From a virus: a DNA stretch of 35,270 nt. Below, piece by piece: positions 1 to 35,270 of this stretch; within the stretch, counting starts at the first letter, position 1, and each line of letters begins with the position of its first letter. Both the position numbers and the translations under genes were made by a program. The notes beneath the pieces were generated by a model. The model was not told the origin of the DNA and did not search any database. It was given only the letters and a program-made list of their open reading frames with translations. The stretch lies in IMG/VR virus record IMGVR_UViG_3300046011_000746, positions 1 to 35,270 of that record; one strand, 5' to 3'.

Positions 1-394
1 GAGGATACAAAGTTACACCAGTGATGATCTTTGTAGCGTCAAGTTTGTCCTTCATTGCCCATGGCATAAAGCGTACATCTTTAGATGTGTCTAGATTTGG
101 CAATGCTTTTAAAAAGCTTGATGCATAGCGGCTGGAATAAGGCAAGCTAACTACATAGCTAGCATCGCCATCCTTAAAATGCAACTGCCACTGCGTGCCA
201 TAGTCATTGGTGCGCGTTGTAATGTTCTCTAGCTTTGCAGTGAGATACTTGAATCTCTCTTCAAAGACTAGCTTGCCGGTTTTTGTTAAGCGCTCCGTTG
301 TGCGCTCGTTTGCTTGTTTGTGTTGGCGTACTAAGTTGCCGTCCGCAACACTGAGGTAAGTTGTGTTAACACCTCCTAAATTTGATAATGCCAT
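1..394 (-). CDS. Single-strand DNA-binding protein, N-terminal part (gene cut by contig end)
   Basis: The gene reads leftward from an ATG at 392-394 and runs off the left edge. It continues at 35270 down to 34945 once the 126-bp overlap is collapsed, giving about 196 residues. The N-terminal part (starting MALSNLGGVNTTYLSVADGN) is followed by a stretch rich in beta-forming residues, as expected for an OB fold, but I see no diagnostic motif here. The SSB call rests on the acidic C-terminal tip in the right-hand fragment. It is the first gene of the leftward early block, just downstream of a TAnnTTTG element at 429-436. In the cell it would coat single-stranded DNA at replication forks and recruit partner enzymes. 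Confidence 0.7.
   Translation of the reverse strand, partial: MALSNLGGVNTTYLSVADGNLVRQHKQANERTTERLTKTGKLVFEERFKYLTAKLENITTRTNDYGTQWQLHFKDGDASYVVSLPYSSRYASSFLKALPNLDTSKDVRFMPWAMKDKLDATKIITGVTLYP
4..129. repeat. Left copy of 126-bp direct terminal repeat
   Basis: These 126 bases are identical to 35145-35270. The three bases before the repeat (GAG, 1-3) disagree with those before the right copy and break the reading frame match, so they look like an assembly edge artefact. The simplest reading is the overlap left by assembling a circular or circularly permuted genome; a true short terminal repeat in the virion cannot be excluded from sequence alone. Confidence 0.95.
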
Positions 395-403
395 AAAATA
401 AAA

Positions 404-424
404 TGTAGTTTGTTTTAGACTACA
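404..424. promoter_or_regulatory. Inverted repeat, possible operator for the SSB promoter
   Basis: TGTAGT at 404-409 and ACTACA at 419-424 form a 6-bp inverted repeat with a 9-bp spacer, about where transcription from the leftward element at 429-436 should start. The internal 13-mer TAGTTTGTTTTAG (406-418) recurs as its reverse complement at 31114-31126, in the other leftward promoter region. Confidence 0.4.
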
Positions 425-428
425 AGAG

Positions 429-436
429 CAAATATA
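429..436 (-). promoter_or_regulatory. Candidate Bacteroidota -7 promoter element for the leftward early genes
   Basis: On the minus strand this reads TATATTTG, matching the Bacteroidota -7 consensus TAnnTTTG, 34 bp before the SSB start codon. I see no clear -33 TTTG/TTG partner in the A/T-run sequence upstream, so the call rests on one element plus the divergent gene arrangement. Confidence 0.45.
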
Positions 437-482
437 GTATTTTATTTTAAATAAAAAAGTTTTTTTTTAAATTTATTTTAAG

Positions 483-490
483 TATGTTTG
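483..490 (+). promoter_or_regulatory. Candidate Bacteroidota -7 promoter element for the rightward early genes
   Basis: TATGTTTG fits TAnnTTTG and lies 23 bp before the ATG at 514, which allows a short leader. The upstream sequence is A/T runs with no obvious -33 TTTG. With 429-436 it makes a divergent promoter pair in the 119-bp gap. Confidence 0.45.
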
Positions 491-513
491 CAGCATAACC
501 TTAAAATTATTAT

Positions 514-744
514 ATGACACCAAAAGAAAAAGCATTAGAATTATGGGAAAAGTATTTCCGATTAAATTATGATTGGGACGGAGGTACAAAAGATGAATGG
601 GCAAAAGAAGGTGCATTAATAGCAGTAGATGAAATATTAAAAGAATATGCACACGCAGAAAATTATATTGAAGATATTATGGGTAAAATAAGCATCTACA
701 TAAAGTATTGGCAAGAAGTAAAACAAGAAATAGAACAATTATAA
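514..744 (+). CDS. Small acidic early protein of unknown function
   Basis: This 76-residue protein is the first gene of the rightward block. It is helical and charged, with Trp/Tyr-rich stretches and the phrase ALIAVDEIL near residues 34-42, which I recall from small proteins of other Bacteroidota phages but cannot assign a role. The start follows an A/T-rich leader (TTAAAATTATTAT) without a Shine-Dalgarno sequence. The next gene begins 14 bp downstream, so co-transcription is likely. Confidence 0.65.
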   Translation: MTPKEKALELWEKYFRLNYDWDGGTKDEWAKEGALIAVDEILKEYAHAENYIEDIMGKISIYIKYWQEVKQEIEQL

Positions 745-758
745 ACAAAAACAAAATT

Positions 759-899
759 ATGAAAAAAGAAACAAGAGGCCGTAAGCCACTACCCGAAAGA
801 GAAAAAAAGAAACCATTATACATAATGGTGCAGTCAAAATTTATTAAAGAGGTAAAACCAAAACTAAAAGAAATTGAGAGAGAGTATTCTGCAAAGTAA
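759..899 (+). CDS. Small highly basic protein
   Basis: I start this at the ATG at 759, after an A-rich leader, rather than at the earlier in-frame ATG at 708, which lies inside the preceding gene. The product is 46 residues and very rich in Lys, Arg and Glu. The opening MKKETRGRKPLPEREKKK resembles the basic starts of small phage DNA-associated or ribbon-helix-helix proteins, but the rest is too short for a family call. Its end overlaps the VRR-NUC gene by 26 bp, which suggests translational coupling. Confidence 0.55.
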   Translation: MKKETRGRKPLPEREKKKPLYIMVQSKFIKEVKPKLKEIEREYSAK

Positions 900-1128
900 A
901 GTCATCCGACATTTTGAATTGCTCGGCTGGTATGTTGTAAAGATCATCCAGTGCAATAAAAATGGCATGCCCGATCTTATGTTACTAAAAGATGGCAAGA
1001 CTTTCTTTATAGAATGCAAGGCCGAGAAAGGCAGACTCAGTGAGTTGCAAAAGTATCGCCATGAGCAATTACAAGAATTAGGATTTGAAGTTAGAACAAT
1101 TTATAAAATGCAAGAAATTAACCAATGA
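874..1128 (+). CDS. VRR-NUC domain nuclease
   Basis: The 84-residue product is a stand-alone VRR-NUC domain, a PD-(D/E)XK-type nuclease fold common in phages. The active-site region reads GMPDLMLLKDGKTFFIECKA: the PD pair (about residues 33-34) and the E-x-K (about 47-49) are the expected metal-binding and catalytic residues, and the following GRLSELQ matches the family. The only plausible start is TTG at 874, because no ATG precedes the conserved core. It overlaps the primase gene by 4 bp. Such domains act as structure-specific nucleases, so a role in processing replication or recombination intermediates is inferred. Confidence 0.85.
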   Translation: MRESILQSKVIRHFELLGWYVVKIIQCNKNGMPDLMLLKDGKTFFIECKAEKGRLSELQKYRHEQLQELGFEVRTIYKMQEINQ

Positions 1129-3620
1129 TTAAAGCTGCCAACTATTACACAAAGCAAGGATTTTCCGTTATACCAATCGGGGAAAATAAGCGTGCCGTTT
1201 TTCCTTGGACGGAGTTTCAGTCGCACATCATGGATGATGCAACAATACAACACCAGTTTACAAATGATCGTTGCAAGAATATTGCGATCATAGGTGGTGG
1301 CGTATCTGGCGGACTTGAGATCATAGATGTGGATCTTAAGTATGATGTGAGCGGCAACCTTTGGCAAAGACTACAAGATGCGCTGGCCGATCTTATGCCG
1401 CTACTTTATGTAGTGCGCACAAAGTCGGGCGGTTATCATTTGTACTACCGATGCGAAGAGGTGCAAGGCAATCAAAAGCTTGCCATGCGTAACGCCACAA
1501 AAGATGAACTAAAAGAAACGCCACACGCAAAAGAGATTGTATTAATTGAGACGCGCGGTGAAGGTGGCTATGTATTAGCGCCGCCATCCGAAGGCTACAC
1601 AAAAGAGAAAGACTTTGTCATCAATGTCATCACACTTGAGCAAAGAGATTCCATCTTATCTATTTGCAGATCATTCAATGAAGTTGTCAAAGAGGTGCGC
1701 ACGCAAGTTGTCGCTGACTCGGACACTTACCAGACTACGCCGTGGGATGACTACAATAGCAAATGCGATGTGGTGGCACTACTTGAGGCGCATGGCTGGA
1801 CTTACATAGAGTCAAGAGGTGAGCGTGACTTTCTTAAAAGGCCCGGCAAGACTGACTCGCACATCTCTGCCGACTATCACAAAGGCCTTGGACTATTTAA
1901 AGTATTTAGCACAAGCACAGAGTTTGACACCGGCAAAGGTTACAAGCCATTTGCGATCTATGCAACCTTAGAGCATAATGGTAACTTTAGCGAAGCTGCC
2001 AAGCAACTGGTGAAAGATGGCTATGGTGAGCAACGAAATAGGATCGGTGGCAATATTAAAAAAGACTTTGTCAATAAAAAAGATGAAGGCATTGACAACG
2101 AAAACATCGCAGCTTTCTTATCACAAAAGCATAAGCTGGACATCAAGCAAGCTAAAAAGCTAGTGCAAGACATGGACTCGGATAATGACACGCAGCTTTT
2201 AACATTCTGGTCAGTTACAAAAGGCCAGATCACAATTGACAGATACAAACTGATCAGTCTTTTATCTACCGAAGGTGGCTTTTATCTTTACTACTATGAT
2301 AAAAAGCTAAACTATCAACTTGTGCGCGTAGTAGATAACTTTGTAAGTGAGACAAACATTGAGCAGATCAAAAAGTATTTGATCAATTACATTGACACTA
2401 TCCCTTATGATAACTTTGACGGCATCAATAAGATGCGACTGCGTGAAGTGATCTACAAAGGTGCAGATGCTTATTTCAATAAAGCACTCTTTGAGTTTAT
2501 GCCTAACATAGAGTTAAAGTTTCTTAAGCATACTAAAGACTCAGCGTATTATCCATTCCTTAATGGCGTGGTGCATGTCACAAAAGAAAAAAAGGAATTG
2601 CTAAAGTATGGCGCGATCAATATGCATGTGTGGCGCGATCAAGTGATCCAGTACAAGATTGACATTGATCATGACATTGACTATGAGAATGTGCAGTACA
2701 CTAAATTTATAAACAAGATTAGCAATTCGGACAAAGAGCGTGAAGCTTATGCAATTAGTTTGATCGGTTATCTTTTGCACACTTACAAAGATCCTACCAA
2801 ATCTTATGCAGTGATCCTAGCAGAAGAGACAGAAGATGAAACAGAAGGCGGTGGCGCTGGTAAAGGTTTATTTTTTAAGGCTATTGGAAAGCTGATCAAT
2901 CTAGTCTCTATTGATGGTAAGAACTTTAAACTTGACAAGTCCTTTGCATTCCAGAGAGTTGAGTTAAGCACGCAGTTGATAGTCATTGAGGATTGCCGTA
3001 AGAATGTGGACTTTGAAGGTTTCTACTCTAAGATTACAGAAGGTGTGACCATAGAGAAAAAAAACAAAGACGAGGTTTATATATCCTACGAGGACTCACC
3101 GAAGTTTGGATTTACTACCAACTACACGATCAACTACTCTGGTGGTCATGGCAAGCGCCGCGTTAAGGTGATTGAGTTTAGCAGTTTCTTTAACCATAAG
3201 AACACACCGCTTGATTTCTTTGGTGGTAAAGCTTTGTTTAATGACTGGGATCATGATGAGTGGAATCGCTTTTACAATTACATGATTGAGTGCGTCCAGA
3301 TATATCTTGAGGCCGGCATCCCAGCACTGGACAATAGTGACACGATCATTCGTAAGAATGTCAAGCTTAACTTTGGCGAGGATTTCTTAGACTACTATGA
3401 TAGCTTAGAAGGTGACAAATGGATGGAGTTCGGCATTGAGTACATATCATTTTTAAATACGAACGATCTTGACAAGAAAGACTACACCCAATTAAGATTT
3501 AAAAAAGGCATACAAGTTGCCAGTGATCTGTTTGGATATTCTATTGAAACAAGACGAAACCGACAAAATAATAACAAACATGAGTTTAAAATCTTATCTA
3601 AGTCCGATAGCTGCATTTGA
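1125..3620 (+). CDS. Primase-polymerase / helicase fusion (replication protein)
   Basis: This 831-residue protein has an N-terminal Prim-Pol domain (bifunctional DNA primase/polymerase, AEP superfamily): IDVD at residues 67-70, SGGYHLYYR at 101-109 and RGEGGYVLAPPSE at 144-156 are the expected catalytic and nucleotide-binding motifs. The C-terminal half is a P-loop helicase of the phage DUF5906/superfamily 3-like type, with Walker A GGGAGKG at 575-581, a Walker B-like LIVIED about 40 residues later, and a TTNY sensor-like motif. It would prime and unwind DNA at the phage origin. It starts 4 bp inside the VRR-NUC gene, and repeats suited to an origin lie just past its end. Confidence 0.88.
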   Translation: MIKAANYYTKQGFSVIPIGENKRAVFPWTEFQSHIMDDATIQHQFTNDRCKNIAIIGGGVSGGLEIIDVDLKYDVSGNLWQRLQDALADLMPLLYVVRTKSGGYHLYYRCEEVQGNQKLAMRNATKDELKETPHAKEIVLIETRGEGGYVLAPPSEGYTKEKDFVINVITLEQRDSILSICRSFNEVVKEVRTQVVADSDTYQTTPWDDYNSKCDVVALLEAHGWTYIESRGERDFLKRPGKTDSHISADYHKGLGLFKVFSTSTEFDTGKGYKPFAIYATLEHNGNFSEAAKQLVKDGYGEQRNRIGGNIKKDFVNKKDEGIDNENIAAFLSQKHKLDIKQAKKLVQDMDSDNDTQLLTFWSVTKGQITIDRYKLISLLSTEGGFYLYYYDKKLNYQLVRVVDNFVSETNIEQIKKYLINYIDTIPYDNFDGINKMRLREVIYKGADAYFNKALFEFMPNIELKFLKHTKDSAYYPFLNGVVHVTKEKKELLKYGAINMHVWRDQVIQYKIDIDHDIDYENVQYTKFINKISNSDKEREAYAISLIGYLLHTYKDPTKSYAVILAEETEDETEGGGAGKGLFFKAIGKLINLVSIDGKNFKLDKSFAFQRVELSTQLIVIEDCRKNVDFEGFYSKITEGVTIEKKNKDEVYISYEDSPKFGFTTNYTINYSGGHGKRRVKVIEFSSFFNHKNTPLDFFGGKALFNDWDHDEWNRFYNYMIECVQIYLEAGIPALDNSDTIIRKNVKLNFGEDFLDYYDSLEGDKWMEFGIEYISFLNTNDLDKKDYTQLRFKKGIQVASDLFGYSIETRRNRQNNNKHEFKILSKSDSCI

Positions 3621-3762
3621 AAAATGGCTAAAGGATAACCCAGAAGGTGGCATTTTTGAGTGGCATGGACAAAAAGTTAAGGTGCAAAAGCGTCAAAATT
3701 GTGCAAAAACGATCAAAAATGTGCATGTTGCACAATTTTCGCACAATTTTGAAACTACTTAA
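3580..3762 (+). CDS. Small protein overlapping the primase end; carries iteron-like DNA
   Basis: I choose the ATG at 3580, after an ATAACAAAC leader, rather than the start at 3517 inside the primase gene. The product is 60 residues: MSLKSYLSPIAAFEKWLKDN followed by a basic tail. It overlaps the primase by 41 bp. The last 25 codons are made of repeated GTGCAAAA/GCACAATTTT words (3682-3751), so the C-terminus may be shaped by a DNA-level constraint rather than by protein function. No family recognised. Confidence 0.5.
   Translation: MSLKSYLSPIAAFEKWLKDNPEGGIFEWHGQKVKVQKRQNCAKTIKNVHVAQFSHNFETT
3682..3751. repeat. Iteron-like repeat cluster, candidate origin or operator
   Basis: GTGCAAAA occurs at 3682-3689 and 3701-3708 (19 bp apart). 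AAAATTGTGC at 3695-3704 is the reverse complement of GCACAATTTT, which occurs at 3730-3739 and 3741-3750. GTGCATGTTGCAC at 3721-3733 is near-palindromic. The cluster sits directly behind the primase/helicase gene, a usual place for a replication origin; no DnaA box or melting element was proved. Confidence 0.45.
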
Positions 3763-3792
3763 ATCATTGATTTATAACTAAATACAACATTT

Positions 3793-3897
3793 GTACTCGG
3801 TGTACTCTATTTTTTTGATTTTCTAGGGGGGGGGGTAAAAATAAAAAAAAAGAGTATAGGAATAAAAAAACACGCAAAAACCGAGTACATTGAGTAC
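3793..3897. promoter_or_regulatory. Paired GAGTAC half-sites around a G10 tract, upstream of the sigma-like gene
   Basis: The 148-bp gap (3763-3910) holds GTACTC at 3793-3798 and 3802-3807 and the inverted form GAGTAC at 3883-3888 and 3892-3897. Each pair is spaced by 9 bp, and the 9-bp arms GTACTCGGT (3793-3801) and ACCGAGTAC (3880-3888) are perfect complements. Between them is a run of ten G (3826-3835) in otherwise A/T-rich DNA with long A and T runs. This looks like a two-site operator rather than a terminator, because the arms are 78 bp apart. Confidence 0.5.
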
Positions 3898-3902
3898 ATT
3901 TG
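3895..3902 (+). promoter_or_regulatory. Candidate -7 element for the sigma-like gene
   Basis: TACATTTG fits TAnnTTTG and ends 8 bp before the ATG at 3911, so the transcript would have almost no leader. It overlaps the last GAGTAC half-site (3892-3897), as expected for an operator that blocks or positions polymerase. No clear -33 element is visible. Confidence 0.4.
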
Positions 3903-3910
3903 TGTAAATA

Positions 3911-4432
3911 ATGAAAGATTGCTATAAACATATTGAAAGCATCTACCGCTCACCACAGATTAATCAACTGATCAAAAGTGTGCGTCCAGAGTCATTGCAA
4001 GACGATTTAAGGCAAGAAATGGCTTTAGCCTTGCTCGGCATTGATTGTGATAAAATAAACGAAATTTGGGCCTCTAATGGCCTTTTAGGATTTTCTATTA
4101 AGATTATCACTAATATGGCCTTTAGCAGCACAAGCCAATTTTATAAGAAGTTTAGGAAAAATGAATATGAGAAAGCGATCATGTACCTAAAAAGCCAGTT
4201 AAAGTTACCAGAATTAAATCCTACCTTTGCTAAGATAGCAAATCAAAGATTGATTGACAAGTATGGTGAAGATGAGATGCAAGCACACGAGGCAATACTA
4301 TTTAATAAATATGTTGAATTTAGATCATGTAAAAAGGTAGCTGAGTTTTATAACATACCAGAGAAACATGTCAAAGATATTATTCGTAAAACAAAACTTG
4401 AACTTAAAACATTATGCTTACAATCATTCTAG
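3911..4432 (+). CDS. Sigma-70-like / helix-turn-helix transcription factor
   Basis: The 173-residue product has the layout of a small sigma factor. An N-terminal helical part (about 20-95) includes PESLQDDLRQEMALALLGID, like sigma region 2. A C-terminal part (about 130-170), FNKYVEFRSCKKVAEFYNIPEKHVKDIIRKTKLELK, reads as a region 4-type helix-turn-helix. Such proteins occur in Bacteroidota phages, and the position between early genes and the packaging/structural block suits a switch to late transcription. The region 2 match is weak, so it could be another HTH regulator. The start at 3911 is the first ATG after the operator-like region. Confidence 0.6.
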   Translation: MKDCYKHIESIYRSPQINQLIKSVRPESLQDDLRQEMALALLGIDCDKINEIWASNGLLGFSIKIITNMAFSSTSQFYKKFRKNEYEKAIMYLKSQLKLPELNPTFAKIANQRLIDKYGEDEMQAHEAILFNKYVEFRSCKKVAEFYNIPEKHVKDIIRKTKLELKTLCLQSF

Positions 4433-4653
4433 CGGCTTTCTTTTTTGCGTATTATTTCGTGAATGTGGCCAAAATAGTTTATGTTATAAAAAAAGTATGG
4501 CAAATCCCTTTTGAAAAAAGGATCAAGCCTTTTGACTGCGTGACATGCTTAAGCGTTTGGACGGCAGTGCTTTTATATTTCATGCCGATTGAATATTCAC
4601 AATTTATTTGTATTATCTTTGGTGCTGGATTCATTGGACAAAAAATCAAATAA
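4414..4653 (+). CDS. Small membrane protein, DUF1360-like
   Basis: The 79-residue protein has hydrophobic segments at about residues 2-24, 46-58 and 63-74. Between the first two is KPFDCVTCLSVWTAVLLYF, in which the CxxC-SVW motif resembles DUF1360-type membrane proteins of phages and bacteria. It overlaps the sigma-like gene by 19 bp. Function is unknown; inner membrane location is inferred from the segments. Confidence 0.6.
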   Translation: MLTIILAAFFFAYYFVNVAKIVYVIKKVWQIPFEKRIKPFDCVTCLSVWTAVLLYFMPIEYSQFICIIFGAGFIGQKIK

Positions 4654-4654
4654 C

Positions 4655-4900
4655 ATGCAACCAGTACTCTTGCCGATCCTTTGTCACAATAGTGATACAA
4701 TCTTATTTAGTGAATTAGGTGTTGAATATAAATTCAGCGATCTAGAAGAGGTTGAGTTTTTATTTTTTAACATTGACTATGCTTGTGGCAATTTCAAGCA
4801 AGGCAAAGAGTACACAGAGATTGTTTGTGATGGTGATGCTTATGTTGTGAATTTAACTTTTGATCAATTTAAACAATTATTTATATCATGGCAAAAGTAA
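4655..4900 (+). CDS. Hypothetical protein, 81 residues
   Basis: I start at ATG 4655, one base after the previous stop, rather than at 4589 inside the upstream gene. The product is acidic with alternating hydrophobic and charged residues (for example VVNLTFDQFKQLF near the end), suggesting a compact alpha/beta fold. The tight spacing before and the 13-bp overlap with the next gene support a real operon member. No family recognised. Confidence 0.6.
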   Translation: MQPVLLPILCHNSDTILFSELGVEYKFSDLEEVEFLFFNIDYACGNFKQGKEYTEIVCDGDAYVVNLTFDQFKQLFISWQK

Positions 4901-5010
4901 GCAATGACTCACGCAAGGTCACATTTGGCAAACGCAAAATAGGATCAGCAAAAAAAAGCTACAACAAGCATTCACCCAAACCTAAGAAATATCGTGGACA
5001 AGGACGCTAA
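4888..5010 (+). CDS. Tiny Lys/Arg-rich protein (40 residues)
   Basis: The ATG at 4888 gives MAKVSNDSRKVTFGKRKIGS and continues with KKSYNKHSPKPKKYRGQGR. The net charge is strongly positive. I recall similar short proteins with a KHSPKxKxYRGQGR ending in other Bacteroidota phages, which argues for a conserved gene, perhaps nucleic-acid binding. It overlaps the preceding gene by 13 bp and the glycosyltransferase by 17 bp. Confidence 0.6.
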   Translation: MAKVSNDSRKVTFGKRKIGSAKKSYNKHSPKPKKYRGQGR

Positions 5011-6019
5011 GATCATACAAGTGCTTGGCATCACACAAAAGCTAAGCGGTTGTGGATGGCATAGAGTCATGCTGCCTTTGGCATTTATGCCGGACTCTTA
5101 CAACCATGTGTGCAATGTACCTACAAAAGAGATCCTTGAAGAGAGGCAGTTTGATATTTTGTTATACAATAGATTCAGTCAATTTGATATTGATTGGGAT
5201 GAAACAAAGCAGCACTTTAAAGTAGTAATGGATTTAGATGATGACTGGGAATTACCATACAATCATCCTTTGTATCATGGATATGAGGCACACAAAAAGA
5301 GGATCATTAACAACATCTTTAATGCTGATCTTGTGACATGCACAAATAATAGGATCGCTGACAAGGTAAGAAAGTACAATAAGAATGTCATAGTACTGCC
5401 TAATTGCATACCTTATGGTGAGCATCAATACAATGCTGACAAATACGAAAGCGACAAGACTCGTATTTTTTGGGCCGGCGGATCTACACACTTAGAGGAC
5501 ATCAAATTGCTAGCAAATCCTTTTAAAAGACTCACTGCATTAAAAGACATTGAGATGGTACTTGGCGGATATACTGATACAGATCCAGTGAGCAAAGCAT
5601 ACTGGGATAAGGTACACTCAATGTTTACGAATGGCGGAAAGTTAGCTAATAGAAAACTTGCAAGCGAACTGCCAAGCAATTACATGGAGCATTTTAAACA
5701 TGCAGACATTATGGTTGTGCCTTTGCAAGAGTCACCATGGCATGCGAGCAAAAGCAATTTAAAGCTACTTGAGGCAGCAGCTAAAAGATTGGCAGTGATA
5801 GTGAGTGATGTTGAGCCATACAACCTAGACAAAGATGCACCAGTGCTATGGGTTAAGAATCAAGCAGACTGGTTTAAGCATTTATCATATTTAGTAAACA
5901 ATCCAGATCAAAGAATCAAGATGGGCAATGATCTTTTTGAATGGGCAAAAAACAAATACAATCATGAGCGAATTAATGAAGCTAGAAGATCAGCATTTGC
6001 AGACCTTGTTAAAGCATAA
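4994..6019 (+). CDS. GT-B fold glycosyltransferase (GT1/GT4-like)
   Basis: The 341-residue protein starts at GTG 4994, overlapping the upstream tiny gene. The N-terminal half has the acidic stretch DLDDDWELPYNHP. The C-terminal half has the glycosyltransferase signature: TRIFWAGGSTHLEDI (start of the second Rossmann domain, about 156-170) and HASKSNLKLLEAAAKRLAVIVSDVEPY (about 250-276), where the E in LLEAAA corresponds to the donor-nucleotide-binding EX7E region of GT4-type enzymes. It should move a sugar from an activated donor in the cytoplasm. It heads a cassette with an acyltransferase-like and a GT-A-like gene; target (virion protein, DNA or host glycan) unknown. Confidence 0.8.
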   Translation: MDKDAKIIQVLGITQKLSGCGWHRVMLPLAFMPDSYNHVCNVPTKEILEERQFDILLYNRFSQFDIDWDETKQHFKVVMDLDDDWELPYNHPLYHGYEAHKKRIINNIFNADLVTCTNNRIADKVRKYNKNVIVLPNCIPYGEHQYNADKYESDKTRIFWAGGSTHLEDIKLLANPFKRLTALKDIEMVLGGYTDTDPVSKAYWDKVHSMFTNGGKLANRKLASELPSNYMEHFKHADIMVVPLQESPWHASKSNLKLLEAAAKRLAVIVSDVEPYNLDKDAPVLWVKNQADWFKHLSYLVNNPDQRIKMGNDLFEWAKNKYNHERINEARRSAFADLVKA

Positions 6020-6206
6020 GCATTTTTATGATCTATTCAAGACAACTGGCGAACTTGTAGGATTTACAAATGAGATCCAAAATGAACTGCTAGAAGTCAT
6101 GCGCATAAAAGATCCATACTTTGCATATAATGGCAGATGTGGTGCATGCGTGGGATCATTTTTAGTTAACGTATATAAAACATTCAATGAGTACATTCAT
6201 TCATAA
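5964..6206 (+). CDS. Small Cys-containing protein
   Basis: With the ATG at 5964 the product is 80 residues and overlaps the end of the glycosyltransferase by 56 bp; an ATG at 5976 is also possible. The C-terminal part reads PYFAYNGRCGACVGSFLVNVYKTFNEY, with a CxxC pair that may bind metal. I recall similar small proteins with this layout near structural genes of Bacteroidota phages but no function. It overlaps the next gene by 20 bp, so the cassette is translated as a unit. Confidence 0.55.
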   Translation: MSELMKLEDQHLQTLLKHKHFYDLFKTTGELVGFTNEIQNELLEVMRIKDPYFAYNGRCGACVGSFLVNVYKTFNEYIHS

Positions 6207-6672
6207 GACGGCCATAGTAGGGCCAAATGTCACACTAGGTGACAATGTTTACATCGGGCCATATTGTGTGATCGGTGAGCCAGCAGAGCATAAGCTATTC
6301 TGGAATGCGCCAATAGGCGAAGTTGTGATCGGTGATGATTGCGTGATCACTGGTCATGTGACTATTGATGCCGGCACAACTGACAAGACAATAATAGGTG
6401 CTGGTGTCTGGATGCTTAAGCATTCACATGTAGGTCATGACTGCGTGATAGGTAACAATGTGACGATCAGTTGCGGTGCAAAGATTGGTGGCCATACGAT
6501 TGTCGGTGATAGCTGCAACATTGGACTTAATGCAGTGATCCATCAAAAGCAGATCATAGCTAAAGGATGCATGATTGGCATGGGTGCCGTGGTGACAAGA
6601 AAGCTACACACTACACATTCAACAAAGTATGCTGGCAATCCAGCAAAGGAAATAGGCAAAAATATATTCTAA
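6187..6672 (+). CDS. LpxA-like left-handed beta-helix acyltransferase
   Basis: The 161-residue sequence is almost entirely hexapeptide repeats ([LIV]-G-x4), for example TAIVGPNVTLGDNVYIGPYC and CVIGNNVTISCGAKIGG, which fold as a trimeric left-handed beta-helix. KHSHVGHDC at 78-86 matches the LpxA-type active-site stretch, with His81 and His84 in the place of its catalytic-region histidines. It is shorter than LpxA (about 260) and lacks the C-terminal helical domain. It probably transfers an acyl or acetyl group to a nucleotide sugar or sugar, consistent with the two neighbouring glycosyltransferases. Confidence 0.8.
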   Translation: MSTFIHKTAIVGPNVTLGDNVYIGPYCVIGEPAEHKLFWNAPIGEVVIGDDCVITGHVTIDAGTTDKTIIGAGVWMLKHSHVGHDCVIGNNVTISCGAKIGGHTIVGDSCNIGLNAVIHQKQIIAKGCMIGMGAVVTRKLHTTHSTKYAGNPAKEIGKNIF

Positions 6673-7271
6673 TGAGAGTACTAATAGCTGGCTTGATATA
6701 TGGCAAAAGACCTAGATCAGTCATTATAGATAATTGCACAAAGACTGGCTATTATGCTGAAACTATCTTAATTGATGTTGAAGGCATTGCCAATGCAATG
6801 AATGAAGCTATTGACATTGCTGGCGTTGATGGCTATGATGCAATTGCTTATCTAGCAAATGACATCATTGAGCCAGAGAACTGGCTTGCTAAAAAAGTAG
6901 AGGCTTTGCAGACTTACCCAGATGCCGGCATTGTGGCAAGCAGCTTGGACAGAGAAAGGCGTGGCATAAAGAGTCAGCATATCATAAGCAACTGGCTACT
7001 TAGTATGAAGGTAGTTGATAAGATCGGCATCTTTAATGAGTCCATGTTTCCTTATGGGCCTATTGATCTGGACTATTGTGAGAGGGCCAACATAGCTGGA
7101 TTTAATACCTACTATGTGATGGACTGCTTGGCAGAGCATATAGGCGGACACGCAAGCGGTGACGAGTATGGGTATAACAAGACCGAACTATTACAAAAGA
7201 ACTGGGCCAAGCATGAAGCTGACATAAGAGGCTATCGCGATGGCACTAAAAATATAAAACTATGGAAATAA
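6672..7271 (+). CDS. GT-A fold glycosyltransferase, GT2-like
   Basis: I start at ATG 6672, which shares one base with the preceding stop, giving 199 residues. YLANDIIEPENWLAKKVEALQ (60-80) contains the ND pair (63-64) in the place of the DxD-type motif. YPDAGIVAS follows, and GPIDLDYCERANIAGFNTYYV (129-149) with His156 resembles the acceptor/base region (ED-like) of GT2 enzymes. It is short and lacks a full N-terminal nucleotide-binding strand pattern, so it may be a reduced enzyme. It overlaps the terminase small subunit by 10 bp. Confidence 0.7.
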   Translation: MRVLIAGLIYGKRPRSVIIDNCTKTGYYAETILIDVEGIANAMNEAIDIAGVDGYDAIAYLANDIIEPENWLAKKVEALQTYPDAGIVASSLDRERRGIKSQHIISNWLLSMKVVDKIGIFNESMFPYGPIDLDYCERANIAGFNTYYVMDCLAEHIGGHASGDEYGYNKTELLQKNWAKHEADIRGYRDGTKNIKLWK

Positions 7272-7690
7272 GAGAAAGCGTGACTAGAAAGTTTAAGGAC
7301 ATAGATGAAGAGAAATTGATGGAGTTGGCCTTTGCATATTGCGACAATTGCATGGAGGGCCAAAAGCAAGTGGCAACTGGATCGGGCAAGATTGTCGAGA
7401 TTAGAGATCGCTTTGTGCCAACGATTGACTATTTCTTAGATCATTGGTTAAGAAAGCATGACTTTGAATTTTACACAAGAATGGGCCTTTGGAAAATTAG
7501 ACAAGATCCTACGCATCCTTATCATGAGGTGGCTAATAGGATTGTATTTATGTTTAAGTCATTGGCTATTGATATTGTAGCAAATGAAGGCAAGGCAATT
7601 TTCTATGCTAAGAATGCACTCGGCATGACTGATCGCGCAACTACTGAAAATACAAACATAGAAACAATCACAATCAAGTATGAATCTTGA
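7262..7690 (+). CDS. terS: Terminase small subunit (gp3-like DNA packaging protein)
   Basis: The 142-residue protein ends with FKSLAIDIVANEGKAIFYAKNALGMTDR, the helical C-terminal pattern (KxxxFxxKNxxGxxD) of gp3-like small terminases. The middle part reads VPTIDYFLDHWLRKHDFEFYTRMGLWKIR, as in the same group. Small subunits bind the packaging start site and hand DNA to the large subunit. Its position directly before the large subunit, with an 11-bp overlap, supports the call. Confidence 0.8.
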   Translation: MEIRESVTRKFKDIDEEKLMELAFAYCDNCMEGQKQVATGSGKIVEIRDRFVPTIDYFLDHWLRKHDFEFYTRMGLWKIRQDPTHPYHEVANRIVFMFKSLAIDIVANEGKAIFYAKNALGMTDRATTENTNIETITIKYES

Positions 7691-8846
7691 TATAAAACTA
7701 CCTAAGCCACACCCAGCACAAAAGCAAGTGCTTGACTCGGAGGCTCGTTTTAGAGTGATGATGTGTGGTAGAAGGTTTGGCAAGTCATTGATCAGTCAAA
7801 ACATATCTATTGAGACCGGATTGAAGAGACAACATGTTGCATACATCACGCCAACCTATCAGCTTGGCAAGATGTTTTTTAAAGAGATTTGCAAGATATT
7901 ACCAGACAAGGTTTATAAAAAGAATGAGACTGATTTGCTTATTGACTTTGTCACTGGCGGATCAGTTCGCTTTTATACTGGTGAGAGATTGGATGCAATG
8001 CGTGGTACTAAGTATCATCTAGTGATCATAGATGAGGCATCCTACATTCCAAATCTAGAGGATGGTTGGAATAATTCAATAAGACCTACGCTTACTGACT
8101 ACAAAGGCAAGGCTATATTTTTAAGCACGCCAAGAGGCAAGAATTACTTTTATAGCATGTTTATGCGTGGCGGTGAGCCTAATTGGGAATCGTTTAAATT
8201 TACTACCTATGACAATCCACACATTGATCCCACTGAGATTGACGCAGCAGCAGCACAACTACCAGCAGTGGTATTCAAGCAAGAGTACATGGCCGATCCT
8301 ATGGAAAATGCAGCCAACCCTTTTGGCAGTGATTTTATATACGCTTGCACCAGAGAAACAAAAGGCATAGCTGCTTATTACGGCATTGACTTAGCCAAGT
8401 CTGTTGACTGGTCAGTGATCATAGGCATGGACAAGCAAGGCAATGTGGTACACTTTGAGCGCTTTCAAAAAGACTGGATGCAGACTAAAGAGACAATCTT
8501 AAGATTGCCAAAGAATCTGCCGATCGTAATTGATAGCACTGGTGTGGGTGATGCCATAGTTGAAGAGTTACAAAAGAAGTTCACACAAATGCACGGCTTT
8601 AAATTCACGGCTACAAGCAAGCAGCAATTGCTTGAGTCATTAAGCAGCGCCATTCAAACTAAGTCGATCAGCTATCCAGATGGCCCGATCAAACAAGAGT
8701 TGGAGGTATTTGAGTACACATTCACACCAACTGGTGTGCGTTACTCTGCACCGCAAGGCTTTCATGATGACTGCGTGATTGCTTTGGCCCTAGCAAACAA
8801 ATGCCGTATTGATCATAAACAAGTGGGCAAGTACCATGTCATCTAA
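7680..8846 (+). CDS. terL: Terminase large subunit
   Basis: The 388-residue product has both domains of the packaging motor. The ATPase part has Walker A CGRRFGKS (29-36), Walker B HLVIIDEAS with D118 and E119, and the coupling motif FLSTPRGKN. The nuclease part has the RNase H-like acidic residues D237 (YYGIDLAKS), D285 (VIDSTGVGD) and D363/D364 (GFHDDCVIALALA). The length is at the short end for the family but complete. It cleaves concatemers and pumps DNA into the prohead through the portal encoded at 21192, far from it, which is an unusual separation. Confidence 0.95.
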   Translation: MNLDIKLPKPHPAQKQVLDSEARFRVMMCGRRFGKSLISQNISIETGLKRQHVAYITPTYQLGKMFFKEICKILPDKVYKKNETDLLIDFVTGGSVRFYTGERLDAMRGTKYHLVIIDEASYIPNLEDGWNNSIRPTLTDYKGKAIFLSTPRGKNYFYSMFMRGGEPNWESFKFTTYDNPHIDPTEIDAAAAQLPAVVFKQEYMADPMENAANPFGSDFIYACTRETKGIAAYYGIDLAKSVDWSVIIGMDKQGNVVHFERFQKDWMQTKETILRLPKNLPIVIDSTGVGDAIVEELQKKFTQMHGFKFTATSKQQLLESLSSAIQTKSISYPDGPIKQELEVFEYTFTPTGVRYSAPQGFHDDCVIALALANKCRIDHKQVGKYHVI

Positions 8847-8865
8847 TAAATATATTTAATAAAGT

Positions 8866-9504
8866 ATGAAGTTAACTATTGACAAATTCCAAAAGCTGCA
8901 AAGCATAGCAACACTTGAGACAGATGAATTTTTAAAGGCAACTAGGCTAGTGCAAGTATTGCTTGATAAAAGCGAGGCAGAGATTGACGCTATGCCAATA
9001 AAGAAATTTGCAGTTTTATGTCAAAAGCTACATAAGGCATTTGATGTAAAAGTAAACGAGGCAACCATGGCAAAGCCTAAGCAGATCATATATTGCAATA
9101 ACAAGTTGTATCATTTAAACTTTGACATAAAGCCTCCTTTTAATACTGGGCGATATATTGAAGTCTTGACATTTAGCAAAGATGATCCTATTATGAACAT
9201 GCACAATATTCTTGCTAGCATTTGTACACCTATGAAATGGAGTTGGCTCAAGTTTAATTTTGTCAAGCAAAAGTACGATGTGTCAAAGCATGAGGAATAT
9301 GCAAACGATATGAGACAAGCAAACTTTAAGCACGGATATTTCGCAATGGTTTTTTTTTATCATGTCTTAAAAGTTTCAACGGACAATACGATGGATTGTT
9401 TGACGGCGCAGATGAATTTGAGGAAACTAGACAAAAAAAGAGTGCAACAATTGAGGAAAATTTTGCAAGCAATTGGGGGTGGGTATTCAATGCAAAGCAA
9501 GTAA
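8866..9504 (+). CDS. Probable tail assembly chaperone, zero-frame product
   Basis: The 212-residue frame starts MKLTIDKFQKLQSIATLETDE after a TATTTAATAAAGT leader. The N-terminal 164 residues look like a phage tail assembly chaperone: small, helical, charged, with no enzyme motif. At 9350-9358 there is a run of nine T where a -1 shift leads into a second open frame (9330-9641) with a more protein-like ending. The residues after the run in this frame are Lys/Arg-rich and may be the short form or simply non-conserved. The gene lies at the start of the tail block, but the tape measure gene is 6.5 kb downstream rather than next to it. Confidence 0.6.
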   Translation: MKLTIDKFQKLQSIATLETDEFLKATRLVQVLLDKSEAEIDAMPIKKFAVLCQKLHKAFDVKVNEATMAKPKQIIYCNNKLYHLNFDIKPPFNTGRYIEVLTFSKDDPIMNMHNILASICTPMKWSWLKFNFVKQKYDVSKHEEYANDMRQANFKHGYFAMVFFYHVLKVSTDNTMDCLTAQMNLRKLDKKRVQQLRKILQAIGGGYSMQSK

Positions 9505-9641
9505 GTGAGTTTGAGGCAATACCTTTAGATCAAGTTTATGACTTATCAGTTATTCAATTTCTTAATGATTTGTCTTATTTAAAAAGTAAAAAGCAACTAG
9601 ATGAGCATCAATATAAACAAAGCACAAGCGGACTTTCTTAG
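9330..9641 (+). CDS. Frameshift extension of the tail assembly chaperone (-1 frame)
   Basis: This frame is open from after the stop at 9327-9329 to 9641 and has no good start of its own, so it is probably reached by a -1 shift on the T9 run at 9350-9358. The fused product would span 8866-9641, about 258 residues. The extension contains NWGWVFNAKQVSEFEAIPLDQVYDLSVIQFLNDLSYLKSKK, whose Trp-Gly-Trp and LSYLK pattern recalls the C-terminal region of Bacteroidota phage tail proteins, and it is clearly the constrained frame here. A sequencing indel in the homopolymer would give the same picture. Confidence 0.65.
   Translation, partial: ARIFRNGFFLSCLKSFNGQYDGLFDGADEFEETRQKKSATIEENFASNWGWVFNAKQVSEFEAIPLDQVYDLSVIQFLNDLSYLKSKKQLDEHQYKQSTSGLS
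9350..9358 (+). other. T9 slippery run, candidate -1 ribosomal frameshift site
   Basis: In the zero frame the codons are GTT TTT TTT TAT (9349-9360); slipping back one base gives TTT TTT TTA and continues in the conserved frame. The run lies inside the window where both frames are open (9330-9504). I did not identify a strong downstream pseudoknot or stem-loop. Confidence 0.55.
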
Positions 9642-10257
9642 GGAAGGTGGCGATTTTGGTGGCACTGACATCATAGAGTTTGGTGTGGTAAATGGCGTGC
9701 TTGAGCAATATGGTGAGGAATTTCTAAAAAATATTAGCTATTTTGCCAACAATAAAGGCGTTGTCGGTAGCGGTGATTTGCTTAGTAATATGATCCCAGA
9801 AATCATTGAGCAAAATGGTGCAACTATCTTTAGACTAAGGATGCTTGACTATTATGACTATCCCAATGAGGGGGTAAAAGGTGTTGATAGTTCAACAAAT
9901 GCACCTAAGTCACCATATCAATACAAAAACTATGGCATGCCAGCAAGCGGCCGAGCATCGCTAAAAAAATACATACAGAGTGGAAAGGCGAAGATTACAA
10001 GTGTGATGAATGACAAGGCATTAGGTAAAGGCGGTGAAAGAATAGGCGTAAGCTTTAGCAAAAAAGGATCTTTAATTGATAGGCAAGTTGAGACTTTATC
10101 TTACTTAATTAAAAAGTTTGGTATAAAGACAACTAACTATTTCACGGATGCCTTTAACAAAACCTTTGAGAATTTTGAGGTCAAGATGGCTGAGGCAGTT
10201 GAATCGGACATTGTGATCACATTTGAGAGAATTAATTTGAATAAAAGTAATAAATAA
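9601..10257 (+). CDS. Putative minor tail or tail-completion protein
   Basis: The 218-residue product has no enzyme motif. It has a helical N-terminus and a middle part with YQYKNYGMPASGRASLKKYI and GKGGERIGVSFSKKGSLIDRQVETLSYLIKK, compatible with an HK97 gp10-like or other tail-completion protein that acts on the head-tail interface. It overlaps the frameshift extension by 41 bp and shares one base with the next start, so it belongs to the tail operon. The functional assignment is from context only. Confidence 0.5.
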   Translation: MSININKAQADFLREGGDFGGTDIIEFGVVNGVLEQYGEEFLKNISYFANNKGVVGSGDLLSNMIPEIIEQNGATIFRLRMLDYYDYPNEGVKGVDSSTNAPKSPYQYKNYGMPASGRASLKKYIQSGKAKITSVMNDKALGKGGERIGVSFSKKGSLIDRQVETLSYLIKKFGIKTTNYFTDAFNKTFENFEVKMAEAVESDIVITFERINLNKSNK

Positions 10258-11387
10258 TGGCAATAACAAACTTAGGTTATCCAAGTGGCAGTCCATCGGT
10301 GCAAGACACTCTTTGGCATATCTTTGACTCAAACATAACAAGCGCAGACTTGAAATATGTTGTTGATCTTTATGTTGGCGGTGTGCAGCAAGTAAGAGTT
10401 AAGCTTTACCCAGAGCCAGTGACCGGCATAGGTTATTTTGATGCTGGGCCTATTGTGCGTAACACAATGACTTACCAGTGGCTAACACCTAACACAAACG
10501 TATTGATGTGCGAGCCAAATGTAAGCGGAGAAATAGCACAGACTTATCAATATAGGATCGGTGAGGAATATAGCGGAGTGACTTATTTAAACTTAGCAAG
10601 TGGCAACGTAACTGCCTACAATTTTGTGGCTCCTACATTTGAGCGCAAGGTGGCAGATTTAAGCGCATACAATGGCAAAGCATTAAGCAATAGACCAAAC
10701 GAAATAAACGCAGCACTAGGTGACAATATCTACATAGGTGCGAAGGATGTGAGCGGATTTGTTGTGTCAACTTATAATTTTAGCAATGTAAAGATTGCAG
10801 ATACTACTTATTCGCTTGGAGGCACTAAGGCATTTGCCCAGCTTAATGTAGGATCGCCGGCATTAAACAACCCAAGTGCCGTGATCACATCATCTGTTAA
10901 ATACTACACGATCACTCTAGGCACTAGCACATATAGAGTCAATATGGAGTGCAATCCTAAATATACTAGCTACAACCTACATTTTATGAATCATCTAGGC
11001 ATGTTCGACACTGCCAAGTTTGATCTAGCATCTAGGCTAACAATGGATGTACAAAGAAAGTCTTATGAAAAAAGAGACTACACTTTTGGCGCGTCATCTG
11101 TTACTTATTATGATGCCAATAAAAAGTATGTTGATAGCAAGGTGAACTATCTAAATAAAAAGGATCATGCCTATAAGCTTACAATGAATGCACCGACAGA
11201 TAGTCAATTTGAATGGCTTGCAGAGTTAATTGACTCGCCTCAAGTTTACTTTGAGATGGATGGTTATTTTTATCCAGTAAGCATTAAGAATACAAATTTT
11301 GAATATAGCAAATATGTCAACAATAGATTAAGAGTTTTTGAGGTAGAGATTGACATTAATCAAACACGCTTTAGCCAATTAAGATAA
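10257..11387 (+). CDS. Beta-rich tail protein, possible distal tail protein
   Basis: The 376-residue protein is dominated by alternating beta-type sequence (for example VRVKLYPEPVTGIGYFDAGPIV and VFEVEIDINQTRF) with no signal peptide, membrane segment or enzyme motif. A region around 240-270, YNLHFMNHLGMFDTAKFDLASR, resembles tail proteins located upstream of the tail-tip gene in Bacteroidota siphophages. One base separates it from the giant threonine-rich protein, so the two probably assemble together at the tail end. Distal-tail identity is inferred from position and fold type, not from a motif. Confidence 0.5.
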   Translation: MAITNLGYPSGSPSVQDTLWHIFDSNITSADLKYVVDLYVGGVQQVRVKLYPEPVTGIGYFDAGPIVRNTMTYQWLTPNTNVLMCEPNVSGEIAQTYQYRIGEEYSGVTYLNLASGNVTAYNFVAPTFERKVADLSAYNGKALSNRPNEINAALGDNIYIGAKDVSGFVVSTYNFSNVKIADTTYSLGGTKAFAQLNVGSPALNNPSAVITSSVKYYTITLGTSTYRVNMECNPKYTSYNLHFMNHLGMFDTAKFDLASRLTMDVQRKSYEKRDYTFGASSVTYYDANKKYVDSKVNYLNKKDHAYKLTMNAPTDSQFEWLAELIDSPQVYFEMDGYFYPVSIKNTNFEYSKYVNNRLRVFEVEIDINQTRFSQLR

Positions 11388-11388
11388 C

Positions 11389-14300
11389 ATGACTAGAATA
11401 TTTATTGAAGGATATGAACTTGATTTGACGCAAGGCTTAAGCAACCAGATTACTTATGCCATTGATGATCTACAAAACTTAGATAGCAAAAGCACCAGCT
11501 TTACAAAAACAATAATATTGCCCGGCACTGCTAATAATAATAAATTGCTAGGCAATATCTTTGATTTTAACAATGCTAATTTTGACAATCCTCTTGATCC
11601 GAATGTGCTTGCAAATTTTAACGCAGCACGTAATGCATCGGCAAGAATAGAGATTGACGGATTGCAGATCATGAAAGGTATTTTGCGCTTACTTGAGATC
11701 GTACATGTTGACGGAGCAATTGAATATGAGTGCGCATTATTTGGTGAATTAGGCGGATTTATAAATGCACTTGGCAATAAAAGACTTGAGGACTTAGACT
11801 TTAGCGCTTACAATCACACATACTCTTATGCAAATATTGTGTCAAGCTGGAATACAAGTGGCAGCACTAGCTATTGCTATCCTTTGATTGACTATGGCAA
11901 TGTAAGTACTGACAAAGTAAATTTTCAATATAAGACATTTAAGCCAGCATTATTTGTGCGTGAATACCTAGATAAGATTTTTACTGGCAGTGGCTATACT
12001 TATGAATGCGATTTGTTTAATACTAATGATTTTAGAAAACTAATTGTGCCTAACAATTCAAAGCAATTAACTAAAGAGACTAATAATGTGCTTGCTTTGT
12101 CAAAGGCAATAGTTCAAGCAATGAATACTGGTGGCTCTCAAGACTTTGTAAGTTATGAGACTAAGGTAGGATCTTTATTCACTGCCAGTATTAGTGATAC
12201 TTTATTTACTTATAATGGTACGCCTACGCTTACTACTAATTTAACAATTGAACTTTTTGGTGATTATACTTTAGCTAGAAGGCCATTAACAATAGCAGTT
12301 TTGAAAAATGGAGTTGCAATATCTGGATCAAGTCAAACTTATAATGGCACTGATTTGCTTTATTATAATAAATCTTTATCTGTTACCCTAGCAACAAATG
12401 ATACTTTAAGAGTAAGGACAAGCTGCATACTTGATGATGGTGATGAGGTTAATGTGAGCGAAAGTACAATAAATGTAATAAACGATGTTGCAACAACTGC
12501 GCCTATTGAATTAGGTGATACAATGGTAATCAATAACACAATCCCAAAAGGTATATTTCAAAAAGACTTTGTGACATCCATCATGAAGATGTATAATTTG
12601 ATGATCATTGAAGATAAATATAAGACAAATCATTTAGTGATTAAGCCTTATGTTGATTTTTACACTGGTACGATTGTTGATTGGAGTGACAAGTTAGATC
12701 ATAGCAAAGCAATTAAGATCAAGCCAATGAGTGAGATCAATGCTAGATATTACAATTTTAAATATAAACAAGACAATGATTTTTACAATGAAGATTATCG
12801 CAAGAAATTTAATGAGGGATATGGTGATAGGGTGTACGATAATGGTCTTGAATTTGCTAAAGATACTGAGAGTGTTGAAATAATATTTGCGTCATCACCT
12901 TTGTTTGGCACAAGTACAACTGATAAAGTTTTTCCAGCTATTTATAAAAAATCCGACAATAATAGCAAAGAGGATCCTATGGATCATATCATGCGTATTA
13001 TGCAAATAAATAAAATTACTGGTGTTACAAGTTGGAGCATTTTAAATGGAGCGACTAACTTAGGATCAAACACTGCGTATTTATTTTGTGGACATTTAAA
13101 CAATCCAACAACGCCAAATATTGACATAAACTTTGGCGCACCACAACAATTGTTTTTTAACTTGACAAGTGGTGATTTAAGCTACAACTTATTTAATGTT
13201 TACTACTCGCCTTATATGGCAGAAATCACTGATAAAGATAGCCGTTTACTAACCGGCTTTTTTGATTTAACGGAATTAGACATTTTTAATATAGATTTTG
13301 CAAAGTATTATTTTATTGATGGCGGACTTTATAGACTTATAAAAGTGTACGATTATAGTCCAGAAAACAATGATACTACAAAAGTTGATTTGTTAAGAGT
13401 GATTGATGCAGTTGGTACTAATTTTGTACCATCAACTACAACTACTACAACTACTACAAGTACAACTACAACAACTACTACTTTAGCTACTTTTGAAGCA
13501 TCTTATAGTATGGTAAGTGCTTATGATGTTTGTAATAATGTTTGTAATAACCCAGCAAGACCAGTAGAAATATTTACGATTAAAAATGGTGGTAATACAT
13601 TTTGTACTGCTGAAACTTTAACAAGTCCTCTAATTTCAAATGGTACTATTAGTGGTACTTTTTGGATAAGTCAATGCACTGGTACAAGTAGAGAATTTAT
13701 GGTAATTCTTGAAAGCGGTCAATTTGTGGCAGCATACAGATATTTAAATTGTCAAACTTGTCCGGCCGCAACAACTACTACCACTACAACAACAACTAGC
13801 ACAACAACTACTACCACAACGGCAGCGCCTACAACAACTACTACCACAACGGCAGCGCCTACAACAACAACTACAAGTACAACTACAACTACTACAACTT
13901 ATAGTCCAGATCCTTGTGCTTGCGTAATGGTTAACTTTAGTTCTGTTGGTGGCGAAGTAGCAACGTTTAATTGCTTTGGTCAAAACGAAAACTATGTTTA
14001 TTCTACCGGAGGTATTAAATACCTTTGTGCTGCAATAATTGGCGGACTTTTACAAGCTGAAATTGTATCTGGAACTGGTACGATAGAGAATGTAGGAAAT
14101 TGCAAGACTGGCACTTGTCCGCCTCCGCCTACAACAACTACTACTACAACGGCAGCGCCTACAACAACAACTACAAGTACTACGACAACTACTACAACGG
14201 CAGCGCCAACAACAACTACTAGTACAACAACAACTACTACTACACCTCCGCCTACAACTACTACTAGTACAACAACAACTACCACTACGCTTCCGCCTAC

Positions 14301-15093
14301 AACAACTACTAGTACAACAACAACTACAACAACTTATGCTCCAATTGGATTAACTGCGACACCGGGTTGTAGCGGCGGTGCTGGCACTGGTACAATTACT
14401 GCTAATGGATTTAACGGAGGTAGTGAAAGTTTTGAGTATATTGCTATCAGTTCAACATCAAGTAGTGATGCGCTTAGTAGATTAGACAATTCAGCAACTA
14501 GAACATTTTTAGGAGGTGCTACTGAATTTACATATACTATGCTTGCAAATGCAACATATTATGTTGCGATTATGGATAATGTAGGTAATAAAGGGGTAAG
14601 CTCAGGATCGGTTGTAAATTGTGTTACTACAACTACTACAACAACAACTACAAGTACTACAACTACTACAACAACGGCTCCGCCTACAACAACAACTACA
14701 AGTACTACAACTACTACAACAACGGCTCCGCCTACAACTACAACAACAAGTACTACAACAACTACTACAACGCTAGGTTATGCTTTTGTTGATATTGCTA
14801 ATGACACGGCTGGTACAAGTATTACTAATATTACAATAGGCGGAGTGCAAGTTGATGGTGCAGTATTTCCAATAGTTGCTGGTGATGGAGCATCTGCTAC
14901 AACTACGCAAATTGGTGCATCTAGAACAATTGTAGTATCTTACACAAATGTAAGTGGTGACTCTGTCGAGGTAATTGATACTGCATCAAATCTTAATTGT
15001 GCAAGTGCAACGTCAACAAGTAGGTCATTTGCTGGACAAGTTGTAAACGATGGCGGCACATTAACGATTGCAATGTTTGACGGAACTTGCTAA
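11389..15093 (+). CDS. Tail-tip/adhesion protein with four threonine-rich tracts
   Basis: The protein has 1234 residues. Residues 1 to about 680 form a tail-tip-like part; the start has STSFTKTIILPGTANN, a pattern I recall from Bacteroidota phage tail proteins. After that, four tracts made almost only of Thr, with Ser, Ala and Pro punctuation, alternate with four compact modules. The tracts are encoded at about 13434-13485, 13768-13899, 14128-14337 and 14623-14774. The modules at 13487-13767 and 13900-14127 are Cys-rich (CNNVCNN, NCQTC; CAC, NCKTGTC). Those at 14344-14622 and 14776-15093 look like small beta-sandwich domains. This mucin-like layout suggests extended, possibly O-glycosylated stalks holding host-binding modules. 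The next gene encodes a glycosyltransferase. Confidence 0.75.
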   Translation: MTRIFIEGYELDLTQGLSNQITYAIDDLQNLDSKSTSFTKTIILPGTANNNKLLGNIFDFNNANFDNPLDPNVLANFNAARNASARIEIDGLQIMKGILRLLEIVHVDGAIEYECALFGELGGFINALGNKRLEDLDFSAYNHTYSYANIVSSWNTSGSTSYCYPLIDYGNVSTDKVNFQYKTFKPALFVREYLDKIFTGSGYTYECDLFNTNDFRKLIVPNNSKQLTKETNNVLALSKAIVQAMNTGGSQDFVSYETKVGSLFTASISDTLFTYNGTPTLTTNLTIELFGDYTLARRPLTIAVLKNGVAISGSSQTYNGTDLLYYNKSLSVTLATNDTLRVRTSCILDDGDEVNVSESTINVINDVATTAPIELGDTMVINNTIPKGIFQKDFVTSIMKMYNLMIIEDKYKTNHLVIKPYVDFYTGTIVDWSDKLDHSKAIKIKPMSEINARYYNFKYKQDNDFYNEDYRKKFNEGYGDRVYDNGLEFAKDTESVEIIFASSPLFGTSTTDKVFPAIYKKSDNNSKEDPMDHIMRIMQINKITGVTSWSILNGATNLGSNTAYLFCGHLNNPTTPNIDINFGAPQQLFFNLTSGDLSYNLFNVYYSPYMAEITDKDSRLLTGFFDLTELDIFNIDFAKYYFIDGGLYRLIKVYDYSPENNDTTKVDLLRVIDAVGTNFVPSTTTTTTTTSTTTTTTTLATFEASYSMVSAYDVCNNVCNNPARPVEIFTIKNGGNTFCTAETLTSPLISNGTISGTFWISQCTGTSREFMVILESGQFVAAYRYLNCQTCPAATTTTTTTTTSTTTTTTTAAPTTTTTTTAAPTTTTTSTTTTTTTYSPDPCACVMVNFSSVGGEVATFNCFGQNENYVYSTGGIKYLCAAIIGGLLQAEIVSGTGTIENVGNCKTGTCPPPPTTTTTTTAAPTTTTTSTTTTTTTAAPTTTTSTTTTTTTPPPTTTTSTTTTTTTLPPTTTTSTTTTTTTYAPIGLTATPGCSGGAGTGTITANGFNGGSESFEYIAISSTSSSDALSRLDNSATRTFLGGATEFTYTMLANATYYVAIMDNVGNKGVSSGSVVNCVTTTTTTTTTSTTTTTTTAPPTTTTTSTTTTTTTAPPTTTTTSTTTTTTTLGYAFVDIANDTAGTSITNITIGGVQVDGAVFPIVAGDGASATTTQIGASRTIVVSYTNVSGDSVEVIDTASNLNCASATSTSRSFAGQVVNDGGTLTIAMFDGTC
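14636..14774 (+). repeat. 48-bp tandem repeat coding for threonine tract 4
   Basis: The word CAAGTACTAC recurs at 14651, 14699 and 14747, exactly 48 bp apart. The first two units are nearly identical over their whole length, including the GGCTCCGCCT segment; the third differs slightly. Each unit encodes 16 residues of the type TTTTTSTTTTTTTAPP. Tracts 2 and 3 also contain shorter repeated units ending in GGCAGCGCCT. Such arrays can change length by slippage or recombination without shifting the frame. Confidence 0.85.
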
Positions 15094-15106
15094 TAAAAAA
15101 AACAAT

Positions 15107-16072
15107 ATGATATATATTTGCACACAACCTAAGATAGTTTATTACGCATGGCATTTAGAAGTTATGCTCACCAACTTTAAGTCGGTGGGCATACCAGATA
15201 ACAAGATACATGTTTTGTTATCTGTTAGTAAAGATCAAAACGATAAGACTAACTGGCCAGAGACAACTGCTATGTATGAAAGGTTAAAACAGAAATTTAA
15301 CACAATAGCTTTTTTTGAGTACAAAGATACTCGCGTGATGCCTAATTACATACCTAGTGTGATCATGAATGCAGTCAAGCAACATTATCAAGCTTATCCT
15401 TATTTGCAAATGGAAAATGTCTTTTTGCATGACTGCGATATGATATTCACAAAGCCGGTAGATTTTAGTGATCTAGAGCAAGATGATAGCTGCTATGTTA
15501 GCGACTCAAAAAGCTTTATTTGGAGTGATTATATACTAGAGAAAGGTCAAGACCTTTATGAAGATATGTGCGACATTGTAGGCTTAGATTATAGCATACC
15601 AATAAAGCATAGATTGCATAGTGGCGGATCTCAATATATTTTTAAAAATACTGACTATAAATTTTGGCAAAAAGTTGAGAGCGATAGTGTGGCTTTATTT
15701 GATTATTTTCAAAAAAGCGAGCCATTAAGAGTGCAAAAGAATCCTAGCTATTACGGCATCCAGCAATTCACTGCTGGCATGTGGGGTATGCTTTGGAATT
15801 GCTGGTATCATGATCTTGATGTAAAAATAACGCCAAGACTAGATTTTTGCTGGGGTACTGATCCGATTGAGAAATGGAGCAAGTGCGAAATTTTCCACAA
15901 TTCTGGGGTGACTTATGACATTGGTAAAAATCATAATATATTTTACAAAGGCGCTTACACAGACAAATTACCTTATGAAGATGTGATGAATACTGAGTAC
16001 AATGAGACCTTTGGATCATTTAATTATACTAACCTAATAAGACAAGTTGCACAAAACACTTGTTTAAAATAA
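15107..16072 (+). CDS. GT-A-like glycosyltransferase next to the threonine-rich tail protein
   Basis: I start at ATG 15107 after an A-rich leader (AATAAAAAAAACAAT), giving 321 residues; the earlier frame at 15068 overlaps the tail gene. The N-terminus (MIYICTQPKIVYYAWHLEVM) fits a nucleotide-sugar-binding start, and FLHDCDMIFTKPVDF at 107-120 has the metal-binding DxD (D109, D111) in the context seen in peptidyl-hydroxyproline/serine glycosyltransferase-like families. Conserved-looking Trp/His-rich patches follow (HSGGSQYIFKN, FTAGMWGMLWNCWYHD). The gap to the tail protein is 13 bp and to the tape measure 6 bp. A role in glycosylating the tail protein is inferred from adjacency; the fold assignment is firmer than the substrate. 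Confidence 0.7.
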   Translation: MIYICTQPKIVYYAWHLEVMLTNFKSVGIPDNKIHVLLSVSKDQNDKTNWPETTAMYERLKQKFNTIAFFEYKDTRVMPNYIPSVIMNAVKQHYQAYPYLQMENVFLHDCDMIFTKPVDFSDLEQDDSCYVSDSKSFIWSDYILEKGQDLYEDMCDIVGLDYSIPIKHRLHSGGSQYIFKNTDYKFWQKVESDSVALFDYFQKSEPLRVQKNPSYYGIQQFTAGMWGMLWNCWYHDLDVKITPRLDFCWGTDPIEKWSKCEIFHNSGVTYDIGKNHNIFYKGAYTDKLPYEDVMNTEYNETFGSFNYTNLIRQVAQNTCLK

Positions 16073-16078
16073 TAAAGC

Positions 16079-17884
16079 ATGGCAAGTAAAAACACAACAA
16101 TTGCGGCCGAGATACAAATAAATACTAAGTATTCGGGTAAGACTTTAAAGGATTTAAGGACAGACTTAAAAGGTTTAAAAGATGATCTTGAAAATGCAGA
16201 GTTTGGATCTCAAGAGTTTAATAGACTAAATAAAGAGATTGATGAATTGCAAGGTCATTTAAACGGCACAACAAAAGCTGCTGCTGGATCTGTTAAGGAA
16301 TTAAAAGAACTTAAAAAGCAACTTAAAGAAACTGCCGCCGGATCGGATGAATTTAAAAAGTTATCAGCACAAATTAGAGATGTTGAGGATGGTCTAGAAA
16401 ATGCAAAAGCTGGTGCGAATGACTTTGCTGGTGCATTAGAGAATGCAGACGGCCCAGTTGGTATGCTAGGCAAAGGAATAAGACAACTAGAGATTGCGAC
16501 ATCTTCATGGGGTGCTGCTTTAAAAGCTAGTGGTATCGGATTGCTTGTTGCATTGGTAGCTGGTCTTGCTGCCGCATTTGCAAAGAATGAAGATGCAATG
16601 AAAAAACTTGAGCCTATTATCACTCAGTTTGGTAGAATCTTAAATGGCATTTTAGGAGCCATGCAGCCTATAATAGATGCTTTTATTGAGTTAGCAACTA
16701 AAGCAATGCCTTATGTCGCAGATGCATTTAGAGTGGCTTATTCTGCTTTAAGTTCATTCTTGCAAGGCATTGGCATGGTTGGATCGGCGGTTAAAAAGTT
16801 TATAAGTGGTGACTTTGCCGGTGCGTGGGATGATGCTAAAAAGTCTGTAACAGAATTTGGCACCAGATATGAACAAGCAAACAAAGGATTTATTGCTGGC
16901 GCTAAAGAGTTAACTGACACAGAGAAAGCAGAGCAAGCTAAAAGATTAGCTGATCAAAAAGCAGCAAATGAGAAAGCAGCAGCCGAAAGAAAGGCAGCAA
17001 AAGAAAAAAGAGACGCAGAAGAGAAAGCAAGACTTGAGAAAGCAAAAGCAGATGCTAAAGCCTATGAAGATTTTGACACTGCTTTACAACAAAGACTTAT
17101 TGAACTTGATGACGAAAGAAAAGAAAAGGCAAAAAAACGCGCTGAGGAATTATTGGAGGCTCAAAAATTATTTGATAAATTTTACAATGATCAACTTGTA
17201 AAAATAAAAGAATTAGAGCAACAAAGAGAGGACACAACCTTTGCAACAAATATAGCAATTCAGCAAAGCTGGGCAAACTTAGGAACTAACATTGCCAACA
17301 CTATTGGCAACCTTAGTGGCGCTTTAAAAGATGGTAGTGACTTAGCCAAGGCTTTTGGTATTGCTCAAGTTGCAATTTCTACTGCTGCATCAATAGGATC
17401 AATTTTACTAAGTGGCAAGCAACAACAAGCAGAATACAATAAAGCTATTGCAGCCGGTAATGCAACAATCGGAATAGGTATTGCAAATGCATTTATTCCG
17501 GGCATGCAAGGTCTAGCAGCCGGCCAGATATTATCTGGTAAAGCAGCAGTAGGATCAGCAATTGCTGGTAAAGCAATATCTAAAACAAACACGGCAGCAC
17601 AAGTTATTGCAGCCGGTGTTGCTGGTGCTGCACAAATAGCAGCAATCTTAGCAAGCAAAAAATCAGTATCATCTGGTAGTGTTGGCGGTGGTGGTGATAG
17701 CAATAACAATGTATCAATATCACCATCTGCACCATTAATGCCAAGCGCGTCAACAACAACCTTAAATCAAGCACAAGTTAACCAAATGGGAAACATGGCT
17801 GCAAGAGCGTATGTTGTAGAAAGTGACATAAGCGGAAATCAAGAAAGAATCACAAGATTAAACAGAGCCGCTAGGATCAGCTAA
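16079..17884 (+). CDS. Tape measure protein
   Basis: The 601-residue protein has the composition of a tape measure: coiled-coil N-terminus (TLKDLRTDLKGLKDDLENAE and following), a hydrophobic stretch at about 151-168 (SGIGLLVALVAGLAAAFA), a long charged Ala/Lys/Glu helix (about 285-385), Ala/Gly-rich helical hydrophobic segments (about 425-540), and a Ser/Asn-rich end. By the usual rule of about 0.15 nm per residue it implies a tail near 90 nm, consistent with a siphovirus. It fixes tail length during assembly and is threaded with the chaperone, which here is encoded 6.5 kb upstream. Confidence 0.88.
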   Translation: MASKNTTIAAEIQINTKYSGKTLKDLRTDLKGLKDDLENAEFGSQEFNRLNKEIDELQGHLNGTTKAAAGSVKELKELKKQLKETAAGSDEFKKLSAQIRDVEDGLENAKAGANDFAGALENADGPVGMLGKGIRQLEIATSSWGAALKASGIGLLVALVAGLAAAFAKNEDAMKKLEPIITQFGRILNGILGAMQPIIDAFIELATKAMPYVADAFRVAYSALSSFLQGIGMVGSAVKKFISGDFAGAWDDAKKSVTEFGTRYEQANKGFIAGAKELTDTEKAEQAKRLADQKAANEKAAAERKAAKEKRDAEEKARLEKAKADAKAYEDFDTALQQRLIELDDERKEKAKKRAEELLEAQKLFDKFYNDQLVKIKELEQQREDTTFATNIAIQQSWANLGTNIANTIGNLSGALKDGSDLAKAFGIAQVAISTAASIGSILLSGKQQQAEYNKAIAAGNATIGIGIANAFIPGMQGLAAGQILSGKAAVGSAIAGKAISKTNTAAQVIAAGVAGAAQIAAILASKKSVSSGSVGGGGDSNNNVSISPSAPLMPSASTTTLNQAQVNQMGNMAARAYVVESDISGNQERITRLNRAARIS

Positions 17885-17919
17885 AAGTACCTAAACGGCA
17901 TTAAAAATATTTATTAAGT

Positions 17920-18669
17920 ATGAACTTACCTATATACGAATTAAGAATACAAGAGGATCTACAAGATGATGCTGAGGTATCATTTATTGCTCTTGTAGAT
18001 AAGCCAGCAATCCAGCGTGACTTTGTAGCGTTTAGTCAAGATTTTATTGATCCAAGCAAAGGCGAAAGACAAGATGAGTTTTTGCCTAGATGTATTAGCT
18101 ATGTAATCAATGAAGGCAAAGATACTGAGCAAGCAGTTGCAATTTGCAATTCAATCTGGGATCAACACTTTGCAAGTGATAAGCCTAAATTAAATTTTGC
18201 AATACAAGATGAAGATAAGCATATCATATCTGGCCCGATCATGCTAGCAGATAAGCCAATATATCGCAACAATAAAAAGTTTGGCGAGCATTTTGTAACA
18301 TTCCCAGCAGATACAATCAAAGACATTGCGATCAAGTTTAGCAAAAAAGGGTATCAAGACAAGGTTAATTTGATGCATGACAAGTCTATGACTTTAGATG
18401 GTTTGATTATGTTTGAATCATTCATAGTTGACAAAGAGCGTGGCATCCAGCCAATGAAAGGATTTGAAGATGCAAAAGATGGTAGCTGGTTTGGTAGTTT
18501 TTATGTTGAGAATGAGCAAGCATGGCAGCTTATTAAAGAGGGCAAAGTGAAAGGATTTTCAGTTGAGGGATTTTTTGAATATCCAATAGAAAAAAAGGAG
18601 CCAACCTATGCAGAACAAAAGCTTGCAGAGTTGGCGGAGTTATTAAAAGTACCTTTATCAATTAAATAA
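17920..18669 (+). CDS. XkdF-like prohead protease
   Basis: The 249-residue product starts MNLPIYELRIQEDLQDDAEV and contains FIALVDKPAIQRDF, the A-L-V-x-x-P-A-I phrase common in phage protease/scaffold genes. An insert, DEFLPRCISYVINEGKDTEQAVAICNSIWDQ, follows. The C-terminal half has VNLMHDKSMTLDGLIMFESFIVDK and GSWFGSFYVENEQAWQLIKEGKVKGFSVEGFF, the hallmark of the XkdF family, in which the histidine and serine (MHD; FSVEG) are probable catalytic residues. It precedes the scaffold and capsid genes, as expected for the enzyme that trims the scaffold during head maturation. Confidence 0.82.
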   Translation: MNLPIYELRIQEDLQDDAEVSFIALVDKPAIQRDFVAFSQDFIDPSKGERQDEFLPRCISYVINEGKDTEQAVAICNSIWDQHFASDKPKLNFAIQDEDKHIISGPIMLADKPIYRNNKKFGEHFVTFPADTIKDIAIKFSKKGYQDKVNLMHDKSMTLDGLIMFESFIVDKERGIQPMKGFEDAKDGSWFGSFYVENEQAWQLIKEGKVKGFSVEGFFEYPIEKKEPTYAEQKLAELAELLKVPLSIK

Positions 18670-18681
18670 TATATATAAAGT

Positions 18682-19266
18682 ATGAAAGACGCACAAAACA
18701 TTCTAGAGAAAGTATCTTTGTTTTTCGCTGAATTAGTGAACAATGAAGATATGCCAATGCCTAGCGGCGAGCCTAAAGCAGAAGTTAAAATGATGGAAGC
18801 CAAATTGAAAGACGGCACTATTGTTGAAGTTACTGAGTTAGCAGTTGGTGGCATTGTAACAATTGCTGGTGTACCAGCACCAGTAGGTGAGCATGAACTT
18901 GAAAGCGGTGATGTTATCGTTTTAGGCGATAATGGAGCGATCATGGAAATCAAACCAAAGAAAGAAGATGAAGTATCAGTAGAAGTTGAAGTACCAGAAG
19001 TTGAAGATATGAGCGCAAAATTTGCTGCTTTTGAATCTGCAACAAATGAAAAATTCAGCGCATACGAAAACAAGTTTGCACAATATGAGGCTAAATTAGG
19101 CCAAGCAAACAAAGTGATTGAAGGTTTAATGCAGATCAGCAAGATGTTGGTTGAAGCGCCTCAGTCAGCACCGGACGCTGGTGTAAAAACAAGCAACAAC
19201 TTTGCAGAAGCTAAAACAGACGCAAAAGCAGAGTTTAATAAATTTTCTAAATCAATTTGTTCATAA
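18682..19266 (+). CDS. Capsid scaffolding protein
   Basis: The 194-residue protein is acidic and rich in Glu, Lys and Ala, with a beta-like middle (VEVTELAVGGIVTIAGVPAPVGEHELESGDVIVLGDNGAIMEIKPK) followed by a helical, coiled-coil-like C-terminal part (about 110-160) and a disordered end. This composition, the position between protease and major capsid protein, and the TATATATAAAGT leader fit a scaffold. The single small beta domain is unusual for a pure coiled-coil scaffold and may be a head-associated part that stays or is cleaved. Confidence 0.72.
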   Translation: MKDAQNILEKVSLFFAELVNNEDMPMPSGEPKAEVKMMEAKLKDGTIVEVTELAVGGIVTIAGVPAPVGEHELESGDVIVLGDNGAIMEIKPKKEDEVSVEVEVPEVEDMSAKFAAFESATNEKFSAYENKFAQYEAKLGQANKVIEGLMQISKMLVEAPQSAPDAGVKTSNNFAEAKTDAKAEFNKFSKSICS

Positions 19267-19282
19267 CTAAAAATTAAATAAA

Positions 19283-20242
19283 ATGGCATTAGCATTTTCA
19301 AACATTGCAGCATATACTAAACAAGAGATTGCTCCATTGTTAACAGAAGCAGTTTTCTCTGCAAAGACTCAGTCTTACATCAAGGCTGGTGGTATCTTAT
19401 TACCTAAAACAAAATCAAGCGTAAAAGTGCCTAAATTGGCTACAAACGCAAATTTCCAAACTGACGCTTGTGGATGGGATCCAAGTGGTACAACTACTTT
19501 GTCTCAAGCAGAGGTTGTAGTTGGTAAGATCAAAATTGAAGAGACAATCTGTCCTAAAGATTTTGAAGCTTATTTCTCTCAAGAAGCTTTAAAAGCTGGA
19601 TCTACTTACGAAGATTTTGGATGGGCAGAGTTTCAAACTAAGTTCACAGAGCAAAAGAATAAGATGATCGCTAAGCAATTAGAAGTTGCGATCTGGCAAG
19701 GTAATACTCAAAGCACTAATCCTAACTTGTCAAACTTTGATGGTTTAATTAAGTTGATTGATGCTGGATCACCAGTTGACGCAAACGTATCTGGTTATGT
19801 ATCTGGTGGCCCTATCGCAACAATTACTGCTGCTAACGTAGTAAGTATTTTAAACGCGGTTTACAAAGCTATCCCAGTAGAAATCATTGATGCAGAAGAT
19901 TTAAAAGTGATGGTTGGTAACGATGTTTACAGATTAGCAGTTTTAGCTTATCAAGCATTAAATCTTTACAACTACAAAGTAGATGGTGATGCAAATCAAA
20001 CTTTTGTGATCCCGGGTACAAATGTTGAATTAGTAGCAGTTAATGGTTTAAATGGTACTGGTGACATCTACGCAACAACTTTGTCTAACATCGCTATGGC
20101 GTTTGACTTAGAAGCAGAAGAGGAAAACTATATGATCTGGTACTCTAAAGACAACAATGAAGTAAGATACAGAGTAGCTTTCAAATTAGGTGTGAATGTA
20201 GCTTACACAACATTATGTGTTAAGTTCAAGTCAGCAATCTAA
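19283..20242 (+). CDS. Major capsid protein
   Basis: The 319-residue protein follows the scaffold and starts MALAFSNIAAYTKQEIAPLL. It has the HK97-type layout: an N-terminal arm, then SSVKVPKLATNANFQTDACGWDPSGTTTLSQAEVVVGKIKIEETICPKDFEAYF (about 45-95), a spine-helix-like region EFQTKFTEQKNKMIAKQLEVAIWQG, and a beta-rich C-terminal part with NNEVRYRVAFKLGVNVAY. The codons look optimised (GGT, GCA, TCT, AGA, AAC) compared with neighbours, as expected for the most abundant virion protein. A strong terminator follows at 20261-20292. Confidence 0.9.
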   Translation: MALAFSNIAAYTKQEIAPLLTEAVFSAKTQSYIKAGGILLPKTKSSVKVPKLATNANFQTDACGWDPSGTTTLSQAEVVVGKIKIEETICPKDFEAYFSQEALKAGSTYEDFGWAEFQTKFTEQKNKMIAKQLEVAIWQGNTQSTNPNLSNFDGLIKLIDAGSPVDANVSGYVSGGPIATITAANVVSILNAVYKAIPVEIIDAEDLKVMVGNDVYRLAVLAYQALNLYNYKVDGDANQTFVIPGTNVELVAVNGLNGTGDIYATTLSNIAMAFDLEAEEENYMIWYSKDNNEVRYRVAFKLGVNVAYTTLCVKFKSAI

Positions 20243-20260
20243 TTTTATAAATAACCAAAG

Positions 20261-20292
20261 AAAGGCGGTGCAATAAACGCCGCCTTTTTTTT
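20261..20292 (+). terminator. Rho-independent terminator after the major capsid gene
   Basis: AAAGGCGG (20261-20268) and CCGCCTTT (20280-20287) pair perfectly over 8 bp with an 11-base loop, and the stem runs into eight T (20285-20292). It lies 18 bp past the capsid stop and just before the tail tube gene. Confidence 0.9.
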
Positions 20293-20305
20293 AAACTTTT
20301 TTATT

Positions 20306-20824
20306 ATGCCATGTGCAATCACTAGCGGTTTCGTAATCGACTGCCGCGAAAATATCGGAGGCTTACAAGCCGTATTTTTAGCCGAGTTCGGAAATATTTC
20401 TGGCGTTACAGAAGTGAGCGGTTTAGTTACCGGCATCACTAAAGTAGCTGGCAAAAGATTCTATAAGTTTGAGGTGCCAAGAGCAACCGCAAATACAAGT
20501 TCAAATGCAACTGCATCCGAAGAGAATGGATCAGTATTCTATACCCATCAAGTAGTATTCCCTTTAAACAAGAGAGACTCTACAACTGCAAACATTGTGA
20601 GAACATTAGCTAAAAATAAGCTAGTTGCAGTTACTTTAGATATGGATGGAGTTTATAGAATGTACGGACAAGCAAATGGCCTTTACTTAGCATCTACTGA
20701 AAGTGGATCTGGTACTGCTGCCGGCGATCGTAACGGATACAACATCACATTGACTGGTGTTGAAAAAGATGATTTTTTACAAGTGTCCAATGCAGTAGGA
20801 TTGGCTCTTGAGACTGCTGGGTAA
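20306..20824 (+). CDS. Putative major tail tube protein
   Basis: The 172-residue protein starts MPCAITSGFVIDCRENIGGL and is beta-rich throughout (AVFLAEFGNISGVTEVSGLVTGI, VFYTHQVVFPLNKRD, NGYNITLTGVEKDDFLQVSNA), as for tail tube proteins. Size, composition and the strong flanking terminators point to an abundant structural protein. No coiled coil, membrane segment or enzyme motif is present. Tail tube is preferred over head decoration because of the IgG-like beta pattern and the absence of another tube candidate. Confidence 0.65.
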   Translation: MPCAITSGFVIDCRENIGGLQAVFLAEFGNISGVTEVSGLVTGITKVAGKRFYKFEVPRATANTSSNATASEENGSVFYTHQVVFPLNKRDSTTANIVRTLAKNKLVAVTLDMDGVYRMYGQANGLYLASTESGSGTAAGDRNGYNITLTGVEKDDFLQVSNAVGLALETAG

Positions 20825-20847
20825 TTTTACCATAGTAGTACTTAATT

Positions 20848-20878
20848 ATGCCCTACCTACTTTGTGTGGGTAGGGCAT
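20848..20878 (+). terminator. Rho-independent terminator after the tail tube gene
   Basis: ATGCCCTACC (20848-20857) pairs perfectly with GGTAGGGCAT (20869-20878), extendable by a GU and an AU pair, and is followed by TTTTAATTTTT. With the upstream terminator it isolates the tail tube gene as its own transcription unit or read-through step. Confidence 0.9.
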
Positions 20879-20893
20879 TTTAATTTTTATAAC

Positions 20894-21268
20894 ATGTTGC
20901 ATATATACAAAGGCATTGACAATAATTTAATATTTACCGGCTTAGAATTGGCAACAATTTCCAACCCGAAATACTTGTTTATTTTCACAAGTGCGACAGA
21001 AAATTGTGTTACATTTGTAGGAACTAATATAAGCACAGATGCAAGATACCAGAAGGTACTTGTTTTAAAGTCTGTGTTTGATTGCAAAGAGAGTGGCACT
21101 TGGAGGTATAAGATAAGAGAGCAAGCAAGCGCAACTAACACTAAAGAGAGTTTGAGCGGTGCGATAGTAGAAGAGGGATTTATGTATTTACATGACGAAA
21201 CCGATTGTCCTCAACCAGAGTACAACGAGCAAGATAACGAATTTAAAACTTATACAAGTGAGCAATAA
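20894..21268 (+). CDS. Hypothetical virion-associated protein
   Basis: I start at ATG 20894, after a TTTTTATAAC leader, giving 124 residues. The sequence is mixed beta and loop with several aromatic residues (MLHIYKGIDNNLIFTGLELA, NPKYLFIFTSATENCVTFVG) and an acidic end. It lies between the tail tube and portal genes and overlaps the portal start by 77 bp. No family recognised; a small head-tail or tail protein is plausible from position. Confidence 0.55.
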   Translation: MLHIYKGIDNNLIFTGLELATISNPKYLFIFTSATENCVTFVGTNISTDARYQKVLVLKSVFDCKESGTWRYKIREQASATNTKESLSGAIVEEGFMYLHDETDCPQPEYNEQDNEFKTYTSEQ

Positions 21269-23234
21269 ATATCAATTAATAAACATTCAGTTTGATCAAG
21301 CGCAGCAGCCTAGATTTGAAGAGAAAAAAGGCAAAAATTATGTTGAGTTTGGTGCAAAAAACAATTACCCAAACTACTTAATTGAGTTGTATGGTGAGTC
21401 ACCTAAGCACGGAGCAATTGTAAAAGGCAAAGTCAATTATATATTTGGCAAAGGCTTTGAGGGTGTTGAGCAGAAAGCTAATTCTCAAGGTGAGACTTGG
21501 AATCAAATCATGAAGCGCTCAATCTTAGATGATGAGTTGCAAGGTGGCTATTACTTACAAATCATTTACAATGCTTTGGGTAAGATCAAAGATGTATTTC
21601 ACATTGAGTTTCAAAAAGTAAGAGTAAGCAAAGACTTACAAACATTCTATGTTAAGAATGACTGGACTGCTAGCGACTTTAAAGAGAAAGCTAGAGAGTA
21701 CCCAGCATTCAATCCAAACGATCCTAGTGGGCCTCAAATATTCTTTGTAAAGCAATACAACCCTAAAAGCGATGTATATCCTTTACCTAGTTATTTCCAA
21801 GGCTTAAACTATATTGAGAGTGACATCCAAGTAAGCAGACACATTTTAGGCAATGCAAAGCACAACTTTGTAGCTACTAAATTGATAAACTTTAATAACG
21901 GCCTACCTCAAGAAGAGGAGCAAGAAATGGTTGAGACAGACTTGAAACGTAAGTTTGCAAACCATGACGGCGATCGTGTGGTGATTGCATTTAACCCATC
22001 TAGAGAGAATGCAGTTGACATTGTGAACTTAGGTGAGACAAGCTTAACAAAAGAAGATTTTACGAATGTCAATAATTTGATCATGCAAGAGATTTTTTCT
22101 TGTCATCAAGTTACAAGTCCAATGTTATTTGGTATCAAGACAGAGGGCCAATTAGGTGGCAGAAGCGAGATCCGCGATGCTTACCAGATATTCCAAAATA
22201 CTTATGTAAATGAGCGCCAGCAAGAGCATGAGCAAACATTTACTAAATTGATGAATTTAGCCGGCATAGATGGCGAGTTTAAGATCGTACCAGTTGAGCC
22301 GTTAAGCTTTGAATTTAGCGAGGCAGTGATGTCAGCTAACATGACAAGAGATGAGATCCGTGAGAAATTAGGATTGCAAAGTTCGGTTGTAACAGATGCT
22401 AGCGGTGTAACTACACAACCAGTACAAGCAAACGCAACTTTGACTAACTTAAGCGGACGCCAGCATCAAAATGTGATGCGCATTGTGCGTCAATTTGGAT
22501 CTGGTAAGATCAACAAAGCACAAGCATCTTTAATGCTTAAAAATGGCTTTGGCTTTACAGATGCAGATGTTGACACTTTCTTAGGCATTGATGATGATCC
22601 GTCAACAGAGCAAGCTTTTGCATCTATGCAAGATGATTTGCTAGTGAATGAGTTTGCAGCATGTGGTGACAATGTAGAAGATTTTGAGGTGGTAGAAACG
22701 CATGACGCTAAAGGTTATGAGCAATTTGCAGATGAGGAAATTAATGTACTTAAAGCAAATGTGCTAGATTTAATTAGCAAAGACAAGCGTGTGACACCAG
22801 AGGTGATGGCTAAGGTCTTAAATAAAAGTGTTGAGCAAATAGATAATGCGCTTGAGGCACTAAAGCTTGAGGGGTACTTAGTCCAGACTGGAATGGAAAT
22901 AAGTATTTTAGCCCCTAATTACACACCAGTAGTGAGAAAATTGACTCAGCCTTTAAGTAAAATTCCGGGCGGTGACAAGACAACTAAGACCGAGGTGTTG
23001 CTTAGATATACTTACTCTGGGCCAGAGGATAGTAAAAATAGACCATTTTGCGCAAGAATGTTGCAACTGGCTAAGACTAAACTTTGGAGCCGTAGCGACA
23101 TAGAGAATATCAGTGAGCGTTTAGGTTATTCAGTTTGGGATCGTAGAGGCGGATGGTTTACAGAGCCAAATGGCAACCATAGACCATATTGCAGACATAG
23201 ATGGCAAGTTAAAATAGTAACTAGAAAAAAATAA
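21192..23234 (+). CDS. Portal protein fused to a winged-helix-like segment and a MuF-like C-terminus
   Basis: The protein has 680 residues. Residues about 40-440 are portal-like: NNYPNYLIELYGESPKHGAIVKGKVNYIFGKGF, HIEFQKVRVSKD and HQVTSPMLFGI with a following GGRSEIRDAYQIFQNTYV helix match the wing/stem layout of HK97-type portals. Residues about 513-575 (INVLKANVLDLISKDKRVTPEVMAKVLNKSVEQIDNALEALKLEGYLV) read as a winged helix. The last 90 residues, with YTYSGPEDSKNRPFCARM and NGNHRPYCRHRW, resemble the Cys/His-containing end of MuF/SPP1 gp7-type minor head proteins. The first 30 residues overlap the upstream gene, so the start could be later. The portal forms the ring through which DNA enters the head. 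Confidence 0.82.
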   Translation: MTKPIVLNQSTTSKITNLKLIQVSNKYQLINIQFDQAQQPRFEEKKGKNYVEFGAKNNYPNYLIELYGESPKHGAIVKGKVNYIFGKGFEGVEQKANSQGETWNQIMKRSILDDELQGGYYLQIIYNALGKIKDVFHIEFQKVRVSKDLQTFYVKNDWTASDFKEKAREYPAFNPNDPSGPQIFFVKQYNPKSDVYPLPSYFQGLNYIESDIQVSRHILGNAKHNFVATKLINFNNGLPQEEEQEMVETDLKRKFANHDGDRVVIAFNPSRENAVDIVNLGETSLTKEDFTNVNNLIMQEIFSCHQVTSPMLFGIKTEGQLGGRSEIRDAYQIFQNTYVNERQQEHEQTFTKLMNLAGIDGEFKIVPVEPLSFEFSEAVMSANMTRDEIREKLGLQSSVVTDASGVTTQPVQANATLTNLSGRQHQNVMRIVRQFGSGKINKAQASLMLKNGFGFTDADVDTFLGIDDDPSTEQAFASMQDDLLVNEFAACGDNVEDFEVVETHDAKGYEQFADEEINVLKANVLDLISKDKRVTPEVMAKVLNKSVEQIDNALEALKLEGYLVQTGMEISILAPNYTPVVRKLTQPLSKIPGGDKTTKTEVLLRYTYSGPEDSKNRPFCARMLQLAKTKLWSRSDIENISERLGYSVWDRRGGWFTEPNGNHRPYCRHRWQVKIVTRKK

Positions 23235-23237
23235 GAA

Positions 23238-23828
23238 ATGAGTTTAAACATACTTTTTATAACAGAAACGCTTGTCAAAAGTCGCACCGCTATAAGTGAC
23301 GCGATTGATGGAAAGCAAATCTTGCCAGTGATCAAGCTTGCTCAAGATAAGTTTATATTGCCGGCTTTAGGATCTGGCCTCTATAATCGCTTACAAGAGG
23401 GCATTGATATTGGCAATTTAAGCCAAGACGAAAAAAACTTGCTTGATAATTACATCACAGATACTTTGTTATGGTTTACAATTGGCGAGATGGTGATCAG
23501 CACCAGCTTTCAATTTTTTAGTAAAGGCGTTTTGCAGAAAGGTGCAGAAGAGAGCAACACTCCATCTAAGGGCCAGCTTGAGTTATTAGAGCGCAAGTAC
23601 ATGAGCAATGGCGAATTTTACAAGCAAAGATTGATTGATTATTTAAGAGAGAATAGCACCATGTTTGAGCAATACTTACAATATGGCAACGGCTTTGATG
23701 CTATTGCACCACAAATACAAGCTTACACATCGCCTATATTTTTAGGCAGAAGAGGTACTACACGCAAAGTTAGCAATCTTGATTTGCCTTATAATTTTAA
23801 CAATCCTTATGAAGATACGCAGTTATAA
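23238..23828 (+). CDS. Head-tail connector, DUF6712-like
   Basis: The 196-residue protein lies 3 bp after the portal. It is helical, with LPVIKLAQDKFILPALGSGLYNRLQEG (about 28-54) and a second helical block, LLDNYITDTLLWFTIGEMVI. This arrangement matches the DUF6712 group of Bacteroidota phage connector-type proteins as I recall it. It probably adds to the portal ring as an adaptor to the tail. Confidence 0.65.
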   Translation: MSLNILFITETLVKSRTAISDAIDGKQILPVIKLAQDKFILPALGSGLYNRLQEGIDIGNLSQDEKNLLDNYITDTLLWFTIGEMVISTSFQFFSKGVLQKGAEESNTPSKGQLELLERKYMSNGEFYKQRLIDYLRENSTMFEQYLQYGNGFDAIAPQIQAYTSPIFLGRRGTTRKVSNLDLPYNFNNPYEDTQL

Positions 23829-23863
23829 ACGCGAGTTTGTTGAGCGAGTAAAAATGAAATTTA

Positions 23864-24301
23864 ATGACATACAATCAAGTAATAACGGAACTAAAAGCAA
23901 TACTGGCAACGCATGCGATGATAAAAAGCATAAAGAATGCAACGCCAAGAGAGTGGCTATTCGCAGATAGTCAGCCAGTATTTCCTATTGCTTGCGTAGC
24001 AATTAACAACGGATCTTTAAACGTAGGCCGTGAGCAAGTGTATAATATCACTTTATGGTTTTTAGATAAGGCCGGAGTTGAGGGTGAATTTGAGCAAGAT
24101 GTAACTAGCGATCAGTTGCAAATATGCGCTGACATCATAAGCAAGTTAAGGAATGGCGCAAACAATTGGCAGATTGATGACAATATAACATATAATTTAA
24201 TACTAGATAAGTTTGAGGACTATTTGAGCGGTGTTGAGGTAAGCTTTAACATGATCACTTATTCCGATTTCGATGCTTGTGACATACCATTAAACCCATA
24301 A
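23864..24301 (+). CDS. Putative neck or tail-completion protein
   Basis: The 145-residue product starts MTYNQVITELKAILATHAMI and has an alpha/beta pattern with EQVYNITLWFLDKAGVEGEF and a C-terminal VEVSFNMITYSDFDACDIPL, the size and pattern of tail-completion or neck proteins. The start is the ATG at 23864; an overlapping frame at 23779-23970 is a shadow. Position directly after the connector supports the call. Confidence 0.55.
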   Translation: MTYNQVITELKAILATHAMIKSIKNATPREWLFADSQPVFPIACVAINNGSLNVGREQVYNITLWFLDKAGVEGEFEQDVTSDQLQICADIISKLRNGANNWQIDDNITYNLILDKFEDYLSGVEVSFNMITYSDFDACDIPLNP

Positions 24302-24306
24302 TAAAA

Positions 24307-24675
24307 ATGAGTTGTAATTCTACAAGCGCTGATTTAAGACCAGCGCAATACAATGTAAAGATTTGGCGCAATGATAGCTGGGCGCAGACCTTTGCTTTAT
24401 TAGCAGACACTACGCCTATTGACTTGAGCGGTTGCACTATTTTAATACAAGTAAGGCCAACACCAGCAAGTAGCGTGGTGGCTTTAACTTTATCTACTGG
24501 TAATAGTAGCATAAGCATAGGAGGTATTAATCGCAATCAAATTACTTTAAACAAAATTGTAGATGTAGCTGCTGGCACTTATGTCTATGATATGAATGTG
24601 ACATTCCCTAGCGGAGAGGTCAAGACATATCTTTGGGGTAATTTTATTGTAACTGAGGACATATCTAAAGTATAA
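24307..24675 (+). CDS. Ig-like/BppU-like baseplate or fiber attachment protein
   Basis: The 122-residue protein has the pattern of small phage Ig-like proteins: YNVKIWRNDSWAQTFALLADTTPIDLSGCTILIQVRPTP, then a series of short strands, ending TYVYDMNVTFPSGEVKTYLWGNFIVTEDISKV. The D-L-[ST]-G...R and final G.v..l..G.f.V layout resembles the N-terminal domain of BppU-type baseplate proteins. It lies 4 bp before the fiber and may anchor it. Confidence 0.6.
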   Translation: MSCNSTSADLRPAQYNVKIWRNDSWAQTFALLADTTPIDLSGCTILIQVRPTPASSVVALTLSTGNSSISIGGINRNQITLNKIVDVAAGTYVYDMNVTFPSGEVKTYLWGNFIVTEDISKV

Positions 24676-24679
24676 AAAA

Positions 24680-27600
24680 ATGGAAATAATAAATGTAACG
24701 GACGAGATCATTGAAATAAATGTCACTGAGGCGGTTGTTAATGTAGTAACCCAGAATGGTGCTTATCCATTGCCAAGCAATGTTTTTAGCGTATTTGGTA
24801 GGGTGGGCAATGTTGTAGGGCAAGCTGGTGACTACACAACTAGCATAGTGGGTGAGGGTACAAACCTTTATTATACTCAAGCAAGATTTAATACTGCTTT
24901 TGGAAATAAGACAACAACTGATCTAGCTGAGGGAACGAATCTTTATTACACAGACGCTAGATCAAGAGCGGCAATTAGTGAGAATATAACTGGACTTGAG
25001 TACTCAAGCGCAAGTGGTATCTTTAGTCTTGCAAATGGCTATCTTATCCCAACACAAGCAATGCTAGACGCAAAGCAAGACGATCTTAATGGCACCGGCA
25101 TAGTTAAATCAACTGCTGGCACCATCTCTTATTTAACAGATAATACTGCAAACTGGGATGCTGCATATAATGACAAAATCAATAGTGCATCTGTTAGTGG
25201 TACAACAACAAAAGTTTTAACTTTAAACCAGCAAGATGGCGGCACAATTACTGCAAGCTGGACAGATGACAATACAGATGCAGTGACGAGTGTTTTTGGT
25301 AGAACTGGTGCAGTCATTGCAGCAAATGGTGATTACACTACAAGTCAAGTGACAGAAGGATCAAATCTTTATTTTACAAATGCAAGGGTGCATAGTGCTA
25401 TAAGTGGCACGGCTCCAATTAGTGAGGTTAGTGGAGTTGTAAGCATAAGCCAAGCCGGAGCCAGCACAAATGGTTTTTTAAGCAGCACAGATTGGAATAC
25501 ATTTAACGGCAAAGAAAACTTTTTAGCTAGCGGCACAACGGCGCAATATTACAGAGGTGACAAGACATTCCAGACTCTAGATACTTTAGCAGTACCAGAG
25601 AATACAAATCTTTATTATACTCAAGCAAGATTTGACACTGCTTTTGGAAATAAAAGCACAACCAATTTAACAGAAGGCACAAATCTTTATTACACAGATG
25701 CAAGAGCAAGAGCGGCAATTACTGGCACGGCTCCAATAGATGTAAGCGGTGGTGTAGTAAGCATAAGCCAAGCTAGTGGTGCAAGCAATGGTTATTTAAG
25801 CAGCACAGATTGGACTACGTTTAATAACAAGCAAGCAGCTTTAAATGGCACTGGATTTGTTAAAATATCTGGCACCACAATAAGCTATGACAACAATACT
25901 TACTTAACAACTATTAGCGGCATAGCTGCTGGTGGTGAGTTGAGTGGTACTTATGCAAATCCTACTTTAGTAAATAGCGCGGTGACTGGCAAGGTTTTAA
26001 CCGGACTTAATTTAACCGGTGGCGGAACTATTGCTGATACTGATAGCATCTTAGGTGCATTTGGCAAAGTACAAAATCAAATTAGTGCTTTGGTTGGTGG
26101 CGTTATGTACGAGGGTACTTGGAATGCATCAACAAACACACCTACTATTACAAGTAGCGTAGGATCTAAAGGTGACTATTATATAGTTTCAACTGCTGGA
26201 TCAACAAACATAAACGGCATCACAAGTTGGAATATAGGTGACTGGATCATATTTAATGGCAGCACTTGGGATAAGGTAGATAACACAGACGCAGTAAGTT
26301 CGGTTAACGGATATACTGGTGCAGTTAGTTTAGTAACTAGCGATGTGCCAGAGAGCGGCAGTTTATACTTTACAAATGCTAGAGCGATAGGATCAACTTT
26401 AACTGGTTATACAAGTGGATCTGGTGTAGTAGCTGCAACAGATACAATCTTACAAGCTATCCAAAAGCTTAACGGCAACGTGAGCGGTTTGGTTACTGGT
26501 GTGAGTTCGGTGTTTGGACGCACTGGTGCAGTAAGTGCAACCAGTGGTGATTACAATACAAGTCAAGTAACAGAGAATACAAATCTTTATTATACAGAGG
26601 CAAGAGTTTCTGCAAATACAGACGTAGCTGCAAACACTGCTGCAAGGCACGCGGCGGTTACAATAGGCACTGCAAATGGTTTAAGCTTAAGCACGCAAGC
26701 TTTAAGTTTAGGACTTGCTAGCGGATCTGCAACTGGTGCTTTAAGCAGTACGGACTGGAATACATTTAATAATAAGTTAAGCACGGCTACGGCTGCGTCT
26801 ACTTATGTACCTTATACCGGTGCAACTGCAAATGTAAACTTAGGCACAAATAGTTTAACTGCGGGAGTTGGTAGCTTTGCATCAAGTGGCGGTGGTGATA
26901 CATTTACTATTAACCATTCAAGCGGTAGCGGCATAGCTTTAAACATAACCAAAGGTGGAAATGGCGAAGGTCTTTATATAAACAAAACAAGTGGTAGTGG
27001 TAACGCTGCAACTATTATAGGTACATTAAACGCAACTACTTTAGTTAAGAGCGGAGGTACCTCAAGTCAATTTTTAAAAGCTGACGGATCGGTGGACTCA
27101 AGCACTTACTTAACTACAAGCGCAGCATCAAGCACTTACCTACCTTTAGCGGGTGGTACGCTTACTGGTGCTTTAAGTGGTACAAGTGCTACGTTTAGTG
27201 GTAAGGTTGGAATAGGAGCAACTCCTTATACAAGTACAACTGCTATAATTAGAGCAGTAAGTGCTACTTCTACAAACTATGCTCTTATTATTGAAGACAA
27301 TGCGAGTAATCAATTATTTGAAATTAAAAATAATGGTGCTGCTACATTCTCAACTAGTATTAGCACTGGTACTTTAAGTCTTAGTGGTGGAACAATGCAA
27401 AGTAGTGGTGATTATTATATAGGCACGAATAATGCAAACTTTATTCAGTTCTATACAAGCAATCAAAATAGAATGATAATCACAAGCAATGGTGAAGTTG
27501 GTATTGGGGTTACACCTACAACTGGAAATAGATTTTGGGTAAAAGGAAGTGATTCATCATTTGGCAATACATCCTTAATTACTCAAAATGCTGGAGGAAC

Positions 27601-28411
27601 TATTACGTTTTTAGTTAGAAATGATGGCGCTGCTCAATTTGCAAGTAGCGATACTAATGGTTGGTATGCTGGGTTTTCAAATTCTTCTACAAACTTTGCA
27701 TATATGGGTGCTACTGCTCAATTTGCAAATAGTGGTGGAACTGCAACTGATTTTGGTATTAGGTCTGCAAATGCAATGGCATTTTATACAAGTGGTGGAA
27801 ACGAACGAATTAGAATCACATTGGGGGGTTATTTAAAAGCAAGTAATACTGGGACTTACGCAAGTTCAGGTGGCTCAATGCATGAATTAAGAAGCAATAG
27901 TTCACAAACTCTTTTAGCTACTAATGCAAACAATGTATCTGGTGATTTATTATTTAACTGCAAATTAGGAGCAAATGCAGATAATACATCATCTTACTAT
28001 ATGGTAGGAGAAACTGGTGGTGCTAATAGAATTTTAATATTTGGAAATGGTAATATACAAAATACTAATAATAGTTATGGAGCAATTTCGGACATTAAAT
28101 TAAAAGAAAATATTACCGATGCAACACCTAAGCTACAAGATTTGTTAAAAGTTAAGATTAAGAATTACAATTTTATTGGTGATGATAAAAAACAAATTGG
28201 AGTAGTTGCACAAGAATTAGAGGAAATATTCCCAGCACTTGTTAGTGAAAGTCCAGACTTTGAAACTGATCAAGAAACTGGCGAAAGGATTGACTTAGGT
28301 ACTACAACAAAATCGGTTAAATATTCAGTATTTGTACCAATGCTTATAAAAGCTATCCAAGAGCAACAAGCGCAAATAGAGGAATTAAAAGCAAAAATAC
28401 TATCTTTGTAA
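24680..28411 (+). CDS. Tail fiber with C-terminal S74 intramolecular chaperone
   Basis: The 1243-residue fiber contains repeated modules of the form VFGRTGAV...GDYTTSQVTE.TNLYYT.AR (around 24785, 25291 and 26510, with a divergent copy near 26305), alternating with SGTAPI-SGVVSISQA and SSTDWNTFN units, typical of trimeric fiber shafts. A variable region follows, then the C-terminal S74 domain from about residue 1134: AISDIKLKENI, with Ser1137 and Lys1142 spaced like the self-cleaving Ser/Lys pair, and KKQIGVVAQELEEIFPALV. The domain helps the fiber trimerise and is then cut off. The last ~70 residues form the usual coiled-coil end. Confidence 0.88.
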   Translation: MEIINVTDEIIEINVTEAVVNVVTQNGAYPLPSNVFSVFGRVGNVVGQAGDYTTSIVGEGTNLYYTQARFNTAFGNKTTTDLAEGTNLYYTDARSRAAISENITGLEYSSASGIFSLANGYLIPTQAMLDAKQDDLNGTGIVKSTAGTISYLTDNTANWDAAYNDKINSASVSGTTTKVLTLNQQDGGTITASWTDDNTDAVTSVFGRTGAVIAANGDYTTSQVTEGSNLYFTNARVHSAISGTAPISEVSGVVSISQAGASTNGFLSSTDWNTFNGKENFLASGTTAQYYRGDKTFQTLDTLAVPENTNLYYTQARFDTAFGNKSTTNLTEGTNLYYTDARARAAITGTAPIDVSGGVVSISQASGASNGYLSSTDWTTFNNKQAALNGTGFVKISGTTISYDNNTYLTTISGIAAGGELSGTYANPTLVNSAVTGKVLTGLNLTGGGTIADTDSILGAFGKVQNQISALVGGVMYEGTWNASTNTPTITSSVGSKGDYYIVSTAGSTNINGITSWNIGDWIIFNGSTWDKVDNTDAVSSVNGYTGAVSLVTSDVPESGSLYFTNARAIGSTLTGYTSGSGVVAATDTILQAIQKLNGNVSGLVTGVSSVFGRTGAVSATSGDYNTSQVTENTNLYYTEARVSANTDVAANTAARHAAVTIGTANGLSLSTQALSLGLASGSATGALSSTDWNTFNNKLSTATAASTYVPYTGATANVNLGTNSLTAGVGSFASSGGGDTFTINHSSGSGIALNITKGGNGEGLYINKTSGSGNAATIIGTLNATTLVKSGGTSSQFLKADGSVDSSTYLTTSAASSTYLPLAGGTLTGALSGTSATFSGKVGIGATPYTSTTAIIRAVSATSTNYALIIEDNASNQLFEIKNNGAATFSTSISTGTLSLSGGTMQSSGDYYIGTNNANFIQFYTSNQNRMIITSNGEVGIGVTPTTGNRFWVKGSDSSFGNTSLITQNAGGTITFLVRNDGAAQFASSDTNGWYAGFSNSSTNFAYMGATAQFANSGGTATDFGIRSANAMAFYTSGGNERIRITLGGYLKASNTGTYASSGGSMHELRSNSSQTLLATNANNVSGDLLFNCKLGANADNTSSYYMVGETGGANRILIFGNGNIQNTNNSYGAISDIKLKENITDATPKLQDLLKVKIKNYNFIGDDKKQIGVVAQELEEIFPALVSESPDFETDQETGERIDLGTTTKSVKYSVFVPMLIKAIQEQQAQIEELKAKILSL

Positions 28412-28423
28412 AAATTAAAAATT

Positions 28424-28570
28424 ATGTTAACATTAAACGAGCAACACTTAACAGACTTAAAGGCCTTTATTAACAAGATCCCAACTGAGTTCGGATTGCC
28501 TTTATTAACTTTTTTCGGCCAGCTTGAGCAAGAGCAAAAGCCAGCAGAAGAGATTAAAACAGAAGATTAA
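28424..28570 (+). CDS. Tiny acidic protein at the head of the lysis cassette
   Basis: The ATG at 28424 follows an AAAATTAAAAATT leader and gives 48 residues: MLTLNEQHLTDLKAFINKIP, then a short hydrophobic stretch (FGLPLLTFF) and an acidic end. The stop abuts the holin-like gene. The clean spacing and leader support a real gene; function is not evident. Confidence 0.6.
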   Translation: MLTLNEQHLTDLKAFINKIPTEFGLPLLTFFGQLEQEQKPAEEIKTED

Positions 28571-28759
28571 ATGACACAAGATAGCAGCCAAGCCTTAATC
28601 AATACCGGCGTCTCAATGACCGCCGCGACATTGTCAGTAACACAAGCGCAACCATTTGTGACTCTAGTGGCCGGTTTGGTTGCTATCATCTCTGGTTTTA
28701 TGGCAATAAGGTATTACTACAATGCCACAAAAAAGATCAACAAAGATGAAATTTCTTAA
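28571..28759 (+). CDS. Holin-like membrane protein 1
   Basis: The 62-residue protein has two hydrophobic stretches (about 14-24, weak, and 28-47, strong: PFVTLVAGLVAIISGFMAI) and a positively charged tail. This is the size and layout of a small class II or III holin, which would let the endolysin reach the wall. It starts directly after the previous stop and precedes another membrane protein, a lipoprotein and the endolysin. Confidence 0.6.
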   Translation: MTQDSSQALINTGVSMTAATLSVTQAQPFVTLVAGLVAIISGFMAIRYYYNATKKINKDEIS

Positions 28760-28940
28760 TAGCATTTACGGATCATGGCTTAAGATGGTCTTGACGGCGA
28801 TCCTTACCATGATTATAACTAAAGGCAACATCTACGAGGTGACACTTGAAGAGTGCATAAGTGCTGCCGTGATCTCTATTTTGCCTATTATTCTTAACTG
28901 GTTAAATCCACACGATCCGCGCTATGGCAACAAAAGCTAA
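28746..28940 (+). CDS. Holin-like membrane protein 2
   Basis: I start at ATG 28746, giving 64 residues; an ATG at 28722 would add eight basic residues. It has two hydrophobic helices (about 11-23 and 40-53) separated by an acidic turn, with a short C-terminal tail. It overlaps the previous gene by 14 bp and the next by 17 bp. Either of the two small membrane proteins could be the holin and the other an antiholin or partner; the sequence does not decide. Confidence 0.55.
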   Translation: MKFLNSIYGSWLKMVLTAILTMIITKGNIYEVTLEECISAAVISILPIILNWLNPHDPRYGNKS

Positions 28941-29424
28941 AATTTTTATTGTTTACTTAATTATCCTTTTAGGCATTTTAATACTAGGTTGCAATCCGAT
29001 CCGCAAGGCAGAGCGCTTAGTGCTTAACAACCGCGAGGCAAGTGATCGCGTCTTTAACACCTTGGCCCTAGATCATCCATGCGCCAATGACACTATAATC
29101 TTGACCTTAAGCGACACTACAATTTTACAAGACACAATCTTTGACTACAAGCGAGACACAATAAACAATGTTGTGACATTAACTGAGCAAGGCAAGACTA
29201 TCGTCAAGACTATCAAAGTCAAAGACATTAAAACGGCTTATGTGCAAGACATGCGCATGATAGGCATTCTTGCCGATTCTGTGCGATTCTACAAAGTTTT
29301 ATATCAAGCCGAGCATAAGTATAAGAAACAAGCAGAAAGCCGCTTATTTTGGCTTATAATCATCATAGCAGCTATATTCATTTTAAAGCGATATTTATGG
29401 TCATTTCTCAACATGTTACGCTAG
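28924..29424 (+). CDS. Unimolecular-spanin-like lipoprotein
   Basis: The 166-residue protein begins with a lipoprotein signal (MATKAKIFIVYLIILLGIL) ending in the lipobox LILGC with Cys23. A periplasmic domain with beta-type Thr/Asp-rich sequence follows. At about 141-161 a single transmembrane helix (LFWLIIIIAAIFIL) precedes a basic tail. A lipidated N-terminus in the outer membrane and a C-terminal helix in the inner membrane is the design of u-spanins, which fuse the two membranes in the last step of lysis. The start overlaps the holin-like gene by 17 bp, and the end overlaps the endolysin by 28 bp. No separate Rz/Rz1 pair is visible, which supports the call. Confidence 0.7.
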   Translation: MATKAKIFIVYLIILLGILILGCNPIRKAERLVLNNREASDRVFNTLALDHPCANDTIILTLSDTTILQDTIFDYKRDTINNVVTLTEQGKTIVKTIKVKDIKTAYVQDMRMIGILADSVRFYKVLYQAEHKYKKQAESRLFWLIIIIAAIFILKRYLWSFLNMLR

Positions 29425-29846
29425 GCGAGTTAATTAGATCCGAAACTGCAAAACGCCTAGGCATATCCAATATGCCAACAACAGAGCATATTGAAAATCT
29501 AAAGGCTATCTGTGAGCATATCTTTGAGCCGATCCGTGCAGAGTTTAGAGTGCCAATTTACATATCTAGTGGGTACAGATCCAAAGATTTGAATAAGGCG
29601 ATTAAAGGCAGCGCTACCTCACAACATTGCAAAGGTGAAGCGCTTGACCTAGATGTTGATGGCCATAGTCATGATATTACCAATAAACAAATCTTTGATT
29701 TTATTGTGGCCAAGCTACCATTTGATCAAGTCATCAATGAGTTTGACTATGCATGGATTCATGTAAGCTATAAAAAAAACGGCCCTCAAAGAAAACAAAT
29801 CTTGAGAGCCGTTAAGAATAATAGTGGGGGAACTATTTACTTATAG
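29397..29846 (+). CDS. Endolysin, peptidase M15-type
   Basis: I start at ATG 29397 (149 residues); the longer frame from 29349 lies inside the preceding gene. The M15 zinc peptidase motifs are clear: SSGYRSKDLNKAI (58-69), SQHCKGEALDLDV with His77 and Asp84, and WIHVSY with His122 as the third metal ligand. Such enzymes cut peptide cross-links of peptidoglycan. There is no signal peptide, so export relies on the holin. Its 3' end carries a terminator for the opposite strand at 29778-29813. Confidence 0.88.
   Translation: MVISQHVTLGELIRSETAKRLGISNMPTTEHIENLKAICEHIFEPIRAEFRVPIYISSGYRSKDLNKAIKGSATSQHCKGEALDLDVDGHSHDITNKQIFDFIVAKLPFDQVINEFDYAWIHVSYKKNGPQRKQILRAVKNNSGGTIYL
29772..29813 (-). terminator. 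Rho-independent terminator for the leftward transcript, inside the endolysin gene
   Basis: On the minus strand AACGGC-x-CTCAA (29813-29802) pairs with its complement (29789-29778), 11 pairs with one mismatch around a 12-base loop, followed by eight T (A-run 29772-29779 on the plus strand). It lies 20 bp past the stop of the last leftward gene. In the plus sense there is no T-run, so it acts mainly on the leftward operon. Confidence 0.8.
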
Positions 29847-30195
29847 TGTGTAGGATCGTGGCGTGATTCCTTTTTAAATGCCTTGCAATTTCAGTAGGTG
29901 AATAACCTTCAAAGTATGCTTGCTTTATATAAGCATCGCGTGTGTCAACAATTTCTTGCAATCTGCGTGCTTGTGCAACATATTCAAATGTGATGTTATT
30001 TTCCTCGCAGTATTTTGCACTCCATTCTATTAGAGGTGTTTTAGGTCTTGGCTTGCGCTTGACAAATTTTTCTACATGTATGATTTTTTCTACTACTACT
30101 GGTTGCAATCTAGGCTCAAGCATTGCCTCAATACGCTTTAATGCATGATCATTGCAACCAGTGTATAATTTAATGTAATTAAGAATTTCCTTCAT
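29833..30195 (-). CDS. DnaA domain IV-like DNA-binding protein
   Basis: The 120-residue protein ends with RDAYIKQAYFEGYSPTEIARHLKRNHATILHTISK (86-120). Its SPTEIARHLKRNHATILHT matches the helix-turn-helix and signature of DnaA domain IV (SxxEIGxxFGxRDHTTVLHA), which binds DnaA boxes. No ATPase domain is present. The N-terminal part has LEPRLQPVVVEKIIHVEKFVKRKPRPKTP, a basic linker. It could act as an origin-binding adaptor or a decoy for host DnaA. It is the last leftward gene, overlaps the upstream gene by 17 bp, and its end overlaps the endolysin end by 14 bp. Confidence 0.7.
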   Translation of the reverse strand: MKEILNYIKLYTGCNDHALKRIEAMLEPRLQPVVVEKIIHVEKFVKRKPRPKTPLIEWSAKYCEENNITFEYVAQARRLQEIVDTRDAYIKQAYFEGYSPTEIARHLKRNHATILHTISK

Positions 30196-30361
30196 TGTTG
30201 ATTTTTACCTCGTTAAACAATCCAAGCAATTCGCTTGCTCCTACCCAGCTTTTAAAAGCGTTAAAACTATCCTCGTCATTTTGTAAAAGGTGTGTAACCT
30301 TGCCTACCAGATCAATTTTCTCTATGATCGTAAGGTCTTGCCATTGTTGGTGATTTGCCAT
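30179..30361 (-). CDS. Small hypothetical protein, 60 residues
   Basis: The ATG follows the leader AATCAAAACCAATAACC, which is close to the leader of the gene starting at 30751. The product (MANHQQWQDLTIIEKIDLVG and so on) looks helical with a central acidic and Trp-containing part. No family recognised. It overlaps the DnaA-like gene, so the two are likely coupled. Confidence 0.6.
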   Translation of the reverse strand: MANHQQWQDLTIIEKIDLVGKVTHLLQNDEDSFNAFKSWVGASELLGLFNEVKINNEGNS

Positions 30362-30363
30362 GG

Positions 30364-30507
30364 TTATTGGTTTTGATTATTATTTAATATTTTTTCATCA
30401 TTCGCCTCGTCATCTTCATCCTCCCAGTCGCAATGATCGCGACACTCTGGACAAATGTCAATTTCGGGCATACGGCTATAAGCGCCGCAACAAGTAGAAT
30501 AAGCCAT
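30364..30507 (-). CDS. Zinc-ribbon-like mini-protein (47 residues)
   Basis: Reading leftward from ATG at 30505-30507 gives MAYSTCCGAYSRMPEIDICP followed by ECRDHCDWEDEDDEANDEK. The CC and CPEC pairs, spaced like a small zinc-binding knuckle, and the acidic tail resemble tiny proteins found in other Bacteroidota phages. The stop is 3 bp before the next gene's start. Function unknown; possibly a transcription or protease-interacting factor. Confidence 0.6.
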   Translation of the reverse strand: MAYSTCCGAYSRMPEIDICPECRDHCDWEDEDDEANDEKILNNNQNQ

Positions 30508-30509
30508 GA

Positions 30510-30626
30510 TTAAAAGTTTTTGATTTTAGATAATAAATTTGCAGTTAAAAAAATAGTAATTGCTAAAGGAATTGACACAACTATAAAATATGTCAGTTCG
30601 TAAATAAATACTAAATAATTTCTCAT
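30510..30626 (-). CDS. Tiny membrane protein (38 residues)
   Basis: From the ATG at 30624-30626 the product is MRNYLVFIYELTYFIVVSIP followed by LAITIFLTANLLSKIKNF: one hydrophobic helix with a basic end. The start overlaps the upstream stop by 4 bp (ATGA), the clearest sign that it is translated. No family recognised. Confidence 0.5.
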   Translation of the reverse strand: MRNYLVFIYELTYFIVVSIPLAITIFLTANLLSKIKNF

Positions 30627-30751
30627 AAGTTTTGCATTATGGCGGTTACTAAAAAAGCTACGCATACAATGATAAATGCATACATTGGCTTGATTGACTC
30701 TTGAGCATAGCGCTCGTTTGCTTTTTGTTGTGGACTTTTTAACTTGTTCAT
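30623..30751 (-). CDS. Tiny single-helix membrane protein (42 residues)
   Basis: From the ATG at 30749-30751, after the leader AAACCAAAACCAATAAC, the product has a charged N-terminus (MNKLKSPQQKANERYAQESI) and one hydrophobic helix (PMYAFIIVCVAFLVTAIM). It overlaps the next gene by 4 bp. An N-in/C-out inner-membrane orientation is likely from the positive N-terminus. Function unknown. Confidence 0.55.
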   Translation of the reverse strand: MNKLKSPQQKANERYAQESIKPMYAFIIVCVAFLVTAIMQNL

Positions 30752-30766
30752 GTTATTGGTTTTGGT

Positions 30767-31087
30767 TTATAAATATTTAGCAGAAATTCTTGCGTGTCTT
30801 TGTAATATACCTTCTAATTTATCTAAGCCAACAACTTGACTAGATTCAAATACTTTCCAATTTTGATATGGAAAACAATTTTGATGTCTATTAAGCATTT
30901 CAATAGCATCGTCATAATTTAAGCCATCTGTATGAATTGCGCCATTTTCAATTAAAGCGTATTGCTTAATATCAACATTTGGTATCTTAAACCAATCTTG
31001 ACTAGTTAACCAATTTTGATAAGACACTGGTGTGCTTAAAAATTGTTGGCCTTTGTACTTACCAAATTTTAATGTAAAATTTTTCAT
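30767..31087 (-). CDS. Protein with an ExoX-C/DUF3820-like domain
   Basis: The N-terminal 35 residues of this 106-residue protein read TLKFGKYKGQQFLSTPVSYQNWLTSQDWF. This matches the short FGKYKGxxxxxxPxxYLxWL domain found at the end of exodeoxyribonuclease X and in DUF3820 proteins, thought to bind DNA or protein. The rest (about 40-106) is unrecognised and slightly basic. A candidate promoter (31109-31116) and the shared 13-mer (31114-31126) lie just upstream, so it may head a separate leftward unit with the tiny genes. Confidence 0.6.
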   Translation of the reverse strand: MKNFTLKFGKYKGQQFLSTPVSYQNWLTSQDWFKIPNVDIKQYALIENGAIHTDGLNYDDAIEMLNRHQNCFPYQNWKVFESSQVVGLDKLEGILQRHARISAKYL

Positions 31088-31108
31088 GTGGTGTTTGTTT
31101 TAATAAAT

Positions 31109-31126
31109 CAAAGCTAAAACAAACTA
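31109..31126 (-). promoter_or_regulatory. Candidate promoter and shared 13-mer upstream of the ExoX-C-like gene
   Basis: On the minus strand TAGCTTTG (31116-31109) fits TAnnTTTG and lies 21 bp before the start codon. Directly upstream and overlapping it is TAGTTTGTTTTAG (31126-31114), the same 13-mer as at 406-418. The 58-bp gap (31088-31145) is otherwise A/T runs with no clear -33 element. Confidence 0.4.
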
Positions 31127-31145
31127 ATTAAATAAAAAAATATTT

Positions 31146-32372
31146 TTAATATATTTTTTTAAAATGGCTTAAAGTAAAGTCTTTTTTATTCTGCACCATG
31201 CCAAAAATGCGCTCTTCTATGCCACCACTGGTGAATATCCAAAAAACACGCGAAGCGGTTTTTCTGTCTTTTGTCTGCATTCTGGCTCTTGATTGCCAAT
31301 AACTTACGGCGCTAAAGTCAATATTGTACATGATAAGCGCCTCTGCGCTGCTTAGATTTATGCCCTCACGGCCCGACTGGATCTGTGAAATAAACACTGC
31401 GTCACCATCTGCCTCATTAAAGGCCATTGGATCCTCTATTATACGGCCAGCAAAGGTGTATCTTAACTGCATGCCCTCTGCTATGTACTTGTAAAATATA
31501 GCTATCTTCTGGCCTTTAAATCGCTCTTTGATAAATGTAGCTTTTGTGTCATCAAAGATCACTGCATTGCCATCCTCTGTCTTGACTGATCCGCTACAAA
31601 TTTGATGGATCTTTTGCATCTCTTTGACCGCCGTATCTGCAAGCACTACTTGTCCATCTTTAGTCTTGAACAATTTATCTTTTTTAATCTTGTCAACTGC
31701 CCACTTAACCTTATCACTCATCTTTACATATAAGATCGTCTCTTGCACTAAAGACTCAAAGCCAGCCTCTTCTTGCGTATAAGTCAACATTAAATGCTGG
31801 ATGTCCGACTGGATGCGCTCTTGCTTGACTTTGCTATAATCTGCCAATTCTCTGTTATAAACATATTTTTTAGCTGGTATGCCATACTCTTTGTGCCATT
31901 TGTAAAAGTTTTTAAAGTCTTTATATGGACTAAAACTACTAACCCAGAATTGATGATAAAACTGGGCATAAGTTTCTGGACTAGGTGTGCCGCTTAAATA
32001 CACAACTGGTTTTCCTATGCAAATCACACTAAGTGATTTTGTGCGCTCCGATGGTATTGGGTATTGGCCCAGTGAATGTGCCTCATCAATAATGATAAAA
32101 TCATAATTAATCGGTGCTTTATGCACGCTCTCATAGTTTATGACATTTAAATCATATAAACAATTTGACTGCTTGAAGTCATCCTCTATGCTTGAGATTG
32201 CTTTCTTTTTAGTGACAAATAATACTTTCTTTGCACCATATAAACTAGCAATGTGCAAGCTAGTGATCGTTTTACCAGTGCGCACTTGCATCGCCAAATA
32301 AACAAGCTTAAATTCTTTTAAAATGTCAATTGCTTGCTCCGCTATGTCTAGTTGGTAGTCTCTAAGTTGCAT
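31146..32372 (-). CDS. SF2/SNF2-like DNA helicase
   Basis: The 408-residue protein has the full set of superfamily 2 motifs: Q-like LRDYQ (3-7), Walker A-type MQVRTGKT (28-35), DEAH box IIIDEAH (93-99), motif III LSGTP (126-130), and in the second RecA domain GREGINLSSAEALIMYNIDFS and the arginine-finger motif SYWQSRARMQ. It is about the size of minimal phage SNF2-type helicases. It would remodel or unwind DNA during replication or recombination with the two nucleases and SSB encoded upstream. It ends 58 bp before the next gene. Confidence 0.88.
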   Translation of the reverse strand: MQLRDYQLDIAEQAIDILKEFKLVYLAMQVRTGKTITSLHIASLYGAKKVLFVTKKKAISSIEDDFKQSNCLYDLNVINYESVHKAPINYDFIIIDEAHSLGQYPIPSERTKSLSVICIGKPVVYLSGTPSPETYAQFYHQFWVSSFSPYKDFKNFYKWHKEYGIPAKKYVYNRELADYSKVKQERIQSDIQHLMLTYTQEEAGFESLVQETILYVKMSDKVKWAVDKIKKDKLFKTKDGQVVLADTAVKEMQKIHQICSGSVKTEDGNAVIFDDTKATFIKERFKGQKIAIFYKYIAEGMQLRYTFAGRIIEDPMAFNEADGDAVFISQIQSGREGINLSSAEALIMYNIDFSAVSYWQSRARMQTKDRKTASRVFWIFTSGGIEERIFGMVQNKKDFTLSHFKKIY

Positions 32373-32454
32373 AAAATATAAGTCAAAAAGTCAAGTAATT
32401 GCATTACTTTAATCCAATGTGTGTCAAGTTGTAGCTTTACTTTATGTAAAAGAT

Positions 32455-32515
32455 AAGGCCGGCAATTCCCGTAATTACTATCATGTTATTTATGAGTGTT
32501 ATTTTTGCCGGCCTT
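32455..32515. repeat. Perfect 11-bp inverted repeat with a 39-base loop
   Basis: AAGGCCGGCAA (32455-32465) and TTGCCGGCCTT (32505-32515) are perfect complements and GC-rich in an AT-rich gap (32373-32554). There is no proper T-run on either side, so it is not a standard terminator. On the minus strand the left arm lies in a short frame ending in a 15-residue hydrophobic peptide (MIVITGIAGLIFYIK, 32484-32437); whether that is translated is unclear. Confidence 0.55.
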
Positions 32516-32554
32516 TTGCCTAATCATATTTAATTGGTCAAAGGCAATCCAATT

Positions 32555-32827
32555 CTATATTAAGCCGTCTTGTAACGGCTCATCTTCTTTTTGATCCACT
32601 CGTCTGTAACCCTCTTTCCAAAGGATGCGTGTAAGCATCACAGAATTTTTGACGATAGTAGCCTCGGAATTGCGAGGATAAAGCAAATGCAATACCTCAT
32701 GAATTAATATTTCTAGATGTTTTTTGCCTTTTAATCGTTCGTCAATTTCTATAACACCATCACTACTGGCGAGGCCATGTGCTTGCTCTCTGCCAAGTTT
32801 GCGATATATGATTTTGATCTTAAGCAT
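32555..32827 (-). CDS. Small HExxH metalloprotease-like protein
   Basis: The 90-residue protein has ILIHEVLHLLYPRNSEATI, where His43-Glu44-x-x-His47 is the zincin active-site motif and Glu55 could be the third ligand. HExxH domains this small occur in some phage and mobile-element proteins. The 8-bp overlap with the upstream gene supports its expression. Substrate unknown; the motif is clear, but protease activity is not proved. Confidence 0.65.
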   Translation of the reverse strand: MLKIKIIYRKLGREQAHGLASSDGVIEIDERLKGKKHLEILIHEVLHLLYPRNSEATIVKNSVMLTRILWKEGYRRVDQKEDEPLQDGLI

Positions 32828-32990
32828 CTTTTTTTAATTCTATTTCATCAAGACGATCTATTTGATCACTAGGCGTAAAAATGATTTGCCCTCCGCGTAC
32901 CTTTGCAAGATAGCGTCTTATTTCTTGCTCAATGCCATGCACCTCTGCCAGCTTATTAGTTAGCCATGTCTCTTGCTCGGATAGTTTCAT
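32820..32990 (-). CDS. Small coiled-coil-like protein, 56 residues
   Basis: I start at ATG 32990, after the TTATTTAATAAA leader, rather than at 33023, which lies inside the DUF3310 gene. The product (MKLSEQETWLTNKLAEVHGI and so on) is charged and helical, ending ELKKDA. No family recognised. Confidence 0.6.
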   Translation of the reverse strand: MKLSEQETWLTNKLAEVHGIEQEIRRYLAKVRGGQIIFTPSDQIDRLDEIELKKDA

Positions 32991-32994
32991 TTTA

Positions 32995-33234
32995 TTAAAT
33001 AACTTTGGTAGTCTCATATTCAAATTGTATTAGTAGATCAATATAATGCTTTGCCTTTTTTAAATCTTCAATGCCGTTTTTATTCCTATGCCTTATCACA
33101 TACTTGATAATGTTGCCCTCAATAAAAGGTATGTTGTTAGCATGGATAAATTCAGTTGGCTGGATTTTGCAATCCTTATAATGCGATCCGCCTACTTGTC
33201 CGTCTTTCGGTGAAATTTCCCACATGTCTTGCAT
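32995..33234 (-). CDS. DUF3310 (SaV-like) protein
   Basis: The 79-residue product matches the DUF3310 pattern: GGSHYKDCKIQPTEFIHANNIPFIEGNIIKYVIRHRNKNGIEDLKKAKHYIDLLI, with the invariant HYK, IQP, GNxIKYxxRxxxKxGxxDLxKAxxYxxxLI elements. The family is widespread in phages; a role in nucleotide metabolism has been suggested but is not established to my knowledge. The start (33234, or ATG 33225) lies within the end of the exonuclease gene. Confidence 0.85.
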   Translation of the reverse strand: MQDMWEISPKDGQVGGSHYKDCKIQPTEFIHANNIPFIEGNIIKYVIRHRNKNGIEDLKKAKHYIDLLIQFEYETTKVI

Positions 33235-33923
33235 TTATAAATTATTTTAATTGTGCCGCTTGCTAAAATTTGTCTGCTATGTTTTTGTATATCATCCGAT
33301 CCACACTCTGGACATGTGCCTTTATACTCGCCAAAGATAACACCATAGTGCGTCTTGGCATCTATGTGATTGTTTAAAAGCTTGTGTACTTTCTCAAGCA
33401 ACACAACATCCATCTTGCAATATCTTACCATCTTAGCTAGTGCGACCTTATCATTTTTTAATGCGATGTCTTTCCATAAATCAAATTCAGTCTTGATCTT
33501 TTGCCCAATACCTAAATATTGCGCAATGTAGTTTAGCTTGTTGCTATTAAATTTGAATTTGCTCCTAGCTACTTTTAAAGTATCAATCGTTGTGTATTTT
33601 GGAAACATGTCAATGCCATGAAATAAACATCTAGTGCGTACCCATGCAAGATCAAATTTATCACCATTATGTCCAATGATCTCATCTGCCGTGTTAAGCA
33701 CTTTGATAAAATCATTGAGCATCTTTTTATCATTCTGCTTGCTATCCCAAGTCAAAGCATGTGTCTCTTTCTCATCTTCCCACTTATAGCAAATGCAAAT
33801 AATTGCACGCTCTTTGATAATATTTTGTGGGCCGATGTTAAGTTTAAAGCCACTCTGCCAAAAGAAACCGATGTTTGCACTGGTCTCAATGTCAAAGTAT
33901 AATCGTTTTCTTTTGGTAGTCAT
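33192..33923 (-). CDS. DEDDy 3'-5' exonuclease with C-terminal zinc ribbon
   Basis: The 243-residue protein has the RNase H-like exonuclease motifs: FDIET (D11, E13), HNGDKFDLAW (D88/D91 region) and YCKMD (Y168, D172), the Tyr-x3-Asp of the DEDDy class related to the polymerase I proofreading domain. After about residue 200 there is a zinc ribbon with Cys204, Cys207, Cys231 and Cys234. No polymerase domain is attached. A separate exonuclease with a DNA-binding ribbon suggests end processing in recombination or host DNA breakdown. It starts 13 bp after the PD-(D/E)XK gene. Confidence 0.85.
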   Translation of the reverse strand: MTTKRKRLYFDIETSANIGFFWQSGFKLNIGPQNIIKERAIICICYKWEDEKETHALTWDSKQNDKKMLNDFIKVLNTADEIIGHNGDKFDLAWVRTRCLFHGIDMFPKYTTIDTLKVARSKFKFNSNKLNYIAQYLGIGQKIKTEFDLWKDIALKNDKVALAKMVRYCKMDVVLLEKVHKLLNNHIDAKTHYGVIFGEYKGTCPECGSDDIQKHSRQILASGTIKIIYKCKTCGKFHRKTDK

Positions 33924-33935
33924 GGCGTAAAGTTA

Positions 33936-34685
33936 TTACTTTTTATGAGAAAGTTGATAACTAAATTCTTTTGGCTTATCCCCTTCATGCTCGGCGTGCC
34001 ATAATTGCTGGACGGCTTGGAATAGTGACCATTGCTTTGAGGTGTCAAATTCGCTGACCATCTGCCATCCTTTGCCTTGCACATCACCTTTCTTTCCGGC
34101 AGTCCTAGTCTTAGCATTTAGCCATAAAATAGCTACGCCGTCAATGTCTGGCATGTTAGATCCATGCAATACACTTGCATCATACAATTGGCGATACGCT
34201 GCCAACTGCAACCAGTATGAATTGTAAATGCCGTTACTTGTCTTAATGTCAAGCACATAAGTTTTGCCGTCAATAGTGCAGACGCGATCAATAGTGCCAG
34301 CAAAGCCAAGGCCACTGCTGATAAATGTTTGCTCAATTAGATGATGCTCTGGCTTATGCGTTACACTAAATTCAACATATCGCTCAAACATTGACCATTC
34401 CTCAAGTGAGTATCTAGGCTTGCCATATTCATCAAGCAAAGTACATTCAATGCCATTATCATAGTCCTCTGTCAATTGATGCACACTAGATCCGCGCTTA
34501 CCAGCAGCATCACGGATCTCATCCGCCTTGCTGCCTACCTCTTTCATCCACATGATAAGTTGTGCTGGCTTTGGGTATGCCTCAAGCAAGGTAGTGGCAC
34601 TCGGGAAATAGTTGCCGTTCTCGTCTGTGTAGAATCGGCCGTCTTTAAATGTTAGCTGGTTGGATGTTTGGTTTTTTATTAGCAT
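33936..34685 (-). CDS. PD-(D/E)XK nuclease, RecB/Cas4-like
   Basis: The 249-residue protein has the RecB-family nuclease core: RGSSVHQL (His69), E118, GFAGTIDRV (D133), VLDIKTS (D146, K148), and QLAAYRQ (Q160, Y164). These correspond to the H-D-DxK-QxxxY set of RecB/Cas4-type exonucleases. It likely resects DNA ends for phage recombination together with SSB. It overlaps the upstream small gene by 7 bp. Confidence 0.85.
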   Translation of the reverse strand: MLIKNQTSNQLTFKDGRFYTDENGNYFPSATTLLEAYPKPAQLIMWMKEVGSKADEIRDAAGKRGSSVHQLTEDYDNGIECTLLDEYGKPRYSLEEWSMFERYVEFSVTHKPEHHLIEQTFISSGLGFAGTIDRVCTIDGKTYVLDIKTSNGIYNSYWLQLAAYRQLYDASVLHGSNMPDIDGVAILWLNAKTRTAGKKGDVQGKGWQMVSEFDTSKQWSLFQAVQQLWHAEHEGDKPKEFSYQLSHKK

Positions 34686-34870
34686 ATTATTTCTTTTATG
34701 GTGATCTCATCTGTTTTTTCTCTGCCGCCGTTTGCAGCTATTTGCTGGGCCACCTCTTCGGCTTTCTCTAAGGTGTCAAACCCTTGTATAAACTTGCCGT
34801 CAATACGAATAAAGTATCGCGTCTCATTGTGTAGCAAGTTTGTTTCGCTAGTTATTTTTACTACTGGCAT
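34679..34870 (-). CDS. Small hypothetical protein, 63 residues
   Basis: The product (MPVVKITSETNLLHNETRYF and so on) has alternating beta strands and one helix (LEKAEEVAQQIAANGG), like a compact DNA-binding or nuclease-accessory domain. The start follows the leader AAACCAATAAATATATTTT. It lies between the SSB gene, from which a terminator separates it, and the RecB-like nuclease, which it overlaps. Confidence 0.6.
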   Translation of the reverse strand: MPVVKITSETNLLHNETRYFIRIDGKFIQGFDTLEKAEEVAQQIAANGGREKTDEITIKEIIC

Positions 34871-34889
34871 AAAATATATTTATTGGTTT

Positions 34890-34921
34890 AAAAAAGTGCA
34901 GCTTTTTGTACGGAAGCTGCA
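34890..34921 (-). terminator. Terminator or attenuator after the SSB gene, with nested outer inverted repeat
   Basis: On the minus strand TGCAGCTT (34921-34914) pairs with AAGCTGCA (34904-34897), 8 bp perfect with a 9-base loop, followed by C and six T (34895-34890). An outer perfect 8-bp inverted repeat, TATTGGTT (34881-34888) and AACCAATA (34929-34936), encloses it. It likely limits read-through from the abundant SSB transcript into the nuclease genes. Confidence 0.75.
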
Positions 34922-34944
34922 AACCGCTAACCAATAATCACCAA

Positions 34945-35270
34945 CTAAAAAGGCGTTTCATCTTCATCTAAAACAAGATTATTATTATTTGCGTCTGCAA
35001 AAAGTTTAAATGCCATTTGCTCTAGGAATTGCATCATGTCGGAATCATCCCACTGCTCTTTGCCTTTAACCTTAATCTTGACCATTTGAGGCAATCCATT
35101 TGGATCCTCTCTAGTGTAAGCTGGTGCAATTTTCTCGCCATCTTGATACAAAGTTACACCAGTGATGATCTTTGTAGCGTCAAGTTTGTCCTTCATTGCC
35201 CATGGCATAAAGCGTACATCTTTAGATGTGTCTAGATTTGGCAATGCTTTTAAAAAGCTTGATGCATAGC
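34945..35270 (-). CDS. Single-strand DNA-binding protein, C-terminal part (gene cut by contig end)
   Basis: The gene enters from the right edge and stops at 34945; joined to the left-edge part (down from 394) it encodes about 196 residues. This part includes FMPWAMKDKLDATKIITGVTLYQDG, MVKIKVKGKEQWDDSDMMQFLEQM and the acidic end LVLDEDETPF. A terminal run of acidic residues closing with Pro-Phe is the conserved SSB tip (as in DDDIPF) that docks replication and repair partners. This is the main evidence for SSB. An internal TTG at 35244 should not be taken as the start. Confidence 0.78.
   Translation of the reverse strand, partial: YASSFLKALPNLDTSKDVRFMPWAMKDKLDATKIITGVTLYQDGEKIAPAYTREDPNGLPQMVKIKVKGKEQWDDSDMMQFLEQMAFKLFADANNNNLVLDEDETPF
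35145..35270. repeat. Right copy of 126-bp direct terminal repeat
   Basis: Identical to 4-129. It continues the SSB gene in frame across the join, which supports circular closure; the sequence before it (ATCTT) is the correct gene context, unlike the first three bases of the window. Confidence 0.95.

Follow-up and report, generated by a model that had tools for sequence, protein, structure and literature searches.

What does the gene found just behind a phage tail protein studded with runs of threonine do, and does its product act on these runs? The question is raised by a viral sequence of 35,270 nt (IMG/VR record IMGVR_UViG_3300046011_000746), hereafter called the window, which has no near DNA match among named phages. 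The features at issue are the following:

11389..15093 (+): tail protein, proposed substrate, 1234 aa; behind a core come four compact modules held apart by four poly-Thr tracts
11389..13410 (+): core of the tail protein, aa 1-674, conserved whether or not a phage has poly-Thr
13435..13482 (+): poly-Thr tract 1, aa 683-698, 16 residues
13483..13770 (+): M1 module, 96 aa, flanked by tracts 1 and 2; in the close group the exchangeable modules fall into about 10 families, of which M1 is one
13771..13899 (+): poly-Thr tract 2, aa 795-837, 43 residues, interrupted by Ser and AAP
13900..14130 (+): M7 module, 77 aa, flanked by tracts 2 and 3
14131..14334 (+): poly-Thr tract 3, aa 915-982, 68 residues
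14335..14625 (+): M3 module, 97 aa, flanked by tracts 3 and 4
14626..14772 (+): poly-Thr tract 4, aa 1080-1128, 49 residues
14773..15090 (+): module M2, C-terminal, 106 aa
15107..16072 (+): enzyme of PHROG 4417, 321 aa, predicted to be a GT-A peptidyl-Thr O-glycosyltransferase
15431..15439 (+): DxD motif of the enzyme, D109-C-D111, both Asp invariant in family alignments
15896..15898 (+): His264 of the enzyme, in an HxxG motif, invariant in family alignments
16079..17884 (+): tape measure protein gene, 3' of the enzyme gene

A threonine-rich tail protein and its neighbour

The enzyme gene sits between the tail protein and tape measure genes. Its start is the ATG at 15107, 13 nt past the tail-protein stop, which is the spacing given in an earlier note on this DNA; the family alignments begin at this ATG and not at the start of the longer TTG ORF (15068). 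That note had also announced four Thr tracts of about 20 to 70 residues. The four tracts are there, near-pure and broken by Ser, Ala-Ala-Pro or Pro, but the smallest, with 16 residues, falls slightly below the announced range. The richest 20-residue segment of the tail protein contains 16 Thr; in 1000 shuffles of the same Thr-rich protein this number never rose above 14, and the other proteins checked in the window have at most 6 Thr per 20 residues.

Sequence-family searches gave no convincing family for the core. In its predicted structure, which is of moderate quality (pLDDT 73), residues ~230-372 confidently form a C1q/TNF-like domain; the same fold also occurs in solved phage tail proteins, and the predicted domain says little about the position of the protein in the tail. 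The C-terminal part, compared in 25 close relatives (window included), is made of about 10 module families whose order varies, with the Thr tracts as joints. It is reasonable to view the tail protein as a variable tail component that is exposed, probably binds a ligand and has stalks as spacers. Shuffling among close relatives of the modules between Thr tracts can be followed at 13435-15090 of the window and in loci L002-L027.

The predicted glycosyltransferase

The enzyme clearly belongs to PHROG 4417 (E 4.2e-53, with residues 1-314 aligned to positions 1-291 of the 293 of the profile), a family annotated as "unknown function", some members of which are called 'prophage pi2 protein 34'. It has no Pfam or NCBIfam match and, even by profile search, nothing below E 0.3 among PDB sequences. 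Naming it by sequence against solved structures was dropped since no match was significant, and GT8 (glycogenin) membership was found by none of the Pfam, NCBIfam and PDB profile searches. A defence system was ruled out, there being no PADLOC match.

An AlphaFold2 model of the enzyme, built from 45 sequences, had a pLDDT of 96.3 and a pTM of 0.92. When the model was submitted to Foldseek, the nearest structure was glycogenin (E 6e-7), followed by UGGT and COLGALT1, with a probability of 1.00; the identities were 9-12% and the TM scores about 0.36-0.50 (normalised to query), the likeness to glycogenin (TM about 0.45-0.5) being remote. The computed model has the Rossmann-like GT-A fold and the alignments contain the DxD metal/nucleotide-sugar motif. 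Residues invariant in both family alignments (22 and 45 sequences) include D74, R76, D109, D111, G174, Q176, Q219, H264, G267 and K281. Because the remote structural matches are consistently of the GT-A type and these residues are invariant, the prediction that the enzyme is a metal-dependent GT-A glycosyltransferase is well supported. The earlier note had recognised a GT-A-like protein with a DxD motif, and both recognitions agree with the model and with the invariance of D109-C-D111. It had also perceived a likeness to hydroxyproline/serine glycosyltransferases, which was not recovered: the nearest folds are those of glycogenin (GT8; PDB 3t7m and others), UGGT (GT24) and COLGALT1 (GT25), all of them remote and all, as in the window enzyme model, GT-A with a DxD. 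UGGT and COLGALT1 act on proteins, as proposed here for the window enzyme; the acceptors of glycogenin are a Tyr and glucose. The predicted fold does not fix the acceptor. In GT8 enzymes a conserved His in an HxxG-type motif is a metal ligand and, by analogy, His264 is proposed as the third metal ligand.

Tract and enzyme among relatives of the tail core

Relatives were sought with the tail-protein core (aa 1-674), the enzyme not being used, and the 75 having at least 600 nt downstream of the core were counted. Poly-Thr follows the core in 13 of them, and in all 13 the enzyme is directly downstream. In the 62 others, where the next long ORF begins right behind the core, the enzyme was found neither there nor elsewhere in the stretch (0/62), so that there are no mixed states. 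The association has a Fisher P of 8e-15, a value which ignores kinship, the proper control being the tree. On a tree of 32 cores (six poly-Thr rows of which came from the enzyme search and are hence enzyme-bearing by selection), tract and enzyme were jointly gained or lost at least five times, four of these changes being forced by well-supported branches. The sister pair L449/L450, for instance, differs in both tract and enzyme and the backbone stays close. The claim of the earlier note that the enzyme is dedicated to the tracts thus withstands the search for independent occurrence (13 both, 62 neither, 0 mixed); the several joint changes on the tree and the recurrence of the pairing in distant phages, described below, speak for it as well.

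Loci L450, L451/L452 and L458 have a C-terminal extension of 490-670 aa with neither poly-Thr nor enzyme, from which it appears that the enzyme tracks poly-Thr and not the mere presence of an extension. Three other sugar-related genes (4994-6019, 6187-6672 and 6567-7271 in the window) are retained in these same loci and constitute a negative control. They make up a glycan-type cluster (4994-7271) with a phrog_7162 glycosyltransferase, a hexapeptide acyltransferase-like protein and a weak GT2 match; the idea that this whole cluster belongs to the cassette was ruled out by its retention in loci without poly-Thr. As to the extensions themselves, Cys-containing repeats (e.g. YNTCVDCVNYLVYRDTNPCSATYNNYRVNGVNVG) are seen in place of the poly-Thr modules in L450 (8001-11500), L451, L452 and L458.

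The pairing in unrelated phages

The enzyme family is abundant in viral contigs, with at least 589 confirmed matching stretches in one viral collection; the loci examined were the best-scoring 80 per search. Among 81 loci (~33-46% identity), a poly-Thr ORF was present directly upstream in 55 and anywhere in the stretch in 70. When stand-alone enzymes were clustered at 60% identity, a poly-Thr protein was directly upstream in 26 of the 35 clusters and within 8 kb in 3 more; within that distance none was found for 6 clusters. By comparison, 3 of 120 random viral loci had any poly-Thr ORF. The core-relative counts, the joint changes on the tree and the recurrence in distant phages together rule out chance adjacency. 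The pairing occurs in phages of Enterococcus, Lactobacillus, Staphylococcus, Arcanobacterium and Chryseobacterium, among others; cultured carriers include Lacticaseibacillus phage PLE3 and Enterococcus phage phiFL1A. The upstream poly-Thr protein is not always of the same kind: it is the major tail protein in phiFL1A, PMBT8 and TPWB06, the major capsid protein in 4995_1, probably also a capsid protein, judging by gene order, in R3.3 and R9.1, and a small, mostly Thr protein in LpeD and Bromius. The pairings have the Thr tail in common, whereas the protein to which it is attached differs.

A reverse scan for 12 consecutive Thr codons returned 120 loci. The enzyme was present in 13 of them, directly downstream of the poly-Thr ORF in 12, as against 0/120 among random loci. 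For the plausible poly-Thr loci with room downstream, the figure was 11 out of 60; most are without the enzyme. Among the other genes found downstream of poly-Thr, 4/42 match GT2 and 1/42 matches the phrog_7162 glycosyltransferase; therefore, the task may fall to other enzymes there, or part of the tracts may go unmodified. Endolysin-type (VanY, PG_binding_1) or GT2 genes were sometimes seen just downstream in the poly-Thr loci without enzyme (L127-L246).

Since tract and enzyme appear and disappear together across many unrelated phages, the enzyme very probably sugar-coats the stalks. The reading that we consider likely, from the comparison of sequences and the predicted fold, is that of a portable glyco-stalk cassette, composed of a dedicated PHROG 4417 peptidyl-Thr O-glycosyltransferase and its substrate, the poly-Thr stalk. 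The tail protein would carry poly-Thr linkers between exchangeable modules; the enzyme would use a nucleotide-sugar donor and metal-dependent GT-A chemistry to O-glycosylate Thr (perhaps Ser) in the tracts, a reaction that would probably take place in the cytoplasm of the host, ahead of virion assembly or in its course; the product would be mucin-like sugar-coated spacers on the virion, from which the phage might profit, for example through extended stalks, resistance to proteases or shielding. Counted against the cassette are the remoteness of the structural likeness, the 6 clusters out of 35 without poly-Thr, the majority of reverse-scan loci without enzyme, and the existence of cellular homologues that are fused and have no poly-Thr partner (see below). 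Taken as a whole, the interpretation of the earlier note is partly supported.

Phage glycosyltransferases acting on host surface glycan, phage DNA or virion proteins exist, and the window enzyme could be a genuine glycosyltransferase directed at a host surface glycan, the phage DNA or another virion protein, its adjacency to poly-Thr being incidental. The presence of other glycan-type genes in this phage and the six stand-alone clusters lacking a nearby poly-Thr protein are in line with such a target, which we nevertheless hold to be improbable given the perfect co-occurrence with poly-Thr among the core relatives and the repeated joint change on the tree; furthermore, the other glycan genes do not co-vary with the tracts and the enzyme recurs beside unrelated poly-Thr proteins.

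Cellular homologues and the probable acceptor

The enzyme domain is also found within a longer ORF in the chromosomes of Sphingobacterium, Chitinophaga, Pedobacter and Mucilaginibacter. The two cellular ORFs examined have a fused second domain, with a weak Glyco_transf_7C match. These homologues, which have no poly-Thr partner, are placed in RiPP-like operons. One such operon (L387:3626-10803) comprises a small ORF with a GG leader, a radical SAM/SPASM maturase, a C39 peptidase exporter and a LanC-like protein; more generally, the 73 neighbours from 25 cellular loci gave 13 LANC_like, 9 Peptidase_C39 and 4 Radical_SAM matches. Because the cellular homologues accompany genes for the modification of ribosomal peptides, a peptide acceptor is favoured for the family. 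L387 and other Bacteroidota loci (L367-L433) possibly represent a new class of glycosylated RiPPs.

The peptide need not be a Thr tract. The enzyme could modify the compact modules of the tail protein, or Ser rather than Thr, a variant with which two observations agree: the GG-leader peptides beside the cellular homologues are rich in Cys, Ser and Thr, and Ser recurs inside the tracts, where it makes up 7.5% of the residues across enzyme clusters. We judge it unlikely, since what the proteins upstream of the enzyme have in common is runs of Thr, often 5-7 long, and no module is common to all of them; several consist of a capsid or tail-tube domain with a Thr tail only.

Extending the cassette reading to the whole family, we would say with less assurance, but still as the favoured view, that PHROG 4417 consists of widespread, dedicated poly-Thr O-glycosyltransferases; that, in phages from several bacterial phyla, they would form an exchangeable cassette usable on any exposed virion protein, be it of the capsid, the tail tube or the tail tip, in some cases via programmed frameshifting; and that the same family would decorate ribosomal peptides in the RiPP operons of Bacteroidota.

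Codon usage and repeat dynamics of the tracts

The Thr codons of the tracts are mixed (72 ACA, 63 ACT, 9 ACG and 4 ACC), similarly to the genome at large, and two neighbouring Thr codons are the same in a fraction of 0.35, slightly below the expected 0.41, which suggests that the tracts are kept as protein and not as a DNA microsatellite; an artefact of the latter type was ruled out by the codon mixture. Repeat copying also shapes the tracts, as shown by recent tandem duplications of 30-48 bp whose copies are 95-97% identical, and tract length varies widely between close relatives, from 12 to 134 residues. A view of the tracts as flexible linkers that stay unmodified, or as a result of repeat slippage, with the enzyme travelling along by linkage, would account for these dynamics, but is very unlikely in view of the mixed codons and of the failure of linkage to explain why the same enzyme family stands beside unrelated poly-Thr proteins in phages of Bacteroidota and Bacillota.

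Comparison with known systems

Mycobacteriophage virions are glycosylated by phage-encoded glycosyltransferases (Freeman et al. 2023, Cell Host Microbe; via PMC12619734, PMC11256854), the glycans being, as the work is cited in PMC12619734, on the C-termini of capsid and tail-tube subunits; in cluster O mycobacteriophages, glycosyltransferase genes lie among structural genes (PMC4351075). The window resembles these systems in having a phage-encoded glycosyltransferase gene among structural genes; across the pairings, these are tail, capsid or tail-tube genes. A tblastn search of phage records with the window enzyme returned no Mycobacterium phage, and by this search the enzyme is not a close relative of the mycobacteriophage ones. 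A further difference is that the poly-Thr signature and the strict one-to-one pairing of enzyme and substrate were not found described for mycobacteriophages. With eukaryotic mucin-type O-glycosylation, the likeness, Thr/Ser/Pro-rich stalks with the dense O-glycosylation proposed here, is one of layout only, and the window enzyme differs in matching no Pfam family.

Poly-threonine phage proteins yielded nothing relevant in the open-licence literature, an earlier description elsewhere being possible. Glycosylation of phage virions is known; what appears to be new, as far as the searchable open literature shows, is this enzyme family, together with a poly-Thr substrate and a strict pairing of the two. 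PHROG 4417, with its at least 589 matching stretches, had no assigned function; the fold and the partner proposed here give this widespread phage protein family a testable one. Sugar-coated virions would become predictable from sequence alone, which bears on phage-host interaction and on the immune recognition of phages, as well as on the finding of new peptide-glycosylating enzymes that would act in the cytoplasm of bacteria and take very simple acceptors.

A few additional observations were made. In the Enterococcus phages VPE25 and 9183, in TPWB06 and in bIL285, which is carried by Lactococcus lactis IL1403 (L042:7680-7990, L050:5720-6000, L047:5650-5990 and L040:5860-6010), a poly-Thr tail is found at the stop codon of the capsid or major tail gene. 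The tail runs on in another frame in VPE25, 9183 and TPWB06, and follows the capsid stop in frame in bIL285. A CCCAAAA motif precedes the stop in 9183, and the TPWB06 gene ends with CCC-TAA. Judging from these arrangements, recoding likely adds a poly-Thr tail to some copies of the capsid or major tail protein in the four phages. Elsewhere in the window, positions 24680-28411 encode a protein of 1243 aa whose C-terminal domain is a Peptidase_S74 (endosialidase chaperone) one and which is probably a tail fibre or spike.
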